Shown here: positions 1 to 64,000 of the stretch, in pieces | Numbering within the stretch: position 1 is the first letter of the stretch | How the letters are laid out: each line of letters opens with the position of its first letter | Source: Pseudotabrizicola sediminis | Lineage (GTDB): Bacteria; Pseudomonadota; Alphaproteobacteria; Rhodobacterales; Rhodobacteraceae | Direction: 5' to 3' | NCBI RefSeq assembly: GCF_004745575.1 | Contig: NZ_RPEM01000012.1 | Span: 34,913-98,912, forward strand | Length of the DNA stretch: 64,000 nucleotides | The notes under the pieces: generated by a model | Told to the model about the DNA's origin: nothing | Seen by the model: the letters and a program-made list of their open reading frames with translations, nothing else | Database searches by the model: none | Program-made: the position numbers and the translations under genes

Positions 1-478
<478 letters not shown>

Positions 479-531
479 TTATGGATGGCCCCTGACCCAA
501 TCAAGCGATATCGACGCAAAGGAGAGGCAAG

Positions 532-945
532 ATGGCGGATAATGACACAGCAGCGACGTGGTTTTCGGCAGAGGTCGCCACCTTTGGCGACCGGCTGGCC
601 GGTGCACGCGAGGCAGCGGGGCTGTCGCAGCCCGATCTGGCAGAACGCCTTGGCGTGCGCCTGACCACAGTACAGGGCTGGGAGGATGACGCGTCAGAGC
701 CGCGGTCAAACCGGCTGCAGATGCTGGCAGGCATGCTGAACGTGTCGATCCGCTGGCTTCTGACCGGGGAAGGGGATGGCCTTGACGCGCCCTCGGCCCC
801 CGGAACCCATGATGCGGCGACGCTTGAGGCGCTGGCCGATCTGTCGCGCATGCGCGCGCAGATGCTGGCGCTGGCGCAGGATATGGGGCAGATGGAAACC
901 CGGCTGCATCATCTGTTGCGGCGCGAAGAGGTGGATGCAGAATGA
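532..945 (+). CDS. XRE/Cro-C1 helix-turn-helix regulator
   Basis: Small 137-residue DNA-binding protein. Residues about 18-75 form a Cro/C1-type HTH (GLSQPDLAERLGVRLTTVQGWE) followed by the usual third and fourth helices and a RWLLTGEG ending typical of XRE domains. The C-terminal 40 residues are Leu/Met/Arg-rich and look like an amphipathic or coiled-coil helix, probably for dimerisation. A strong ribosome site (AAAGGAG) precedes the ATG. The stop overlaps the sdhE start by four bases (ATGA), so the two genes are probably translationally coupled. Its target is unknown; association with SdhE is conserved synteny at most, not evidence of a shared function. Confidence 0.88.
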   Translation: MADNDTAATWFSAEVATFGDRLAGAREAAGLSQPDLAERLGVRLTTVQGWEDDASEPRSNRLQMLAGMLNVSIRWLLTGEGDGLDAPSAPGTHDAATLEALADLSRMRAQMLALAQDMGQMETRLHHLLRREEVDAE

Positions 946-1220
946 CCCTGACAGAGACAGCAGATGCACGGCTCAAGCGCATGAAGATGCGTTCCTGGCG
1001 GCGCGGCACCAAGGAAATGGATCTGGTGCTTGGCCCCTGGGCCGACGCGCATCTGGAGGCCCTGTCGCCCGCGCAGCTGGACGAATATGAGCTGTTGCTG
1101 GAAGAAAACGATCAGGATCTGATGGCGTTTATCTTCGGCCAGGCCCGGCCCGCGCCCGCAATTGCACCTTTGCTGGACCAGATCACCCTCTTTGCCCGAG
1201 ACAGACTGCGTAAGGTTTGA
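942..1220 (+). CDS. sdhE: Succinate dehydrogenase assembly factor (FAD flavinylation factor) SdhE
   Basis: 92-residue cytosolic protein of the SdhE/SDH5/YgfY family, which promotes covalent FAD attachment to the flavoprotein subunit SdhA (and FrdA) in complex II. The diagnostic RGxxE motif is present as R21-G22-T23-K24-E25, in the context SWRRGTKEMDLVLG. The remainder (LSPAQLDEYELLLEENDQDLMAF) matches the family's acidic helical second half. Length is normal. It starts inside the stop codon of the XRE gene and so probably shares its transcript. No sdh structural genes are in the window. Confidence 0.93.
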   Translation: MTLTETADARLKRMKMRSWRRGTKEMDLVLGPWADAHLEALSPAQLDEYELLLEENDQDLMAFIFGQARPAPAIAPLLDQITLFARDRLRKV

Positions 1221-1231
1221 GCGAAATCTGA

Positions 1232-1247
1232 ATTCGGTTTACCGAAT
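1232..1247. promoter_or_regulatory. Perfect 16-bp palindrome, candidate operator for the MarR-type gene
   Basis: ATTCGGT at 1232-1238 and its exact reverse complement ACCGAAT at 1241-1247 are separated by TT, giving a palindrome about 54 bases upstream of the MarR-type start. MarR dimers bind palindromes of this size and commonly autoregulate; that link is inference. A weak terminator for sdhE is the alternative, as GTTTTCT follows, but the stem is short. Confidence 0.45.
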
Positions 1248-1300
1248 GTTTTCTGTTTAAGCCGATTCTGTCCTCTGGTTGATGGAAGGCGGAGAACAGC

Positions 1301-1798
1301 ATGACGCATCAAGCCCCGGTTCTGGACGGCTCGCACAAGGTTCTGACAGCGAGCTATCTGGATAGTCTTGCTTTGGTCGAACGCCTGCATCGTCTGCTGC
1401 TTGATGTCATCAAGGATGAGTTTGAGCGGCTTGCCATTCTTGAGATCAACTCGGTTCAGGCGCTGTTGCTCTTCAATATCGGCGACAATGAGGTGACGGC
1501 CGGGGAGTTGAAAAGCCGCGGCTATTATCAGGGCAGCAATGTCAGCTACAATCTGAAAAAGCTGGTGGAGCTCGGCTATATGCACCACCAGCGGTCCGAA
1601 CTTGACCGCCGGTCGGTGCGGGTTCGGCTGACGGAAAAGGGGCGGCGGGTGCGCATGGTGCTGAACGATCTGTTTGCGCGCCATGCCGAAGTGCTGTTGA
1701 AAAAGGCAGTGATCGACGCTGCCGGAATGGAAGACGTGAACCATTCGCTCAAACGGCTGGAACGGTTCTGGACGGATCAGATCCGCTATATTTACTGA
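1301..1798 (+). CDS. MarR-family winged-helix regulator (LdtR-like)
   Basis: 165-residue transcription factor. The central winged helix spans about residues 60-115, with the recognition region GYYQGSNVSYNLKKLVELGYM and a wing DRRSVRVRLTEKGRR typical of MarR proteins (DxRSxxxxLT). Flanking helices would form the dimer interface. The 'NVSYNLKKLVELGY...QRS..DRRSVRV' pattern resembles the rhizobial/Liberibacter LdtR group linked to cell-envelope (L,D-transpeptidase) and osmotic stress regulation; this assignment is by recall of the family pattern and is tentative. A 16-bp palindrome lies in its promoter region, suggesting autoregulation. It is convergent with kpsC across an 81-base gap. Confidence 0.85.
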   Translation: MTHQAPVLDGSHKVLTASYLDSLALVERLHRLLLDVIKDEFERLAILEINSVQALLLFNIGDNEVTAGELKSRGYYQGSNVSYNLKKLVELGYMHHQRSELDRRSVRVRLTEKGRRVRMVLNDLFARHAEVLLKKAVIDAAGMEDVNHSLKRLERFWTDQIRYIY

Positions 1799-1879
1799 CG
1801 CTTCCGCGAGACCATCTTCCACCAGATCGCATTCCGACAGGCTGCAGATGTCGCCTGCGGCCAGGCCCGGAAATTCCTT

Positions 1880-3934
1880 TTACCGCCGCCACAGTCGCGC
1901 ATGGGTGGCAAACTGTCCTTGCAGCTTGGCCAGCACCCGGTTGCCAAGCCCCGGATGCGGCACAGTATCACGCATGAGCCGCTCGACCGCTACCTCTGCC
2001 GGGCAGGGGCGGCGGCTGACGGGGTCGTAATAGCGCGGATAGGCGATCAATGCAGCATACACCAGATGGTCCAGCGGGGGGCGCGGCAGCAGCCCGCCAT
2101 CAGGGCCCCGCAGACGGCGTGGGGGCACCGGGCCAAGGTCGCGCGTCAGCCCCCAGCCCGCATAGAAGGGCACGCCCAGACAGGTGACAGGCTTGCCCCT
2201 AAGCAGCGCCTCGAACCCCATGAGGCTGGTCATTGTCCAGACCTCATCACAGGCGTTGATCAGCCCCATCGGGTCGGCGCGGGTGGCCACCACATCGGCC
2301 AGTCCGATCAGATCGCTGGCCGAAACGGCTCCGGGTCGCAACCCCGCCTCGACATCCGGGTGCGGTTTGTAGATCAGCACCGCCCCCGGATGAACCTCCC
2401 GCGCCGCCTGCAACAGCGCCAGATTGGTTCGCACCGCGCCGCAGCCTTTCAGGATCGACGCGTCATCTTCCACCTGTCCGGGCACCAGAATGCGGTGTCC
2501 GGGGGGCAGATCGGGCAGGGTGCCGGGCAGGTTGTACTTGCTTAAGGCATGCGCCACCAGCCGGTCACGCAGCCGCGCCGCGCGGGCAAGGCCGCCGGGT
2601 GGCGGGGCTGACAGGATCAGCCGCTCCAGCCGGCTTTCGCGGCTGGGGTCGTAGTAAATTCCCAGATCATCGGCGACCAAAGACAGCGGCGGCACCAGAT
2701 CGGCCCCGAGGCCCCGCGAGCGCAAGAAACCATCTTCCACCCGGCGCAGCGGCACAGTGGCATGCGCCAGTCCGTCGGTTTCTTTCCCGGCCCAGACCAG
2801 AATGCCGCGCCCCTTGGTCTCGCCCGGCACGTCGCGGTAAACCAAGGGTTTTTCCCGCCCGAACACCGCTTGCAACCGCGCGCGCTTCCACAGCCGCATT
2901 CCGACCGCCACATGGCCACTACGATCCTCGCGAAAGGCGCGCACCTCGGCTTCCAGCTGATCGACCGCTTGTTCAAAGCTGCACAAGCGGTCGCGGCAGG
3001 GGTCATACCAGACCGGGGCCAGAATCATCGCGGCGGCAAACAGTTGCACGCGCGTCAGGCTGCGTCCGCGGCGGGGCAGGGGGTGTGCATCATGGGTCAG
3101 GCCCCAACCGGCATAGAACGGTTGGCCGTAAACATGCGGGCGGTGGCCTGCCAGAATGGCCTCGAATCCCAATTGCGACGACACGGTGTAAACCGCAATC
3201 GCCCCGTCCAGCAGCGCATGGGGCGAGACTGGATCCGCCAGCACCGTGACCCGGTCAGAGACATCCGCCACCGCGAAATGCCCGGCGCGCAGGCCAAGCG
3301 CAGTCTCGGGATGCAATTTAACCACGATACGGGCCTGCGGATGCGCGTCTATCGCATCCCCCAGCATCTGCGCAAAACTCTGCGCCGATGCCCCCCCATA
3401 CCGGATCGCCGCATCGCCGCGAGTTTGATCGACCACCAGCACATAGCCCGGCGCGGGCGCGGGCAGCAAAGGATCGTGCATGTTGTATTTTGAAAGGTCT
3501 GACGCTCGAAGCCGCGCAATTCCATCCCGTGCCCGCGCCAACGTGTTGGAATTGTCCAAGGGGTCAGTCGCCAGAATGTGCTCCAGCCGCGACGCGGCGG
3601 AGCTGTCATAATGCACGCCTATAGGGTCGATCAGCAGCCCCAGCGCCCCGCCGCCCATCCGCCCGGGCCGTACGCTGCGCAAGAACGCATCCTCGACGCG
3701 AATCAGCGGTACGCCTCGCCTTGTCGCAACAGCCTCGCCGCGATGGGCAAAGGGGCTGCGGCCCCAGACCACCACGCCATCACCCGGTCCCGGCAGGCCC
3801 AGTTTCAGCTGATGGCCGGACAGCGCCAATATGCGCCGCAGATGCCGGTCGCGCAGAAAGCCTGCATTGTAATGAAAAAGCCGCCGGGGAAGGCCCCCGG
3901 CGGCATCTGGTCTGTCATCGGGGCGCGGTGCCAA
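1880..3934 (-). CDS. kpsC: KpsC-like capsule Kdo transferase, two tandem modules
   Basis: Cytoplasmic enzyme of group-2 capsule assembly. KpsC adds beta-Kdo residues to a phosphatidylglycerol acceptor, building the linker on which capsule is made. The protein is two repeats of one module: each has RVED(A/G)FLRS (about residues 79 and 398), a K(L/P)HP(E/D) motif, GFEA(I/L)L and a PFYAGWGLT block, exactly the duplicated layout of KpsC. Start is uncertain: the open frame extends to 4060 inside the upstream export gene without an ATG at the junction. I chose the TTG at 3934, just after the upstream stop at 3942, giving 684 residues, close to the family norm. The transcript probably also carries the export lipoprotein and kpsS. 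No kpsM/T ABC transporter genes are in the window. Confidence 0.85.
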   Translation of the reverse strand: MAPRPDDRPDAAGGLPRRLFHYNAGFLRDRHLRRILALSGHQLKLGLPGPGDGVVVWGRSPFAHRGEAVATRRGVPLIRVEDAFLRSVRPGRMGGGALGLLIDPIGVHYDSSAASRLEHILATDPLDNSNTLARARDGIARLRASDLSKYNMHDPLLPAPAPGYVLVVDQTRGDAAIRYGGASAQSFAQMLGDAIDAHPQARIVVKLHPETALGLRAGHFAVADVSDRVTVLADPVSPHALLDGAIAVYTVSSQLGFEAILAGHRPHVYGQPFYAGWGLTHDAHPLPRRGRSLTRVQLFAAAMILAPVWYDPCRDRLCSFEQAVDQLEAEVRAFREDRSGHVAVGMRLWKRARLQAVFGREKPLVYRDVPGETKGRGILVWAGKETDGLAHATVPLRRVEDGFLRSRGLGADLVPPLSLVADDLGIYYDPSRESRLERLILSAPPPGGLARAARLRDRLVAHALSKYNLPGTLPDLPPGHRILVPGQVEDDASILKGCGAVRTNLALLQAAREVHPGAVLIYKPHPDVEAGLRPGAVSASDLIGLADVVATRADPMGLINACDEVWTMTSLMGFEALLRGKPVTCLGVPFYAGWGLTRDLGPVPPRRLRGPDGGLLPRPPLDHLVYAALIAYPRYYDPVSRRPCPAEVAVERLMRDTVPHPGLGNRVLAKLQGQFATHARLWRR

Positions 3935-3941
3935 CCCGGCC

Positions 3942-5081
3942 TCAGCCGCCTGTGCCCACGTCGGAGATCGAGCTTGCCGCCCCGGCGGTGCCGGTGATGG
4001 CGGACAGGGTTTTTTGCCACTGCACGAAGGGCGCTTCGGTGACGTAAACCGTGTCGCCATCGCGCACCACGAAATCGCGGGCCTCGAACATGCCGGTGGG
4101 TTGGGTCAGATCGAGCACGTAGACCATCCGCTGCGCGCCGCGCAGGTCTTTGCGGCCCAGCACGGCATTGGCAATCTCTTCCGGCTCGTTGCGGAAGACA
4201 AAGACGCCGGTCGGATCGGCCAGATTGGTGTTCAGCCCCCCGACGATCGCGATTGCCTCGATCGCCGACAGGGTCTGGGTTTCAAACGGCACACGGTTCT
4301 GCGCACCCGTCGCCCCAAGCGCCACAAAGGCCCGGGTATCGCGTTCGACCACGATCTTGTCGCCGGGACGCAGGGCGATATCAAGTGCGGGGTTGGCATA
4401 CAGATCCTGCAGCCAGACCCGTCCGCTGTGGGCCCCGCGCGTGACGCGGATCACCGCAACGTCGGGTTCGATTGCGACGCCACCGGCGCGGGCAATCATC
4501 GCCGAAAGCTGGCGGGTCGGGCGCTCGATGGCATAGACGCCGGTGGCTCCGACAGAGCCTTGTACCGACACGCTCGACCCGTCGCCGGCCAACCGGGTCA
4601 CGGCGACCTGAGGGTCGGGGGTCTGGGTGTCCAGCTTGCGGGTGATCGCCTGACGCAGCCCTTCGGGCGTTTGCCCGGCGGCCTTGATCCGGCCCGCATA
4701 AGGCACGAAGATATAGCCCTGACCGTCAACCTGCACCTCTTCCAGCGCGCTGACGCGCTGGCCGGTGTTGCCCAGAAGCGGGTCGTCACGCACGTTTTCA
4801 AAGATGGTCAGGCCAAGCGTGTCACCAGAGCTGATCGTATCGGCCCCCATGACGCCCGCATTCAGGAAGCCCGAAGAAAACCCGAAGGCCGGGATGACGG
4901 CTGTGGCCCGGGTCACGCGCTGATTGACCGTTACGATAAAGGCATCACCCTCTTTCAGCACCGACCCTTTGAAAATCTCGGCCTTGGTGGGGCCGGACCG
5001 CGGCAGGCCACAGGCCGCCGTGGATGCGACCAGCGCAACAAGACAAAGGGCTTTCGCCCCCTTTGATGTAAGCACGTTCAC
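3942..5081 (-). CDS. Polysaccharide export lipoprotein, Wza/KpsD-like
   Basis: Outer-membrane/periplasmic export protein of the OPX (Wza/KpsD) family, forming the exit channel for capsule or exopolysaccharide. The N-terminus is a hydrophobic signal ending in ALVASTAAC-G, a plausible though imperfect lipobox. The polysaccharide-export domain follows (GDTLGLTIFENVRDDP through VQVDGQGYIFVPYAGRI), then SLBB-like repeats (VSVQGSVGATGVYAIERPT; VALGATGAQNRV) and a C-terminal segment. GTG at 5081 is preferred because AAAGGAG lies eight bases upstream and the signal peptide starts there; an ATG at 5126 would add 15 residues. It sits between kpsS and kpsC, supporting a role in the same capsule pathway. 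Confidence 0.87.
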   Translation of the reverse strand: MNVLTSKGAKALCLVALVASTAACGLPRSGPTKAEIFKGSVLKEGDAFIVTVNQRVTRATAVIPAFGFSSGFLNAGVMGADTISSGDTLGLTIFENVRDDPLLGNTGQRVSALEEVQVDGQGYIFVPYAGRIKAAGQTPEGLRQAITRKLDTQTPDPQVAVTRLAGDGSSVSVQGSVGATGVYAIERPTRQLSAMIARAGGVAIEPDVAVIRVTRGAHSGRVWLQDLYANPALDIALRPGDKIVVERDTRAFVALGATGAQNRVPFETQTLSAIEAIAIVGGLNTNLADPTGVFVFRNEPEEIANAVLGRKDLRGAQRMVYVLDLTQPTGMFEARDFVVRDGDTVYVTEAPFVQWQKTLSAITGTAGAASSISDVGTGG

Positions 5082-5170
5082 TGCTCGGGCTCCTTTGACT
5101 GGATTTGCCTCAAGTTTTGCATGCAAGGCTACAGAACGATTTGAGAAAATGCCAGCACCGGCTTTGGCCG

Positions 5171-6496
5171 TCAGTTCACCAGCCGCAACTGTTGCCGTGG
5201 TGCCGCGCTTCCCGAGATCAGCGCATCGTAGGGGTCTTCAGCGGAAAGCATCATGTCGACCACCTGCCGCAGCACCTCTTGCCGGCCGCGGGTGCTGTAA
5301 AAGCCCCCGGTGATCTGGCTGGTTTCCAGCAGATAATGGCGGAATTTGCGGTATGCCCGGCCATCGGGGCGGCTGGGCTTTGCAAAGAAGGTGGCGAGCG
5401 GCTGGTCAGACACGAATTCCGGCTTGGCATAGACCGCCGCGCCAAAGGTTTTCAACGCCATGCCCCGCCACAGCACCTGCTGACCGGCGGTGGAATTGAC
5501 GGTGACGGCAGAGCGTGCGTGGTTCAGAAGCTGCGCCAGCTTGCCACCACGCACGAAATGCACCCGGCCTGTCAGCCCGTGCAGGTGTGCCAGACGGCGG
5601 ATTTCGGCCTTCAGCGGCGCGCGGCCGTCTTCCAGCGGATGGGCCTTGAAGACCAGATGATGATGCGGTGCCGCCCCTTTGGCAAAGCCGTCAATCACCA
5701 CCTCCAGAAATTCGGCCATGGTGCGGAACGGCGAATGCATCTGAAAGCTGGCGTCATGTTCCAGCTGCAACAGCACCAGATGATAGGGAAAGCCGCCGTT
5801 CCGGATGCGATATTGGGCGATCATCCGTTCCCAGCGGTGAAATGGCAACAGCAGAAGGCGTTTGCAATACAGTAGAAATTCCTGCCCCACGGTCTGTTTG
5901 CGATGGGGCCGGAAATTGCGGAATGTGCGAAAGCCGGTCATGACGAACCAATGATACAGCGCGCCCCAGAAGATATGTTGGCGCATGTCGCCCCAGCTGG
6001 CGGGGGCTTCGGGTTGATCCATTTCTGCCTTGGCCAAGGCGGCCTGCATGTCGGCCACGGACATCTGCATCAGCCTCGAATGCCCATTCGCGCCGTTGCG
6101 CTCATAGGTCACCCAATGCGGGCGCAGGTAGCCTTCTTCAAATACATGCACCGTCAGCCCGGCGGTGCGGGCCGCGAGGATCGCCTGCGCGTGCACCGGA
6201 CGGGTATCGCCATAGAGCACCAGATCGGTGATGGCGTGTTCGCGCAACAGCGCCGCAATCCGGTCGGGCCACTGATCTGCCGGGTCGCGGAAGGCGATGA
6301 AACTGTCGGCGGGCCAAAACACCTCGTCGCCCCGGTTGAAGCCCACACGCCAGACCTGCGCCCCCGATGCCTGCAGCATCTTGCCCAAACGGCTGAAAAA
6401 GGGACCGTGTGGCCCTTGCAGAAACAGAAAGCGGCGTGTGTCACCCGTGGTTCGCATGTCACCTGTCTTGGCCAGTCTGCGGCGTGGTGCCGGCAT
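5171..6496 (-). CDS. kpsS: KpsS-like capsule Kdo transferase
   Basis: Capsule biosynthesis protein of the KpsS family, which adds the first beta-Kdo to lyso-phosphatidylglycerol in group-2 capsule linker synthesis, upstream of KpsC. The signature RRFLFLQGPHGPFFSRLGKM lies near the N-terminus, followed by VWRVGFNRGDEVFW, VFEEGYLRPHWVTYE and a C-terminal transferase half with VFKAHPLEDGR and VNSTAGQQVLWRGMALKTFG, all typical of KpsS. Length of 441 residues is slightly long; ATG at 6496 has AAAGG nine bases upstream, while an internal ATG at 6457 would give 428 residues. It is the first gene of the minus-strand capsule block and is divergent from ribE across 117 bases. Confidence 0.87.
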   Translation of the reverse strand: MPAPRRRLAKTGDMRTTGDTRRFLFLQGPHGPFFSRLGKMLQASGAQVWRVGFNRGDEVFWPADSFIAFRDPADQWPDRIAALLREHAITDLVLYGDTRPVHAQAILAARTAGLTVHVFEEGYLRPHWVTYERNGANGHSRLMQMSVADMQAALAKAEMDQPEAPASWGDMRQHIFWGALYHWFVMTGFRTFRNFRPHRKQTVGQEFLLYCKRLLLLPFHRWERMIAQYRIRNGGFPYHLVLLQLEHDASFQMHSPFRTMAEFLEVVIDGFAKGAAPHHHLVFKAHPLEDGRAPLKAEIRRLAHLHGLTGRVHFVRGGKLAQLLNHARSAVTVNSTAGQQVLWRGMALKTFGAAVYAKPEFVSDQPLATFFAKPSRPDGRAYRKFRHYLLETSQITGGFYSTRGRQEVLRQVVDMMLSAEDPYDALISGSAAPRQQLRLVN

Positions 6497-6613
6497 AGCA
6501 AGTAACCTTTAACCGGCTGCCAAGATCAAAGCACGGCGAATTTCTGGCACCTTCCGGGCGACCTTGCGTCGCCCCCAGTCGCGGGTTACGCATTGCAACA
6601 AAGGAGACCGACC

Positions 6614-7210
6614 ATGTTCACAGGGATCGTCAGCGATATCGGTGAGGTGCTGCAGACCGAGCAGCAGGGCGATCTGCGCGCCCGTATCGGCACGCGCTAT
6701 GATGTGGGCGGCATCGACATCGGGGCATCGATCGCGTCGGACGGTGTGTGCCTGACCGTGATTGCCACCGGAACGACACCGCGCAACTGGTATGACGTGC
6801 AGATTTCGGCTGAAACTGTCAGCAAGACCAATCTGGCGCGCTGGACGCCTGGCGCACGGGTCAATCTGGAACGAGCGCTCAAGGTTGGCGACGAGCTGGG
6901 GGGGCATATCGTATCAGGCCACGTCGATGGTGTGGCCGAAGTGGTGGCCGTGGTGCCCGAAGGCGACAGCCTGCGCGTGACCTTCCGCGCGCCGCGCGAT
7001 CTGGCGCGGTTCATCGCGCCCAAGGGGTCGGTCGCGCTTAATGGCACGTCGCTGACCGTGAATGAGGTCGATGGGGCAGATTTCGGCATCAACTTCATTC
7101 CGCACACCCAGAAGGCGACCACATGGGGTGATGTGGCGGTGGGGGATCTGGTGAACCTTGAGGTGGATACCATGGCCCGCTATGTGGCACGCTTGCGCGA
7201 ATGGGAGTGA
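6614..7210 (+). CDS. ribE: Riboflavin synthase, alpha subunit
   Basis: 198-residue enzyme that dismutates two 6,7-dimethyl-8-ribityllumazine molecules into riboflavin and the pyrimidine precursor. Two lumazine-binding repeats are visible: repeat 1 starts with the canonical MFTGIVSDIGEV and carries SIASDGVCLTVI; repeat 2 begins near GGHIVSGHVDGVAEVV and carries SVALNGTSLTVNEVD. The ATG at 6614 is preceded by AAGGAG, and homologues begin M-F-T-G-I-V. It is the first gene of a riboflavin cluster, with the next gene overlapping by ten bases. No FMN-riboswitch-like leader was recognised in the 117 bases upstream, and ribD is not in the window. Confidence 0.96.
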   Translation: MFTGIVSDIGEVLQTEQQGDLRARIGTRYDVGGIDIGASIASDGVCLTVIATGTTPRNWYDVQISAETVSKTNLARWTPGARVNLERALKVGDELGGHIVSGHVDGVAEVVAVVPEGDSLRVTFRAPRDLARFIAPKGSVALNGTSLTVNEVDGADFGINFIPHTQKATTWGDVAVGDLVNLEVDTMARYVARLREWE

Positions 7211-7752
7211 TCGGCCACAACCGGGGGCCAGAGATGAACGGCCTGTCATGGCGCACCCAATGCTGGCGTGCCGCCCGTGCTCGTCTGCTGCCGACCCTGC
7301 CGATAGAGGTGGTGCGCCTGCGCGTGCGCCGGGCGGCCCAGCTGGGGCTGGACTACAAGACCTATGCCGGCATGCGCGCCAGCACCGGGCACGATCTGGT
7401 GGCGTTTCTGTTTTCCTCCAACGCGCTGCGGGTGTTGCGGGCGGGGCAGGTGCTGCCCGGCGACCGCGCACAAAAGCTGGCAGCACTTCAGGGAACCGGA
7501 CTGATCGGCCTTGCGCTGCCGCCGTTGCAGGCGGCGGATCTGGCCCGCGCAGCCCCGGCGCTGACAGCCAGCCACGCCGCCCCCCTTCACCTTGCCAGCT
7601 TTGCCGAGGCGCGGGTGCGCCTGCGCATGGCCCTTGGCACCATCCCGTCCGACACGGTTCTGCTGATCGGCGATCACGGGCTGGAGGCGGAGTGGTGTGC
7701 GGCGGGCCGGTTGGCGGGCTACCTTCCGGCCGAGCGGTATTTCGGCACCTGA
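7201..7752 (+). CDS. Conserved unknown protein embedded in the riboflavin operon
   Basis: 183-residue protein that I cannot assign to a function. It begins MGVIGHNRGPEM; the short IGHNRGP N-terminal motif occurs in several small alphaproteobacterial proteins. The body is Ala/Leu/Arg-rich and soluble-looking, with LDYKTYAGMRASTGHDLVAF near residue 60 and a C-terminal IPSDTVLLIGDHGLEAEWCAAG segment. It overlaps ribE by ten bases and sits about 100 bases before ribBX, so co-transcription with riboflavin genes is likely. A link to flavin metabolism is inference from position only. The reading frame has typical high-GC codon use, arguing that it is real. Confidence 0.75.
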   Translation: MGVIGHNRGPEMNGLSWRTQCWRAARARLLPTLPIEVVRLRVRRAAQLGLDYKTYAGMRASTGHDLVAFLFSSNALRVLRAGQVLPGDRAQKLAALQGTGLIGLALPPLQAADLARAAPALTASHAAPLHLASFAEARVRLRMALGTIPSDTVLLIGDHGLEAEWCAAGRLAGYLPAERYFGT

Positions 7753-7851
7753 GGGACGTGGTGTCGCGCACAGTCGCTCTGCGCCGCCCGCCTCTGGCTT
7801 TTGCGGCCCTGTCGCGGTAAAGGCGGATAAACCCGCTCAGGAACCCATCGC

Positions 7852-8940
7852 ATGACCGACTATTCCGACGCAATTTCCTCTGTCGAAGACATCATCGACG
7901 ACGCGCGCAACGGGCGCATGTTCATTCTGGTCGATCATGAAGACCGCGAGAATGAAGGTGATCTGGTGATCCCGGCGCAGATGTGCACCCCGCAGGCGGT
8001 GAACTTCATGGCGACCTATGGCCGGGGCCTGATCTGCCTTGCGCTGACCGCCGACCGCGTGGATCAGCTTGGCTTGCAACCGATGAGCCCGAAGAATTCC
8101 TCGCGGCTGGCATCGGCCTTTACCCTGTCGATCGAGGCGCGCGAGGGGATTTCCACCGGCATTTCCGCCGCTGACCGGGCGCGCACCGTATCTGTCGCCA
8201 TCGACCAGACCAAAGGCCCGCAGGATATTGCCACGCCGGGCCACGTCTTTCCGCTGCGCGCCCGCGATGGCGGGGTGCTGGTGCGGGCGGGTCATACCGA
8301 GGCGGCGGTCGATGTGGCGCGTCTGGCGGGGCTGAACCCGTCGGGCGTGATCTGCGAGGTGATGAATGACGACGGGTCCATGGCGCGTCTGCCCGACCTG
8401 ATTGTGTTTGCGCAAAAGCACGGGCTGAAGATCGGCACGATTTCCGACCTGATCGCCTATCGCCGCCGCAACGACAATCTGGTGAAGCTGACCGAAGAGC
8501 GCGCCGTCACCGCCGAATTCGGCGGTGACTGGACCATGCGGATCTATACGGACGTGACCGAAGGCGCGGAACATGTGGTGCTGATCAAGGGTGACATCAC
8601 CACCCCCGGCTCGGTGCTGACCCGGATGCACACGCTTGACCCGCTGCTCGATGTGGTGGGCCTTGGCGGGGCAGGGCGCACGGCGGAATTCGGCGCGGCG
8701 ATGAAGCTGATCGCCGCCGAAGGGCGCGGCGTGTTGGTGTTGCTGCGCGAGCTGGATCGCAAGCTGGTGTCGGACGACGCCTCGCCCCAGACGCTCAAGC
8801 AATATGGCATCGGCGCGCAGATCCTGGTGTCGCTGGGGGTCAATGACCTGACCTTGCTGACCAATTCGCCGCAGCCGAAGGTTGTCGGGCTGGACGCCTA
8901 CGGGTTGTCGATCACCGGCACCCGCAAGATCACGGAGTAA
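7852..8940 (+). CDS. ribB: RibBX: 3,4-dihydroxy-2-butanone-4-phosphate synthase fused to a degenerate GTP cyclohydrolase II domain
   Basis: The N-terminal half (about 1-205) is a complete DHBP synthase, converting ribulose 5-phosphate to the four-carbon riboflavin precursor: the acidic motif DHEDRENEGD (28-37) and TPGHVFPLRARDGGVLVRAGHTEAA (128-152) are intact. The C-terminal half (about 210-360) is homologous to GTP cyclohydrolase II, but the zinc-binding cysteines are gone: after RMH (258-260), where RibA has E-C-L-x-G-D...C-D-C, this protein reads TLDPLLDVVGLGG, and there is no Cys after residue 168. The HRQEGRNIGL active-site stretch is also replaced by LRELDRKLVSDD. This fits the RibBX class described in Proteobacteria, so it should supply RibB but not RibA activity. 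It is followed three bases later by ribH. Confidence 0.93.
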   Translation: MTDYSDAISSVEDIIDDARNGRMFILVDHEDRENEGDLVIPAQMCTPQAVNFMATYGRGLICLALTADRVDQLGLQPMSPKNSSRLASAFTLSIEAREGISTGISAADRARTVSVAIDQTKGPQDIATPGHVFPLRARDGGVLVRAGHTEAAVDVARLAGLNPSGVICEVMNDDGSMARLPDLIVFAQKHGLKIGTISDLIAYRRRNDNLVKLTEERAVTAEFGGDWTMRIYTDVTEGAEHVVLIKGDITTPGSVLTRMHTLDPLLDVVGLGGAGRTAEFGAAMKLIAAEGRGVLVLLRELDRKLVSDDASPQTLKQYGIGAQILVSLGVNDLTLLTNSPQPKVVGLDAYGLSITGTRKITE

Positions 8941-8943
8941 ACC

Positions 8944-9444
8944 ATGGCCACCGCCGAGACGCATTATACCTTGCCGTTGCCCAGCTTCGACCAGCCGGTC
9001 AAACTGCTGATCGTGGTGGCCCCCTATTACAAGGATATCACCGACAACATGGTGGCCGGTGCCCGCGTCATTGCCGCCAGCTGCGGGGCCGAGGTGGAGC
9101 TGATCGAGGTGCCCGGCGCGCTGGAAGTGCCGACCGCCATCGCCATGGCCGAGCGTCAGGCGAAATACGACGGCTATGTGGCCCTTGGCTGCGTCATCCG
9201 GGGCGAGACCACGCATTACGATACCGTGTGCAACGACAGCAGCCGCGCCATCAGCCTCCTGGGGCTGCAAGGGGCATGCATCGGCAATGGCATCCTTACG
9301 GTTGAAAACCGCAGCCAGGCCGAGGTGCGGGCCGATCCGGCCGGGCAGAATAAAGGTGGTGGGGCAGCAGCGGCGGCCTTGCACCTGATCGCGCTTTCGC
9401 GCAAATGGGCGGGCCAGACGACAGGGATCGGGTTCCGCGCATGA
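8944..9444 (+). CDS. ribH: 6,7-dimethyl-8-ribityllumazine synthase
   Basis: 166-residue enzyme that condenses 5-amino-6-ribitylaminouracil with the butanone phosphate from RibB. Family landmarks are VVAPYYKDITDNMVAGA (substrate-binding loop), VPGALEVPTAI, and GCVIRGETTHYDTVCND, in which the His of THYD is the expected catalytic histidine; ENRSQAEVRA replaces the more common NxEQAxxRA. Length is normal for subunits that assemble into pentamers or 60-mers. It lies three bases after ribBX and overlaps the nusB start by four bases (ATGA), so the three are one translational unit. Confidence 0.95.
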   Translation: MATAETHYTLPLPSFDQPVKLLIVVAPYYKDITDNMVAGARVIAASCGAEVELIEVPGALEVPTAIAMAERQAKYDGYVALGCVIRGETTHYDTVCNDSSRAISLLGLQGACIGNGILTVENRSQAEVRADPAGQNKGGGAAAAALHLIALSRKWAGQTTGIGFRA

Positions 9445-9941
9445 CAGACGACACACCGGCGGCCAAGACAGGCGCCAAACCGAGCAACGCCGAGAAAAAG
9501 CAGATGCGCTCTGCCGCGCGGCTTTATGCGGTGCAGGCGCTGTTCCAGATGGAAGTGTCGGGCCAGACCATCAAGGCAATCTGCCGCGAGTTCGAGGTGC
9601 ACCGTTTTGGGGCCACCTACGAAGAAGGCGAATTTGCAGAAGGCGATGTGACGCATTTCCGCAACCTGGTGGATCATGCGGTGAACTTTCAGGCGCTGAT
9701 CGACCAGATGACCGACCGCGCGCTGGTGGCCAAATGGCCGATCGACCGGATCGACCCGGTGCTGCGCGCGCTGTTCCGCGCCGCCGGGGCGGAATTGACT
9801 CAGATGCCGACACCGCCACGGGTTGCGATCACCGAGTTTGTCGATGTGGCCAAAGCCTTTTTTCCCGAGGGCAAAGAATCCAGATTTGTCAACGCGGTGC
9901 TGGATCACATGGCGCATGAGGCCAAGCCCGAAGGGTTCTGA
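9441..9941 (+). CDS. nusB: Transcription antitermination factor NusB
   Basis: 166-residue all-helical RNA-binding protein that with NusE binds boxA and supports rRNA antitermination. The basic N-terminus (NAEKKQMRSAARLYAVQALFQMEVSG) matches the boxA-binding arginine-rich helix region, and the C-terminal half has PIDRIDPVLRALFRAAGAEL and ITEFVDVAKAFFPEGKESRFVNAVLDHMA, the standard NusB ending. Start at 9441 is set by the ATGA overlap with ribH and homologous N-termini; the open frame extends further upstream inside ribH without support. ribH-nusB linkage is common in bacteria. Confidence 0.94.
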   Translation: MTDDTPAAKTGAKPSNAEKKQMRSAARLYAVQALFQMEVSGQTIKAICREFEVHRFGATYEEGEFAEGDVTHFRNLVDHAVNFQALIDQMTDRALVAKWPIDRIDPVLRALFRAAGAELTQMPTPPRVAITEFVDVAKAFFPEGKESRFVNAVLDHMAHEAKPEGF

Positions 9942-10116
9942 TGTGCCATGGCGTTGTGCGCCAGCAGACGGTTCTTTGCTGACCGGATTTCCCTGACATC
10001 GCCGAAAGTCTAAGGCGGCAGTTACCAACGCTGCACAAATCGCCCACCTGCGGCGAAATGGACCTTTCGCTTTTCCATGGCAGCGCTAGTCTTAGGGTCT
10101 GGTCAGGAGCACAGAC

Positions 10117-10446
10117 ATGCCCAAACTCATCCGCCTCTACATTGTGAACGTTGCCATCGGATTCGGCCTATCGGTCGCTTTCGTCACCGGGCTGGTCTGG
10201 CTGGACGTCGCGGGGCTGCAACACCTCATCCTGCAGTCGTCGATGGGATGGGTGGCCGCCTTGATGATGGTCATGGTCAACGGCGTTGTGTTTGGTGGTG
10301 TTCAGTTTGCCATCGCTGTGATGCGGATGGCCGAAGCGCCAGATACCCCGCCGGGCGGTACCCGGGAGCGGCGTGTCCCGGTTCCCGTGCGCGTCGAGGC
10401 TCGGGCCCGCGCGCAATTGCCCCGTGCGCCGCAGAGAAACATCTGA
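10117..10446 (+). CDS. Small inner-membrane protein, unknown function
   Basis: 109-residue predicted membrane protein. Two hydrophobic helices are clear: about residues 6-32 (LYIVNVAIGFGLSVAFVTGL) and about 42-68 (SMGWVAALMMVMVNGVVFGG). The C-terminal 35 residues are Arg/Pro-rich and probably cytoplasmic. Similar two-helix proteins are widespread in Rhodobacteraceae, but I do not recognise a characterised relative. It stands alone, with 175 bases after nusB and 200 bases before the outer-membrane protein. The frame is consistent with coding GC bias. Confidence 0.72.
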   Translation: MPKLIRLYIVNVAIGFGLSVAFVTGLVWLDVAGLQHLILQSSMGWVAALMMVMVNGVVFGGVQFAIAVMRMAEAPDTPPGGTRERRVPVPVRVEARARAQLPRAPQRNI

Positions 10447-10646
10447 ACCATGTTCGGTGCCCCGACGAACATCGGGGCTGCCGAAGCTGTGTCGCAGGAC
10501 ATATAGATCCGAATATCAGCACCTTAACTCCCCTGCGTCACCTCACTTTGCATCACAGAGTGGTGATGGGCGGGAACGCGGGGCGGTTCCATGCGTTTCA
10601 TACGCGACCGGCACGAGAGAGGCCGGTGTGTGTGAAAGGATAGTAT

Positions 10647-11531
10647 ATGACAGTCAAACTCCGCACCTTTGGTGCCGGCGTGCTGGCTATTGCCGCCGCC
10701 CAAGTTGCTTTTGCACCTTCGGCTATGGCACAGGTCGCCATCACAGGCGTCGAGACTCTTGACGACCGGATTGACGATATCGAAGACGATGTCCGGGACG
10801 ACATGCAGCGCGCTGAAGATTCCGCGCGCTTTGGCAACCCGGAATTCCGTCCGGGTCTGAGCGGTAGCGCATCTTTGGGCTATTCGGGCAAGACCGGCAA
10901 CAACGAGTCGCAGGATCTGACCGCGGGTGTGCGTCTTCGCTTTGCCCAAGGCCAGTTCGTTCAGACACTTGGCGCGGCCCTCGACTTTGCCGAGGCGAAC
11001 AACGAGTCCACCAAGGAAGATGTGTTTGTCGTCTATGACGCCAATTACTATTTCGACCAGAACTTCTATGGCTTTGTTCTGGGCCGTCTGAAAACCAATG
11101 GTCTGGCGACCAATCCCGATCCCGACTGGGATGGCGAAGGCGATGACCCTCGGCTCGAAAACACCCGTCGCGATGCGTTCCTCGGCTTCGGCCCGGGTTA
11201 CCGCATCGTGAACACGCCGGACATGACTTGGCGTGTGCAAGCCGGTGTTGGCGTCAGCTATCTGCAGGATGGTCTGAAAAATTCGGAAACCGAAGTCGGC
11301 TATCTTGCCGCGTCGCGGTTCTTTTACCGGATCAACGACAACTTCTTCGTGACAAATGACACCGATGTTCTGAAGTCGGATACGGCCCTGCGCGCGAACA
11401 ACGATCTTGGCCTGAACGTCAAGATGACCGACGCTTTCTCGACCCGCGTCAGCTACCTGACCGAGTATGACGAAAGCCGCGCCATCCGCACCGACAACAA
11501 GCTGGGCGTTTCGCTGGTGTTCGGCTTCTGA
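10647..11531 (+). CDS. Outer-membrane beta-barrel protein (DUF481-like)
   Basis: 294-residue exported protein. A Sec signal peptide (residues 1 to about 28, ending PSAMA-Q) is followed by an acidic helical stretch (ETLDDRIDDIEDDVRDDMQ) and then alternating amphipathic strands from GLSGSASLGYSGKTGNNESQ to the end. The last residue is Phe (LGVSLVFGF), the classic outer-membrane targeting signature. Strand spacing and 'GYSGKTGN.ES' resemble the DUF481/YdiY group of small barrels of unknown function. AAAGGA precedes the ATG, and a strong intrinsic terminator follows at 11555, so it is monocistronic and probably well expressed. Confidence 0.83.
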   Translation: MTVKLRTFGAGVLAIAAAQVAFAPSAMAQVAITGVETLDDRIDDIEDDVRDDMQRAEDSARFGNPEFRPGLSGSASLGYSGKTGNNESQDLTAGVRLRFAQGQFVQTLGAALDFAEANNESTKEDVFVVYDANYYFDQNFYGFVLGRLKTNGLATNPDPDWDGEGDDPRLENTRRDAFLGFGPGYRIVNTPDMTWRVQAGVGVSYLQDGLKNSETEVGYLAASRFFYRINDNFFVTNDTDVLKSDTALRANNDLGLNVKMTDAFSTRVSYLTEYDESRAIRTDNKLGVSLVFGF

Positions 11532-11554
11532 GCCGGAAAACCCCACACAGCAGG

Positions 11555-11585
11555 AAAGGGGCGGAGAAATCCGCCCCTTTTTCTT
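11555..11585 (+). terminator. Intrinsic terminator after the outer-membrane barrel gene
   Basis: An 11-bp perfect stem, AAAGGGGCGGA (11555-11565) with TCCGCCCCTTT (11570-11580), closed by a GAAA tetraloop and followed by TTCTT. This is a textbook Rho-independent terminator 24 bases after the stop. Confidence 0.93.
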
Positions 11586-11816
11586 GTCTGCCGTCAAAGA
11601 GTTTGGGTGGCGGGCCCGCAGCAGCCGTGGGTGGCATGGTTTCCCGAGAGCCAGAGGTCTCAGGTGGGCACCAGGTAGCAAGACCAGGATCTTGCCAGAG
11701 CCAGCATCCATTCGTTTGCTTATCGGCCACTGGAAAAAAGCCCCAGCACGCGAAGAGCAGCACCCGCCACAGCAATAGATAGGGCCACTGCAGCCCGTCT
11801 GCAAGGCTTGTCAGAT

Positions 11817-11831
11817 GTTCATCTTTCGTTC
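11817..11831 (+). promoter_or_regulatory. Alphaproteobacterial SOS (LexA) box upstream of mmcB
   Basis: GTTC at 11817-11820 and GTTC at 11828-11831 are separated by exactly seven bases (ATCTTTC), matching the direct-repeat LexA operator GTTC-N7-GTTC of alphaproteobacteria. It ends 11 bases before the mmcB start, where LexA would block transcription or initiation. Confidence 0.82.
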
Positions 11832-11842
11832 ATACGTATCTC

Positions 11843-12307
11843 ATGGATGTCATGACCGACCCCTTGCCGCCACTGCCCGGCCAGCGCCTTGCGCGTGGCG
11901 TGGCGCGTGCCCTGCGTGACCTCGGGTTCGTTACGGTTGAAGAACTGGTGCCCGCGCCGGGTCTGCGGGTCGATCTGATGGCGCTTGGCCCCAAGGGGCA
12001 GGTCTGGGTGATCGAATGCAAATCCTGCCGCGCCGATTATCAGGCCGACCGGAAGTGGCAGAAGTACCTGCCGTGGTGTGACCGGTTTTTCTGGGCGGTC
12101 GATGCGGATTTTCCGGGCGGTTTGCTGCCAGAGGAGACCGGCCTGATTCTTGCCGATTCCTATGGGGCCGAAATCATGCGCATGGGGCCGGACTCACCGC
12201 TTGCCCCGGCGCGGCGCAAGGCATTGGTGCAGGGGTTTGCCCGGCACGCCGCGCTGCGGCTGCAGGCCCTGCGCGACCCGGCGGGGGTTATTTCCGCCTG
12301 GGCTTAG
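11843..12307 (+). CDS. mmcB: MmcB-family DNA repair protein
   Basis: 154-residue cytosolic protein of the MmcB family, first linked to mitomycin C resistance and the SOS response in Caulobacter; it has a PD-(D/E)XK nuclease-like fold. Visible core: ELVPAPGLRVDLMALGPKGQVWVIECKSCRADYQADRKWQKYL, in which D...(17 residues)...E-C-K matches the D-(E)xK catalytic pattern. It continues FWAVDADFPGGLLPEETGLILAD, also typical. The start is ATG at 11843; an ATG at 11852 is possible. A GTTC-N7-GTTC box directly upstream supports DNA-damage induction. The 3' end overlaps the convergent DUF6324 gene by 20 bases. Confidence 0.9.
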   Translation: MDVMTDPLPPLPGQRLARGVARALRDLGFVTVEELVPAPGLRVDLMALGPKGQVWVIECKSCRADYQADRKWQKYLPWCDRFFWAVDADFPGGLLPEETGLILADSYGAEIMRMGPDSPLAPARRKALVQGFARHAALRLQALRDPAGVISAWA

Positions 12308-12521
12308 GCTTGCCGCCGGCCGGGCCCTTGTCGTTGCCCATGGCGCGCACCGCTTCGGCCGCTGCGCGCAGCTCTTCGGCGATTTCTTCGGCCTCTTCGG
12401 GTTCGAAATCCAGCGGCAGTTCAACGCCGCCGTCGGCTTCGATGTAGATGCGAACCATTCCGGCCGAGGTCGGCCCGATCTGAAGGTTTGCGGCGATTTC
12501 GCTTTCCTTGTCGATGCCCAT
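12288..12521 (-). CDS. DUF6324-like small acidic protein
   Basis: 77-residue protein beginning MGIDKESEIAANLQIGPT, followed by GMVRIYIEADGGVELPLDF, EPEEAEEIAEELRAAAEAV and a basic KPKPRRK tail. This pattern matches a small Rhodobacteraceae family of unknown function that I recall as DUF6324. The open frame extends to 12656, but homologous N-termini and an AAGGGGG-like ribosome site favour ATG at 12521. It is convergent with mmcB and overlaps its end. Likely a soluble alpha/beta mini-protein; no function can be proposed. Confidence 0.75.
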   Translation of the reverse strand: MGIDKESEIAANLQIGPTSAGMVRIYIEADGGVELPLDFEPEEAEEIAEELRAAAEAVRAMGNDKGPAGGKPKPRRK

Positions 12522-12686
12522 TGCGGCCCCCTTGTTGTGGAGCTTCCCGCCTAGCGTTCTTTGCCGCGTTCTGCAAGCGTACCGGCCTGCGGCATGCGCA
12601 GGCCCAGGCAGGATCGTGATCAGACGGGCAAGTTTTGCGTCAAAGCCTGCTTGCAATCCAAATCAAGGGGGGTTAAATCGCCCCAC

Positions 12687-12763
12687 GTGCCGGCTTAGCT
12701 CAGTTGGTTAGAGCACTAGATTGTGGATCTAGGGGTCCCCCGTTCGAGCCGGGGAGCTGGTAC
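12687..12763 (+). tRNA. tRNA-His (anticodon GTG)
   Basis: Cloverleaf is complete: acceptor TGCCGGC (12688-12694) pairs with GCTGGTA (12756-12762), and the histidine-specific extra G at 12687 faces C73 at 12763. The D-arm has AGCTCAGTTGGTTAGAGC, the anticodon stem-loop is CTAGA-TTGTGGA-TCTAG with GTG at 12723-12725, and the T-arm contains GTTCGAGCC. CA follows C73 in the DNA, so a full CCA is not encoded beyond C73. Confidence 0.97.
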
Positions 12764-12881
12764 CATTCTTTCTTAAAGCAACCACGTCCGAAGCCCCCTG
12801 TGGGGCCTTGTGGCGTGGACGCTCTTTCCCTCGGCGCAGGGCTTGGTTATGGTCGCCCTCCGACCTTACGGGAATGCCATC

Positions 12882-15215
12882 ATGACGCCAGACACCACCC
12901 GCCGCATCGCGCAAACCATCGCGACCGAGATCAACGCGCAAACCCCGCAGGTCACCGCCGCTGTGGCGCTGCTGGATGAAGGCGCGACCGTGCCCTTCAT
13001 CGCGCGCTACCGCAAAGAGGTGACGGGGGGGCTGGACGATTCGCAGCTGCGCCTGCTGGCGGAACGGCTTGTGTATTTGCGCGAGATGGAAGGGCGGCGG
13101 GCAGCGATTGTCGCGTCGATCACCGAACAGGGCAAGATGACCGACCCTCTGGCGCTGTCGATTGCCAAGGCGGTGACCAAGGCAGAGCTGGAAGACATCT
13201 ATCTGCCCTACAAGCCCAAACGCCGCACCAAGGCGATGATTGCGCGTGAAAACGGGTTGCAGCCGCTGGTTGATGCCATTCTGGCCGACCGCAATGCCGA
13301 TCCTGCGGTCTTGGCCAAGGGCTTCATCACCGATGCTGTGCCGGATGTGAAAGCGGCGCTGGAAGGCGCGCGCGACATCATCGCCGAGGGTCTGTCGGAA
13401 AACGCCACGCTGCTGGGCCGGTTGCGCGAGCACATGAAAAAGGTCGCCCGCCTGTCGGCGAAGGGGATCGCGGGCAAAGAGACCGAGGGTGCCAAATTCT
13501 CGGATTATTTCGCGCATGATGAGCCGTGGGCCACTGCCCCCAGCCACCGCGTGCTGGCCATGCTGCGCGGTCGGAACGAAGGCTTTCTGACCATCGATCT
13601 GGAAATCGACCCCGACGCCCCGCGCGGCACCAGCCCGGCGGAGCAGGCCTGCGGTGCGGCGCTGTCGGCCGGAACCAAAGGCGCATGCGACACATGGTTG
13701 CGCGAGGCCGCCAGCTGGGCTTGGCGGATTAAGCTGAAAACGTCACTCACCCTTGACCTGATGGGCGAATTGCGCGACCGGGCCGAGGCCGAGGCGATCA
13801 ATGTCTTCGCCCGCAACCTGAAAGACCTGCTGCTTGCAGCACCTGCAGGTGGCAAGGCCACCATGGGGCTGGACCCCGGTATCCGTACCGGGGTCAAGGT
13901 CGCGGTGGTTGATGCAACGGGCAAGGTGCTGGCGACCGATACGGTCTATCCGTTCCAGCCCAAGAATGATCTGCGCGGCGCGCAGGTGGCCATTGCGCAA
14001 GCGATCGGCAAGCACAAGGTGCAGCTGATCGCCATCGGCAACGGCACCGCCAGCCGCGAGACGGAAAAGATGGTGGCCGACCTTCTGGCGGTGCTGCCGG
14101 GCAGCGAAAAACCGGTCAAGGTCATTGTGTCCGAGGCGGGGGCTTCGGTCTATTCCGCCTCGGAACTGGCCGCGAAAGAGTTTCCCGATCTGGATGTATC
14201 GCTGCGCGGCGCGGTCAGTATCGCGCGGCGCCTGCAAGACCCGCTGGCGGAACTGGTCAAGATCGAGCCCAAAAGCATCGGCGTCGGCCAGTATCAGCAT
14301 GACGTCGACCAGCACCGCCTTGGCCGGTCACTGGAAGCGGTGGTCGAAGATGCGGTGAACGCGGTCGGCGTCGACCTCAACACCGCCTCTGCCCCGCTGC
14401 TGGCGCGGGTGTCGGGCGTGGGGGCAGGACTGGCCGAGGCGATTGTGGCGCACCGCGATGCCAACGGCCCGTTCAACACCCGACGGGAACTGCTCAAGGT
14501 GGCCCGCCTTGGCCCCAAGGCATTTGAACAGGCCGCAGGTTTTCTGCGCATTGCTGGCGGCAAGGAGCCGCTTGATGCGTCATCTGTCCACCCCGAAGCC
14601 TATGACGTTGCCCGCCGCATCACCGCCGCCTGTGGCCGCGACATCCGCAGCCTGATGGGCGATGCGACAGCCCTGCAAAAGCTGGACCCGCGGGCATTTA
14701 TCGACGACCGTTTCGGCCTGCCCACCGTTAAGGACATTCTGGCCGAGCTGGAAAAGCCGGGGCGCGATCCGCGCCCCAGCTTCCGCACCGCCACCTTTAC
14801 CGAAGGCGTGAACGAAATCCGCGACCTGAAGCCCGGCATGATGCTTGAAGGTACGGTGACCAATGTCGCGGCCTTTGGGGCCTTTGTCGATGTCGGGGTG
14901 CATCAGGACGGGCTGGTGCATGTGAGCCAGCTGGCCGACCGTTTCGTGAAAGACCCGCATGAGGTGGTGAAGGCCGGCGATGTGGTGCAGGTCCGCGTGG
15001 TCGAGGTGGACGCGGCGCGCAAACGTATTGCGCTGACCATGCGCAAGGACAGCGCCGATGCCCGCGAGACCGCGCGCGAGCGCGCGGCGGACCGGGCAGA
15101 CAAACCCGCCCCCCGGGGCAAGCCGCAGCCGATGCAGGCCGCGCCGCAGGGGGCGTCTGCGGGCACCAGCGCCAACCCCTTTGCCGATGCGCTGCGGGGA
15201 AAATTCGGGAAGTAA
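12882..15215 (+). CDS. tex: Tex transcription accessory protein (S1 RNA-binding)
   Basis: 777-residue Tex/YhgF family protein, a nucleic-acid-binding factor with effects on transcription and stress tolerance. Domain order is standard: N-terminal helical domain ([28 protein letters not shown]), YqgF/RuvC-like domain ([20 protein letters not shown] near residue 330; [15 protein letters not shown]), helix-hairpin-helix motifs ([33 protein letters not shown]) and C-terminal S1 domain ([32 protein letters not shown]), then a basic Ala-rich tail. The ATG at 12882 is chosen from homologous N-termini; upstream in-frame codons to 12810 lack support. Shortly after tRNA-His; followed by a short repeat-like motif. 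Confidence 0.95.
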
Positions 15216-15217
15216 GA

Positions 15218-15240
15218 GGAGTATTTGCAAAGCAGCACTC
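15218..15240 (+). repeat. Short intergenic repeat, copy 1
   Basis: 23 bases just after the tex stop match 18 of 23 positions of a segment at 29001-29023 (shared core TATTT..AAAGCAGCA.TC). Both copies are intergenic and in the same orientation. A dispersed family element is likely but cannot be proved from two copies. Confidence 0.4.
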
Positions 15241-15320
15241 GAGGGCGGTCTGCCGGATTGCTGCGTGCTGAAACACACCCGCCAGAGGCAGGCGAACGTC
15301 CGGCGGGGCGAACCCGCCGC

Positions 15321-15755
15321 TCAGTTCGCCTTGCGTTTGGGCAGGAAGGGCAGGGGGGCCACCGGCACGCCGTCTTCGATCAGCTTTTTTGCCTCTTCCG
15401 GTCTGGCCTCGCCGTAAATGGCGCGTTCCTGGCTAAGCCCGTCATGCATCTTGCGGGCCTCGGCGGCAAAATTCAGTCCGACATATTCGGAGTTGGCCTC
15501 CACCTGCGCGCGCAAGGCGGCAATCGCCTGCTCTACCTCGGTTTTCGGCTGTGACAGCGGTGTGGCAGGTTGCGGTGTGGCGGCATGGCGCGCCGGGCGC
15601 ACGGCGGGGGCCATCAACAGCTTTTCCACATCTGGCGCACCGCAGATGGCACAGCTTACATGCCCCGCAGCGCGCAACGAGTCGTAAGCCGCTGCCGACT
15701 GAAACCAGCTGTCGAATTCATGGGCATTGCTACATTTCAGGCTATAACGGATCAT
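15321..15755 (-). CDS. DUF1178 family protein
   Basis: 144-residue protein beginning MIRYSLKCSNAHEFDSWF, with two Cys pairs' worth of metal-site residues (LKCSNAHEF and VSCAICGAPDVEK) that suggest a zinc-ribbon-like N-terminal domain. The C-terminal portion EYVGLNFAAEARKMHDG and ARPEEAKKLIEDGVPVAPLPFLPKRK is the conserved DUF1178 signature. Function is unknown. Length is normal. It is followed, on the same strand and 60 bases upstream, by the NUDIX gene and may be co-transcribed with it, a pairing I recall in related genomes. Confidence 0.88.
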   Translation of the reverse strand: MIRYSLKCSNAHEFDSWFQSAAAYDSLRAAGHVSCAICGAPDVEKLLMAPAVRPARHAATPQPATPLSQPKTEVEQAIAALRAQVEANSEYVGLNFAAEARKMHDGLSQERAIYGEARPEEAKKLIEDGVPVAPLPFLPKRKAN

Positions 15756-15815
15756 GACTGGACCAGTGCAAGGGTTGTATACCCCGTGCCACAGCTAACA
15801 ATCCGCTGCGCGAAT

Positions 15816-16313
15816 TCAAGCGCGCTTTTTGCCGCCGGGTGCACAGACAAGCTTTTGCCCCTTGCTGGACAGCCGCGCCAGCAGGCCACGCAGATCAGGC
15901 TCGGCCACCTTGCGCGCGGCTTTCTGGGCATCGAACCATTTGCGCTGCCGCTGTTTGCGCTCGGGGAATTTATCGGCGAGCCGCGCCACACGCAGGGCAA
16001 AGACGCTGACCACGCAGGGAATCGCCGCGTCGGGCAGGCGCAGTTTGTCGTACCGATAAAAGCCCAGCGGCGCTGCCGCATCAACCTCACCCTGCACGCC
16101 CGCCTCTTCCCAAGCCTCGGTGACAGCGGTTTCGGCAGCGGTCTTGCCCGCCATCGGCCAGCCCTTGGGCATGATCCAGCGCCCGGTGTCGCGGCTGGTG
16201 ATCAACAGCACCTGCACCCGGCCACGATGCATCCGCCAGCACAGGGCAGCGTTCTGTGTGGCATCCCCCATGGACTGGAGCGTGTCAAACTGGTCGGAAG
16301 TGGATTGCTTCAT
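15816..16313 (-). CDS. NUDIX hydrolase (NUDT3/diphosphoinositol-type)
   Basis: 165-residue hydrolase of nucleoside-diphosphate-linked compounds. The NUDIX region is PKGWPMAGKTAAETAVTEAWEEAGV; compared with GX5EX7REUXEEXGU, the metal-binding TEAWEE core is intact, while the first Glu is Lys and the Arg is Thr. This version (GRWIMPKGWPM...A...EAWEEAGV) is common in alphaproteobacterial NUDT3-like proteins, so it is probably active. The C-terminus is basic (SSKGQKLVCAPGGKKRA). It is divergent from the glutathione-peroxidase gene across an unusually AT-rich 269 bases. Confidence 0.85.
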   Translation of the reverse strand: MKQSTSDQFDTLQSMGDATQNAALCWRMHRGRVQVLLITSRDTGRWIMPKGWPMAGKTAAETAVTEAWEEAGVQGEVDAAAPLGFYRYDKLRLPDAAIPCVVSVFALRVARLADKFPERKQRQRKWFDAQKAARKVAEPDLRGLLARLSSKGQKLVCAPGGKKRA

Positions 16314-16525
16314 ATCGTCTTTTTCTTTTTTTTTCTGCTCGACGGACGTGTCTGCTCAAATATCATCGGTGAAAAGTCCGGCGAGGCAAAAAGCTAGGCT
16401 CTTCAACACCGCCCAATGGTACAAGCATATCCGTATGGTCCTCACATATGGTATCTTTGTCAGAAAATTGTCACCCCTGTGGCGGAAAAAACTCCGTATC
16501 ATGCCGACAAATCAGCACGCGCGCT

Positions 16526-16553
16526 TTGACCTTTTTTCTGTCAGGCCTACCAT
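16526..16553 (+). promoter_or_regulatory. Candidate sigma-70 promoter of the exported peroxidase
   Basis: TTGACC at 16526-16531 and TACCAT at 16548-16553 are separated by 16 bases that include a T6 run. The expected start would leave a leader of about 20 bases before the ATG at 16583. Pattern match only. Confidence 0.45.
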
Positions 16554-16569
16554 CAATACAACTATTTGT

Positions 16570-16578
16570 GGGGGGGGG
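16570..16578 (+). repeat. Nine-G homopolymer just before the peroxidase start
   Basis: Nine consecutive G residues end four bases before the ATG at 16583 and occupy the place of the ribosome-binding site. Length variation of such tracts can change expression by altering the spacing or the Shine-Dalgarno match; whether this tract varies is unknown. Confidence 0.6.
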
Positions 16579-16582
16579 ATGC

Positions 16583-17134
16583 ATGCAGCGTCGGGTGTTT
16601 CTGGGTCAGTCTCTGGCTGCCACAGGGCTTGGGCTATGGCCTTTGCGGTCGTTGGCGGCAACGGATGCCGGGGTACCGGGTTTTTCGTTCGCGTCGATTG
16701 ACGGGGGCCGGATTGCGCTGGACGACTGGCGGGGCAATCCGGTGCTGGTGGTGAATACGGCATCGCTCTGCGGCTTTTCTGGGCAGTTTGATGATCTGCA
16801 GGCGCTGCACGACCGGTACAGCGCCCGTGGCCTGCTGGTTCTTGCGGTGCCATCGGACGACTTCAATCAGGAACTTGCCGATGCGCAGGCTGTCAAGGAA
16901 TACTGCGCCCTTCGCTTCGACCTGACGCTGCCGATGACGGATATCACGCATGTGCGCGGCCGGGACGCGCATGCGTTCTACCTTTGGCTGGCGGCCGAGC
17001 ATGGATTTACCCCCGGCTGGAACTTCAACAAGGTGCTGATCGGCCCGGCGGGTGAGGTTCTGGGCACCTGGGGGGCTTCGGTCAAGCCGACATCGAGGGC
17101 CATCACCGGGCGGATCGAGCCCTTGTTGCGGTGA
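16583..17134 (+). CDS. Tat-exported glutathione-peroxidase-like protein
   Basis: 183-residue thiol peroxidase of the glutathione peroxidase family. The N-terminus MQRRVFLGQSLAATGLGLW carries a twin-arginine RRxFL motif, so the folded protein is probably exported to the periplasm, which is unusual for GPx. Catalytic features: NTASLCGFSGQFDDLQALHDRY (peroxidatic Cys), VPSDDFNQEL (in place of the usual FPCNQFGxQE, Gln kept) and PGWNFNKVLIGPAG (Trp and Asn). The reductant is likely thioredoxin-like; this is inference. Start at 16583 was chosen because it gives the signal peptide. The stop overlaps the next gene's GTG (GTGA). Confidence 0.86.
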   Translation: MQRRVFLGQSLAATGLGLWPLRSLAATDAGVPGFSFASIDGGRIALDDWRGNPVLVVNTASLCGFSGQFDDLQALHDRYSARGLLVLAVPSDDFNQELADAQAVKEYCALRFDLTLPMTDITHVRGRDAHAFYLWLAAEHGFTPGWNFNKVLIGPAGEVLGTWGASVKPTSRAITGRIEPLLR

Positions 17135-18246
17135 GCGTGCCGCTGTTCATCGGGTCAGAGGTGTATCGCGGTTCATCCTATGGCCCGGGCCATCCGTTGC
17201 GCGTCCCGCGCGTGTCAACGGTGATGGACCTGTGCCGCGCGATGGGCTGGCTGCCGGCACCACAATACCGCACCAGCCCGCGCGCCAAGCCGGCGGCGCT
17301 GACCCGCTGGCACAGCCCCGGCTATGTGCAGGCCTTGCAGCGGGCCGAGGCTGACGGAAGCGTTACCGATGCCACACGGTCGCAGTATCACCTTGGCACG
17401 CTGTCAAACCCGGTGTTTGGCCAGATGTATTCCCGCCCCGCAACCGGGGCAGGCGGCGTGATGCTTGCGGCAGAGTTGCTGGCGACTGGCACGCAGGCGG
17501 TGCATGTGCCCGGGGGCGGCACCCATCATGGCTTGCCCGACCGCGCCAATGGCTTTTGCTATCTGAACGATCCAGTTTTGGCGATTCTGGCCTTGCGCCA
17601 GTCTGGAATGCCGCGCGTGGCCTATGTGGACATCGACGCACACCATTGTGACGGGGTACAGCATGGGCTTGCGGGGGATGCGGAAACCCTGCTGATTTCC
17701 ACCCATGAAGAGGGTCGCTGGCCGTTTACCGGCGCGCTGGACGATGACGGCGGCGGCAATTGCGTGAACCTGCCACTGCCGCGCGCGGCCAACGATACCG
17801 AGATGCGCGCGGTGTTGGACGGCGTGATCCTGCCTTTTGTGCAGGCGCATCGCCCCGACGTCATCGTGCTGCAGGCCGGGGCGGATTCGCTGGACGAAGA
17901 CCCGCTGTCGCGGCTGTCGCTATCGAACCGCGCCTATATTGATGTGCTGCGCGCGCTGCGGCCGCTGGCCCCGCGCTTTTTGCTGCTGGGCGGCGGCGGC
18001 TATAACCCGTGGAGCGTGGGGCGCTGCTGGTCGGCGCTCTGGGCCACGCTGGCCGGGGCCGAGATTCCGGACCACCTGCCGGACCTAGGCCAAAGCGTGC
18101 TGCACGGCCTCAGCTGGGGCGGCGGTGGCCGCCCGCTGCCCGCGCCGCATCTGCTGACCACCCTGCTGGACCCGCCGCGTGAGGGGCCGGTCAGCCCCGA
18201 GGTGCAGGCACGGATCGCCCGTCTGGCGGCGCGCCTGCGGGCATAG
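17131..18246 (+). CDS. Histone-deacetylase-family (AcuC/acetylpolyamine amidohydrolase-like) zinc hydrolase
   Basis: 371-residue cytosolic deacetylase of the class II/AcuC-like HDAC superfamily. Zinc and catalytic motifs are intact: GGGTHHGLPDRANGFCYLND (tandem catalytic His), VAYVDIDAHHCDGVQ (metal Asp and His), VLQAGADSLDEDPLS (second metal Asp), LLGGGGYNPW (transition-state Tyr). Bacterial substrates range from acetyl-CoA synthetase lysines to acetylated polyamines; the target here is unknown. It starts with GTG, overlapping the peroxidase stop by four bases, so it is translationally coupled to an oxidative-stress protein. Confidence 0.9.
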   Translation: MSVPLFIGSEVYRGSSYGPGHPLRVPRVSTVMDLCRAMGWLPAPQYRTSPRAKPAALTRWHSPGYVQALQRAEADGSVTDATRSQYHLGTLSNPVFGQMYSRPATGAGGVMLAAELLATGTQAVHVPGGGTHHGLPDRANGFCYLNDPVLAILALRQSGMPRVAYVDIDAHHCDGVQHGLAGDAETLLISTHEEGRWPFTGALDDDGGGNCVNLPLPRAANDTEMRAVLDGVILPFVQAHRPDVIVLQAGADSLDEDPLSRLSLSNRAYIDVLRALRPLAPRFLLLGGGGYNPWSVGRCWSALWATLAGAEIPDHLPDLGQSVLHGLSWGGGGRPLPAPHLLTTLLDPPREGPVSPEVQARIARLAARLRA

Positions 18247-18306
18247 GGCTTCCCTTGCGCCCGTGCGGGCGGTACATCAGGGCAAACGTCCTGAGGAACA
18301 GCCCCC

Positions 18307-19335
18307 ATGAAAATCGGCACCCGTGAGATCGGCCCCGGCCACCCCCCGCTTGTGATTGCGGAAATCGGCATCAACCATGGTGGCAGTCTGACGGTCGCCA
18401 AAGAGATGGTCCGTCTGGCCGCCGGCGCGGGCTGCGAGATGATCAAGCATCAGACCCACATCCTTGAAGACGAAATGACCGATGAGGCGAAGTCGATCTT
18501 TCCGCCCAATGCCGATGTGTCGATCTGGCATGTGATGGAGTCTTGCGCCCTGTCGCTGGACGATGAGGCAGAGCTGAAGCGCTATACCGAAAGTCTGGGG
18601 ATGATCTGGATCTCCACTCCGTTTTCGCGCGCGGCGGCGGATTTTCTGGAAACCCTTGACGTGCCCGCCTACAAGATCGGATCGGGCGAGGCCGACAACC
18701 TGCCGCTGATCCGTCACATCGCGCGCAAGGGCAAGCCGGTGATTATGTCGACCGGCATGCAGACCATCGATACCATCCGCGCATCCGTGGCCATTCTGGA
18801 TGCGGCGGGGGTGGATTATGCGCTGCTGGAATGCACCAACCTCTACCCCAGCCCGCCCGAAATCGTGTCGCTGCGCGGCGTGACCGATTTGAAAGCGGCG
18901 TTTCCGAATGCGGTCGTCGGGTTCTCGGACCATTCCATCGGGCCGGAAATGGCCCTCGCATCGGTCGCACTCGGGGCCTGCATTCTGGAGCGTCACTACA
19001 CCGACACCCGCTATCGCAAGGGACCCGACATCATCAACTCGATGGACCCGTCGGAACTGCGCCACCTGATCGACCGCTCGCGCGAGATCTGGATCGCCGC
19101 CAACAACCCCAAACAGCGCACGCCCGCCGAAGAACCCGTCTACCGTTTTGCCCGCGCGTCCGTCGTGGCCGACCGCGACCTGCCCGCAGGCCATGTGATC
19201 ACCGAGTCCGACATCTGGGCCCGCCGCCCGGGGTCGGGAGAGATTGCGGGCTATGATTTCGACAAGGTCGTGGGCAAACGCATGACCCGGGCAGTGACGC
19301 GGAACACGCAGTTGACATGGGAGGATCTGGGGTGA
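18307..19335 (+). CDS. neuB: Nonulosonate (N-acetylneuraminate-type) synthase with SAF domain
   Basis: 342-residue aldolase-type enzyme condensing a hexosamine (ManNAc or analogue) with phosphoenolpyruvate to a nine-carbon sialic acid. The TIM-barrel motifs are VIAEIGINHGGSLTVAKEM, MIKHQTHILEDEM, VPAYKIGSGEADNLPLI, STGMQTIDTI, LLECTNLYPSPPEIVSLRG and VVGFSDHSIGPEMA. The C-terminal SAF (antifreeze-like) domain begins near RFARASVVADRDLPAGHVITESDI. It is a normal-length NeuB/PseI/LegI-type protein; the presence of a neuC-like and a neuA-like gene nearby favours sialic or legionaminic acid over pseudaminic acid. It overlaps the next glycosyltransferase (TGATG). Confidence 0.88.
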   Translation: MKIGTREIGPGHPPLVIAEIGINHGGSLTVAKEMVRLAAGAGCEMIKHQTHILEDEMTDEAKSIFPPNADVSIWHVMESCALSLDDEAELKRYTESLGMIWISTPFSRAAADFLETLDVPAYKIGSGEADNLPLIRHIARKGKPVIMSTGMQTIDTIRASVAILDAAGVDYALLECTNLYPSPPEIVSLRGVTDLKAAFPNAVVGFSDHSIGPEMALASVALGACILERHYTDTRYRKGPDIINSMDPSELRHLIDRSREIWIAANNPKQRTPAEEPVYRFARASVVADRDLPAGHVITESDIWARRPGSGEIAGYDFDKVVGKRMTRAVTRNTQLTWEDLG

Positions 19336-20093
19336 TGCTGACCCGTGCGGATATCGGCATCTGGCTGATCAACCTTCCTCGTGACGTCGCCCGGCGGGAA
19401 GCGATGGAAACACAATTGTCAGCCATGGGAATGACATGGCAGCTTTTTCCTGCCATCGACGGTCGCGCCAATGAAGCAACCTTACGCAAACAGGCAGATG
19501 CCGAAGCCTATGCGCGCAATATGGGCAGCGCGCTTTTGCCGGGAAAGCTTGGTGTATACGCCAGCCATTTGGCGGTCTGGCAGCAGTTTCTGGACGGCCC
19601 GCACAAAGTGGCGTTGGTGTTTGAAGATGACGTGGTTTTTCACGACGACTTCCTTGTCGCTCTCGACACGGCGCTCGCCCATGCAGATCTATGGGATCTG
19701 GTGCGCTTCAACTGCATTCGTGCAAAATTGCCAGTAAAACAGGCACAGTTGGGAGCATACCGGCTCAACGCCTATATCGGTCCCTTTACCGGCAACGCCG
19801 CCTATCTGATTCACAGAGATGTTGCGGCGCGGCTCCTGCCGGGCCTTTGGCCGCAAACCCGTGCGCTGGATCACGAGTTGAACCGCTTTTTCCGCCACAA
19901 CTACCGTCAGTTGGGGCTGGAACCATGGGCAAGCCATCCCGACGATGGCGGAGTCAGCACCATCACTGGCACAGGTTTTGCCGGGGTGAAAAAGTTCAGG
20001 TGGCACCGTCGCCTGCCGCATTACCGACTGAAAGCGGCGAATTACATGCGGCGCTTCTGGTGGTTGCTGCGGCGGGGGAAGGTATACAGGTGA
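19335..20093 (+). CDS. Glycosyltransferase family 25 (LPS galactosyltransferase-like)
   Basis: 252-residue cytosolic GT25 enzyme. It shows IGIWLINLPRDVARREAMETQ at the start, the sugar-nucleotide/metal EDD motif in VALVFEDDVVFHDDF, and FTGNAAYLIHRDVAARLL, all standard for GT25. The C-terminus is basic and aromatic (KAANYMRRFWWLLRRGKV), suiting membrane contact. ATG at 19335 overlaps the neuB stop, so the two are one translational unit, implying that it acts on the sialylated glycan. GC content is lower than in neighbouring core genes. Sugar specificity unknown. Confidence 0.85.
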   Translation: MLTRADIGIWLINLPRDVARREAMETQLSAMGMTWQLFPAIDGRANEATLRKQADAEAYARNMGSALLPGKLGVYASHLAVWQQFLDGPHKVALVFEDDVVFHDDFLVALDTALAHADLWDLVRFNCIRAKLPVKQAQLGAYRLNAYIGPFTGNAAYLIHRDVAARLLPGLWPQTRALDHELNRFFRHNYRQLGLEPWASHPDDGGVSTITGTGFAGVKKFRWHRRLPHYRLKAANYMRRFWWLLRRGKVYR

Positions 20094-20177
20094 GATAATT
20101 AAGCTATCGTGAGTAAAGTGAACCCTTGCGGCAAACCTGTATCTTTTTCCCTCGTTCCTAAGGTGCCAATCAAGCAA

Positions 20178-20939
20178 TTAGGCGCTGCGCCACCGGTTCC
20201 ATGCTGCAAAAGCATATTCTGGCGCTTTTCTGCGCCACTGTCTGATTTTGGTCATCCCAACCGGGCGTTCGCCAGCTGAATCTATCGTTGATTCTGAGCC
20301 ATTTTCACCAAAAATTGGTGCATCCAGAACTGCCGCGCGGGCAGAGCGGCAAAAACAAACACGTAATGCGACGTCCACGGGCCGGTCCATCCCGTAAAGA
20401 TCGACATGCCGCAGGAAATCCTGCATTCCCTTGCGTGTATAAAGGCTCGCACTCAAACACCACGGCGGGCGATATGTACGTCGGATGCCGAAGCCCGAGA
20501 CCGTCGCCAAAGGACGGCTCCAACTTTCCGCCGATCGCGACAGATGCAGCCAATCGACAGTCGCCTCTGGCGTGTTTGTTAGCCAATGTGACAGAGCTTC
20601 GAGCGCGATCTTGGCCCCGTCAAACGGCAGCGCATCATCCTCCAAGATCAGTGCAAGCGGCGTGCCAACGGCCAAAGCCGACTTCATAGCGGCCATGTGG
20701 CTTAGAAAACAGCCGATTTCCCCGCGGCTCATATCCCTTCCATGTAGCTTTCGCATCGTCGCGCTGCGGTAAAGCGGGTGGCTGAGGGCTTCTTCGAGCG
20801 ATGTGGGGGCGGTGGCGGCATGACGTTGCCAATAAATCCCTGCTGCCGTCAATCGCGGGCCACATGTCGCAAGTCGCTCTGTGCTGCGGTCCAGATTGAT
20901 CACGCGCGCAACAGGGATGAAAGTCATGATTGGCCCCAT
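20178..20939 (-). CDS. Glycosyltransferase family 25, second copy
   Basis: 253-residue GT25 enzyme: VARVINLDRSTERLATCGPRL at the N-terminus, GRDMSRGEIGCFLSHMAAMKS, then LALILEDDALPFDGAKIAL with the EDD motif, and SASLYTRKGMQDFLRHV. It is only distantly similar to the GT25 at 19335 and lies convergent with it. The region has below-average GC, consistent with the mobile nature of surface-glycan genes. Probably transfers a hexose in LPS outer core or capsule; acceptor unknown. Confidence 0.84.
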   Translation of the reverse strand: MGPIMTFIPVARVINLDRSTERLATCGPRLTAAGIYWQRHAATAPTSLEEALSHPLYRSATMRKLHGRDMSRGEIGCFLSHMAAMKSALAVGTPLALILEDDALPFDGAKIALEALSHWLTNTPEATVDWLHLSRSAESWSRPLATVSGFGIRRTYRPPWCLSASLYTRKGMQDFLRHVDLYGMDRPVDVALRVCFCRSARAAVLDAPIFGENGSESTIDSAGERPVGMTKIRQWRRKAPEYAFAAWNRWRSA

Positions 20940-20977
20940 CGTAATGAAAAATTGGGAACGTTTGCGACCAGCAGCGA

Positions 20978-21784
20978 TCAGCGCCAGATGCCATAGGTTT
21001 CCTGATAGTATCGCACGCAGGCCGTGTTCAGTGCTGTCCGGTCCAAGCCCCCCACCACTTGTCTGAGCAGGGCAAACTGTTTCACATCTTCGCGGGAGGC
21101 GCGCGCGCGGGGCCCGCCAAAATCCAGCCAGATCGGTACGTTGCGAGTGGTCAGGTGGCCCGACAGCCAGATGTCATCCACCAGCCAAAGCGGATCGGGA
21201 ATGTCGAACACTTCATCACCAAAAAACGACGGGCGCACCATCACTCCGCCCCAGCCTTCCAGAATGTCGGCATATCCACTTGACGCCGCCTTGCGCGATT
21301 TCCACGTTCCAAGGCTGGCCGCACGCTTAACACGGTAAAGCCAGTCTTTGCGACGCCGATCGTAACGCGGCATGCGTGTGCCGGAGAACCGTATCTCAGA
21401 AGCCTCAAAGATATCACTGCCCTCTTCCACAATACAGCAATCTGGCCGCGTTTCGGCCGCCGCGACAAAGCGTTCCAGCACCTGCGGATCATAGATCTTG
21501 TCATCGTCGCAAAAGAAGATCAGCATATCCTGATCGCGGTATTTCTGCACCGCTGGCAGCACCTTGGTGGCCGGGCCGAAATCCCGCTCTACCCGGTTCA
21601 GAGTCACACCCTCGGGCACCACGGGCGGTTCCACCGGATTGAAACTTTCGCGCCTATAGCGCTGCGGAATGTTCAGCAAGATCGCCTCGGGCTTTAGCGT
21701 CTGGCGCAATAAAACCTGCAGCACCTCGTCGAGATACGGAAAGCGCGGCGGTATGGCGGTCAGGGAAACAACGACGCGGGTCAT
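20978..21784 (-). CDS. GT-A-fold glycosyltransferase
   Basis: 268-residue glycosyltransferase. The N-terminus MTRVVVSLTAIPPRFPYLDEV plus LLRQTLKPEAILLNIPQ is a GT-A nucleotide-sugar fold, with the metal-binding motif FFCDDDKIYDPQVLERF. A later segment WGGVMVRPSFFGDEVFDIPDPLWLVDDIWLSGHL resembles the acceptor side of GT2-like enzymes (acidic W-x-x-D-D). ATG at 21784 is chosen as the start of the fold; in-frame ATGs at 21802 and 21886 would add poorly conserved residues. Divergent from neuC, upstream of the GT25 at 20939 on the same strand. Confidence 0.75.
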   Translation of the reverse strand: MTRVVVSLTAIPPRFPYLDEVLQVLLRQTLKPEAILLNIPQRYRRESFNPVEPPVVPEGVTLNRVERDFGPATKVLPAVQKYRDQDMLIFFCDDDKIYDPQVLERFVAAAETRPDCCIVEEGSDIFEASEIRFSGTRMPRYDRRRKDWLYRVKRAASLGTWKSRKAASSGYADILEGWGGVMVRPSFFGDEVFDIPDPLWLVDDIWLSGHLTTRNVPIWLDFGGPRARASREDVKQFALLRQVVGGLDRTALNTACVRYYQETYGIWR

Positions 21785-21909
21785 GCTTGCGGTCCAGTTC
21801 ATGGGGCACTTTGCGTCGATATGCCCGACATTCGACATGGGTTCAAGCCGCCGAGGTTGCCTTGGTCGGGCTTTGCGAATAGGCATTTGCCTTTGGTCTC
21901 AGGGAAGTC

Positions 21910-23037
21910 ATGACCCGCCACCTCCTCTTCCTCACCGGCACCCGCGCCGATTTTGGCAAGCTTGAACCCCTTGCCGCTGCCGCGCGGGATGCGGGGCACC
22001 GGGTCACGTTTTTCGTCACCGGGATGCATATGATGGACCGCTACGGCCTGACCAAGCTGGAGGTGCAGCGGATGCCCGGCGTGCGGGTGCATGAATTTCT
22101 GAACCAGCGCCCCGGCGACGGGCAGGATATCGTGCTGGCGAAAACGGTCGTGGGGTTTTCTGATTACATTACCGAACACCAGCCCGATCTGATCGTCATC
22201 CACGGCGACCGGATCGAGGCGCTGGCGGGGGCGCTTGTCGCCGCCACCAACTACATCGCCTCGGCGCATATCGAGGGTGGCGAGGTGTCGGGCACGATCG
22301 ACGAGGTGTTCCGCCACTGCAACACCAAACTGGCCGCCCATCATTTTGTCTCTTCCGACGCGGCCAAACGCCGGGTGATGACCTTGGGCGAGCCGTCCGA
22401 GACGATCCATGTCATCGGCTCGCCCGAACTCGACTTCCACGCCGGGGCATCGGGTGTCACGCTGGATGAGGTGCGGGCGCGCTATGACATTCCCTTTGCC
22501 GAGTATGGCATCGCGTTGTTTCATCCGGTGACATCCGAGCAATCCAGCATGGGCGCGCAGGCGCAGGCACTGTTTGGTGCGCTGGCGGCATCGGGGCGGA
22601 ATTTCGTGGTGATCGCGCCGAACAATGACCCGGGGTCCGAGGCGATTTTCGCCGTGCTGAACGCGCTGCCTGCAGACCGGTTCCGCATGATTCCATCCAT
22701 GCGCTTTGCGCATTTTTCCGAGCTGATGAAACATGCGGCCTGCATGGTCGGCAATTCCAGCGCCGGGGTGCGCGAGGCGCCGTTTCTGGGCGTGCCATCC
22801 CTGGATGTCGGCACCCGGCAAACCAACCGGGCGATGGCCGGTTCGGTCGCCTTTGCAGCGGCGGGGGATGGCGCGGCTGTGGCGCAGTTCCTGAAAGACC
22901 GCTGGGGTCAGCGGCACGCGCCCGACACCGGGTTTGGCGTCGGCCACGCGGCAGAGCGTTTTGCGCAGACCCTGGCCCGCCCCGAGTTCTGGGCGCAAAG
23001 GCTGCAAAAAGCCTTTCGTGATCAGCCGGGTGGCTGA
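21910..23037 (+). CDS. neuC: UDP-N-acetylglucosamine 2-epimerase (hydrolysing)
   Basis: 375-residue enzyme that hydrolyses UDP-GlcNAc (or a related sugar nucleotide) with C2 inversion to give ManNAc for NeuB. Family motifs: FLTGTRADFGKLEPL, FVTGMHM, VIHGDRIEALAGAL, SAHIEGGEVSGTIDEVFRHCNTKLA, and the UDP-binding end MVGNSSAGVREAPFLGVPSLDVGTRQTNR. Together with neuB and neuA it completes a sialic-acid type pathway. The 3' end overlaps the first Kdo-transferase gene by eight bases (GTG at 23030). Confidence 0.92.
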   Translation: MTRHLLFLTGTRADFGKLEPLAAAARDAGHRVTFFVTGMHMMDRYGLTKLEVQRMPGVRVHEFLNQRPGDGQDIVLAKTVVGFSDYITEHQPDLIVIHGDRIEALAGALVAATNYIASAHIEGGEVSGTIDEVFRHCNTKLAAHHFVSSDAAKRRVMTLGEPSETIHVIGSPELDFHAGASGVTLDEVRARYDIPFAEYGIALFHPVTSEQSSMGAQAQALFGALAASGRNFVVIAPNNDPGSEAIFAVLNALPADRFRMIPSMRFAHFSELMKHAACMVGNSSAGVREAPFLGVPSLDVGTRQTNRAMAGSVAFAAAGDGAAVAQFLKDRWGQRHAPDTGFGVGHAAERFAQTLARPEFWAQRLQKAFRDQPGG

Positions 23038-24298
23038 CCGCGTGCCAACTGGTCCGGCGCTGCTGGCCTATCTGGCCGCCAGTCCGCTGATTGCGGTCGC
23101 CGGCCCGCTGGTGCTGCGCCGTCGCCTTGCGCGCGGCAAGGAAGACCCGGACAGGGTTGCGGAAAAGCGCGGCTATGCCTCGGCCCCCAGACCGGACGGC
23201 CGCCTGATCTGGCTGCATGCCGTCGGTCTGGGTGAGGTGCTGGCGCTGCGGGGCCTGATCGGGGCGATGGCGCGGCTTGACCCGTCGCTGCACTTCCTGA
23301 TCACCTCCTCGGCCCGGTCTTCGGCGCAGGTGATCGGGGCCAACCTGCCGCCGCATACCCGGCATCAGTATCTGCCGCTGGATGCCCCACGGTATGTCGC
23401 GCGCTTTCTCGACCACTGGCACCCCGACCTGTCGGTCTGGGCCGAGCAGGAGCTATGGCCGGGTGCCGTGGTCGCCGCCCATGCGCGCGGTGTGCCGCTG
23501 GCGCTGGTCAATGCCCGGATGACCGATGCGGGCTTTGCCCGCCGGGCAAAGGCGCGCGGGCTGTACCACGATCTGCTGGCACGATTCCGGCTGATCACCG
23601 CGCAGGACAGCCGCAGTGCGGGTCACCTGCGCGCGCTTGGGGCGGGCCAGGTGCAGGTCACCGGGTCGCTGAAATCCGCAGCACCCCCGCTGGCCGCCGA
23701 CCCTGCGGCGCTGGCACAGGTGCAGGCCGCGGTGCAGGGCCGCAGGGTCTGGGTCGCGGCCTCTACCCATCCTGGGGATGAGGCGCAGGCGATGGCGGCG
23801 CAGGCGGCCCTGTGGCGCGCCGATCCGCGTTGGCTGATGGTCCTTGCCCCGCGCGACGCGGGCCGGGCAGGGGCGGTCGCCTCGGCGCTGACAGAGGCGC
23901 GCCTGCCCTTTGCCCGCCGCAGTCTTGGGCGGGAGCCATCGGCCAGCGATGCGGTCTGGCTGGCCGACACCTATGGCGAGATGGGCCTGTGGTACCGGGT
24001 GGCGGAAACGGCGCTGATCGGCGGCGGGTTCGACAAGGTTGGCGGGCACAACCCGTGGGAGGCAGCGCATTTCAACACCGCCATCCTGCATGGCCCTGAT
24101 ACCACCAATTTCGCGCGTGATTACAGCCAGCTGCAGGCCGAAGCTGCCGCACTGCAACTGGCCCCCGCTGGTTTGGCAGCGGCGCTGCAAGACCCCGTCC
24201 TGCCCGGGATGGGAGAGCGCGCGGCGCGCATCGTGCACAATGCCGCCAAGGGGCTGGACCCACTTGCCGCCGATCTGCTTTCGCTGGTGCGTCCATGA
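23030..24298 (+). CDS. Kdo transferase (WaaA/KdtA-like), paralogue 1
   Basis: 422-residue GT30 enzyme transferring Kdo from CMP-Kdo to lipid A precursor or a related acceptor. It shows LIWLHAVGLGEVLALRGLI (the catalytic GE pair), SVWAEQELWPGAVVAAH (E-LWP motif), LVNARMTDAGF and the CMP-binding GGGFDKVGGHNPWEAAHF, close to the canonical GGHNPLEP. There is no strong N-terminal membrane helix, only a moderately hydrophobic LLAYLAASPLIAVAGPLVL. GTG at 23030 is chosen because it overlaps the neuC stop; a GTG at 23042 is an alternative. The next gene is a second GT30 starting four bases before this one's stop. Confidence 0.87.
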   Translation: MADRVPTGPALLAYLAASPLIAVAGPLVLRRRLARGKEDPDRVAEKRGYASAPRPDGRLIWLHAVGLGEVLALRGLIGAMARLDPSLHFLITSSARSSAQVIGANLPPHTRHQYLPLDAPRYVARFLDHWHPDLSVWAEQELWPGAVVAAHARGVPLALVNARMTDAGFARRAKARGLYHDLLARFRLITAQDSRSAGHLRALGAGQVQVTGSLKSAAPPLAADPAALAQVQAAVQGRRVWVAASTHPGDEAQAMAAQAALWRADPRWLMVLAPRDAGRAGAVASALTEARLPFARRSLGREPSASDAVWLADTYGEMGLWYRVAETALIGGGFDKVGGHNPWEAAHFNTAILHGPDTTNFARDYSQLQAEAAALQLAPAGLAAALQDPVLPGMGERAARIVHNAAKGLDPLAADLLSLVRP

Positions 24299-25611
24299 TG
24301 CGCGGCTTTCTGCTGCTGTGGTCTGCGTTCTGGACCTTTGGTCTGCCGCTGATCCTGTTCTATCTGTGGCGGCGCGGGCGCAAAGATCCCGCCTATACCG
24401 CGCATCTGGCCGAACGCTTTGGCCGCTATCCTGCGCCTTTGCCGGGAGCGGTCTGGGTGCATGCAGTATCCTTGGGCGAACTGCGCTCTGCCGTGCCGCT
24501 GATCCGGGCCTTGCTCGACCGGGGAGATACGGTGGTGACCACCCATTTCACCCCCGCCGGGCGGGGCGAAGCAGAGCGGGTGTTTGCCGCAGATATCGCC
24601 GGGGGCCGGATGCGTGCGGTCTGGGTGCCGCTGGAAACCGGCTGGGCCTATGCAGGTTTTTTCCGCACTTTCCGCCCCGCCTATGGTCTGGTGATGGAGA
24701 TCGAGATCTGGCCACGCATGGTCGCGGCATCGCGCAGGGCCGGTGTGCCCTTGTTCATGTGCAACGCGCAATACCCCAGCCGGGCGTTGGCGCGTGACAG
24801 CAAGGGGCTGCGCCTGCGCCAGGCGGTGATGCGCGGCTTTGCTGGGGCCTTGGTCAAATCCGACCTGCAGGCGCAGCGCTTTGCCAGCGTGGGCGTGCGC
24901 AACATTGCCGTCACGGGCGAACTGCGCTTTGACCAGCCGGTGCCGCCCGCGCTGATGGCCGCGGGGCAGGCGGCACGGGGATGGATCGGGGCAGGCGCGC
25001 GGCGTGTGATCGTGATTGCAAGCGCGATTGAGGGCGAGGATGCCACCTATATCCACGCCATCGGCGCGTTGCGCGACGATCACGCGGCCAGATCGCTGCC
25101 GATGCCGTTGCTTGTTTATGTGCCACGCAGGCCTGAACGCTTTAACGATGTGGCAGAAACCCTTGTCAAAGAAGGGTTCTCGCTCCTGCGCCGGTCAGAC
25201 CTTCCGGGGGCGTTCGACCCAACGCATTGGCCGGTGCAGCCTGGGTGCCCGGACATCTTTTTCGGCGATTCACTGGGCGAGATGTATGCCTATCTGGCCA
25301 TGGCCGATCAGGTCGTCGTTGGCGGCGGCTTTAACCCGAAAGGCGCGCACAACATTTCCGAGGCGCTGGTGCTGGGCAAGCCGGTGATCACGGGGCCGCA
25401 CACCCATACCATCGAATACCCTTTTGCCGAGGCGCAGGCAGCGGGCGTGGCCGTTTCCGTCCCCGATGCAGCCGCATTGGCCGCCCATCTGATCGCCAAT
25501 CCGCCAACCGACCCGGGTCTGATCGCTGCGTTCACTGACGCGCATTCGGATGCCACCCGCAAGACGCTGGCCGCGATCCCGCGCCTGTTGGCGCAAGTCA
25601 GACTTTCCTGA
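24295..25611 (+). CDS. Kdo transferase-like glycosyltransferase (GT30), divergent paralogue 2
   Basis: 438-residue GT30 homologue with a clear N-terminal membrane anchor (FLLLWSAFWTFGLPLILFYLW). WVHAVSLGELRSAVPLIRALL and VMEIEIWPRMVAAS are canonical KdtA motifs, whereas the CMP-binding segment reads FNPKGAHNISEALVLGKPVITGPH rather than GGHNPLEP, so it may prefer another nucleotide-sugar or acceptor. It overlaps paralogue 1 by four bases. Two consecutive GT30 genes, next to sialate genes, suggest successive transfers of Kdo-like (or nonulosonic) acids. Which of the two serves lipid A is not decidable from sequence. Confidence 0.82.
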   Translation: MMRGFLLLWSAFWTFGLPLILFYLWRRGRKDPAYTAHLAERFGRYPAPLPGAVWVHAVSLGELRSAVPLIRALLDRGDTVVTTHFTPAGRGEAERVFAADIAGGRMRAVWVPLETGWAYAGFFRTFRPAYGLVMEIEIWPRMVAASRRAGVPLFMCNAQYPSRALARDSKGLRLRQAVMRGFAGALVKSDLQAQRFASVGVRNIAVTGELRFDQPVPPALMAAGQAARGWIGAGARRVIVIASAIEGEDATYIHAIGALRDDHAARSLPMPLLVYVPRRPERFNDVAETLVKEGFSLLRRSDLPGAFDPTHWPVQPGCPDIFFGDSLGEMYAYLAMADQVVVGGGFNPKGAHNISEALVLGKPVITGPHTHTIEYPFAEAQAAGVAVSVPDAAALAAHLIANPPTDPGLIAAFTDAHSDATRKTLAAIPRLLAQVRLS

Positions 25612-26308
25612 CCCCGGCATTCAGCTGTTCTGTCAACAAGAACTCGACCAGCTGGAAATCATAGGGCGTGTCAATGTCATGGCAGCGGTCAGAGGGCAGC
25701 ACAAACGGCACCACCCGCCCTTCATAGATGGTCTTGGCCCGGCGCAGGTAGTCTGGTGCCACCACATAAACCACGCCGACATGTTCATAGACCACCGGCG
25801 CATCCTGCCGCGCCCAAACCCCGCCGGGCAGCGGTTTGGACACCTGCAAAGCGCCCGTCGCATCGGGTTCGACCAGATTGAAATAGGGGTTCTTGCGTGC
25901 CTCGCACACGCTCATCACCATGTCGGGGGCTTGCTGCGCAAAGGTGTCCAAAGCTCCGTCAATGTCTTCGGGGATGCGCAGCGGCGAGGTGCAGTCCAGA
26001 TCCAGAAAGGCCGAGACCGGCCCGCAGATCTGCTCGGACGCCGACAGCGCATGCTGCCACACTCCCCATTTCGGTGCGGTATCGGTGGCAAGCTCGGCGG
26101 GCCGCAGTCCGATATCAAGCGCGCCACGCGCCACGGCATGGGCATGGATCGCCGGGTCATCGGTCGACACCACAACCGCGCCCACGCGGGGGTTGGCGAA
26201 CAGCTGGTCCAGTGACCAGTCGATCAGTGGTTTGCCGCAGAGCGTGCGAAAGTTCTTGCCGGGTACGCCCTTTGATCCTTTGCGCGCCCCAATATGACCT
26301 AAGATCAC
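25598..26308 (-). CDS. neuA: CMP-N-acylneuraminate cytidylyltransferase
   Basis: 236-residue cytidylyltransferase that activates the NeuB product with CTP. The signature [19 protein letters not shown] (P-loop-like CTP site), AVVVSTDDPAIHAHA, and FLDLDCTSPLRIPEDIDGAL (Mg site and substrate motif) define the CMP-sialate synthetase family; the C-terminal phosphatase/esterase domain of some homologues is absent. Start is GTG at 26308, with GGGAG about six bases upstream; the frame extends to 26545 without support. It overlaps the upstream glycosyltransferase by four bases and is convergent with paralogue 2 of the Kdo transferase. Confidence 0.9.
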   Translation of the reverse strand: MILGHIGARKGSKGVPGKNFRTLCGKPLIDWSLDQLFANPRVGAVVVSTDDPAIHAHAVARGALDIGLRPAELATDTAPKWGVWQHALSASEQICGPVSAFLDLDCTSPLRIPEDIDGALDTFAQQAPDMVMSVCEARKNPYFNLVEPDATGALQVSKPLPGGVWARQDAPVVYEHVGVVYVVAPDYLRRAKTIYEGRVVPFVLPSDRCHDIDTPYDFQLVEFLLTEQLNAGVRKV

Positions 26309-27198
26309 TCTGTTCTCCCGCTTTGCTGAAGGGCCGTATAATAGGCGGTCAGCCGCGCCTTGACCGGCCCGAGTGCCGCTTCGGACCAGATCAGCCGGCG
26401 ACCCTTGCGGTCCACGATCTCGGCCCCGTCGGGCAGGGCCAGCAGCGCCTCGCCCTTGACCTCCACCCCCGGCAAGGTCAGCGCGATCAGCCCGGCCCAG
26501 CGGCGACGGACCCATGGCAGGCGGGCGCGCAGGTGGATCAGCCATCGGTAGTGCAACATGAATTCAGCGGGCAATTTCACCGCCATATCACGAGGTATGG
26601 ACTTGAGCTGGTACTGTTGCGACCAGCTGATAAACTTGTCATCAGCAACCATTGCAGGAGTTCCGTTTGCGCCCACTCTTGCAAGCATTTCCCTGAAATG
26701 CGCTGCAATACTTGTACATTCGCTCGGGTGATAGATCACAAGCGAAGAGTTGCCCCGCAGGTATTTTTTCCCGCGTGAAACCTTATGGATCATGCGCGAC
26801 ACTGTTCCAAAAGGAAGCAATGAATTATGGAACATGACGATTGATTTTCGGCTGGTCTGCAGGGCCAAGAGCCGTGTCAGATCACCAAAGACCACGGTAT
26901 CAATGTCGATGAACACCGCGGGCAGATCATCTGGCACCACCCCCGCCTCGAACATGCACAGCTTGGTCTGGCACCCCGGCCCGCGCATCTGCGGGTCCAT
27001 GAAGAAGTCTGGGATCAACCGCTGCACCACACCGGCGCGAAGACCGTCGCGCAGCGCATCGCTGATCAGCACCACACGCGGCGGGTGGCTGGCAAGGCGG
27101 CAGACTGTGTCAATCAGGTGATTGACCTCTGACACCGGGTATTTGGTGCCCCACAGGACCAGGACAAGCTGCCAGACCGGAGGTGGGACTTTTGTCAT
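26305..27198 (-). CDS. Glycosyltransferase, GT8-like
   Basis: 297-residue protein with the DxD-type motif [37 protein letters not shown] near the start, and [18 protein letters not shown]. The pattern of a DID metal site followed by a polar strand is like GT8/stealth-type GT-A transferases, but the family assignment is tentative. The middle third (about residues 110-200) has unusually many A/T-rich codons compared with its ends. It sits precisely between metG (ATGA overlap) and neuA (GTGA-type overlap), so all three are one translational unit; probable role in the sialylated glycan. Confidence 0.68.
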
Positions 27199-28913
27199 GT
27201 ACGCACTCCGGCAAAGCGCGACTGCCAGTCGGCGCGTTCTTCATCGGTGATCTTGCGGAACAGGTTTTCCGGCACGGCGAAGGCCTGCCCCGGTTCCAGC
27301 TGACGCATTGCAGCGGGCAGATCGTCGGGCCATGTCCAGTCATCGGACCCCATTGCGGCCATCATCGTGGCCGAGGCATCGGGGATGAAGGGTTGCGACA
27401 GGATCGCGTAGACCCGGATCAGATTCAGCGCCAGCCGCACCATCGCCTGCGCCTGTTCGGGGTCAGTTTTCACCACGGTCCAGGGCGCTGCGGCCTGCAG
27501 GTATTCGTTGCCGATCACCCAGATCGCGCGCAGCTCGGCCGCGGCCTTGCGCACCTCCATCGCCTGCATCAGCGTCTCATACTCGCGGATACGCGCGCCA
27601 AGATCGGCGATCAGCGCGGTTTCCATGGGGCCAAAGCTACCGCCCGCTGGCACTTCACCGCCGAATTTCGCGGTGGCGAATTTCGTGACCCGGCTGACGA
27701 GGTTGCCCAGCACATCGGCCAGATCCTTGTTCACGGACCCCTGGAAATTCTCCCACGTGAATTCCGCATCCGACGATTCCGGCGCGTGGGACAAAAGCCA
27801 CCAGCGCCAGTAATCGGGCGGCAGGATCGACAGCGCCTGATCCATGAACACCCCGCGCCCGCGCGAGGTGCTGAACTGGCCACCGTCGTAATTGAGGTAG
27901 TTGAAGGATTTCAGGTAATCGACCAGCTTCCACGGCTCACCCGACCCCAGAATGGTGGCTGGGAAAGACAGGGTGTGGAACGGCACGTTGTCTTTGCCCA
28001 TGAACTGGTAATAGGTCACGTCATCCGCGCCCATGTCGGTGCGCCACCAGCGCTGCCATGCGGCGTCATCCAGGCCGTTGGCATCGGCCCATTCGGCGGT
28101 GGCGGCGATGTATTCGATGGGGGCGTCGAACCAGACGTAGAATACCTTGCCCTCCATCCCCGGCCAGGGCTGATCACCGCGCCGCACCGGAATGCCCCAG
28201 TGCAGATCGCGGGTGATGCCCCGGTCCTGCAAGCCGTCACCATCGTTGAGCCATTTCTTGGCAATCGACGTGGTCAGCAGCGGCCAGTCGTGCTTGGAGT
28301 CGATCCACGCTTCCAGCTTGTCGCGCAGATTGCGCTGCATGAGGTAGAGGTGCTTGGTTTCGCGCAGTTCCAGCTTGGTGCTGCCGGAAATGGTGGAACG
28401 CGGGCTGATCAGGTCGGTCGGGTCCAGCTGCTTGGTGCAGTTGTCGCATTGGTCGCCCCGCGCCGACTCGTAGCCGCAGTTCGGGCAGGTGCCTTCGACA
28501 TAGCGATCGGGCAGGAAACGGCCATCGTCGACCGAATAGATCATCTGTTCCGTTACTTCGCGGATCAGGCCGTTGTCGGCCAGACGCCCCGCGAAATGCT
28601 GGGTCAGCACATGGTTGCGGGGGGAAGAGGACCGCCCGAAATGGTCAAACGACAGCCGGAAGCCGCGCGCGATTTCGGCCTGAACGCCATGCATTTCGGC
28701 GCAATAGTCCGCCACCGGCTGCCCCGCCTTGGCCGCCGCCAGCTCTGCCGGGGTGCCATGTTCGTCGGTGGCGCAGATGAACATCACCTCATGCCCGCGC
28801 GCCCGCATGTAGCGCGCGAACAGGTCGGCGGGCAGCTGGCTGCCGACCAGATTGCCCAGATGCTTGATCCCGTTGATATAGGGAATGGCCGAGGTGATGA
28901 GAATCCGTGCCAT
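27195..28913 (-). CDS. metG: Methionyl-tRNA synthetase
   Basis: 572-residue class I aminoacyl-tRNA synthetase. Motifs: [20 protein letters not shown] (HIGH variant HLGN), the zinc-knuckle [26 protein letters not shown], and [15 protein letters not shown] (KMSKS variant STSRG). The C-terminal helical anticodon domain ends near GVRT, without the extra tRNA-binding EMAP domain present in longer MetG forms. Essential translation enzyme. Its stop is overlapped by the ATG of a glycosyltransferase, so an envelope-glycan pair depends on its transcript. Confidence 0.97.
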
Positions 28914-29000
28914 GATGCGCCTTTGTCTGATGGTGTCGCCCGTTTAGCGCAAGCAGCAGCGCCTTGCCAGAGGATGCGCCGGGGGGGCACCTCGGCAAAT

Positions 29001-29023
29001 TGAATATTTTGAAAGCAGCAGTC
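29001..29023 (+). repeat. Short intergenic repeat, copy 2
   Basis: 18 of 23 positions match the segment at 15218-15240 after tex. It lies between metG and the MFS gene, which are both on the minus strand. See the first copy for interpretation. Confidence 0.4.
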
Positions 29024-29043
29024 CGGGCAAGGCTGCACTCCTG

Positions 29044-30312
29044 TCAGCGGTCGCGGCGGCCCCGGAGCAGCCTGCCGATCAGGAAGGATGTGCGCGGCTC
29101 GTAGGTATAGGGGGTGCGCGCATCGGGGGCAGGGCGGGCGCGCATCCGCGCAAGGCCAAACAGAACCAGCGCGAGATTGGCGACCGCGATCATGGCGAAC
29201 ATGGCCGGGGGGCCAAAACGGTCGATCAGCAGCGCCGCGATCAGGGGGCTGGCGATCGCACCGACCGCGTAAAGAAACATCAGCGCGGCAGACAGTTCCA
29301 CCCGCTCCATCTGGGTGGCATAGTCATGCGCATGCGCGGTCGAGACGGAATAGACCGGCATGGTGACAAAGCCAAACGCCCCGACGGCAAGGAAGATCGC
29401 CACGATGCCATGGCCCGCCGCCAGCACGGTTGCGCCGCAGGCAGCCGCGGCGGCGACCGACAGACCGATCAGCACCGTGCGGCGGTCAAACCGGTCGGCC
29501 AGCCAGCCGATGGGGTATTGCGCAAAGGCCCCGCCCAGCACGTAAGCCGCCAGAAACAGCGCGATCTGGTCGGCGCGTAGCCCTACCTCGGTGCCGTAAA
29601 GCGGCCCCACCATGCGGAACGCGGCCCCCGTTACGCCTGACACCACCACCCCCGCAGAGGCCAGCGGCGACAGCCGCCATGCCAGCCCGGGCCGGAGGCG
29701 GGGGGCTTCGGGCATTTCGGGCGCTTCTGCCTTGCTGAGCGTCATCGGAAAGATCGCAAGGCAACACAGCAAGGCCAGTATGTTGTAGGACAGATAGCTT
29801 GCAGGCTCCAGCACGCCGATCATAAGCTGCGCGCCAAGGCTGCCCACGATATCGACCACGCGGTAGACACCCATCGCGCGGCCGCGGGTTTCATTGGTGA
29901 CCTTGGCCTGCAACCACGCCTCGATGATCGTGTAGCACCCCGCCACCGCCAGCCCCGAGGTCAGCCGCATCAGTGCCCAGGCATAGGGATCGACCACCAT
30001 CATATGCGCCAATATTCCCAGCGTTCCGGCAGCGGTCATGGCTGCAAAGGCGCGGGAATGCCCGACGCTGCCCATCAGACGTGGCGCCCACCAGCAGCCG
30101 ATGAAAAAGCCGAAGAAATGCGCTGACCCCAGCAAGCCGATCTGCGACGTGCTGAACCCCAGCTGGACGCCGGATATCGCGTCCAATGGGGCAACCCCGC
30201 CAAGTCCCAGCTGCAACAGCACGACCGACAGGAACAGGGCGGCAAAGGAAATCAGCAGGCGCATGGCGGCAGCAAAGACGCTTTGCCCGGCAGAGTAAAG
30301 AGGCCCCAACAC
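29044..30312 (-). CDS. Major facilitator superfamily transporter
   Basis: 422-residue inner-membrane protein with about 12 hydrophobic helices. It resembles the YcaD/UMF group of MFS carriers: LRLTSGLAVAGCYTIIEAWLQAKVTNETRGRAMGVYRVVDI (MFS motif-like intracellular loop), and GWLADRFDRRTVLIG (the conserved GxLaDRxgRR loop between helices 8 and 9 or 2 and 3). A basic tail FLIGRLLRGRRDR ends it. The substrate is unknown. An internal ATG at 30264 is an alternative start. Divergent from the Tas-like reductase across about 100 bases. Confidence 0.88.
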   Translation of the reverse strand: MLGPLYSAGQSVFAAAMRLLISFAALFLSVVLLQLGLGGVAPLDAISGVQLGFSTSQIGLLGSAHFFGFFIGCWWAPRLMGSVGHSRAFAAMTAAGTLGILAHMMVVDPYAWALMRLTSGLAVAGCYTIIEAWLQAKVTNETRGRAMGVYRVVDIVGSLGAQLMIGVLEPASYLSYNILALLCCLAIFPMTLSKAEAPEMPEAPRLRPGLAWRLSPLASAGVVVSGVTGAAFRMVGPLYGTEVGLRADQIALFLAAYVLGGAFAQYPIGWLADRFDRRTVLIGLSVAAAAACGATVLAAGHGIVAIFLAVGAFGFVTMPVYSVSTAHAHDYATQMERVELSAALMFLYAVGAIASPLIAALLIDRFGPPAMFAMIAVANLALVLFGLARMRARPAPDARTPYTYEPRTSFLIGRLLRGRRDR

Positions 30313-30415
30313 CGGAACCCGCGCAAAGGACCGGCGCGGTGACGCTTGGCCTTGCCATGCCGGGCAGGGCCGTTAGGTTGCCTGGCAAGTAACGAAAGAG
30401 CGAAAAGGGCAGGCA

Positions 30416-31459
30416 ATGGAACGGGTTCAACTGGGGCAGAGCGGGATCGAAGTGTCAAAGCTGTGCCTTGGCACGATGACATGGGGCAGCCAGAACACCG
30501 AGGCCGAAAGCCATGCTCAGGCCGATCTGGCCATAGACCATGGCGTGACCTTCTGGGACACGGCAGAAATGTATCCGACCAATCCGGTGCGGGCCGAAAC
30601 GGTGGGGAACACCGAAACCATTATTGGCACCTGGCTGGCGCAGCGCGGCGGGCGGTCGCGACTGCAGATTGCCACCAAGATCACCGGTGCGGGCCACGCG
30701 GCGGTGCGGGACGGTGCACCGATCACCGGGGCAGCGATGCGCGCGGCGGTCGACGACAGTTTGCGCCGGTTGCAGACCGACTACATTGACCTCTATCAGC
30801 TGCACTGGCCGAACCGGGGCAGCTATCACTTTCGCCAGTCCTGGCGTTTTGCCCCGCAGGTGACCGACCGGACCGAGGTTGAGGCCGATATGCTGGACGT
30901 GCTGCGCACGGCCGCAGAGTTGATCGCGCAAGGCAAGATCCGCGCTATCGGCCTGTCAAACGAAAGCACCTGGGGCGCCGCGCTGTGGCTGCATCTGGCG
31001 CAGGTCCATAACCTGCCGCGCATGATGTCGGTGCAGAACGAGTATTCGCTGCTGTGCCGCCAGTTCGACACCGACTGGTGCGAGCTGAGCATGGTCGAGG
31101 ATATGCCGCTTCTGGCGTTTTCGCCGCTGGCGGCGGGGTTGCTCAGCGGCAAATATGCGGGCGATGTCGTGCCCGATGGCACACGGCGCAGCTTTACCCC
31201 CGATCTGGGCGGGCGGATCAACCCGCAGGTGTTTCCCGCCGTGGCGACCTATCTGGGCATTGCCGCGACGCATGGGCTGGACCCGTGCCAGATGGCCATT
31301 GCCTTTTGCCGGTCGCGCCCGTTTCCCTGCATTCCGATCATCGGGGCGACCTCGGTGAAGCAGCTGGCGACCAACATCGGTGCGGCGGATGTCATCCTGT
31401 CTGACGCGGTGCTGGCCGATATCGCCATTGCCCACCGCCTGCACCCGGCCCCGTATTGA
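30416..31459 (+). CDS. Aldo/keto reductase, Tas-like
   Basis: 347-residue NADP(H)-dependent oxidoreductase with a TIM-barrel fold. The N-terminus (VQLGQSGIEVSKLCLGTMTWG) and VTFWDTAEMYPTNPV contain the catalytic Asp and Tyr; LQIATKITG holds the catalytic Lys and LYQLHWPNRGSY the catalytic His. NEYSLLCRQFD and CIPIIGATSVKQLATNI form the cofactor pocket. Sequence layout (GTMTWGSQNTEAESHAQ, AEMYP) matches E. coli Tas, a protein of uncertain physiological substrate. Followed about 90 bases later by a lipoprotein gene. Confidence 0.92.
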   Translation: MERVQLGQSGIEVSKLCLGTMTWGSQNTEAESHAQADLAIDHGVTFWDTAEMYPTNPVRAETVGNTETIIGTWLAQRGGRSRLQIATKITGAGHAAVRDGAPITGAAMRAAVDDSLRRLQTDYIDLYQLHWPNRGSYHFRQSWRFAPQVTDRTEVEADMLDVLRTAAELIAQGKIRAIGLSNESTWGAALWLHLAQVHNLPRMMSVQNEYSLLCRQFDTDWCELSMVEDMPLLAFSPLAAGLLSGKYAGDVVPDGTRRSFTPDLGGRINPQVFPAVATYLGIAATHGLDPCQMAIAFCRSRPFPCIPIIGATSVKQLATNIGAADVILSDAVLADIAIAHRLHPAPY

Positions 31460-31547
31460 GCGGGGGCGGGGCGCTGTGGGGCAGGGGGCTTGCGCCCGGC
31501 ACGGGAAGCGCGCCATCTGTGGCCAGTTCTGCCGTCCTAGGGGGCCC

Positions 31548-32081
31548 ATGCGTCTGCACCTGATCCTGCCCGTTGTCATGATGCCGGTTTTGCTGGGGCT
31601 GGCGGGCTGTCAGGCCCTGCCGGGGTTGAAACGCGGCAGCGACGCGCCGGCAGTGGCGCAGCAAAGCCCGATCACCGGCGGCGCGATCACAGTCACCTCG
31701 CTGGATGGTCCGGCGTCAGAGGCCGCTCAGGCGGAAGCGGCACCGCTGTCGCCCGTGCCAGACAGCATGCCAGAGCCTGAGCAGTCCGGCACGCAAGATG
31801 CCGTGCCGGCCGTGGCGGAACCCGTTGCCCCCGCCGTCGTCAAATCCGTTTCCCATCTGGCCTGCGAAGCGCGCGGCGGCATATGGAGCCTGGCGGGTGG
31901 CGGCACGGCGGCGTTTTGCCAGACCCCTACACGCGATGCAGGGAAATCCTGCAAAGCGGCGACCGATTGCACCGGCTATTGCCTGTCACAATCTGGCACA
32001 TGTGCCCCGGTTACGCCGATGCTGGGCTGTCATGACATCCTCGACGAACAGGGAAGGATGCTGACCCAATGCATCAATTAA
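31548..32081 (+). CDS. Cys-rich lipoprotein, unknown
   Basis: 177-residue exported lipoprotein. The signal has a perfect lipobox, LLGLAG-C21. The middle (about 30-105) is Ala/Pro/Gln-rich and probably disordered. The C-terminal domain (about residues 105-177) has eight cysteines (in LACEARGG, FCQTP, SCKAATDC, YCLSQSGTCAP, LGCHDI and TQCIN), so four disulfides are likely. I do not recognise the family. ATG at 31548 was chosen for the signal; frames upstream to 31380 run into the reductase. It overlaps the next lipoprotein by 13 bases, suggesting one unit. Confidence 0.75.
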   Translation: MRLHLILPVVMMPVLLGLAGCQALPGLKRGSDAPAVAQQSPITGGAITVTSLDGPASEAAQAEAAPLSPVPDSMPEPEQSGTQDAVPAVAEPVAPAVVKSVSHLACEARGGIWSLAGGGTAAFCQTPTRDAGKSCKAATDCTGYCLSQSGTCAPVTPMLGCHDILDEQGRMLTQCIN

Positions 32082-32599
32082 TGCGCGGCCCTGCCCGGAT
32101 CAGCGCGCGTCTGGTCACCGGCTTGCTCTGTCTGATGCTTGCCGCCTGCGCACCCACACCCACACCGCAGACTGCGCCCTATCGTACGGCAAACGCGCCG
32201 ATCTGGTCGAACGCGCAATTCGACCCGGGCAGGATCGTGGGCCAATGGCGGCAATCGGCGGCGTTCGGGCCTGTGGGCGGATGCTCTGCTGGTGGGGCCG
32301 ATATCGGCGGGGATGCATCTGCTCTGACCATCAGTGCCCGGCTGTGCCTGTCGGGGCAGGATGTGCAGCTGTCCGGGCCGATGCCGGGCACCGGACCGGG
32401 ACGGTTCCGGGTGGATGGGCAGGAGTGGTGGGTGATCTGGGTCGATACCGATTACCGCACTCTTGCCATCGGCACACCTTCGGGGGCCTTCGGGTTCATC
32501 CTCAACCGGGGCGGGGCTTTGCCGCCCGACCGCTTTCGCGCCGCGCGTGAGATCTTTGATTTCAACGGCTATGACACCCGGTTTCTGCAAGCCTTTTAG
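32069..32599 (+). CDS. Lipocalin-like lipoprotein
   Basis: 176-residue outer-membrane-type lipoprotein. The signal ends LCLMLAA-C27. The mature part has the bacterial lipocalin (Blc) layout: FDPGRIVGQWRQSAAF (GxW of structurally conserved region 1), a beta-strand series GRFRVDGQEWWVIWVDTDYRTLAIGTPSGAFGFILNR, and the C-terminal helix LPPDRFRAAREIFDFNGYD. Bacterial lipocalins bind lysophospholipids or fatty acids; ligand here unknown. An AAGGA site precedes the ATG at 32069; an ATG at 32081 overlaps the upstream stop and is an alternative. Confidence 0.82.
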   Translation: MHQLMRGPARISARLVTGLLCLMLAACAPTPTPQTAPYRTANAPIWSNAQFDPGRIVGQWRQSAAFGPVGGCSAGGADIGGDASALTISARLCLSGQDVQLSGPMPGTGPGRFRVDGQEWWVIWVDTDYRTLAIGTPSGAFGFILNRGGALPPDRFRAAREIFDFNGYDTRFLQAF

Positions 32600-33444
32600 G
32601 CGACCCGCGACCGCAGGCTGCGCAGATGCGCGGGCAGGTCACGCGCGCTGACCGACGCTTCGCGCACCAGCCAGTCGAAATGGCGGGTAAAACTGTCTAC
32701 CCGCGTGGAATCGCGGAAGGCCAAATGGTGCCGCCCCAGATAGAGCACCGCCAGCAGTGGCCCGAACACAGTGATCGGCGCGGAAAACACCCGTCGCGCA
32801 TCGAACAATGTGACCCGCAGCGCCGGATACAACGCCTCGGTCAGGTCGATCATCCGGTCGATCTGCTCCAGCCGCAGGGCGGCGGGTAGGCCGGAGTAAT
32901 ATCCGGTACCGGTGGAAAATGCCAAAAGCGCGTGCTGCGGCAGGGCAATCTCGTAATCCGACCGTGCGCCGCGCATCCAAGCCAGCCGGTCTTCGAACGC
33001 GCCGATCGCCTGTTCCGCCGACCGGCCCAGTTGCGGCGCATATTCCCAGTCCACCATGGCCCGCGTCTTCAGCATATCTGGCAAGGTGGCGGGCACATGG
33101 CGGATCTTGTAGCCCGCCGCCTCTTTGTGCCAGCCAAAGATCGCCTCGTCGATCAGCGCGCGCGGGGCTTGCGTTTCGGTCAGTTGCATGGCCAGCAGAT
33201 CGGCCATCGGCTCGGGCCGGCCCGACAACCCCAGCAGCCAGTCGGCCGACACCCCCAGCGCCATCGCGCAATCGGCGGCCAGCTGGGCGTTGGGCATCCG
33301 TTTGTCCGACACCAGCAATTGGCTGATGGTAGACCGGTCCACGCCACACGCCCGCGCCAACGCCGCCTGAGAAAGCCTGCGCTCTGCCATCGCCTCGGCC
33401 AGCCGGGTCCGGAACAGCGCCGCGCGGATACGTTTGTCGATCAT
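32596..33444 (-). CDS. XRE-family regulator with a large C-terminal domain
   Basis: 282-residue transcription factor. An HTH occupies about residues 14-65 (RLSQAALARACGVDRSTISQLL), then GVSADWLLGL, followed by a domain of about 200 residues with KIRHVPATLPDMLKTRAMVDWEY, FSTGTGYYSGLPAALRLEQIDRM and a C-terminal FTRHFDWLVREASVSARDLPAHLRSL. That domain may bind a ligand; I do not recognise it. It is divergent from the desaturase at 33562, with an imperfect dyad between them, so it may control membrane-lipid desaturation; inference only. Start ATG at 33444 precedes the HTH; the frame runs back to 34458 but only in an antisense shadow. Confidence 0.82.
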   Translation of the reverse strand: MIDKRIRAALFRTRLAEAMAERRLSQAALARACGVDRSTISQLLVSDKRMPNAQLAADCAMALGVSADWLLGLSGRPEPMADLLAMQLTETQAPRALIDEAIFGWHKEAAGYKIRHVPATLPDMLKTRAMVDWEYAPQLGRSAEQAIGAFEDRLAWMRGARSDYEIALPQHALLAFSTGTGYYSGLPAALRLEQIDRMIDLTEALYPALRVTLFDARRVFSAPITVFGPLLAVLYLGRHHLAFRDSTRVDSFTRHFDWLVREASVSARDLPAHLRSLRSRVA

Positions 33445-33522
33445 AGCCAGCCTTTGGTGATTAAACACAACGAAGGTGAGTTTATGGTGCGTATCCTTGG
33501 CATTTTCAGGCTGTGGGGCAAG

Positions 33523-33545
33523 TGATACTCGCAAAACGGTTATCA
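33523..33545. promoter_or_regulatory. Possible operator between the XRE regulator and the desaturase
   Basis: TGATA (33523-33527) and TATCA (33541-33545) form an inverted repeat with a 13-base spacer in the 117-base divergent gap. Short half-sites mean this could be chance. Confidence 0.25.
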
Positions 33546-33561
33546 TTGACGGAACACACCC

Positions 33562-34542
33562 TTGGCGCTTGGCGACCCCGTTCAGACCGACCGCACCCTC
33601 ATAGCCATCGAATGGCCCACCCTTGCCGTTTTGGCGGCGACCTATGTGCTTTGGGCATTGGGCACCACCATTCTTTACACCCTGTCGCCGGTGCTGGGGG
33701 TGATCGTGACCGCGGTTGCCATCACGCAATACTCCTCCTTGCAGCATGAGGCGCTGCACGGCCACCCGTTCCCGCATGCGCGGTGGAACGAGGTGCTGGT
33801 CTTTCCGGCACTTTACCCATCCGTGCCCTATCGCCGGTTTCGCAGCACGCATCTGGCGCATCACCATGATCCGGTCCTGACCGATCCCTATGATGACCCG
33901 GAATCGAATTACCTTGATCCCGTCGTCTGGGCCCGGCTGCCGCACTGGCTGCACGCGGTGCTGCGCGCCAACAACACCTTGCTGGGGCGCATGATCATCG
34001 GCCCGGTGCTGGGCAATCTGATCTGGCTGCGGTCCGAGGCACGGCTCTTGCGCCGTGACCGGGCGGTACAGCGCGACTGGCTGCTGCACCTGGGCGGGCT
34101 GGCACTGCTGGTGCTGTGGCTGGTGCCGGCACCGATGGGCTGGGTGGGATATCTGATCGCCTTCTACATCGCGGCGGCGCTGCTGAAGATCCGCACCTTT
34201 CTGGAACACCGCGCGCACGACGCCCACCGCGCCCGCACGGTGATCGTCGAAGACCGTGGCCCGCTGGCTCTGCTGTTTTTGAACAACAACTTGCATGTTG
34301 TTCACCACATGCACCCGCAGGTGCCGTGGTACCGGCTGCCCGCGATGTATGCAGCCAGCCGCAATCATTACCTGCGCCGCAATGACGGGTATAGCTACCG
34401 ATCCTACGCCCAGATCTTCGCCCGCCATTTCCTGCGCGCCAAAGACCCGGTGCCGCATCCGCTGATGGTTGCCGACGCGGCCTATACGATGCGGCGAAAC
34501 GCCGGGGATGTGCCCGAGTTGTCAAAAAAAGGCACGCCCTGA
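33562..34542 (+). CDS. Fatty acid desaturase / hydroxylase family membrane enzyme
   Basis: 326-residue non-haem di-iron membrane enzyme. The three histidine boxes are present: HEALHGHPF, HLAHHHDP and HVVHHMHP. Hydrophobic segments lie at about residues 18-57 and 170-215. The family includes acyl-lipid desaturases and beta-carotene hydroxylases; length and boxes fit the fatty-acid-desaturase group. The start is uncertain: TTG at 33562 has only a weak ribosome site, but no ATG is available in frame before the first helix. It overlaps the convergent NUDIX gene's 3' end by 61 bases (34482-34542). Confidence 0.82.
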   Translation: MALGDPVQTDRTLIAIEWPTLAVLAATYVLWALGTTILYTLSPVLGVIVTAVAITQYSSLQHEALHGHPFPHARWNEVLVFPALYPSVPYRRFRSTHLAHHHDPVLTDPYDDPESNYLDPVVWARLPHWLHAVLRANNTLLGRMIIGPVLGNLIWLRSEARLLRRDRAVQRDWLLHLGGLALLVLWLVPAPMGWVGYLIAFYIAAALLKIRTFLEHRAHDAHRARTVIVEDRGPLALLFLNNNLHVVHHMHPQVPWYRLPAMYAASRNHYLRRNDGYSYRSYAQIFARHFLRAKDPVPHPLMVADAAYTMRRNAGDVPELSKKGTP

Positions 34543-35102
34543 TCGGGCGCGCCGCGCAAGGTGGCCGTCACCTCGGCCAGCACCACCTCGGTGATGAAGG
34601 GCAGATCCAGCGCGCGGGCCTGATCCAGCCCGATCCAGTGCAGGTGCGACAGTTCATCCTCTGCCGCGCTGAAATCATCCTGGGGTCCGGCCAGATGCGC
34701 CGCATCGGCCAGAAAGAACCGCGCGTCAAAGCGCCGGGTCCGCCCCGGCGGCGTGATGGCGCGGAACACAAAGCGCAGGGCAGGGGCATCTGTCGGGGGG
34801 AGTACCAGCCCGGTTTCTTCCTGCAATTCGCGCAAGGCAGCCCCCGCCAGCGCTGACGGGCAGGGTGCCTCCGGCCCGCAGAAGGCGCGCAGCCGGTCGG
34901 CACAAGGCGCTGCCATTGGCAACGGATCCGCCGCATCACCCGGATCGACCGCTCCGCCCGGAAACACGTATTTCGACGGCATGAAAACCGCCGCTGCCCC
35001 GCGCATGCCCATCAGCACCTGCGCGCCTGAGGGTGCGGCACGCCACAGGATGACCGTTGATGCGGCCCGGATCACAGGCTCGGGGGCGGCATCAGTCGTC
35101 AT
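34482..35102 (-). CDS. NUDIX hydrolase, NUDT19-like
   Basis: 206-residue NUDIX protein. The NUDIX box is seen as ALAGAALRELQEETGLVL (REUXEEXGU intact: R-E-L-Q-E-E-T-G), preceded by FPGGAVDPGD. The long insert and RAASTVILWRAAPSGAQVLMGMRG at the N-terminus resemble NUDT19/coenzyme A-type diphosphatases. Substrate not determinable. ATG at 35102 overlaps the DUF983 stop region by 11 bases and the frame extends to 35153 without need. The 3' end overlaps the desaturase on the other strand. Confidence 0.85.
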   Translation of the reverse strand: MTTDAAPEPVIRAASTVILWRAAPSGAQVLMGMRGAAAVFMPSKYVFPGGAVDPGDAADPLPMAAPCADRLRAFCGPEAPCPSALAGAALRELQEETGLVLPPTDAPALRFVFRAITPPGRTRRFDARFFLADAAHLAGPQDDFSAAEDELSHLHWIGLDQARALDLPFITEVVLAEVTATLRGAPDQGVPFFDNSGTSPAFRRIV

Positions 35103-35517
35103 CGCGCGCATTGCCAAACCCATGCATCCGCCGCGACCACTGGATTGCCACAATGACGCCCTTCAGCCGGGGCAGCAGATACAGTGATAGCGCCACCGTG
35201 CCGACCGAAAATACCGTTGCCAGCACCAGTGGATCGGGGCGATACGCCGTGAATGCATACAGAATCAGCGGCGCCATCAGGTGGCCGACAATCAGAATGG
35301 TCAGATAGGCCGGACCATCATCGGCGCGGTGGTGGTGAAACGCCTCACCGCAGACCGGGCAGGTTTCGCGCACCTTGAGGTAGCTGCGCAACATCTGGCC
35401 CGCGCCGCAGTTCGGACAGCGTCTGCGCCAGCCACGCAGCATCGCCGGGCGCAGCGCCCGCTCTTCCTGAAATGCCGGCCCGGTGTCGGGCGCGGCGGGA
35501 CCTGTCAACTCTGGCAT
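35092..35517 (-). CDS. DUF983 zinc-ribbon membrane protein
   Basis: 141-residue protein. A zinc ribbon is formed by CPNCGAG and CPVCGEAFHHH (residues about 34-60), then two membrane helices: LTILIVGHLMAPLILYAF and LATVFSVGTVALSLYLLPRLKG. This is the complete DUF983 layout; many alphaproteobacteria carry one near NUDIX or cytochrome genes, but the function is unknown. It begins at 35517 and overlaps the NUDIX start by 11 bases, so they form an operon. Confidence 0.87.
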   Translation of the reverse strand: MPELTGPAAPDTGPAFQEERALRPAMLRGWRRRCPNCGAGQMLRSYLKVRETCPVCGEAFHHHRADDGPAYLTILIVGHLMAPLILYAFTAYRPDPLVLATVFSVGTVALSLYLLPRLKGVIVAIQWSRRMHGFGNARDDD

Positions 35518-35744
35518 GGCAATCCGATGTCTGCGTTGATCAGGGCCACCTGGCCCGGGCCCCTTGATCTATTGTTACTCCAGACCCGTGCACAGCGGAA
35601 AGCCCCGTCGCCCGCCCCGCCGCCCCGATGTGCGCCTTTGTCGCAAGCCCGCAACAATCTGCGACGGAACGGCGCGGACCCGGCGTTTCACTGTCACAAG
35701 GCCCCGAACAACGCAGTGGGCCGGTCTGAAAAAGGATGTGACCA

Positions 35745-36284
35745 ATGATCGACAAGACAAAAATCGTGGGTGCTTCGCTGGTGGCACTGGCCATTGCCCT
35801 GACCGCCGGGGCCGCCATGGCCGACCGGGGCGACCGCGTGGGCGGCATGGTTGACCAGATGGGTGAAATGGGTGGCGCGTTTGATTTCGCGGCTATGGAC
35901 GCTGATGGCGATGGCAAGGTCACGCAGGCTGAAATTGACGCCTTCCGCGCCGCACAAACCGCCGCGATCGACACTGATGGCGATGGCCTGCTGAGCGCCG
36001 AGGAAATCGCCGCCATGCACATCCGCGCGGCAACGAAGCGCGCAAATGACCGTGCCGCCCGGATGATCGAACGGCTGGACACCGATGGCGACGGCAAACT
36101 GTCGGCGGCGGAAATGATGGCCCGCCCGATGCCTGCGCGCATGTTCGAACGGCTTGATGCCGATAACGACGGCGCAATCACCGAAGCCGAAATCGCTGCC
36201 ACCAAAGAGCGTATGGGTGAACGGCGCGGCGGCCGGCATGGCGATCAGCACCGTGGTCCGCATGGTCCGCGCGGCAACAACTGA
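35745..36284 (+). CDS. Secreted EF-hand protein (calcium sensor-like)
   Basis: 179-residue exported protein. A signal peptide spans about residues 1-26 (LVALAIALTAGAAMA). Four canonical EF-hand loops follow: DADGDGKVTQAE, DTDGDGLLSAEE, DTDGDGKLSAAE and DADNDGAITEAE, each with D at 1, 3, 5 and E at 12. The His/Arg/Gly-rich tail (GRHGDQHRGPHGPRG) could bind other metals. It precedes an ECF sigma factor by 77 bases on the same strand and two membrane-anchored partners, so a periplasmic calcium or metal-sensing role is plausible. Confidence 0.88.
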   Translation: MIDKTKIVGASLVALAIALTAGAAMADRGDRVGGMVDQMGEMGGAFDFAAMDADGDGKVTQAEIDAFRAAQTAAIDTDGDGLLSAEEIAAMHIRAATKRANDRAARMIERLDTDGDGKLSAAEMMARPMPARMFERLDADNDGAITEAEIAATKERMGERRGGRHGDQHRGPHGPRGNN

Positions 36285-36361
36285 TCCTGATCCGCTTTGG
36301 GGGGGCATGCGCAGGCATGGCCCTTCCGGCGCAGGGCGAAAGCCGATAAGCCAGCGACAGG

Positions 36362-36961
36362 ATGGACATGCCACGCGACGCCGCCGCAGCCCCGCTCTCG
36401 GACGAGGCGCTTCTGGTTCTCTATGCGAATGGAGATCCCGGGGCCGCACGTCTGCTGACCCAGCGTCTGGCCCCGCGCGCCTTTGGCCATGCGCAGCGCC
36501 TTCTGGGCGACCGGGCCGAAGCCGAGGATGTGGCACAAGAAGCGCTGTTGCGCCTGTGGCGCATCGCCCGCGACTGGCGGCAGGGCGAGGCGCAGGTCAC
36601 CACCTGGCTGTTCCGTGTGGTGGCCAATCTGGCGACCGACCGGCTGCGCGCCCGCACGCGGCGGCGGGCCGCTCCGCTGAACGATGCGCCCGAACCCGCC
36701 AGCGATCAGCCGGCCGTGGTGCAGACCATGATCGAGGCCGACCGCATGGCCGCGTTGCAGGCCGCACTTGCACAGCTGCCCGACCGGCAACGCCAAGCGG
36801 TCGTGCTGCGCCACATCGAAGGGCTTGCCAACCCGCAGATCGCCGCGATCATGGAGATCGGGGTCGAGGCGGTGGAAAGCCTGACCGCGCGGGGCAAACG
36901 CGCATTGTCCGCCCTTCTGGCGGGGCGGCGAGAGGATCTGGGATATGAAGACGCAGACTGA
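36362..36961 (+). CDS. ECF-type RNA polymerase sigma factor
   Basis: 199-residue extracytoplasmic-function sigma factor. Region 2 is seen in DPGAARLLTQRLAPRAFGHAQRLLGDRAEAEDVAQEALLRLWR (the DxEDVxQEAL motif), and region 4 in LPDRQRQAVVLRHIEGLANPQIAAIMEIGVEAVESLTARGKRAL, with the HTH around EIGVEAVESL. It overlaps the next gene by 17 bases, which encodes a membrane-anchored protein likely to be its anti-sigma partner. Its regulon is not visible from the window. Confidence 0.9.
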   Translation: MDMPRDAAAAPLSDEALLVLYANGDPGAARLLTQRLAPRAFGHAQRLLGDRAEAEDVAQEALLRLWRIARDWRQGEAQVTTWLFRVVANLATDRLRARTRRRAAPLNDAPEPASDQPAVVQTMIEADRMAALQAALAQLPDRQRQAVVLRHIEGLANPQIAAIMEIGVEAVESLTARGKRALSALLAGRREDLGYEDAD

Positions 36962-37325
36962 AAAGACATCCGAGCCTGATCTGGACGCTCTGTTTGCGCA
37001 GGCGCGGGCCCATCCGCCCGCGACAGAGGATGCCTTCATGGCGCGGGTGCTGGCCGATGCAAGCGCACTGCAACCGCGCGCGGATGTGCGTCCAGTGCCC
37101 CGCACCAGACCGCGCTCCGGTCTGTGGGCCAGACTGGCCGCTGCCCTTGGCGGGGCGCTGGCGGTGGCGGGGGTTGGCACTGCCGCGATGGCCGGGCTGG
37201 TGATCGGCTATGTTCAGCCCGAACCGATGGTCAGCCTTGCCGGAAGCATCGGCTTTGGCATGACCGAAAGCCTTGACCTGTTGTCCGGATTTGACGCGCT
37301 ATTGACCGAGGATGTGTCGCAATGA
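36945..37325 (+). CDS. Putative membrane-anchored anti-sigma partner
   Basis: 126-residue protein. The cytoplasmic N-terminal 65 residues (LDALFAQARAHPPATEDAFMARVLADA) look helical; one membrane helix is at about 68-92 (LAAALGGALAVAGVGTAAMAGLVIGY), followed by a short periplasmic tail with MVSLAGSIGFGMTESLDLLSGFDALL. Position and topology fit an anti-sigma factor, but it lacks a recognisable ZAS/HxxxCxxC motif; the assignment rests on overlap with the ECF gene. Its stop overlaps the next gene by four bases (ATGA). Confidence 0.7.
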   Translation: MKTQTEKTSEPDLDALFAQARAHPPATEDAFMARVLADASALQPRADVRPVPRTRPRSGLWARLAAALGGALAVAGVGTAAMAGLVIGYVQPEPMVSLAGSIGFGMTESLDLLSGFDALLTEDVSQ

Positions 37326-37852
37326 CCGACCTGCCGCCCCCCGTTTCACCACTCCCCGCTTCCCGCCCTGCGGGCCGTGGGCTCAAGCTGCTGCTGGCGG
37401 TCTCGCTTGCCCTGAACCTTGCGGTGGCCGGTACATTTGCAGGCGTGGCCCTGCGCGGCCACGATCCCGACCGTCCCCCTCCCGCAGCCGTGCGCGACCT
37501 GACCTTCGGCCCTTTCACCGAGGCGCTGACACGTGAGCAGCGCCGCGCCATGCTGCGCGGCTTTGCCGAGCGGGGGCCGGGCCTGCGCGAAATGCGGGCG
37601 CAGATTCGCACCGATTTCGACGCGGTTCTGGCCGCCCTGCGCGCAACACCCTTTGACGCAGCGGCGTTTCAGGCAGCAATAGCGCAGCAGAACACGCGGT
37701 TCACCGCACGGGCCGAATCCGGGCGCGAGGCGCTTGTGGGGCTGGTGCTGCAGATGTCCGATCCCGAGCGGGCCGCGTTTCTGGAAAGGCTAAAACAGGT
37801 TTTGGACCGTGGGGGCAGGAAAGGCCGGGAGGGCGCGCCACGCGGCGACTGA
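37322..37852 (+). CDS. Periplasmic metal-sensor-like protein (CnrX/CpxP/ZraP type)
   Basis: 176-residue membrane-anchored protein: one helix at about 22-44 (LKLLLAVSLALNLAVAGTFAGVAL), then a helical periplasmic domain rich in Arg, Glu and Phe (FTEALTREQRRAMLRGFAERGPGLREMRAQIRTDF, QNTRFTARAESGREALVGLVLQMSDPERAAFLERL). The layout resembles the 'heavy-metal resistance' CnrX/ZraP family, in which helical hairpins sense Ni/Co/Zn or envelope stress. Co-transcribed and overlapping with the putative anti-sigma gene, so it may transmit a signal to the ECF factor. No cysteine/histidine cluster is present, so metal binding is unproven. Confidence 0.75.
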   Translation: MTDLPPPVSPLPASRPAGRGLKLLLAVSLALNLAVAGTFAGVALRGHDPDRPPPAAVRDLTFGPFTEALTREQRRAMLRGFAERGPGLREMRAQIRTDFDAVLAALRATPFDAAAFQAAIAQQNTRFTARAESGREALVGLVLQMSDPERAAFLERLKQVLDRGGRKGREGAPRGD

Positions 37853-37871
37853 CCCTTCAGATCACCGCGGC

Positions 37872-39269
37872 TCAGGCCGCAGTGCGCGCCAGCGTCACCT
37901 GATTGCGCCCCGCCCGCTTTGAGGCCAGCAGGGCCTGATCCGCCCGCCCGATCAAGGCATCGACCGAATCCGCCACGGCATTCGGGCTGCCGTTTTCCGC
38001 GCATTGCGACATCGCAAGGCCGATCGACACGGTGACTTTCAGCGCCCCCCCACCTGCCACCAGAATTGGCCGCTGCTCCACTTCGAGGCACAGGCGGCGC
38101 GCAACGGATTGCGCTTCATCCGTGGTTGTCAGGGGCATGGCGATCAGAAATTCCTCGCCGCCGATCCGCGCCAGCAGATCATCGGCCCGCAGACTGCACC
38201 CCAGCCGGTGACCGACCTCGATCAGGACATCGTCGCCGACAGCATGGCCGTACTTGTCATTCACCGCCTTGAACCGGTCGATATCCGCCACCATTACCGC
38301 CAGCGGCCGACCGTCCCTTTGACTGCGCGCCGCCATGACCATCATCCGCGCCGAAGCGTAGCGGCGGTTGAATAATCCGGTCAGCGGATCAATCATCGCC
38401 AGCCGCAGGCCGTCCTGCACCTGTTCGCGCCGCAGATCGGCCCGCCGCTTGCTGCGCAGCACCGCCCGCAGCCGCAGCGCAATTTCCGGAAGCGTCATGC
38501 CGGTGTTCAGAATGTCATTCGCGCCCAGATCAAGGGCCATGATCATATGGCTTTGCACCGCCGCCCCGGCTATCAGGCAGATTCCAGCATGCCGCGTTGC
38601 GGCCCGGCTTCGCAGATCAGACAGCAGACGCAGCCCACGTTCTGACTGCAGATAGTCGACATCAATCAGATAGATATCGGGTGCGCGCGTCGCCGGTTGG
38701 GCGTCAGACAGGACCGTGTCATGTGTCAGTACCGAAATCGTGTCGCGCATCAGCGGGCTCAGATCCTCGCGCAGTTTCATAGCCCTCTGCGGCCACTCTG
38801 TCACGAGGGCCAGATGACCGGGCTGCTGGAATTCTGCCTCTGGCTCGGCCATGCCGAACAGCCCGCTGTCATGGCCATCTGTCAGATCGGCCAGATCTTG
38901 ACGGCTGCGAAGCAGATTGCGCAGGCGCGCCATCATCAAATCGTCATCATAGGGTTTTACGAAAACATCATCTGCCCCGGCCTCCAACGCGGCAAGCCGG
39001 TCTTCCAATGCGGTCGAGGCAGACATCACAATGACCGGAACATCGCGGGTGACAGGATCATTGCGCAGTTCGCGCAGCACATCAAAGCCCGGCAGATCGG
39101 GCAGCATCAGATCAAGCAGAATCAGGTCAGGCACGCATATGCGCGCCATCCGCAGACCTTCCAGGCCGCCGCAGGCGAGGATCGGATGATATGAGGCCGC
39201 GACAAGTTTGACCTTCAGGACAATCCTGTTCGTCGCCACGTCATCTATGATGAGAATCCTGCCGTCCAT
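37872..39269 (-). CDS. pleD: PleD-like diguanylate cyclase with two receiver domains
   Basis: 465-residue response regulator making cyclic di-GMP. REC1 spans about 1-120 with phosphoacceptor Asp in PDLILLDLMLPDLPGFD and the signalling VIVMSAS and VKPYDDD; REC2 (about 150-270) is degenerate, with DIYLIDVDYL. The C-terminal GGEEF domain (DPLTGLFNRRYASARM, MVADIDRFKAVNDKYGHAVGDD, ARIGGEEFLIAM) is intact, and RADD five residues before GGEEF forms the inhibitory I-site. Domain order REC-REC-GGEEF is that of PleD, which controls the motile-to-sessile transition in Caulobacter. Monocistronic here and divergent from DUF3572. The only c-di-GMP enzyme seen in the window. Confidence 0.93.
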   Translation of the reverse strand: MDGRILIIDDVATNRIVLKVKLVAASYHPILACGGLEGLRMARICVPDLILLDLMLPDLPGFDVLRELRNDPVTRDVPVIVMSASTALEDRLAALEAGADDVFVKPYDDDLMMARLRNLLRSRQDLADLTDGHDSGLFGMAEPEAEFQQPGHLALVTEWPQRAMKLREDLSPLMRDTISVLTHDTVLSDAQPATRAPDIYLIDVDYLQSERGLRLLSDLRSRAATRHAGICLIAGAAVQSHMIMALDLGANDILNTGMTLPEIALRLRAVLRSKRRADLRREQVQDGLRLAMIDPLTGLFNRRYASARMMVMAARSQRDGRPLAVMVADIDRFKAVNDKYGHAVGDDVLIEVGHRLGCSLRADDLLARIGGEEFLIAMPLTTTDEAQSVARRLCLEVEQRPILVAGGGALKVTVSIGLAMSQCAENGSPNAVADSVDALIGRADQALLASKRAGRNQVTLARTAA

Positions 39270-39408
39270 GTCGCTCCGCCTGAAACGATTTTATGGCGTC
39301 AATATATCCTACCACTTGGTTAAGAAATCCTTGAAAAAGCAATACTGGTTTTCATTCACTTAGCCTAAAACACCATATAGTTTGGTAGAAATCATCAGGA
39401 ACACCGGT

Positions 39409-39690
39409 TTGTCCCAGCAAGAATCCGCCGAAACACTGGCTTTGCAGGCTCTGGCCTGGCTGGCTGGTCACGAAGAGTTGCTGCCGGTCTTCATGGGCTC
39501 TACCGGGCTTTCTTCAGACGAACTGGGCAGCCGCGCGACGGAACCGGAGTTTCTGGGCTCGGTGCTGGACTTTCTGCTGATGGATGATGCGTGGATTGTG
39601 GCCTTTTGCGATGCCGCCGGCCTGCGCTATGACGCGCCGATGCGGGCCCGCGCCGCCCTTCCCGGGGGCGAGGCGCTGCATTGGACATGA
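39409..39690 (+). CDS. DUF3572 family protein
   Basis: 93-residue cytosolic protein: SQQESAETLALQALAWLAGHEELLPVFMGSTGLS, then DELGSRATEPEFLGSVLDFLLMDDAWIVAFCDAAGLRYDAP. This is the conserved DUF3572 family of alphaproteobacteria, function unknown. The TTG at 39409 is selected because homologues start M-S-Q-Q and AGGA lies eight bases upstream; an upstream TTG at 39382 would add nine residues. Divergent from pleD across an AT-rich 139 bases, and 25 bases before the HAD gene. Confidence 0.82.
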   Translation: MSQQESAETLALQALAWLAGHEELLPVFMGSTGLSSDELGSRATEPEFLGSVLDFLLMDDAWIVAFCDAAGLRYDAPMRARAALPGGEALHWT

Positions 39691-39715
39691 CACCTAAAGG
39701 CAAAGGACCGGCAGC

Positions 39716-40408
39716 ATGATTGACGGCGTGATCTTCGACAAGGACGGCACATTGTTCGATTTCCGCCGCAGCTGGGGCGGCTGGGCCGAAACGCTGCTGC
39801 AGACCTTGGCCCGCGATGCGCAGCATGCAACGGTCATGGCCCGCGCCATCGGGTATGACATGCCCACGAAAACCTTCGCGCCCGACAGCCCGGTGATTGC
39901 GGCCACCGCCGCCGACATTGCCGCAGCCCTTGCCCCGCATCTGCCCGGCCAGACCGAGGCCGGGATCGCGCAGCAGATCAATGCCGCCGCCGCCCATGCA
40001 GTGATGGTGCCCGCCGTGCCGCTGCGTCCGCTGCTCGAATCCCTGCGCGCCAGCGGGCTGCGCATCGGACTTGCCACCAATGACACCGAAGTGCCGGCCC
40101 GCGCGCATCTGGCCGCGCATGACCTGACCGAGCTGTTCGATTTCATCGCCGGTTACGATTCCGGTCACGGCGCCAAGCCCGGCCCCGGCATGTGTCTGGC
40201 CTTTGCACGCCAGACCGGGCTGAATCCGGCCCGTATCGCCATGGTGGGCGACAGCCTGCATGATCTGCATGCCGGGCGCGCGGCGGGCATGGTGTGCATC
40301 GCTGTTCTGACCGGCATTGCCACCGAAGATGATCTTGCCCCGCATGCCGACGTGGTTTTGCCCGATATCGGGGCGCTGACCGGCTGGCTGGCCCGGCACG
40401 CGGCCTGA
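39716..40408 (+). CDS. HAD-superfamily phosphatase (phosphoglycolate-phosphatase-like)
   Basis: 230-residue hydrolase. Motif I DGVIFDKDGTLFDF (nucleophile Asp and acid Asp), motif II GLATND, motif III around GYDSGHGAKPGPGM (Lys) and motif IV VGDSLHDLHAGRAAGM are all present. A helical cap occupies about residues 20-90. Similar to Gph-type HAD phosphatases; substrate not determinable. Downstream of DUF3572 on the same strand, followed 95 bases later by the MttB-family gene. Predicted soluble and cytosolic. Confidence 0.9.
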   Translation: MIDGVIFDKDGTLFDFRRSWGGWAETLLQTLARDAQHATVMARAIGYDMPTKTFAPDSPVIAATAADIAAALAPHLPGQTEAGIAQQINAAAAHAVMVPAVPLRPLLESLRASGLRIGLATNDTEVPARAHLAAHDLTELFDFIAGYDSGHGAKPGPGMCLAFARQTGLNPARIAMVGDSLHDLHAGRAAGMVCIAVLTGIATEDDLAPHADVVLPDIGALTGWLARHAA

Positions 40409-40502
40409 AAACGACGCATTCACGTCGCCGGTGAATGGCGCGCCCTGTCCTGCTTTCGTCCATCCTGCCATCACGCGGCCCGGACGGGCCAAAGGAGGCG
40501 GG

Positions 40503-42059
40503 ATGACTGACGTTCAGGATCGCAAACGCCGGGCCGGAGGCCGGGCCGGCAACAAGGCCCGCGCGGGGTCTGCCGTGATCGACCAGATGCCCTGGCGCAT
40601 CCCGGTCAACCCCGACCGCCCGACTGAGCCGCTGGATGCAGATGGCGTCCAGCGCATACATCGGGGTGCCATGACCATCCTGTCCGACATCGGCATCGAA
40701 TTCCTGAACCCCGAAGCGGCAGAGATCCTGCGCAGGGCAGGCTGCATCGTCACCGGCACCAATGTCCGCATGGATGAGTCGTTCGTGATGGAAATGCTGA
40801 CCCATGCGCCGGACAGCTTTGCCATCTCCCCGCGCAACGTTGCGCGGCGGGTGATCATGGGCGGCAAGCATATGTTGTTCGGCAATGTCTCCTCGCCGCC
40901 CAACGCCTGGGATCTGGAACGCGGCAAACGCTCGGGCGATATGGCAACGTTTCGCGAATTCACCAAACTGACCCAGTATTTCAACTGCATCCACCTGAAT
41001 GGCGGCTATCCGGTGGAGCCGGTCGATGTGCATGCAAGCGTGCGGCATCTGGACTGTCTGCATGACCAGCTGACCCTGACCGACAAGGTGGTGCACGCCT
41101 ATTCGCTGGGGGCAGAGCGGGTCGAGGATGTGATGGAGATGGTGCGCATCGCCGCTGGTCTGTCGCCATCGGAGTTCGACGCCAGCCCGCGCATGTTCAC
41201 CAATATCAACTCGGTCAGCCCGTTGAAGCATGATTACCCCATGCTGGACGGTGCCATGCGCATGGCCCGGCGCGGCCAGCCGGTGATCGTGACCCCCTTC
41301 ACGCTGGCGGGGGCGATGGCACCCGTCACCATGGCGGGCGCGGTGGCGCTGAGCCTTGCCGAAGCATTGGCTGCCATTGCCCTGCTGCAATACATCGCCC
41401 CCGGCTGCCCGGTTGCAATCGGCACCTTTACCAGCAACGTTGACATGAAATCTGGTGCCCCCGCCTTTGGCACACCGGAATACATGCGGGCGACGCAAAT
41501 GACCGGTCAGTTGGTGCGGTTCTACGGCCTGCCGCTGCGGTCCTCGGGCGTTTGTGCGGCAAACGTGCCCGATGGCCAGTCGATGTGGGAAACATCGAAC
41601 AGCCTTTGGGCCGCCGTGCAGTCGCGCACCAACCTTGTCTATCACGCGGCGGGCTGGCTGGAGGGCGGGCTGATCGCGTCGCCTGAGAAATTCGTGATGG
41701 ATTGCGAAGTGCTGCAGATGATCCAGCGCTACTTTGAGGAGGCAACCTTCGCCACGAGCCCCGATGACATCGCCCTTGATGCCATCCGCGAGGTGGGGGC
41801 GGGCGGCCATTACTTCGGCTGCCAGCACACGCAAGACCGCTATCAGACCGCGTTCTACGCCCCCTTCGCCAGCGACTGGCGCAATTATGAGGCGTGGCAG
41901 GCGGACGGCAGCCATTGGACCCCGGAACGCGCCCACCGGATCTACAAACAGATCCTGGCTGAATTCGAACCGCCTGACATGGACCACACCGCCCGCGAAG
42001 AACTGACCCGGTTCGTCGCCCGCCGCAAGCAAGAGGGCGGCGCGCCGACCGATTTCTGA
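40503..42059 (+). CDS. MttB-family corrinoid methyltransferase homologue (non-pyrrolysine)
   Basis: 518-residue TIM-barrel protein of the trimethylamine:corrinoid methyltransferase superfamily. Conserved stretches include HRGAMTILSDIGIEFLNPEAAEIL, GGKHMLFGNVSSPPNAW, MFTNINSVSPLKHDYPMLDGAM and GVCAANVPDGQSMWETSNSLWAA. Its frame contains no in-frame TAG, so it is a non-pyrrolysine member, as in bacterial MtgB-like glycine-betaine or related methyltransferases. AAAGGAGG directly precedes the ATG at 40503. Substrate unknown: quaternary amines are the usual guess. No corrinoid protein (MttC) or activating gene is adjacent. Confidence 0.85.
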   Translation: MTDVQDRKRRAGGRAGNKARAGSAVIDQMPWRIPVNPDRPTEPLDADGVQRIHRGAMTILSDIGIEFLNPEAAEILRRAGCIVTGTNVRMDESFVMEMLTHAPDSFAISPRNVARRVIMGGKHMLFGNVSSPPNAWDLERGKRSGDMATFREFTKLTQYFNCIHLNGGYPVEPVDVHASVRHLDCLHDQLTLTDKVVHAYSLGAERVEDVMEMVRIAAGLSPSEFDASPRMFTNINSVSPLKHDYPMLDGAMRMARRGQPVIVTPFTLAGAMAPVTMAGAVALSLAEALAAIALLQYIAPGCPVAIGTFTSNVDMKSGAPAFGTPEYMRATQMTGQLVRFYGLPLRSSGVCAANVPDGQSMWETSNSLWAAVQSRTNLVYHAAGWLEGGLIASPEKFVMDCEVLQMIQRYFEEATFATSPDDIALDAIREVGAGGHYFGCQHTQDRYQTAFYAPFASDWRNYEAWQADGSHWTPERAHRIYKQILAEFEPPDMDHTAREELTRFVARRKQEGGAPTDF

Positions 42060-42071
42060 TGTGCCCTTGCA

Positions 42072-42090
42072 CCCGCCCTTGCTGGGCGGG
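42072..42090 (+). terminator. Stable hairpin after the MttB-family gene
   Basis: CCCGCCC (42072-42078) pairs perfectly with GGGCGGG (42084-42090) across a TTGCT loop, 12 bases after the stop. There is no T-run, so it is a probable Rho-dependent end or processing stem, not a classic terminator. Confidence 0.5.
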
Positions 42091-42211
42091 CTATGATGCA
42101 AAGCAGAAAAAACCCAATTGAATCCACCGGCGGAATGACCGATGCGAGGGCGCAGACCGGGCAGGCATACCTCTCACCCAGATCCGTCTTAACCAGACCA
42201 AGTGAGACGCC

Positions 42212-42919
42212 ATGGAAAACCAGGCCGCCACAGCAGCATTGCCGTTTTCGCAGTCTCTCGGGGAGATGCTCAGCTTCATCGCAATGGGCGGCCCTGCCAT
42301 GTGGGCCATTGCGGTGCTGTCGGTGCTGACCGTAGCGCTGATCCTGTAGAAGGTGATGCGCCTGCTGTCCTTTGGCGCATGGTCGGGCGGCGGCCACACC
42401 GCCCGCGCGCTGGAGATGTGGGCGGCGGGCCAGACCGATGCGGCGATGGCGGCACTGGCTAACCGGCAGTCACTCCGCGCCCGTCTGGCGCTTGCCGCGA
42501 TGCAATCCGCGACGAACCCCGCGCTGGACCAGGCCGGGGCCGAGGCGGAAACCGGCCGCGTCGCGCGCAGCCTGCTGGCGCGGGCCCGCACCGGATTGCG
42601 CGGGCTGGAACTGGCCGCCACCATCGGCCCGCTTTTGGGTCTTCTGGGCACAGTCACCGGCATGATCGCCGCCTTTCAGGCCTTGCAAGAGGCCGGGCCG
42701 CGCGCCGACCCGGCCGCTCTTGCCGGTGGCATCTGGGAGGCGATTCTGACCACCGCCGCCGGGATGGCGGCGGCGATCCCGGCCTCGGTCGCGCTGACAT
42801 GGTTTGAAAGCGTGGTCGACGGCTTGCGCCGTGACATGGAGGATTCGGCGACCCGCATCCTGCACGGTGCGCGTGCGGTGCCCGACATTGGCCACACTGT
42901 CCGCCGCGCCGCCGAATGA
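42212..42919 (+). pseudogene. exbB: ExbB/TolQ-type proton channel with an in-frame amber codon
   Basis: Frame from ATG 42212 reads MENQAATAALPFSQSLGEML, then a first hydrophobic helix (PAMWAIAVLSVLTVALIL), then TAG at 42347-42349 (codon 46), and continues in the same frame without further stops to 42919. The continued part has the family core LELAATIGPLLGLLGTVTG followed by WEAILTTAAGMAAAIPASVALTWFE. In family members the codon after VALIL is usually Trp, Glu or similar (ILWK), so TGG to TAG is likely. The truncated product would lack the membrane channel helices 2 and 3. A GTG-ATG pair at 42353-42358 could reinitiate, giving a protein without helix 1. A sequencing error is possible. exbD follows with a four-base overlap. 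Confidence 0.85.
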
Positions 42920-43338
42920 TCTCCTTTGCGACAGACCGTCCGCGCAGGCGGCCCAACCTGAAGCCGATGATCAACGTGGTCTTCCTGCTGCTGATCTTCT
43001 TCCTGATCTCTGCCCGGCTGACCCCGCCCGAACCCTTTGCCGTCACCCCGCCCGAAGCCCAGGCCGAGGTCGAGGCGCAGGGCGATTTCACCCTGTTCAT
43101 CAGCGCCAAGGGCCAGCTTGGCTGTCGTGACCTGCTGGATGATCCGGCCCTTGCCGCCATTGAAGCTGCCCGCACCGGCCACTGCGCCGTCACCGATTGC
43201 GCGACAGATCCGACGCGTCTGACCCTGCGCGCAGATACCGCCCTGCCAGCGGCGCGTCTGGCGCAGATCCTGCCGCGCCTCGTCCCGCTTGGCTTCGCGC
43301 AGATCGAACTGGTGGCCCAACCGGGGTCAATGCCATGA
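42916..43338 (+). CDS. exbD: ExbD/TolR-type biopolymer transport protein with Asn at the conserved Asp site
   Basis: 140-residue periplasm-facing protein with one N-terminal membrane helix. It reads NLKPMIN20VVFLLLIFFLISARL; in ExbD and TolR this helix normally contains PxxD (PLIDVVFLLLIFF), the Asp (Asp25 in E. coli) that carries protons and is essential. Here it is Asn20, from codon AAC. The periplasmic domain (FTLFISAKGQLGCRDLL, LTLRADTALPAARLAQIL) is recognisable. It overlaps exbB and tonB by four bases each, consistent with an exbB-exbD-tonB operon. Either the system is decaying, or this lineage uses an ExbD without the acid; the partner exbB is itself damaged. Confidence 0.85.
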   Translation: MISFATDRPRRRPNLKPMINVVFLLLIFFLISARLTPPEPFAVTPPEAQAEVEAQGDFTLFISAKGQLGCRDLLDDPALAAIEAARTGHCAVTDCATDPTRLTLRADTALPAARLAQILPRLVPLGFAQIELVAQPGSMP

Positions 43339-44219
43339 GCGCGCGTCTGCAAGCCGGTCTGGCCATCGCCCTGGCCCTTTTTCTGCATGTCGCGCTCTTT
43401 GCCATCCGCACGCCGCAGGCGGGGGCGATGCCTGCCGGGGCAGCGGGCACGGGTCTCGTCTCGCTGCAAGCCGCCGATGCCACGCTGGCAGACCTGATCA
43501 CCGAATGGGACCGCCCGCCCACGCCGGACCCCGAACCGGTGGCCGAACTGACCCCGCCCGTTCGGCCCGACACGTTCGCCCCGCTGACCCCGGTTGCAGA
43601 ACCTGCGCCGCCCCAAATGCCTGCGCCCCAAGCCGTGGCCCTGCCGCAAATGGCCGAGGCCCCGCTGCGCGCTGATGTCAGCCTGCCGCCACCCCCTGAA
43701 CCGAAACCAGAGCTGGAACCGGTGCCCGAGCTACGGCCCAAACCCAGACCGGTTGATCTTGCCAAACCCGACCCCGCGCCAAAGCCAGAGGCCGAGGCAC
43801 CGAAAGCCGCAGCAAAACCCGCTCCCCAAACACCTTCTGCCGGGCAGGCCGCGCAACGCGCCGCAGGCAGCGGCGGCGGGGCGCAGGCCGGTGACAGCGG
43901 CAGCGCACAGGCGGCCACAAGGTCCGCGGCGCAGCAAAACGATCTCAAGGCCAGCTGGGGGGCCACCATCCGGAGCCGGATCGAGCGGCGAAAATCCTAT
44001 CCCACCGCTGCCCGCGGGGCCGCTGGCACCGTCACCGTGCGGCTGACCGTCAGCCGCTCCGGCACGCTTACGGGGGTGGGCATCACCAATTCCTCCGGCA
44101 ATGCGGCGCTCGATCAGGCGGCTGTGCGGGCGGTGCAGTCGGCCCGCTTGCCCGCTGCCCCGGTGGGCCTGACCGATGCCAGCTATTCCTTCAGCTTGCC
44201 AATGACCTTCCAGCGCTGA
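43335..44219 (+). CDS. tonB: TonB energy transducer
   Basis: 294-residue protein with one membrane helix near the N-terminus (LQAGLAIALALFLHVALFAI), a long periplasmic Pro/Glu/Lys-rich linker (about residues 65-165, with PEPKPELEPVPELRPKPRPVD) and a C-terminal TonB domain (ERRKSYPTAARGAAGTVTVRLTVSRSGTLTGVGITNSSGNAALDQAAVRAV). It lacks the usual YPxxA only in detail (SYPTAA is present). It would carry proton-motive energy to outer-membrane receptors for iron and vitamin B12. Start at 43335 is by ATGA overlap with exbD. No TonB-dependent receptor is encoded in the window. Confidence 0.9.
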   Translation: MSARLQAGLAIALALFLHVALFAIRTPQAGAMPAGAAGTGLVSLQAADATLADLITEWDRPPTPDPEPVAELTPPVRPDTFAPLTPVAEPAPPQMPAPQAVALPQMAEAPLRADVSLPPPPEPKPELEPVPELRPKPRPVDLAKPDPAPKPEAEAPKAAAKPAPQTPSAGQAAQRAAGSGGGAQAGDSGSAQAATRSAAQQNDLKASWGATIRSRIERRKSYPTAARGAAGTVTVRLTVSRSGTLTGVGITNSSGNAALDQAAVRAVQSARLPAAPVGLTDASYSFSLPMTFQR

Positions 44220-44277
44220 GCACGCGCGCTTGCCGGAGCCCGCCGCCCCCCTATGTCTGCACAAAGGGGGAAAGATC

Positions 44278-45393
44278 ATGTCCGTCAACACCATGCCGGT
44301 CACCACCGGCGAGGCCGCAGCCGTGCTCTGGCACGGGTGGCAGACGCAAGTGGCAGGCGGCCTCACTGCATCATGGATGCTGCACGGCCGCCCCGGTATC
44401 GGCAAGACCGAGATTGTGCAGGCCCTTGCCACCCGCATCGGTGCTCGGCTGTTCGACCTGCGTCTGACCACGATCGAGCCGCAGGATCTGCGCGGGCTGC
44501 CGTATTACGACCACGCCGCACAACGCACCGTCTGGTATCGCCCCGAAGACCTGCCCGATGATCCTGCCCAGCCTTCGGTTCTGTTTCTGGACGAACTGAC
44601 TGCCGCTCCCCCGGCACTGCAACCCACGGTCTATGGCCTGCTGCAGGAACGTCGGATCGGGCGGCACCTGCTGCCCGACAACTGCTTTGTGGTCGCCGCT
44701 GGCAACGGGCCGGAGGATGGGGCCATCGCCTATGAGATGGGCACCGCCCTGTCCGACCGGCTGATCCACCTGTCGCTGCGCGCCACAGCGCAGGACTGGG
44801 TGGAAAACTACGCCTTGCCACAACGCCTGCACCCCGCCATCCCCGCCTTCCTGCGCGCCCGGCCAGACCTGCTGGAAACCACCGCAGACACTCTGCAACG
44901 TGGCCAGCTGATCGCCTGCACCCCGCGGTCTTGGGCGCGGGTCAGCGCGATTGTGCACTCAGTCCCTGACCGCCGCCTGCGCGACGTGATGATCGCGGGC
45001 ACTGTGGGAGAGGCCCCGGCGGCGGAATTCGCGCTGGTGCTGGCCGATATCGCCGCCAGCGTGAGGGTGGATGAGATGATCGCGGCCCGGCCCGATGATC
45101 GCTGGCCGCTCTATCCTGCATCCTTGCACGGACTGACCGCGCTGACCTATGCGCTGATCGGTGCTGCCGAAGACACCACGATAACCCCTGTCATCGCGTT
45201 GATGGCGGGCGTCGGCCAGCTGCACCACCACCGCGACGACCCCACCCTGCGCGCCCTGCCATTGGCAGAACTTTGCACCCATGGGTTCGAGCTGTTGCTG
45301 CAAAAGGCGTTGGCGCGGGGGTGGGAGGGGGCCTTTGCCGCTTCACCCGACTGGCAGGACTATGCCAAAGCCCGCGCCACGGCTGGGCGGTGA
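44278..45393 (+). CDS. MoxR-type AAA+ ATPase
   Basis: 371-residue ATPase. Walker A is seen in LHGRPGIGKTEIVQAL, Walker B in VLFLDELTAAPPALQPTVY, with sensor-like AAGNGPEDGA and the MoxR-type DLRLTTIEPQDLRGLP. MoxR-family ATPases act as chaperones that mature or assemble a partner complex, usually with a VWA-domain protein. The next gene is exactly such a protein and overlaps its stop by four bases (GTGA). AAAGGGGGAAAG precedes the ATG at 44278; codons upstream to 44230 are not needed. Client unknown. It follows tonB by 58 bases and may be part of the same transcript. Confidence 0.88.
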   Translation: MSVNTMPVTTGEAAAVLWHGWQTQVAGGLTASWMLHGRPGIGKTEIVQALATRIGARLFDLRLTTIEPQDLRGLPYYDHAAQRTVWYRPEDLPDDPAQPSVLFLDELTAAPPALQPTVYGLLQERRIGRHLLPDNCFVVAAGNGPEDGAIAYEMGTALSDRLIHLSLRATAQDWVENYALPQRLHPAIPAFLRARPDLLETTADTLQRGQLIACTPRSWARVSAIVHSVPDRRLRDVMIAGTVGEAPAAEFALVLADIAASVRVDEMIAARPDDRWPLYPASLHGLTALTYALIGAAEDTTITPVIALMAGVGQLHHHRDDPTLRALPLAELCTHGFELLLQKALARGWEGAFAASPDWQDYAKARATAGR

Positions 45394-46682
45394 TACCGTC
45401 AGGCCCCCATTCCGAGCGGGCAAGACCCGCACTGGTGCGGCTGGCCAGTGATGACCCGGCAATGGGGGCGCTTTCCCTATGGTGCGCGCATCGCGATACA
45501 GTGGATGGCCCCCCGGCGCGGACGACCGGCACCATCATCCTCTACGGTCCGGGGTTCGAGACCCTTGCACCGCATGAACAGGCGGGCCTCGCAGCGCACC
45601 ATATTTTGCATGTTGCGCTGCGCCATGGGCCCCGCATGGGTGCAATGGCCGCCCGGCTGGGGCAGGGTTTTGACGAGGCGCTCTACGGTATCGCCGCCGA
45701 TGCGCTGATCAACGATGCCCTGCTGGCCGCCCACTATGCGCTGCCGCGCCCCGCCCTCACCCTGCGCGACCTGCTGGAACAGGCGCTGGGGCTGCCCTAC
45801 ACCGCTGCCTCCCTGACGGAATGGGATGTCGACCGGCTTTACCTGCGCCTGACCGATCCGGGCGAAGGCAAGCGCAAGGGCAAAGGGCCGAAAGGGCAGG
45901 GCGGCGACAGCCCGACGCCCGCCGACCTTGCGCACCAACTGGCGCAGCGCGCGGGCTTCGCCCCCGACCTCGCCCGCGCCACCCCCGATGCCGACAGCCC
46001 CGATAGCACCGATCAGGCCGCGCTCTGGCGTCAGCACTTGACCCGGGCGCTGGAGGCGGGGCGCACGGCCGGGCGCGGCATCGGTGTCTTCGGCCACCGC
46101 CTCGCCGACCTCGCCCCGCCGCGAACACCGTGGGAACATGTGCTGCGCCGCCTGATGATGCGCGCCCTGCTGCCCGGCCTGATGCAGACCCACCACCGCC
46201 CGGCGCGGGACTGGATTGCCGCCGAGGCCCTTGCCCGCAGCACCGGTGCCCCCACCCCCGGTTTCCGCCCTGGCACCCGAAGGTCTGTCGATGTGCCGCG
46301 CGTGGCACTTGCCATCGACGCCTCCGGTTCGGTCGAAGGCCCGCTCTTGCAGCGTTTTTTGTCCGAGGTCACCGGCGTCGCCCGCCGCGTTGCCGCCGAA
46401 ATCCACCTGATCGCCTTTGATGATGCGGTCCGCTGGCAAACCCGGCTGGACCCGGTCCGCTGGCAAAGCCAGATTGGGGGCCTGGACTGGCCGCGCGGCG
46501 GTGGCACCGATTTTGCCCCACCGCTTGCGGCAGCCACGGCGCTGAACGCCTCGGTTGTGGTGGTGCTGACCGATCTTGACGGCCCGTTCGGCCCCCCGCC
46601 GCGCGCCCTGCCGGTGATCTGGGGCCTGCGGGGCGACGCACCCGCGCCGCCTTTCGGTCAGGTTCTGTCCTTGGCCCATTAG
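45390..46682 (+). CDS. VWA-like protein with DUF2201-type metallopeptidase-like N-terminus
   Basis: 430-residue cytosolic protein. The N-terminal half (residues about 40-130) has EQAGLAAHHILHVALRHGPRM, resembling the DUF2201 (putative metallopeptidase) domain with its His cluster. The C-terminal third has a VWA-like MIDAS: VALAIDASGSVEG (DxSxS), LTDLDGPF. The middle is charged and Gly/Lys-rich (GEGKRKGKGPKGQGGD). Start GTG at 45390 overlaps the ATPase stop; the frame extends to 45273 unsupported. The AAA/VWA pair is a recurrent module in bacteria, of unassigned role here. Confidence 0.83.
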   Translation: MIPSGPHSERARPALVRLASDDPAMGALSLWCAHRDTVDGPPARTTGTIILYGPGFETLAPHEQAGLAAHHILHVALRHGPRMGAMAARLGQGFDEALYGIAADALINDALLAAHYALPRPALTLRDLLEQALGLPYTAASLTEWDVDRLYLRLTDPGEGKRKGKGPKGQGGDSPTPADLAHQLAQRAGFAPDLARATPDADSPDSTDQAALWRQHLTRALEAGRTAGRGIGVFGHRLADLAPPRTPWEHVLRRLMMRALLPGLMQTHHRPARDWIAAEALARSTGAPTPGFRPGTRRSVDVPRVALAIDASGSVEGPLLQRFLSEVTGVARRVAAEIHLIAFDDAVRWQTRLDPVRWQSQIGGLDWPRGGGTDFAPPLAAATALNASVVVVLTDLDGPFGPPPRALPVIWGLRGDAPAPPFGQVLSLAH

Positions 46683-46752
46683 GCCGCGCGTTCAAGGGCC
46701 TTGCGGTTTCACCCCGGTCGCGAAAAGGTGTGCCAAAAGGGGAGGAAAGAGC

Positions 46753-47784
46753 ATGCAAGACCCGGAACGGCCCTTGGTGCTGTGCTGCCCGTTGCCGCGC
46801 ACGCTGGAGCTGATTTTCACGCCCGCGCGGCTGGCAGAGTTGCGGGCACGCTACCAGTTGGTTGAAACCACGGATGAAGCGCTGCCGGGCCTGCCCGATG
46901 CGGTGCTGGCGCAGGCGCGCTATATCATCGGGCAGCCACCGCTGGATGCGGGCACCTTGGTGCGGCTGAGCAGCCTGCGCTGTATTTTCAATGTGGAATC
47001 CAACCTGATCAACAACATGCCCTATGATCAGGTGTTTGCGCGCGGCATCCATGTGGTGACCACGGGCGCGGTGTTTGCCGAACCCGTGGCCGAGATCGGG
47101 CTGGGCTTTGCCCTGTCGCTTTTGCGCAACATCCACGGGGCCGATGCCGATTTCCGCGCCGGGCTTGAGGCCTGGGGCGGGGCGGGCAATGCGGGCGCGC
47201 GGCTGCTGACCGGGGCAGATGTCGGGATCATCGGCTTTGGTGATCTGGGCCGGGCCGTTGCGCGGGTGCTGCAGGGTTTTCGCCCCCGGCTGCGTATTCA
47301 CGACCCTTGGCTGCCAGAGGCGCGGATCATCGAGGCGGGGGCAGAGCCCGCATCGCTTGATCAGCTGATGGCGGGGTCTGATGTGGTGTTCGTCACCGCT
47401 GCGGTTACATCAGAAAACCGGGGGTTTCTGGGGGCCGATGCCTTTGCCTCGATGCGGGCAGGCGCGGCCTTCATCCTGCTCAGCCGCGCCGATGTGGTGG
47501 ATTTTCCGGCGCTGATGGCGGCAGTTGCCTCGGGGCACATCCGGGCCGCGTCGGACGTGTTTTCCGACGAGCCGCTGGCCGCCGATCACCCGGTGCGTCG
47601 CCTGCCGGGGTTCCTGTTGTCGGCGCACCGGGCGGGGGCGCTGGATGTGGCATTCCAGCGGATGGGCGAGATGGTCTGGCAGGATCTGGCGCTGCTTGAC
47701 AAGGGTCTGCCGCCCAATCTGTGCAAACGGGCCGAGCGGGAAACCGTGGCCCGCATGCGATCACGCCCGGTGAGCGTGAACTGA
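46753..47784 (+). CDS. D-isomer-specific 2-hydroxyacid dehydrogenase family protein
   Basis: 343-residue NAD(P)-dependent dehydrogenase. The Rossmann motif is ADVGIIGFGDLGRAVARVL; catalytic residues fit Arg in LLSRADVVDFPALM, Glu/Asp in DVFSDEPLAADHPV and His in LLSAHRAGALDVA. The N-terminal lid (LRCIFNVESNLINNMPYDQVFARGIHVVTTG) is typical of formate/phosphoglycerate-dehydrogenase-like proteins. A GGGAGG ribosome site is close upstream. Substrate is not clear; sugar or hydroxypyruvate acids are possible. Length is normal for the group. Confidence 0.9.
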   Translation: MQDPERPLVLCCPLPRTLELIFTPARLAELRARYQLVETTDEALPGLPDAVLAQARYIIGQPPLDAGTLVRLSSLRCIFNVESNLINNMPYDQVFARGIHVVTTGAVFAEPVAEIGLGFALSLLRNIHGADADFRAGLEAWGGAGNAGARLLTGADVGIIGFGDLGRAVARVLQGFRPRLRIHDPWLPEARIIEAGAEPASLDQLMAGSDVVFVTAAVTSENRGFLGADAFASMRAGAAFILLSRADVVDFPALMAAVASGHIRAASDVFSDEPLAADHPVRRLPGFLLSAHRAGALDVAFQRMGEMVWQDLALLDKGLPPNLCKRAERETVARMRSRPVSVN

Positions 47785-47862
47785 GACGACCTGCCGATCT
47801 GGTTGCAAGGCGGGGGCATGGGCGCGTAGAATCGCAGCAAATCCGTAGGGAAGGCCGTTGTC

Positions 47863-49836
47863 ATGCGTTGGGTGATCCGCTCTGTTCTGGCCTTGTCCTT
47901 GCTGGTGTTCCTTGCGGTCGCCGCCGTGGTGATGATCCCATCAGACCGGATCGCGGCCCTCGCAGTCGAGCGCTTTGCCGAAGTGACCGGGCGCCGGCTG
48001 GTGATCGAAGGCGCGGTGCGGCCCACGTTCTTTCCCACGCTTGGGGTGCAGACCGGGCCAGTCACGGTGTCGAATGCCGATTGGGGCGTTGAGGGCGACA
48101 TGCTGCGCGCCGAAGGCCTGAGCATCTCGCTGGATATGGCGGCGCTGATCGGCGGCGATGTCCGGATCACCGGCATTTCGGCGCAGGGCTTGCAACTTGC
48201 CCTGGAACGGGCGCGTGACGGGCGCGAAAACTGGGTGTTCGGCGGCGCAGGCGGTGGCAGCGCAGCACCCGGGATGGCCGGTGAGGGCACGCCGTTCACG
48301 CTAGATCTGGCCAAGGTGACCGATGGTCGCGTTACTTATGTCGATCACGGCTCGGGGCGCAGGGTGGTGCTGACCGCGCTCTCTGGCGAAGCGCGGATAC
48401 CGGATTTTCAGGGACCGGCCGATATCTCTTTTAATGCAATTTTGAATGGTCAGCCCTTCGAGTCCGGTCTGAAAATTGCACAATTCGCACCTTTTCTGGA
48501 TGGCAGGCCGGTCGGGCTTGAGCTGGAGCTTACCACAGGGGACGCCGCCCTCCGGCTTGCGGGGCGCGGGGGGTGGCAGCCCTTTGGCATTGAGGGCGAT
48601 CTGACCGCCACGCTGGGGGACTTGTCTGCCAGTACCCGGCTGGCGGGCGTGGACCGGCCCGCCCTGCCGCCGGGGCTTGGTGCCGGGCGGGTGGATGTGA
48701 CTGGGCAACTGACGCTGACCGATGCGGGGTCGGTGCATCTGCGCGGCGGCGCACTTCGCCTTGATGACAACCGGTTGCGGCTGGATGCCGACCTGACGAC
48801 AGCAGGCGACCGGCCCAACCTGTCGGCGCAGGTGTCTGCTGGGGCCTTGTCTCTGGCGACCGTCATCGGGGGCACTGCGGGCGGCGGCGGGGGCGGCAGG
48901 GCCGCGCCAGACGGCTGGTCAACCGCCCCCATCGACGTCTCGGCACTTGCCCTGATCGATGCCTCGATTGCCCTGACAGCGGACAGCGTCGATCTGGGCA
49001 CGCTGCGGCTGGGCACCACGCGGGTTGTCACCACGATTGACCGCGCCCGTGCCGTGTTCGATCTGCGCCAGATTGCGGCCTATCAGGGCAATGTCAGCGG
49101 GCAGTTCGTGATCAACGGCCGCTCTGGCCTGTCGGTGGGCGGCGATCTGGCGCTGGCCGGTCTGGCGATGCAGCCGCTTTTGTCGGATCTTGGCGATTAT
49201 GACCGGCTGATCGGCACGGGTGACCTGCGGCTGAAATTCCTTGGCGTCGGCGGGTCGGTTGATGCGATCATGCGCAGCCTGTCGGGGTCAGGCAGCCTCA
49301 GCCTCGGCAAAGGCGAATTGCGCGGCCTTGATGTCGCGGGCATGCTGCGCACGCTGGATGCGGGCTATGTCGGCGAAGGGCAGCGGACGATTTTCGACAC
49401 CGTCACCGGAAGTTTCGGAATCGCGAACGGCATCCTTTCAAACAACGATCTCTCTTTCCGCGCGCCATACGTCACCGCCACAGGGAGCGGCGCGGTCAAC
49501 CTTGGTGCGCGCACGCTGGATTACCGCCTGCGGCCCGTGGCCCTTGCGGCGGTCGATGGCACCGGCGGCGTGATGGTGCCCTTGCTGATCACCGGTCCCT
49601 GGGCCAGCCCGCGGTTCCGGCTTGATCTGGAGGCGCTGGCCCGCGAACGCTTTGAGGATCAGGCGAAAGAGGCCGAGGCGCGGGCAAAGGCCGAGCTGGA
49701 GCGCCGGGCCGAGCAAGAGCTGGGCATTCAGCGTCAGGACGGCGAAAGCCTGGAAGACGCCGCGCGCCGCCGCGCGGAGGAAGCAATTAATGCCGAGGCG
49801 GGGCGGCTGTTCCAGCGTTTGCTGGGCGGCAACTGA
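47863..49836 (+). CDS. AsmA-family envelope protein
   Basis: 657-residue protein with one N-terminal membrane anchor (VLALSLLVFLAVAAVVMI), followed by a long beta-rich periplasmic portion: FAEVTGRRLVIEGAVRPTFFPTLGVQTGPVTVSNADWG (AsmA N-terminal motif) and the C-terminal AsmA_2 domain around FRAPYVTATGSGAVNLGARTLDYRLRPVAL and VPLLITGPWASPRFRLD. The tail is a charged coiled coil (FEDQAKEAEARAKAELERR). AsmA-like proteins are lipid-transport bridges between the membranes (compare YhdP, TamB). Ends 2 bases before a strong hairpin; monocistronic. Confidence 0.9.
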   Translation: MRWVIRSVLALSLLVFLAVAAVVMIPSDRIAALAVERFAEVTGRRLVIEGAVRPTFFPTLGVQTGPVTVSNADWGVEGDMLRAEGLSISLDMAALIGGDVRITGISAQGLQLALERARDGRENWVFGGAGGGSAAPGMAGEGTPFTLDLAKVTDGRVTYVDHGSGRRVVLTALSGEARIPDFQGPADISFNAILNGQPFESGLKIAQFAPFLDGRPVGLELELTTGDAALRLAGRGGWQPFGIEGDLTATLGDLSASTRLAGVDRPALPPGLGAGRVDVTGQLTLTDAGSVHLRGGALRLDDNRLRLDADLTTAGDRPNLSAQVSAGALSLATVIGGTAGGGGGGRAAPDGWSTAPIDVSALALIDASIALTADSVDLGTLRLGTTRVVTTIDRARAVFDLRQIAAYQGNVSGQFVINGRSGLSVGGDLALAGLAMQPLLSDLGDYDRLIGTGDLRLKFLGVGGSVDAIMRSLSGSGSLSLGKGELRGLDVAGMLRTLDAGYVGEGQRTIFDTVTGSFGIANGILSNNDLSFRAPYVTATGSGAVNLGARTLDYRLRPVALAAVDGTGGVMVPLLITGPWASPRFRLDLEALARERFEDQAKEAEARAKAELERRAEQELGIQRQDGESLEDAARRRAEEAINAEAGRLFQRLLGGN

Positions 49837-49837
49837 A

Positions 49838-49861
49838 ACAGGCGGCCCGAAGGCCGCCTGT
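49838..49861. terminator. Bidirectional hairpin between asmA and the di-haem peroxidase gene
   Basis: ACAGGCGGCC (49838-49847) pairs perfectly with GGCCGCCTGT (49852-49861) around a CGAA tetraloop. It sits 2 bases after the asmA stop and 18 bases beyond the convergent peroxidase stop, so it could serve both. Confidence 0.75.
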
Positions 49862-49879
49862 ACTGTCATCCGCTGCGGC

Positions 49880-50848
49880 TTACTTCACCTCTGACGAAGG
49901 GCGCGGCGTCTCTGCCGTCTCTGCGGGCAGCACCGGCAGGGTAACCGGCGGCAACGTGCCGGTCAGACTGTCCAGAAACGCCACAAGCTGCACTGTTTCC
50001 TCGGGTGCCAATTGCGCTCCCAGCTGGCTTTCGGCCATGACCTCGACCACAACTGCCAGATCCCAGACCTTGCCCGAATGGAAATAGGGTGCGGTCAGCG
50101 CGACATTGCGCAGTGGCGAGGCGCGGAACACATATTCGTCATCCACCGTGGCGGTGACGGCAAAGCGCCCCTTGTCGCCCGGAGGCAGGATCTCTGCCCC
50201 GGGTTTCTCGATCAGGCCAAAGGGATAGTAACCATGCCCGCCAATGTTGCCCCCCGAGTGGCATGACGAACATCCCTTGTCCATGAACAGGGTCAGCCCG
50301 GCCTTGGCCTTTGCGGTCATCGCGTTGTCGTCACCGTTCAACCAGGCATCGAACGGTGCCGGGGTGATCAGCGTGGCCTCAAACGCCTCGATCGCCTTGG
50401 CCATGTTGTCGAAGTTCACCGGATCGTCCTCACCCGGAAAGGCGTTGCCGAACCATGCCACATATTGCGGCATGGACTTCAGCGTGACCTCCACCTGCTC
50501 GGGCGTATTGGCCATTTCGACACCGGCCTGAATCGGGCCTTTGGCCTGTGCGGCAAGGTCGTCAGCGCGGCCATCCCAGAACTGAGCCTCGTTCAGCACA
50601 GTGGGCGAATTGCGTGGCCCCTTTTGCCAGCCGTGGCCGACACTGGTTTCCATGTTGTCATCGCCGCCGGTCGCAAGATTGTGGCAGGACGCACAGGAAA
50701 ACACGCCCGACGCCGACAGGCGGGGGTCAAAGAACAGCGCTAAAGCTGTCCATTCGCGGTCCATACGCGACACAGGATCGCCCCGCAGGGCTGGGCGATC
50801 CTGTACCGATCCTTGACAGCAGACTGCGGAACGGCGGCGTCTTGTCAT
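49880..50848 (-). CDS. Di-haem cytochrome c peroxidase (CcpA/MauG family) lacking an export signal
   Basis: 322-residue frame encoding the c-type di-haem peroxidase family, which reduces H2O2 in the periplasm. Two haem sites are CASCH (residues 52-56) and CSSCH (193-197); family blocks include FFDPRLSASGVFSC, ETSVGHGWQKGPRNSPTVLN, AQFWDGRADDLAAQAKGPI, KAIEAFEATLITPAPFD and FRASPLRNVALTAPYFHSG. But the N-terminus, MTRRRRSAVCCQGSVQDRPALRG, is not a signal peptide, and the same frame has a TAG at 50867-50869. Homologues have a Sec signal before the RPALRGDPV region. The gene probably lost its true 5' end by frameshift or substitution, so it may be inactive. It lies 131 bases beyond the gcrA stop. 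Confidence 0.8.
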   Translation of the reverse strand: MTRRRRSAVCCQGSVQDRPALRGDPVSRMDREWTALALFFDPRLSASGVFSCASCHNLATGGDDNMETSVGHGWQKGPRNSPTVLNEAQFWDGRADDLAAQAKGPIQAGVEMANTPEQVEVTLKSMPQYVAWFGNAFPGEDDPVNFDNMAKAIEAFEATLITPAPFDAWLNGDDNAMTAKAKAGLTLFMDKGCSSCHSGGNIGGHGYYPFGLIEKPGAEILPPGDKGRFAVTATVDDEYVFRASPLRNVALTAPYFHSGKVWDLAVVVEVMAESQLGAQLAPEETVQLVAFLDSLTGTLPPVTLPVLPAETAETPRPSSEVK

Positions 50849-50979
50849 ATCTGCGGCTTTGGCACCCTAGCCTTGCAGCAACGCTTCCGGCGGGGCTGCG
50901 CGCCGCAGGAACGTCCTGCATCCGGCAAGGGTCCTTGTCTTACGGCAGAGCGGCGAGTTTTGCCCGCCCCGGCCAATGA

Positions 50980-51585
50980 TCAGCGGCGGCGGTCGCGCCG
51001 TGCGCTCATCGGCTGGAAGGCCACGCCGACATGGGCCTCGCAATAGGGTTTTCCGGGCAGGCTGGGCAGGCCGCAGAACCAAAAATCATCGGTGGCCGGG
51101 TCGCCGATCGGCCATTTGCAGGTGCGTTCTGTCAGTTCCATCAGCGTCAGGCGCTTGGCGTGCTTTTCCACCTCGCGTACCGAGGCAAGAACTTCGGGGC
51201 TGATCTCATTGGCGGAAGGCTGCGGCGGCAGCGGCTGGCCCGCCGGGATGATCGCCTTGCGGATCGGCAAGGGCGTCACATTCGACGGGGCAGCAGGCGC
51301 GGCAGCAGGGCGCTCGGGGGCCGGGCGCGGGGCTGCGGCCACCGGTTCGGGCCGCTGCTCGGGCACGGGTCTGGACACGGGTTCGGGCTTGGCCGCCACC
51401 ACGGGTGCCTCTTCCTCGGCCTCATCCTTGCCGCCGCCCACGCGGTTCGACAGGCCCAGACGGTGCACCTTGCCAATCACCGCGTTGCGCGTGACACCGC
51501 CCAGCTCCTTGGCGATCTGGCTGGCCGACTGGCCTTCGGCCCACATCTTCTTGAGCGTTTCAACCCGCTCATCCGTCCAGGACAT
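50980..51585 (-). CDS. gcrA: Cell-cycle regulator GcrA
   Basis: 201-residue transcription factor that partners sigma-70 at promoters methylated by CcrM (GAnTC) and is a cell-cycle master regulator in alphaproteobacteria. The N-terminal DNA-binding part (MSWTDERVETLKKMWAEGQS, then ELGGVTRNAVIGKVHRLGL) and C-terminal sigma-70-binding part (CKWPIGDPATDDFWFCG, PGKPYCEAHVGVAFQP) are both conserved. The central section is Ala/Pro/Glu-rich and disordered. Length is somewhat greater than in Caulobacter because of this linker. Divergent from argD across roughly 350 bases to its ATG. Confidence 0.95.
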   Translation of the reverse strand: MSWTDERVETLKKMWAEGQSASQIAKELGGVTRNAVIGKVHRLGLSNRVGGGKDEAEEEAPVVAAKPEPVSRPVPEQRPEPVAAAPRPAPERPAAAPAAPSNVTPLPIRKAIIPAGQPLPPQPSANEISPEVLASVREVEKHAKRLTLMELTERTCKWPIGDPATDDFWFCGLPSLPGKPYCEAHVGVAFQPMSARRDRRR

Positions 51586-51931
51586 GGTGATCTCCGCTAT
51601 TGGGCTGTCGAATGGTCATCTGCCGCGCATACTAACCGCGACGGCACGGGATACAAGCAGGCAGGGCGAAGATCAAGCGGCCCCGGTCACTCGGCCCGCC
51701 AGTTTTCCGTTTACAGACCGCACATCTTCGCCTATCGACACCAGATGACCAGACGGCACGCCCTTATCCGACGTCCCCGACGCTTCTGAGCGAATGGTTA
51801 CGCATGGCCCGGCGCACAGGGCCATTCCCCAGATTGACACCCCCTGCGGTCCCCCGCTACGGCTTGGCTTCCCCCTTCGTTCAGGGAAGACCCATCGTTC
51901 CGGTTCCGCCAGACCCCGAAAGGCATGTGCC

Positions 51932-53110
51932 ATGATTTCTGCCGTCCTTCCCACCTACAACCGCGCCCCCCTTGCCTTTGTCTCTGGCAGTGGCAGCTGG
52001 CTTATGTCCGAAGACGGCAGCCGATACCTTGACCTGGGGGCGGGCATCGCTGTGAACGCTCTGGGCCATGCCCATCCGGCACTGGTCGAGACGCTGACGG
52101 CGCAGGGGCAGAAGCTGTGGCACGTGTCCAACATCTACCGCATCCCGGAACAGGAGCATCTGGCCGAGCTGCTGGTGGACCGCACCTTTGCCGATACGGT
52201 GTTCTTCACCAATTCGGGGACCGAGGCGGCTGAGCTGGCGATCAAGATGGCGCGCAAACACCATCATGAGGCGGGCCAGCCCGAACGCACGCAGATCATC
52301 GCCGTTGAAGGCGCATTTCATGGCCGGTCGACCGGGGCGATTGCGGCGGCAGGGTCGGAAAAGATGGTCAAGGGCTATGGCCCGCTGATGCCGGGCTTCA
52401 CGCAAGTGAAATGGGCCGACCACGATGCAATCCGTGCTGCGATCACCGACCAGACCTGCGCGGTGATCATCGAGCCCATTCAGGGTGAGGGCGGCATCCG
52501 CGTGGTGCCTGACCAATGCCTGAAAGGCTTGCGCGACCTGTGCGACAGCACCGGCACGCTGTTGATCTTTGATGAAGTGCAATGCGGCATGGGCCGCACC
52601 GGTAAGCTTTTTGCGCATGAATGGGCGGGTGTAACGCCGGATATCATGATGGTCGCCAAGGGCATCGGTGGCGGCTTTCCGCTGGGCGCGGTGCTGGCCA
52701 CCGAACGCGCCGCATCGGGCATGGGTGCGGGCAGCCATGGGTCCACCTATGGCGGCAACCCGTTGGGCTGCGCCATTGGCGCAAAGGTCACCGAAATCGT
52801 CTCCGACCCGGCTTTCCTCGATGCAGTCAGCCAGAAGGCAGCGCACTTCCGCCAAGGGCTTGAAGGTCTGGTCGCCAACCACCCACGGGTGTTCGAGGCG
52901 GTGCGCGGCCAAGGCCTGATCCTCGGCCTGAAATGCGTGGTGCCCAACACCGATGTGGTGAAGGCCGGGTACAGCCGCCACATCCTCACCGTCGCCGCCG
53001 CCGACAATGTGCTGCGCCTGCTGCCCGCGTTGAACATTCCCGAGGCAGACATCACCGAAGCCCTCTCCCGCCTCGACGCCACCGCCACCGATCTCGAAAG
53101 CGCGCTCTGA
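51932..53110 (+). CDS. argD: Acetylornithine/succinyldiaminopimelate aminotransferase
   Basis: 392-residue class III PLP aminotransferase of arginine (and possibly lysine) synthesis. Motifs: SEDGSRYLDLGAGIAVNALGH, FFTNSGTEAAELAIKMARKH, IAVEGAFHGRST, VIIEPIQGEGGIRV, LIFDEVQCGMGRTGKLFAHE, and DIMMVAKGIGGGFPLGAVLA with the PLP lysine in VAKG. ATG at 51932 with AAAGG upstream is chosen; the frame runs to 51794 without support. argF follows 80 bases later, an arginine-pathway pair typical of Rhodobacteraceae. Confidence 0.94.
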   Translation: MISAVLPTYNRAPLAFVSGSGSWLMSEDGSRYLDLGAGIAVNALGHAHPALVETLTAQGQKLWHVSNIYRIPEQEHLAELLVDRTFADTVFFTNSGTEAAELAIKMARKHHHEAGQPERTQIIAVEGAFHGRSTGAIAAAGSEKMVKGYGPLMPGFTQVKWADHDAIRAAITDQTCAVIIEPIQGEGGIRVVPDQCLKGLRDLCDSTGTLLIFDEVQCGMGRTGKLFAHEWAGVTPDIMMVAKGIGGGFPLGAVLATERAASGMGAGSHGSTYGGNPLGCAIGAKVTEIVSDPAFLDAVSQKAAHFRQGLEGLVANHPRVFEAVRGQGLILGLKCVVPNTDVVKAGYSRHILTVAAADNVLRLLPALNIPEADITEALSRLDATATDLESAL

Positions 53111-53144
53111 TTGGCTTTTTCAGTCCCTGAGTATCCCGGGGGTC

Positions 53145-53163
53145 CCGGGGGCAGCGCCCCCGG
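53145..53163 (+). terminator. GC hairpin between argD and argF (REP-like)
   Basis: CCGGGGGC (53145-53152), loop AGC, GCCCCCGG (53156-53163) lies 35 bases after argD. No T-run; such GGGGGC...GCCCCC stems recur intergenically in Rhodobacteraceae. It could attenuate or protect the transcript between argD and argF. Confidence 0.5.
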
Positions 53164-53190
53164 AGATCTCCGCCAAAACAACGAAATGAC

Positions 53191-54117
53191 ATGAAACACT
53201 TCCTCGATATCCACACCACCGACGCCACCGAACTGCGGTCCATGATCGATTCCGCCCATGCGATGAAATCTGCCCGCTTGGGGCGTCCGCGCGGTGCGCC
53301 CGATGATGATCAGCCGCTGGCCGGTCACATGGTGGCGCTGATCTTTGAAAAGCCATCGACCCGCACCCGGGTGTCCTTTGATGTCGGCGTGCGGCAGATG
53401 GGCGGGCAGACCATGGTGCTGTCGGGCAAGGAAATGCAGCTGGGCCATGGCGAAACCATCGCCGATACCGCCCGCGTGCTGTCGCGCTATGTCGATCTGA
53501 TCATGATCCGCACGTTCGAGGAAGCGACGCTGCTGGAGATGGCCGAACACGCCACCGTGCCGGTGATCAACGGCCTGACCAACCGCACGCACCCGTGCCA
53601 GATCATGGCCGATGTGATGACCTACGAGGAGTTTCGCGGCCCGATTGCCGGCAAAAAGGTGGTCTGGGCCGGTGACGGCAACAATGTGTGCGCGTCTTTT
53701 CTGCACGCTGCCGGGCAGTTCGGCTTTGATTTCACCTTCACCGGGCCGGAAACACTCGACCCGGAGCCGAAGTTCGTCCAGTTCGCCCGCGCCAAAGGCT
53801 CGGACGTGCAGATCGAGCGCGATCCGCACACGGCCGTCATGGGTGCCGATCTGGTGGTCACCGATACCTGGGTGTCCATGCACGACCCTGAGTCGGCCAA
53901 GGAACGCCGCCACAACCAGTTGCGCGGCTATCAGGTGAACGAGGCGCTGATGGCAAAGGCCAAGCCCGACAGTCTGTTCATGCATTGCCTGCCCGCGCAT
54001 CGCAACGATGAGGCGAGCAGCGCCGTGATGGACGGCCCGCATTCGGTGATCTTTGACGAGGCGGAAAACCGGCTGCATGCGCAAAAGGCGATCATGCGCT
54101 GGTGTCTGGGGAAATAG
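53191..54117 (+). CDS. argF: Ornithine carbamoyltransferase
   Basis: 308-residue cytosolic enzyme making citrulline from ornithine and carbamoyl phosphate. The carbamoyl-phosphate motif [21 protein letters not shown], the [18 protein letters not shown] segment and the ornithine-binding [18 protein letters not shown] are intact; the DxxxSMG loop appears as [10 protein letters not shown]. Complete length. Downstream of argD with an 80-base gap containing a hairpin, so probably part of one transcript under arginine control. Followed by a second REP-like hairpin. Confidence 0.96.
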
Positions 54118-54142
54118 CGTTTCTTCCGGACCGGGAGGGTAA

Positions 54143-54160
54143 GGCGGGGTGAACCCCGCC
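54143..54160 (+). terminator. REP-like hairpin after argF
   Basis: GGCGGGGT (54143-54150) pairs with ACCCCGCC (54153-54160) with a GA loop, 26 bases after argF and between convergent genes. No T-run. Similar to intergenic GGCGGGGT-GA-ACCCCGCC elements common in this family. Confidence 0.55.
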
Positions 54161-54189
54161 CTACGGATGGGGCGGGCGGCGCGCCTGTG

Positions 54190-54744
54190 CTACCCCATCT
54201 GGTGTTTCAGGATGACGGGGATGATCAGATCCTCCTCATCCTCCAGATGCCGGATCAGCTGACGCTCGAACGGTGCAAGGCTGGCGTGAAAGGCCAATGC
54301 CGCCTCACGCGCATCGGTGGCCTGCAGGGCATCGTTGGCCGAGGATACAAAGCCATCCAGCAAGCCATCCAGCGCGTGGTGGTCGCTGTCCAAGAGCTCG
54401 AACCCGCGCGCAAGGCGTGGCTCCAGCTTGACCATGGCCGGGAAATAGCTTGCATCTTCAATCTGATGATGTCCGATCAGCCCCTGCACCAACTGCTCGC
54501 CGCCACGCAGCAAGCGGCCCTGCCAGCGCTGCGGGTCGATGCGCCCGCCTGACATGTGTTCCGCATCGAGCCGCAGGCCCGACATCAGGTCGCGAAAGCC
54601 CAGATGGCGGTCCAGCCAGAAGGCCGAAAGCCCCTCGAACCCCGGCACATCCGACCACCCCGCACGCGGCCAGTCGGCCAGCAGGGTCACAAGGTCGGGC
54701 GGCAGGCGGTCGCGGCGGGCAAGATCATGCGTCATGCGTTGCAC
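54190..54744 (-). CDS. Hemerythrin-like domain protein
   Basis: 184-residue helical protein with hemerythrin-type metal residues: HHQIEDASYFP, DSDHHALDGLL and RHLEDEEDLIIPVILKHQ. The pattern H...HxxxE...H...HxxxD is partly conserved, so a di-iron site is plausible. Bacterial hemerythrins bind oxygen or nitric oxide or act in iron sensing; role unknown here. ATG at 54744, or alternatively 54735. Convergent with argF, and only 21 bases from the MFS stop at 54766. Confidence 0.82.
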   Translation of the reverse strand: MQRMTHDLARRDRLPPDLVTLLADWPRAGWSDVPGFEGLSAFWLDRHLGFRDLMSGLRLDAEHMSGGRIDPQRWQGRLLRGGEQLVQGLIGHHQIEDASYFPAMVKLEPRLARGFELLDSDHHALDGLLDGFVSSANDALQATDAREAALAFHASLAPFERQLIRHLEDEEDLIIPVILKHQMG

Positions 54745-54765
54745 ATATCCTGATACGCGGGCTGT

Positions 54766-55992
54766 TCAAGCGCCCATCGCCGATGTGCCTGTGTCAGGCC
54801 GCCTTGCGGGCGGGCCAGGTTCCAGCACCGCCTGGACCTCATCTGCGCCCGATGTGCGGCCTGCCAGCACGGCGACCACGATCAGGAGCACCGACAGCAC
54901 GGCATAGGTGACGCGGAAACCGATGGCTTCGGCGACAAAGCCGATGCTGGCCGGGGCCACCAGAATGCCCGCATAGCCCACCATCGTCACCGTCGAAATT
55001 GCAGTGCCAGAGGGGATGCCGGGGTAGTTTCCGGCGGCGGAAAACAGGATCGGCACCATATTGGCCACGCCAAGCCCGGTGATGAAAAACGCTGCAATTG
55101 CAAGGGTATCTGTGGGGGCCAGTGCCGCCAGCATCATGCCCGCCGCCGCCAGCAGACCCGACACCTGCAAGGTCAGCACCGCGCCAAAGCGGTTGCGCAC
55201 CCCATCCCCTGCAAAGCGCATGATCGCCATCGCCCCGGCAAAGAACGCAAAGCCAAGGCCAGACCGGAACACATCCGACCCCATGTCCTTTTGCAGATAG
55301 ATCGCCGCCCAATCCAATACCGCGCCTTCGGGCACCATGGAAAACAGCGCAAGCGCCCCCAGGAGCCACAGGCCTGCCGCGCGCGGCAGCAGCACAGTCT
55401 TTTCGCCCGGCACGGCCGGGGCCACCGGGGCTGGGGCCTCGCCGCGCAAAAAGGGCATTACTGCCAGTGCCATAGCCGCCGTCAGCAGCGCCACCAGCCC
55501 GGCCTGCACCTCGGCCCCCCAGCGGGAAATCACCCATGCCCCGGCGAAACCGCCGACGAAACCACCAAGGCTCCAGAACCCGTGGCTGGAGGACATGATC
55601 GCCCGGCCCAGCCGCCGTTCGACCTCGACCGCATTGGCGTTCATCGCCACATCCATGCTGCCGATCAGCGCGCCAAGTAGCGCCATCGCCGGAACGAGTA
55701 TCGGAAGAGACGGGGAAAATACCACCACCGGCAAGGCCGCTGCCGAGGACAGGGCAAAGCCGCGCAGCACCGCCACTGATCCGAAGCGCCCGATCAGCCG
55801 GCCGGTGAACAGCATCGCCGCCACCGCGCCTACGCCCAGCACAAGTATAAGTAATCCAAGGGTAAATTCGGTGATCTGATGGCGCGGGAGCAGCAGCGGG
55901 ATCTGCGGGGCCCAGGCCCCCATGACAAAGCCTGCTGCGGCAAACATCATCGCCACTGCCCAACGGGCACGTTTTGCCTCTGCCATGGTCAT
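54766..55992 (-). CDS. MFS transporter
   Basis: 408-residue inner-membrane protein with 12 predicted helices. It starts ERWAVAMMFAAAGFVMG-like helices (residues about 10-35), has the MFS loop LFTGRLIGRFGSVAVLRG between helices 2 and 3, and ends in a polar tail. The sequence FLTLGLLILVLGVGAVAAML and GSMDVAMNANAVEVERRLGRAIMSSSHGFWSLGGFVG is typical of the fucose/'YbjJ'-like MFS group. Substrate unknown. Convergent neighbour is hemerythrin; the upstream gap to DUF1127 is 243 bases. Confidence 0.87.
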   Translation of the reverse strand: MTMAEAKRARWAVAMMFAAAGFVMGAWAPQIPLLLPRHQITEFTLGLLILVLGVGAVAAMLFTGRLIGRFGSVAVLRGFALSSAAALPVVVFSPSLPILVPAMALLGALIGSMDVAMNANAVEVERRLGRAIMSSSHGFWSLGGFVGGFAGAWVISRWGAEVQAGLVALLTAAMALAVMPFLRGEAPAPVAPAVPGEKTVLLPRAAGLWLLGALALFSMVPEGAVLDWAAIYLQKDMGSDVFRSGLGFAFFAGAMAIMRFAGDGVRNRFGAVLTLQVSGLLAAAGMMLAALAPTDTLAIAAFFITGLGVANMVPILFSAAGNYPGIPSGTAISTVTMVGYAGILVAPASIGFVAEAIGFRVTYAVLSVLLIVVAVLAGRTSGADEVQAVLEPGPPARRPDTGTSAMGA

Positions 55993-56116
55993 ACGAACTC
56001 TCCCTTTATTGCGACTTTGCGTAAACCGGGGGCGGGGGCGGGGAAAGCCCCCGGGGGTTCACAGTTTGTGTCAGCGCTAACGGTGCCGCGGGGCGCAAGG
56101 TGCAAATCAAAAGAAA

Positions 56117-56147
56117 GCGGCGAACCGGGGGAGGACCGGTTCGCCGC
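56117..56147 (-). terminator. Intrinsic terminator of the DUF1127 gene
   Basis: GCGGCGAACCGG (56117-56128) pairs with CCGGTTCGCCGC (56136-56147), a 12-bp perfect stem. On the minus strand it is followed by TTTCTTTT (from 56116 downward). This terminates the gene ending at 56236. Confidence 0.85.
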
Positions 56148-56228
56148 AAAGCCTGTTGGCGCAGGGAGGAGGAAGCGCCTTCAGGAGGCTGGTGCCACTT
56201 TCGCAGCGTATCTGTAAGTCACCGCAGA

Positions 56229-56247
56229 TACGGGATTATTTCCCGTA
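56229..56247 (-). other. Dyad overlapping the DUF1127 stop codon
   Basis: TACGGGA (56229-56235) and TCCCGTA (56241-56247) form an inverted repeat around TTATT, which includes the stop codon. It may fold at the 3' end of the message, but the downstream terminator at 56117 is stronger. Confidence 0.4.
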
Positions 56248-56451
56248 GGCGGCTTCGCGTGCGATGTCTTCGATCGACACGCGGGCGACGTTGATGTCGG
56301 CCAGATCGCGGTCGGACATGGCCGACAATTCGTTCAGGGTTTGCAGATAGACCGCGCGACGTTCGCGGGCCACAGTCCACTTGGCCAGAACATCGCCCAT
56401 CCATCCGCCAACGTGAAAGCCGGCAATTGTCTGCGTGTTCGAGTAAGCCAT
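56236..56451 (-). CDS. DUF1127 small basic protein
   Basis: 71-residue protein of the DUF1127 family. It has the YjiS-like core LQTLNELSAMSDRDLADINVARVSIEDIAREAAYG after a RERRAVY region. Family members are short, often abundant, and in Agrobacterium/Rhodobacter linked to RNA turnover, phosphate and stationary-phase stress. ATG at 56451 with AAGGAAA upstream is preferred; a frame to 56496 is not required. A strong terminator lies downstream and an 11-bp phased repeat about 190 bases upstream, suggesting a regulated single-gene unit. Confidence 0.86.
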   Translation of the reverse strand: MAYSNTQTIAGFHVGGWMGDVLAKWTVARERRAVYLQTLNELSAMSDRDLADINVARVSIEDIAREAAYGK

Positions 56452-56640
56452 GATCGTTTCCTTTTCATCATCTTCGGATCGGACAAGGCGGCCCATCCGC
56501 CCTTTCCGTTGACTTCAACATGGGGCTTATGCTGCGCCTGCACAATCCGCCGATTGGCCAAAGCCGTTATGCAGCGGGTGCATGGCTTGCCGGGGCGGAC
56601 CGTCGCAGCTTCGCTACAACACCGTCAGATCCGGTGCATG

Positions 56641-56684
56641 GTTCACGTCTGGACTGCGTCTGGTTTGCGTATGGCTTACGTCAT
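56641..56684 (+). repeat. Four tandem 11-bp degenerate repeats upstream of the DUF1127 gene
   Basis: GTTCACGTCTG, GACTGCGTCTG, GTTTGCGTATG and GCTTACGTCAT follow one another without gaps, each with CGT at positions 6-8. Period 11 is about one DNA turn, as in OmpR/PhoB-type arrays. It lies between the meaB stop (56689) and the DUF1127 start (56451), 190 bases from the latter. A fifth, weaker unit overlaps the meaB end. Confidence 0.6.
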
Positions 56685-56688
56685 GACG

Positions 56689-57678
56689 TCAGTGCCGGCC
56701 CAAAAGGGCCAGCATCTGCACGGCTGCGGCCTCGGGCGACAGCTCTCCGGCCTCGACCTGTGCGCCCAGTGCCGCCATTGACCCCTTTGCAGGTTCGCGG
56801 TCCAGCACCGACAGCAGACCGCGCCGCACCTCTTCGCCAAACCAGTGCCGGGCCTGATGGGCGCGGCGGCTGTGCCAATGGCCGTGTTCGCGCCGCCACC
56901 CGGCCAGCGCCTGCATGTCGACCCAGGCCTCGGCCAGCCCGTCGTTTTCCACCGCCGACACGCAGACCGCCTTGGGAAAGCCCTCGGGGTCTTGCGGGCG
57001 GCGGCGCAGCAGGTGCAGGGCACCGGCATAATCGGCGCGGGTGCGCATCGCGGCGGGTTTCAGGTCGCCATCGGCCTTGTTCACCAGAATCATGTCGGCC
57101 ATTTCCATGATGCCGCGCTTGACGCCCTGCAACTCATCGCCGCCCGCCGGGGCCAGGAGCAGGATGAACAGATCGCAGATCTCGGCCACCACGGTTTCAG
57201 ACTGGCCGACGCCCACAGTTTCGACCAGCACCACGTCGAACCCCGCCGCCTCGCACAGCGCCACCGCCTCGCGCGTGCGCCGCGCCACGCCGCCCATCTG
57301 CGCCTGACTGGGCGAGGGGCGGATGAAGGCGGCGGGTTCGCGGCTGAGCCGTTCCATCCGGGTCTTGTCACCAAGGATGGAGCCGCCCGACCGGGCCGAG
57401 GACGGGTCGACCGCCAGCACCGCAACGCGCAGCCCCTGCGCCACCAGCATCATGCCGAAGGCCTCAATGAAGGTGGACTTGCCCACGCCCGGTGTGCCCG
57501 ACAACCCGATGCGCAGTGCCTGTCGCCCCGCGGCGCGGGCCTGCGCCACCAGTTCCACGGCTTGCGTGCGGTGATCGGGCCGGGTGCTTTCCACCCGGGT
57601 GACGGCCCTGGCAAGTGCCCGGCGGTCGCCCGCGATCACCGCCATGGCCAGTTCAGTCATCTCCATCGGCGCGTCCAC
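56689..57678 (-). CDS. meaB: Methylmalonyl-CoA mutase-associated GTPase MeaB
   Basis: 329-residue G3E-family GTPase that protects and reloads methylmalonyl-CoA mutase with adenosylcobalamin. Walker A is IGLSGTPGVGKSTFIEAFG; VAVLAVDPSSARSGGSILGDKTRM, FIRPSPSQAQMGGVARRTREAV and DLFILLLAPAGGDELQGVKRGIMEMADMILVNKAD are the switch and NKxD motifs. C-terminal dimerisation arm present. No mutase subunit gene is in the window, so the partner is encoded elsewhere. Divergent from hrpB across 147 bases. Confidence 0.95.
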   Translation of the reverse strand: MDAPMEMTELAMAVIAGDRRALARAVTRVESTRPDHRTQAVELVAQARAAGRQALRIGLSGTPGVGKSTFIEAFGMMLVAQGLRVAVLAVDPSSARSGGSILGDKTRMERLSREPAAFIRPSPSQAQMGGVARRTREAVALCEAAGFDVVLVETVGVGQSETVVAEICDLFILLLAPAGGDELQGVKRGIMEMADMILVNKADGDLKPAAMRTRADYAGALHLLRRRPQDPEGFPKAVCVSAVENDGLAEAWVDMQALAGWRREHGHWHSRRAHQARHWFGEEVRRGLLSVLDREPAKGSMAALGAQVEAGELSPEAAAVQMLALLGRH

Positions 57679-57825
57679 CCGTCACAACTGCTCGATGCTG
57701 CCCTTCATGCCCTATCCTCTGGGGCTGTGCCAGCCTGCGCAGCGTTTCTGCCTGCGCTGTTGCCAGATCGATGATCTGCGCCCGCCCCCCTTGATCTGCG
57801 CCGCCGCTGCGCCTAACCCCGGATC

Positions 57826-60252
57826 ATGTCAGACGCGATTGCCCCCACAGCCCTTCCTATTGACGCGGTGATCCCCGAGGTGCAGGCCGCGCTTGCCGCG
57901 CGCGGCATGGCGGTGCTGCAGGCACCCCCCGGTGCGGGCAAGACCACGCGTGTGCCGCTGGCGCTGCTGGCGCAGGTAACGGGGCGCATCCTGATGCTGG
58001 AGCCGCGCCGCCTGGCCACCCGCGCCGCCGCGGCCCGGATGGCGGAGACGCTGGGGGAGGCTTTGGGCCAGACGGTGGGGTACCGCATCCGGGGCGAGTC
58101 GAAGGTGAGTGCCGCCACGCGGATCGAGGTGGTGACCGAAGGCATTTTGACGCGGATGATCCAGTCGGACGCCGAATTGCCCGGTGTGGGGCTGGTGATC
58201 TATGATGAATTTCACGAGCGGTCATTGCAGGCCGATCTGGGGCTGGCTTTGGCGCTGGAGATCAGGGGCGCGCTGCGGCCTGACCTGCAACTTCTGGTGA
58301 TGTCGGCTACGCTGGATGCCGCGCCGGTGGCGGCGCTGATGGGGGATGCGCCGCTGATCACGTCCGAGGGGCGGGCGTTTGAGGTGGAGACGCGCTGGCT
58401 GCCGCGCCCGCCGGATGCGTCGATGCGGTACGAGGCGGCGGTGGCGGGGCTGATCCGACAGGCACTGGAGGAGGTGCCGGAGGGCGATGTGCTGGCCTTT
58501 CTGCCCGGCGAGGGCGAGATCCGCCGGGTCGAGGCGCAGCTGCAGGGGGTGCCGGGACTGACCATCCGCCCGCTGTTCGGCGCGATGGAGTTTGCGGCGC
58601 AGCAGGCGGCGCTTGCCCCGGCGGCGGGGCGCAAGCTGGTGCTGGCCACGTCGATTGCGGAGACCTCGCTGACCATTCCGGGGGTGCGGGTGGTGGTGGA
58701 TGGGGGCCGGGCGCGGCGGGCGCGGTTTGACCCGCCCTCGGGCATGTCGCGGCTGGTGACCGAACGGGTGACGAAGGCCGAGGCGGAACAGCGCCGGGGC
58801 CGGGCAGGGCGGGTGGCGCCGGGGGTGTGCTACCGGCTGTGGACGCGCGGCGAAGAGGGCGGCATGGCGGCGTTTCCGCCTGCCGAGATCGAGGCGGCGG
58901 ATCTGACGCCGCTGGCGCTGGAACTGGCGCTGTGGGGGGCGGCGGACCTGCCGTTCCTGACCCTGCCGCATCCGGGCGTGCTGGCCGAGGCGCAGGCTTT
59001 GCTGCAGGGCTTGGGGGCGCTGGAGGCGGGGGGCGGCATCACGGCGCATGGCCGCGCGCTGGTGGCGCTGCCGCTGCACCCGCGGCTGGCGCATATGCTG
59101 GTGGTGGCGGGGCCACGGGCGGCACCGCTGGCGGCGCTGCTGGCCGAGCGTGATCCGCTGCGCGGGGCAGGGGCCGACCTGCTGGCGCGCTTGAAGGCCA
59201 TCGACAAGCCGCCCGAGGGCGCGCACCGGCCCACCATCGAGCGCATCCGGGTGGAGGCGCGCCGTCTGGCGCGCATGGTGCCTGCGGCGCAGAGGCCGGA
59301 CCTGTCGCCCGCACAGATGGCGGCGCTTGCCTACCCCGACCGCATTGGCCTGCGCCGTGCGGGCGATGCCCCGCGCTGGGTGCTGTCGGGCGGCAAGGGG
59401 GCGGCGATGGCGGCGGGCCAGCCGCTTTCCAGTGCGCGGCTGATCGTGGCCACCGATCTGGACGGCGACCCGCGCGAGGCGCAGGTGCGGCAGGCGGTGG
59501 CGATTGCCGAGAGTGAGCTGCGGGCGCTTTTTGCGGATCAGATCGCTTGGGCCGATCTCTGCGAATGGTCGCGCCGCGACGGCAAGGTGCTGGCGCGCCG
59601 GCAGGAACGCTTTGGCGCGCTGGTGCTGGCCGAGCGGCCCTGGCCCGACGCCGCGCCCGAAGCGCTTGCGCGGGCCGCGCTGGACGGGCTGCGTCAGATC
59701 GGACTGCCGTGGACGGCGAGTGCCCGCCGGTTGCGTGCGCGGCTGCGGCTGGCGCGGAGTGATGACTGGCCCGAGTTGGATGATGCTGCCCTGCTGGCCA
59801 GCGGTGAGGACTGGCTGCTGCCGCATCTGGCCGGCAAGCGGATCGAGGCCGAGCTGCGCGCGCTGGACCTGACCGAACCCTTGCGGGCGCTGATCGGCTG
59901 GGACCGGATGGCGCAGACCGATGCGCAGGTGCCGGGCAGTTTTGAGACGCCCTTGGGCCGCAAGGTGCCCATCGACTATGACGGCGACCACCCGGCGATC
60001 GAGCTGCGCCTGCAAGAGCTGTTCGGCGTGACGCGTCACCCCACGGTCGGCCCCCGGCAGCTGGCGCTGCGCATCACCCTGCTGTCGCCCGGGCGGCATC
60101 CGGTGCAGGTGACGCTGGACCTGCCCGGTTTCTGGGCCAACAGCTATGCGGATGTGCGCCGCGACATGCGCGGCCAGTACCCGCGCCACCCCTGGCCCGA
60201 AGACCCTACCGCTGCCGACCCCACCCTGCGCGCCAAGCCCCGCGGGACGTGA
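57826..60252 (+). CDS. hrpB: ATP-dependent RNA helicase HrpB
   Basis: 808-residue DEAH/RHA-type helicase. Motif I is APPGAGKTTRVPLAL, motif Ia LEPRRLATRAAAARM, motif II DEFHERSLQADL, motif III MSATLDAAPV, motif V ATSIAETSLTIPGVRVVVDGG and motif VI QRRGRAGRVAPGVCYRLW. The HrpB C-terminal domain follows, ending MRGQYPRHPWPEDP (the conserved RGRYPKH/WPEDP tail). Function in most bacteria is unclear; RNA remodelling is the likely role. Full length for the family. Confidence 0.95.
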   Translation: MSDAIAPTALPIDAVIPEVQAALAARGMAVLQAPPGAGKTTRVPLALLAQVTGRILMLEPRRLATRAAAARMAETLGEALGQTVGYRIRGESKVSAATRIEVVTEGILTRMIQSDAELPGVGLVIYDEFHERSLQADLGLALALEIRGALRPDLQLLVMSATLDAAPVAALMGDAPLITSEGRAFEVETRWLPRPPDASMRYEAAVAGLIRQALEEVPEGDVLAFLPGEGEIRRVEAQLQGVPGLTIRPLFGAMEFAAQQAALAPAAGRKLVLATSIAETSLTIPGVRVVVDGGRARRARFDPPSGMSRLVTERVTKAEAEQRRGRAGRVAPGVCYRLWTRGEEGGMAAFPPAEIEAADLTPLALELALWGAADLPFLTLPHPGVLAEAQALLQGLGALEAGGGITAHGRALVALPLHPRLAHMLVVAGPRAAPLAALLAERDPLRGAGADLLARLKAIDKPPEGAHRPTIERIRVEARRLARMVPAAQRPDLSPAQMAALAYPDRIGLRRAGDAPRWVLSGGKGAAMAAGQPLSSARLIVATDLDGDPREAQVRQAVAIAESELRALFADQIAWADLCEWSRRDGKVLARRQERFGALVLAERPWPDAAPEALARAALDGLRQIGLPWTASARRLRARLRLARSDDWPELDDAALLASGEDWLLPHLAGKRIEAELRALDLTEPLRALIGWDRMAQTDAQVPGSFETPLGRKVPIDYDGDHPAIELRLQELFGVTRHPTVGPRQLALRITLLSPGRHPVQVTLDLPGFWANSYADVRRDMRGQYPRHPWPEDPTAADPTLRAKPRGT

Positions 60253-60380
60253 AGCAGTTGAGCGGCTGCGCCGCGTTGTTTTTGTCTCGGCTCTGGCCTG
60301 CGGCCAACCGCCTCGGACGTGCGCTCCGCTCCGGGTTTGGGGTGGTGCCCCAATTCCTGCGCAGGCAAGGGGTGAATCGC

Positions 60381-60409
60381 TTGACGAGGGGGGAGATCGC
60401 GCGTAAACG
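60381..60409 (+). promoter_or_regulatory. Candidate promoter of rpmB
   Basis: TTGACG (60381-60386) and TAAACG (60404-60409) with a 17-base spacer lie about 90 bases upstream of the rpmB ATG. The -10 match is only partial, so this is a pattern-based guess. Confidence 0.35.
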
Positions 60410-60497
60410 CAGCCATCGAATTCGAGGTCGCGCCTGCGCAGGCCTTGTTGTTTATGCACCTTACGCCCTGGTGGCGTTGACTTGAAGGATTACGACG

Positions 60498-60785
60498 ATG
60501 TCGCGCGTCTGCGAACTCTCGGGCGTTGGCCCGATGACCGGTAACACCATCAGCCATGCGAACAACAAGTCGCGTCGCCGGTTTCTGCCCAATCTCAATG
60601 ATGTGACCCTGATCTCGGACACGCTTGGCCAGTCGTTCAAGCTGCGGATCACGGCCGCTGCGCTGCGCACGGTTGACCATCGCGGTGGTCTGGATGCGTT
60701 TCTGGCCAAGGCCAAGGATGCCGAACTGTCTGGCACCGCACTGAAGATCAAGAAAGACATCGCAAAGGCCCAGGCCGCCGCCTGA
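60498..60785 (+). CDS. rpmB: 50S ribosomal protein L28
   Basis: 95-residue ribosomal protein. [38 protein letters not shown] is the canonical L28 start, and [24 protein letters not shown] the rest of the domain. GAAGGA precedes the ATG by eight bases. Downstream sits a terminator. The upstream 245 bases after hrpB hold no evident gene. Confidence 0.97.
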
Positions 60786-60808
60786 TCTTGTCTGACGCGA
60801 CACGATAG

Positions 60809-60840
60809 GCCCGCCCGCAGGATTGCGCGGCGGGCTTTTT
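60809..60840 (+). terminator. Intrinsic terminator after rpmB
   Basis: GCCCGCC (60809-60815) pairs with GGCGGGC (60829-60835) with an inner CGC/GCG extension, followed by five T. It lies 24 bases after the rpmB stop. Confidence 0.88.
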
Positions 60841-60997
60841 CTGTTCTGCGATGAGAGGTTGAGGTTTCCTGCCGGGATGACCGGGCGCGCCGTGAGCCTT
60901 GGGCGGGCTGTCAGGCCGGGGCCATCATCGGAGCCCGGCAAGGCACCCCGTGCCCCCGAAGGGGCGCGGAGGTCAGGGCGGGCCGGTCCGGTAAGGA

Positions 60998-61312
60998 TCA
61001 GCGGGCGCAGTAAGCCTCGGCCTGTTGGCCGAAGGCCTTGTAGCGGCGCCAGAAATCATTGTCGTTGTCAGATTTTGACATGCGGACCTTCTGGGCGCGC
61101 TCGGGGTCTTTGAAGAAAGCGGCCGCCTTGCGCTGGTCGCCGCCGCGCAGGGTCATGTCGGCGACCTGCTGCACGCAGGCGCAGACCGCGCGGTTGGCGG
61201 CCTTGCGGTCGGAACCGAGGCAGGCGCGCTCGATCGGTCCGGCAAGGGCAAGCCCGCTTGAAAGGGAGAGGAGAACGGCAGCGCAGGCTGCCAGGGCCAC
61301 AGGTTTCATCAT
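60998..61312 (-). CDS. Small secreted protein, unknown
   Basis: 104-residue exported protein. A signal peptide [25 protein letters not shown] is followed by a Cys-containing helical domain: [42 protein letters not shown] and [27 protein letters not shown]. Homologues in Rhodobacteraceae are often labelled 'arginine transporter' without support that I know of. Four Cys would allow disulfides. Divergent from lepA. ATG at 61312 with GAGG nine bases upstream is chosen; in-frame upstream codons to 61474 lie in the lepA leader. Confidence 0.72.
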
Positions 61313-61666
61313 GATCATCTGCCTCATTGCCGGGGACGGGGAGGACCCTCCGCCACTGGTCGTTTTCTGGCACCGATCATGCCGATTCGCGGCAGCAATT
61401 TCAATGCCGCGCTGCCGCTGGGCGGTGGATTGCCGACGCGGGGCACAGCTTGCGGTCGCCCCGGCACCGCACACCAGATCGGGCGCCGGGAAAGGCGCGG
61501 GCTGGCAATGCCCGGCACCACAGGCCCGCGCGCGCGCTGCCCCACCCGGGCCTGCGCCCCAGAATCATCGCGGCGAAGGTGCCGCGAGCCATGCAATGCG
61601 CCGCCACCGGACGGCAAACGCCGCATCCCCCTTCCCGGCCCCATATTTCCAAGCTATATGCCGCGC

Positions 61667-63466
61667 ATGACCCAGCTTGACCTCATCCGCAATTTCTCGA
61701 TCGTGGCCCATATCGACCACGGAAAATCCACCCTCGCCGACCGGCTCATTCAATTGACCGGCACGGTGGCTGCGCGCGACATGAAGGCGCAGATGCTCGA
61801 CAGTATGGATATCGAGCGGGAACGTGGCATCACGATCAAGGCCAACACGGTGCGGATCGAATATCCGGCCAAGGATGGCAAGACCTACATCCTGAACCTG
61901 ATCGACACCCCCGGCCATGTTGACTTTGCCTATGAGGTGTCGCGGTCGATGCGGGCCGTTGAGGGGTCTTTGCTGGTGGTGGATGCGTCCCAAGGCGTGG
62001 AGGCGCAGACGCTGGCCAACGTCTATCAGGCGCTGGATGCGGGGCACGAGATTGTGCCGGTGCTGAACAAGATCGACCTGCCAGCGGCAGAGCCTGAACG
62101 GGTGAAGGCGCAGATCGAGGATGTGATCGGGCTGGATGCGTCGAATGCCATCAACATCTCGGCCAAGTCGGGTCTGGGTATTCCCGATGTGCTGGAGGCG
62201 ATTGTCACCCGGCTGCCCGCGCCCAAGGGCGACCGCAATGCGCCGTTGAAGGCGATGCTGGTGGATTCGTGGTACGACAGCTACCTGGGCGTGGTGGTCA
62301 TGATCCGCGTCATCGACGGGGTAATCCGCAAGGGCGACCGCATCAAGATGATGCAGACCAATGCGGTTTACGGCGTTGACAAGCTGGCGGTGCTGAAACC
62401 GCAGATGGTGGACATTGACGAATTGGGGCCGGGCGAGATCGGCATCTGGACCGGGTCGATCAAGCAGGTGCGCGACACCCGGGTGGGCGATACCATCACG
62501 TCAGAGAAAAAGGGCTGCGAGACGGCCCTTCCGGGCTTCAAACCCGCGCAGCCGGTGGTGTTCTGCGGGCTGTTCCCGGTGGATGCGGCGGATTTTGAAG
62601 ACCTGCGCGATGCGATTGAAAAGCTGCAACTGAACGACGCGTCATTCAGTTCCGAGATGGAAACCTCTGCCGCGCTTGGCTTTGGCTTCCGCTGCGGGTT
62701 CCTTGGCCTGTTGCACCTTGAGGTCATCCGCGACCGGCTGGAGCGGGAGTATGACCTTGACCTGATAACCACCGCGCCAAGCGTGGTGTTCAAGCTGCAC
62801 ATGAAGGATGGCGAGATCCGCGATCTGCACAACCCCGCCGACATGCCCGACCTGACCTATATCGACCACATCACCGAGCCGCGCATCAAGGCCACCATCA
62901 TGGTGCCCGACGAATACCTTGGCGATATCCTGAAACTGTGTCAGGACCGGCGCGGCATTCAGCTGGACCTGTCCTATGCAGGCTCGCGCGCGATGGTGGT
63001 CTATGACCTGCCGTTGGCCGAAGTGGTGTTCGACTTCTACGACCGGCTGAAATCGGTGACCAAGGGCTATGCCAGCTTTGACTATGTGATTTCTGAATAC
63101 CGTGAGGATTTTCTGGTCAAGATGTCTATTCTGGTCAACGAGGAGCCGGTCGACGCGCTGTCGATGATGGTCCACCGCGACCGGGCAGAGGCCCGGGGCC
63201 GGGCGATGGTGGAAAAGCTCAAAGAACTGATCCCGCGGCACATGTTCAAGATTCCGATTCAGGCGGCGATTGGCGCGCGGGTCATTGCGCGAGAGACGTT
63301 GAGTGCGATGCGCAAGGACGTGACGGCGAAATGCTACGGCGGCGACGCGACGCGCAAACGCAAGCTGCTGGACAAGCAGAAGGCCGGCAAGAAGAAGATG
63401 CGCCAGTTCGGCAAGGTGGAGATCCCGCAGGAGGCGTTTATTTCGGCGCTTAAGATGGATGGGTGA
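61667..63466 (+). CDS. lepA: Elongation factor 4 (LepA)
   Basis: 599-residue translational GTPase. G1 is [17 protein letters not shown]2/switch [16 protein letters not shown]3 [15 protein letters not shown]4 LNKIDLP, G5 SAKSGLGI; the LepA-specific C-terminal domain ends [37 protein letters not shown], the hallmark tail. ATG at 61667 ([12 protein letters not shown]) or 61658 (MPRMTQ) both plausible; codons upstream to 61379 belong to leader sequence. The AT-rich truncated gene follows after three bases. Confidence 0.97.
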
Positions 63467-63469
63467 GAA

Positions 63470-63982
63470 ATGGTCGCAGTTGAAAAGGTATATTCCAGTT
63501 CCATCGACTTTTTGCTGCAGCAAGTCGAAGGCCAGAGGATTGACTTCAAGTCTAAGAGAATATCCCCTGCCAAGTTATCAAAGACATTGGCGTCTTTTGC
63601 GAACACCGATGGCGGCGAAGTGTTTGTCGGAATAGAAGACGATCGTACTTGGGATGGTTTCCAGAAGCTAGAGGATGCCAATGCGATCCTCGATATAGCT
63701 TCCAAGATTTTTCCAATTGGGGACTTTGTTTCTGTTGTTTTTATTGAGTCCGATGGACGAAGTGGTTACGTCCTAAAGATAGAGGTGAGTCGAACTCCAG
63801 ATATTAAGCGTTCTACTTCAGGTGACGTTTACATTCGTTTTGGTGCGCAAGATCTCAAGAAAGCCGATGCTCAGAGTATTAAGCAGCTTGAATACTCAAA
63901 AGGTGTCTATTCTTATGAAAGCGAGACGCTCCAAGATAGCCTTGGGGATGTCGAAAACTCTAGTGTTCCGCACCTGACATAG
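63470..63982 (+). CDS. AlbA_2 (schlafen-like) DNA-binding domain protein, probably truncated
   Basis: 170-residue frame. The N-terminal AlbA_2 domain is clear: GQRIDFKSKRISPAKLSKTL followed by ASFANTDGGEVFVGIEDD and, further on, GDVYIRFGAQDLKKADAQSIKQLEYSKGV. Homologues are usually longer, with a second domain after the KQLEYSKG region, whereas this frame runs out as ENSSVPHLT-stop. Codon use is strongly A/T-rich against a GC-rich background, indicating recent acquisition, possibly from a defence or regulatory island. It starts three bases after the lepA stop. A frameshift near 63960 or a natural short form are the two readings; the window ends too soon to tell. Confidence 0.72.
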   Translation: MVAVEKVYSSSIDFLLQQVEGQRIDFKSKRISPAKLSKTLASFANTDGGEVFVGIEDDRTWDGFQKLEDANAILDIASKIFPIGDFVSVVFIESDGRSGYVLKIEVSRTPDIKRSTSGDVYIRFGAQDLKKADAQSIKQLEYSKGVYSYESETLQDSLGDVENSSVPHLT

Positions 63983-64000
63983 GATTCCGGACGGCGTCCC

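Follow-up and report, generated by a model that had tools for sequence, protein, structure and literature searches.

In solved Ton motors, a pentamer of ExbB encloses two ExbD helices (PMC6778125). E. coli ExbB (5sv0) and its relatives belong to the MotA/TolQ/ExbB family (PF01618). We analysed a 64,000-nucleotide stretch of Pseudotabrizicola sediminis DNA (the window; contig C4, 34913-98912), part of a genome (G000) of 4.04 Mb in 86 contigs. The nearest named relatives of the window are Pseudotabrizicola and other Rhodobacteraceae, and the matches listed in a plasmid search show 69-76% identity. The window carries a gene fragment that shares the PF01618 domain and, like the known systems, has exbD and tonB behind it. 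In an intact orthologue (P0002), the C-terminal half matches solved ExbB chains. Unlike the ExbB of TonB systems, however, the window gene is interrupted after codon 45, and what follows falls under the cut-off for ExbB equivalogs.

The interrupted exbB gene

The locus comprises the following features, all on the plus strand.

40431 to 42059, plus strand: MTTB-type methyltransferase (upstream neighbour) with no internal TAG, identified by open reading frame and domain search; used as a dN/dS control and outside the proposed system
42212 to 42349, plus strand: exbB 5' fragment of 45 codons (N-terminus and hydrophobic first-helix stretch), terminated by TAG, from translation
42347 to 42349, plus strand: premature amber codon where the orthologues examined have a Trp codon, from translation and alignment
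42353 to 42919, plus strand: exbB 3' fragment, a 188-aa open frame (GTG 42353, ATG 42356) with a MotA_ExbB domain, from open reading frame and domain search
42916 to 43338, plus strand: exbD, unbroken, with an ATGA overlap with the exbB stop codon, from open reading frame and domain search
43335 to 44219, plus strand: tonB, unbroken, from open reading frame and domain search

Translation of 42212-42919 gave a single internal stop, the TAG at codon 46. Translation and domain search agree with the initial annotation that this codon interrupts exbB of an exbB-exbD-tonB operon, so the gene lacks a single uninterrupted frame that includes the first membrane helix. The GTG and ATG that the annotation had placed directly behind the TAG (42353-42358) are present and in frame, and open the 188-aa frame. 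On its own, the 3' fragment is recognised as MotA_ExbB (PF01618) with 86.9 bits against a curated cut-off of 22.9, and scores 49 bits against the 206.2 required by the NCBIfam exbB equivalog model. ExbD (PF02472) and then TonB (PF03544) directly adjoin it downstream. An Rfam scan of the locus gave two matches only, both under the gathering score.

Tryptophan occupies residue 46 in all 119 aligned homologues (from the best 120 of 3813 matches, the window's own removed). The codon is TGG at 11/11 loci of the same genus and at 43/43 named loci, all with at least 60% identity, some genomes being in both sets. None of these 54 loci has a stop at the position. The annotation had expected tryptophan or another residue here; the former holds, and in close relatives no other residue was seen. 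Twelve further loci with less than 60% identity are mostly paralogues, in which the aligned position is variable. Among the databank matches listed, no further cluster exceeds 88% identity to the window exbB, and the window's own 187-aa cluster represents two sequences from one contig. Judged by these comparisons, the amber codon is private to the G000 lineage.

A broken cobalamin uptake operon in the same genome

We identified window-type exbB (threshold 130 bits) in 44 of 120 family genomes that are at least 95% complete. Counted by eye, a receptor with a Plug domain is present in 42 of these 44, versus 27 of the 76 genomes without window-type exbB. Twelve loci (L185-L196) were chosen because exbB has a receptor gene on its own strand some 4-6 kb away, and one more locus was added. 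All 12 encode, in order, a cobalamin riboswitch, btuB, btuF, btuC, btuD, (in six) cbiZ, exbB and exbD; having been selected by proximity, they give no frequency for this linkage. tonB was detected in eight of the 12, some of which are cut near a contig end, and also in the thirteenth locus, which starts inside btuC. By its consistent linkage to a riboswitch and btuBFCD, window-type exbB-exbD is a member of the cobalamin operon in those relatives. Linkage to btuB under a cobalamin riboswitch was thus found at the relatives and not at the window itself: this genus differs in keeping exbB-exbD-tonB apart from btuBFCD-cbiZ. In G000, both halves carry lesions. The second half lies on another contig (C34).

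L172 7200-11530 (C34 167200-171530), minus strand: decayed cobalamin uptake operon with a btuB remnant, btuF with a TAG and an insertion, btuD with a deletion, and unbroken btuC and cbiZ, from comparison with G013

Measured on the G013 frame of 704 residues, the btuB remnant retains matches to residues 255-530 and 634-704 (71.7% and 74.6% identity). Residues 1-254 and about 531-633 are missing, and with them the plug (124-231). btuF has an in-frame TAG at L172 10167 and a 1-nt insertion at 10013, and the btuD-like ATPase gene has an 8-nt deletion at 8298, while btuC and cbiZ are unbroken. The intact G013 copies were assigned to TonB-B12 (best model, under its cut-off), Peripla_BP_2, FecCD, ABC_tran and CbiZ. 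All six relatives tested have a cobalamin riboswitch ahead of the receptor gene; none was found in L172, or on C34 in a genome search in which 150 of 293 candidates were scored. That search located three cobalamin riboswitches in G000, on C67 and C78. The one at C67:169374 (L206) lies 5' of a gene for class Ib ribonucleotide reductase (NrdE). C78 also carries genes for CobN, CobW, a CobD-like protein, CobI, CobJ, precorrin-8X methylmutase and an adenosyltransferase. From these several synthesis genes we infer that G000 probably makes B12 de novo.

As the annotation had proposed, we searched the genome for a second exbB. One was identified on C78, in addition to a tolQ-like gene on C23. The C78 copy accompanies the only Plug domain found in G000; a search with the barrel family adds the C34 remnant only. 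The receptor is of the heme type (TIGR01785 at 375.6 bits, cut-off 316.85).

C78, L147 7212-12053: heme-type receptor accompanied by exbB, exbD and tonB of its own; the sole intact TonB-dependent receptor found in G000

Within the genus, 12 of 16 genomes have window-type exbB. In ten of the 11 carriers other than G000, a receptor lies outside the heme operon; none was found in the eleventh (G015), which is 82% complete. Three genomes of the genus (G004, G005 and G006) have a receptor without window-type exbB, and strict pairing everywhere is therefore disfavoured. Two of them (G004 and G006; loci L166 and L184) encode a TonB-dependent receptor, but their only ExbB-family match is tolQ-like. 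Fourteen family genomes encode both window-type exbB and the other type (70-130 bits in this sample); by eye, only in G000 does the sole receptor stand beside the other exbB.

Selective constraint and competing explanations

Branch dN/dS values were calculated from the trio G000, G003 and G013, and are given in that order (brackets, 95% bootstrap intervals). For exbB-exbD-tonB they are 0.31 (0.22-0.46), 0.16 (0.12-0.21) and 0.16 (0.10-0.23). The heme system (0.15, 0.17 and 0.20) and the upstream mttB (0.07, 0.06 and 0.08) are not raised in G000. Two marks of a pseudogene are thus present in exbB-exbD-tonB, a private disabling lesion and a lineage dN/dS raised against controls, with intervals that just touch (lower end 0.22, upper end 0.23). 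Single-gene values are noisy: exbB alone has a ratio of 0.42 on the G000 branch, where dS is low, and the exbD of the heme system alone has 0.21, 0.13 and 0.15. Relative rates of amino acid change (outgroup G001) were 42 versus 23 against G003 (p 0.025) and 34 versus 21 against G013 (p 0.10), a modest excess; ahead of the exbB stop the direction is opposite (1 versus 5 and 2 versus 3). For mttB the counts are 10 versus 8 (G003) and 8 versus 8 (G013). The moderate rise in dN/dS fits a recent loss. Values for cbiZ are 0.28, 0.23 and 0.16, and btuC shows no relaxation (0.11, 0.12 and 0.11), which may either fit recent loss or speak against decay of btuC.

The annotation had left four explanations unranked. 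Recent inactivation is the best supported, because the stop is private, the btu operon is independently broken and constraint is relaxed. The amber in exbB is probably a genuine nonsense mutation of fairly recent origin, in the motor that would have energised BtuB, a receptor with a broken operon of its own in G000.

A one-base error of sequencing or assembly, or a heterogeneous sample, would leave exbB intact in the organism. The unbroken exbD and tonB would suit this explanation, as would the two-sequence, one-contig databank cluster with no listed neighbour above 88% identity. We consider it unlikely, given the background of stops in the window, the large deletions and indels of the partner operon, which go beyond a one-base error, and the raised dN/dS of exbB-exbD-tonB. 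When all relatives' open reading frames were used, the stop screen was swamped by shadow frames in this GC-rich DNA, and a codon-position GC filter was applied. Of 121 frames of G003, G013 and G001 that align to the window, 22 have internal stops, at 22 sites (the screen counts sites rather than genes and would miss single-base errors that produce no stop codon). Fifteen sites precede the start of an unbroken frame and four fall under an unbroken frame on the opposite strand. The site at 51746 is explained by an over-long start; the argD-like gene concerned is open. The one at 54550 belongs to a frame opposite another frame (judged by eye and the least certain). exbB is the lone site attributed neither to an over-long start nor to a shadow frame. 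With 21 of 22 flagged stops otherwise explained, the window is therefore not riddled with errors, on a background that comprises the window plus a small number of 20-kb stretches. A Fisher test was discarded, as a set of 53 window frames had been preselected as stop-free and C34 was fetched after the broken receptor had been seen there. A minus-strand frame at 54193-54819, which shares 90% identity with a G003 open reading frame, has an in-frame stop near its start, ahead of an in-frame ATG, and likely reflects an over-long start.

Certain members of the MTTB family use amber as pyrrolysine, and an MTTB-family gene sits upstream of exbB. With the further in-frame TAG in btuF, this is what might favour a suppressor tRNA or recoding that reads the amber through to full-length ExbB. 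The btuF copy, however, carries a frameshift too, and TAG is the terminal codon of 6 of the 53 conserved window frames (a set preselected for having no internal stop and used here for terminal codons only). The search of the genome for a suppressor tRNA suggested by the annotation yielded none with a CUA anticodon. RF00005 has 41 matches in G000, called as ordinary tRNAs by ARAGORN except at C12:437670 and C1:456544, and none of those named has this anticodon; ARAGORN adds one tRNA-Tyr missed by the family search, so the survey is not exhaustive. A pattern search for CUA tRNAs hit six places (a known tRNA-Ser, a known tRNA-Arg and four that are not tRNAs). The best match to pyrrolysine synthetase (PylS) scores 31.3 bits, and the cut-off is 178.15. 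Thus neither a CUA tRNA, within this non-exhaustive survey, nor a pyrrolysine synthetase was identified, and we regard readthrough as extremely improbable. Amber recoding by way of the neighbouring MTTB gene was dropped as a candidate, with PylS far under its cut-off and no CUA tRNA found. The RF00005 match at C12:437670-437778 (L132) is 109 bases long and has no ARAGORN tRNA call.

Translation could instead restart at GTG 42353 or ATG 42356, giving a working ExbB without helix 1, perhaps alongside a 45-aa helix-1 peptide, in which case the gene would be split and not dead. The in-frame starts lie only 3 and 6 nt past the stop. Computed anti-SD pairing before the ATG (-4.6 kcal/mol) is close to that at the exbB start (-4.7), but absent before the GTG (0.2), and the dN/dS of the downstream frame (0.42) is below 1. 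Re-initiation past the stop is possible on these sequence features. Close relatives whose exbB is unbroken (e.g., G003 and G013), however, have AAGGTGATG behind codon 46 as well, and the start bases are therefore not an adaptation. A programmed split would be expected to show a stop kept among relatives, and no split gene occurs at any of the 54 loci with at least 60% identity. Given also the increased dN/dS of exbB-exbD-tonB on the G000 branch and the broken partner receptor, a functional split gene is very unlikely.

Receptor loss and the proposed loss of its motor

The co-occurrence of the exbB stop and a broken B12 receptor operon in one genome makes ordinary decay of an unused pathway likely, rather than new decoding. 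With several B12 synthesis genes present, the receptor route may no longer have been needed. A dedicated B12 motor would then have been left without a client, and a stop could accumulate in exbB. The 45-aa product and any re-initiated product of 187 or 188 aa would be non-functional, as ExbB minus its first helix would be unable to form the pentamer that encloses ExbD. exbD and tonB would be expected to decay next. We infer both the order of these events and the B12 specificity of the window motor. Against uniform decay, exbD, tonB, btuC and cbiZ are all unbroken.

Part of this sequence of losses resembles the domino theory of gene loss (PMC6027505). There, losing one gene lowers the selection that acts on its functional partners, and these may be lost in turn. 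The difference is that the theory was studied in Buchnera endosymbionts, and here the genome is 4.0 Mb and a single uptake pathway is affected. A literature search by title and start of abstract gave no report on this exbB lesion, and the available portions of PMC10203341 and PMC3621897 do not address it.

A stronger form of the proposal is that receptor and motor are paired so strictly that loss of one receptor retires a whole motor. The heme-only motor would stay, and the B12-only exbB-exbD-tonB, split from its riboswitch-btuBFCD operon, would die. The chances of this are about even. If it is true, loss of B12 scavenging would be a stepwise process legible in one genome.

The lesion is very likely real; it is ordinary in kind and informative in context. 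It recasts an odd stop codon as one lesion of a decaying pathway, and it names vitamin B12 uptake as the likely client of the window's otherwise generic exbB-exbD-tonB operon. If this is right, operon comparison can match dedicated Ton motors to their receptors in this family, and the species is predicted to synthesise B12 and no longer to scavenge it.
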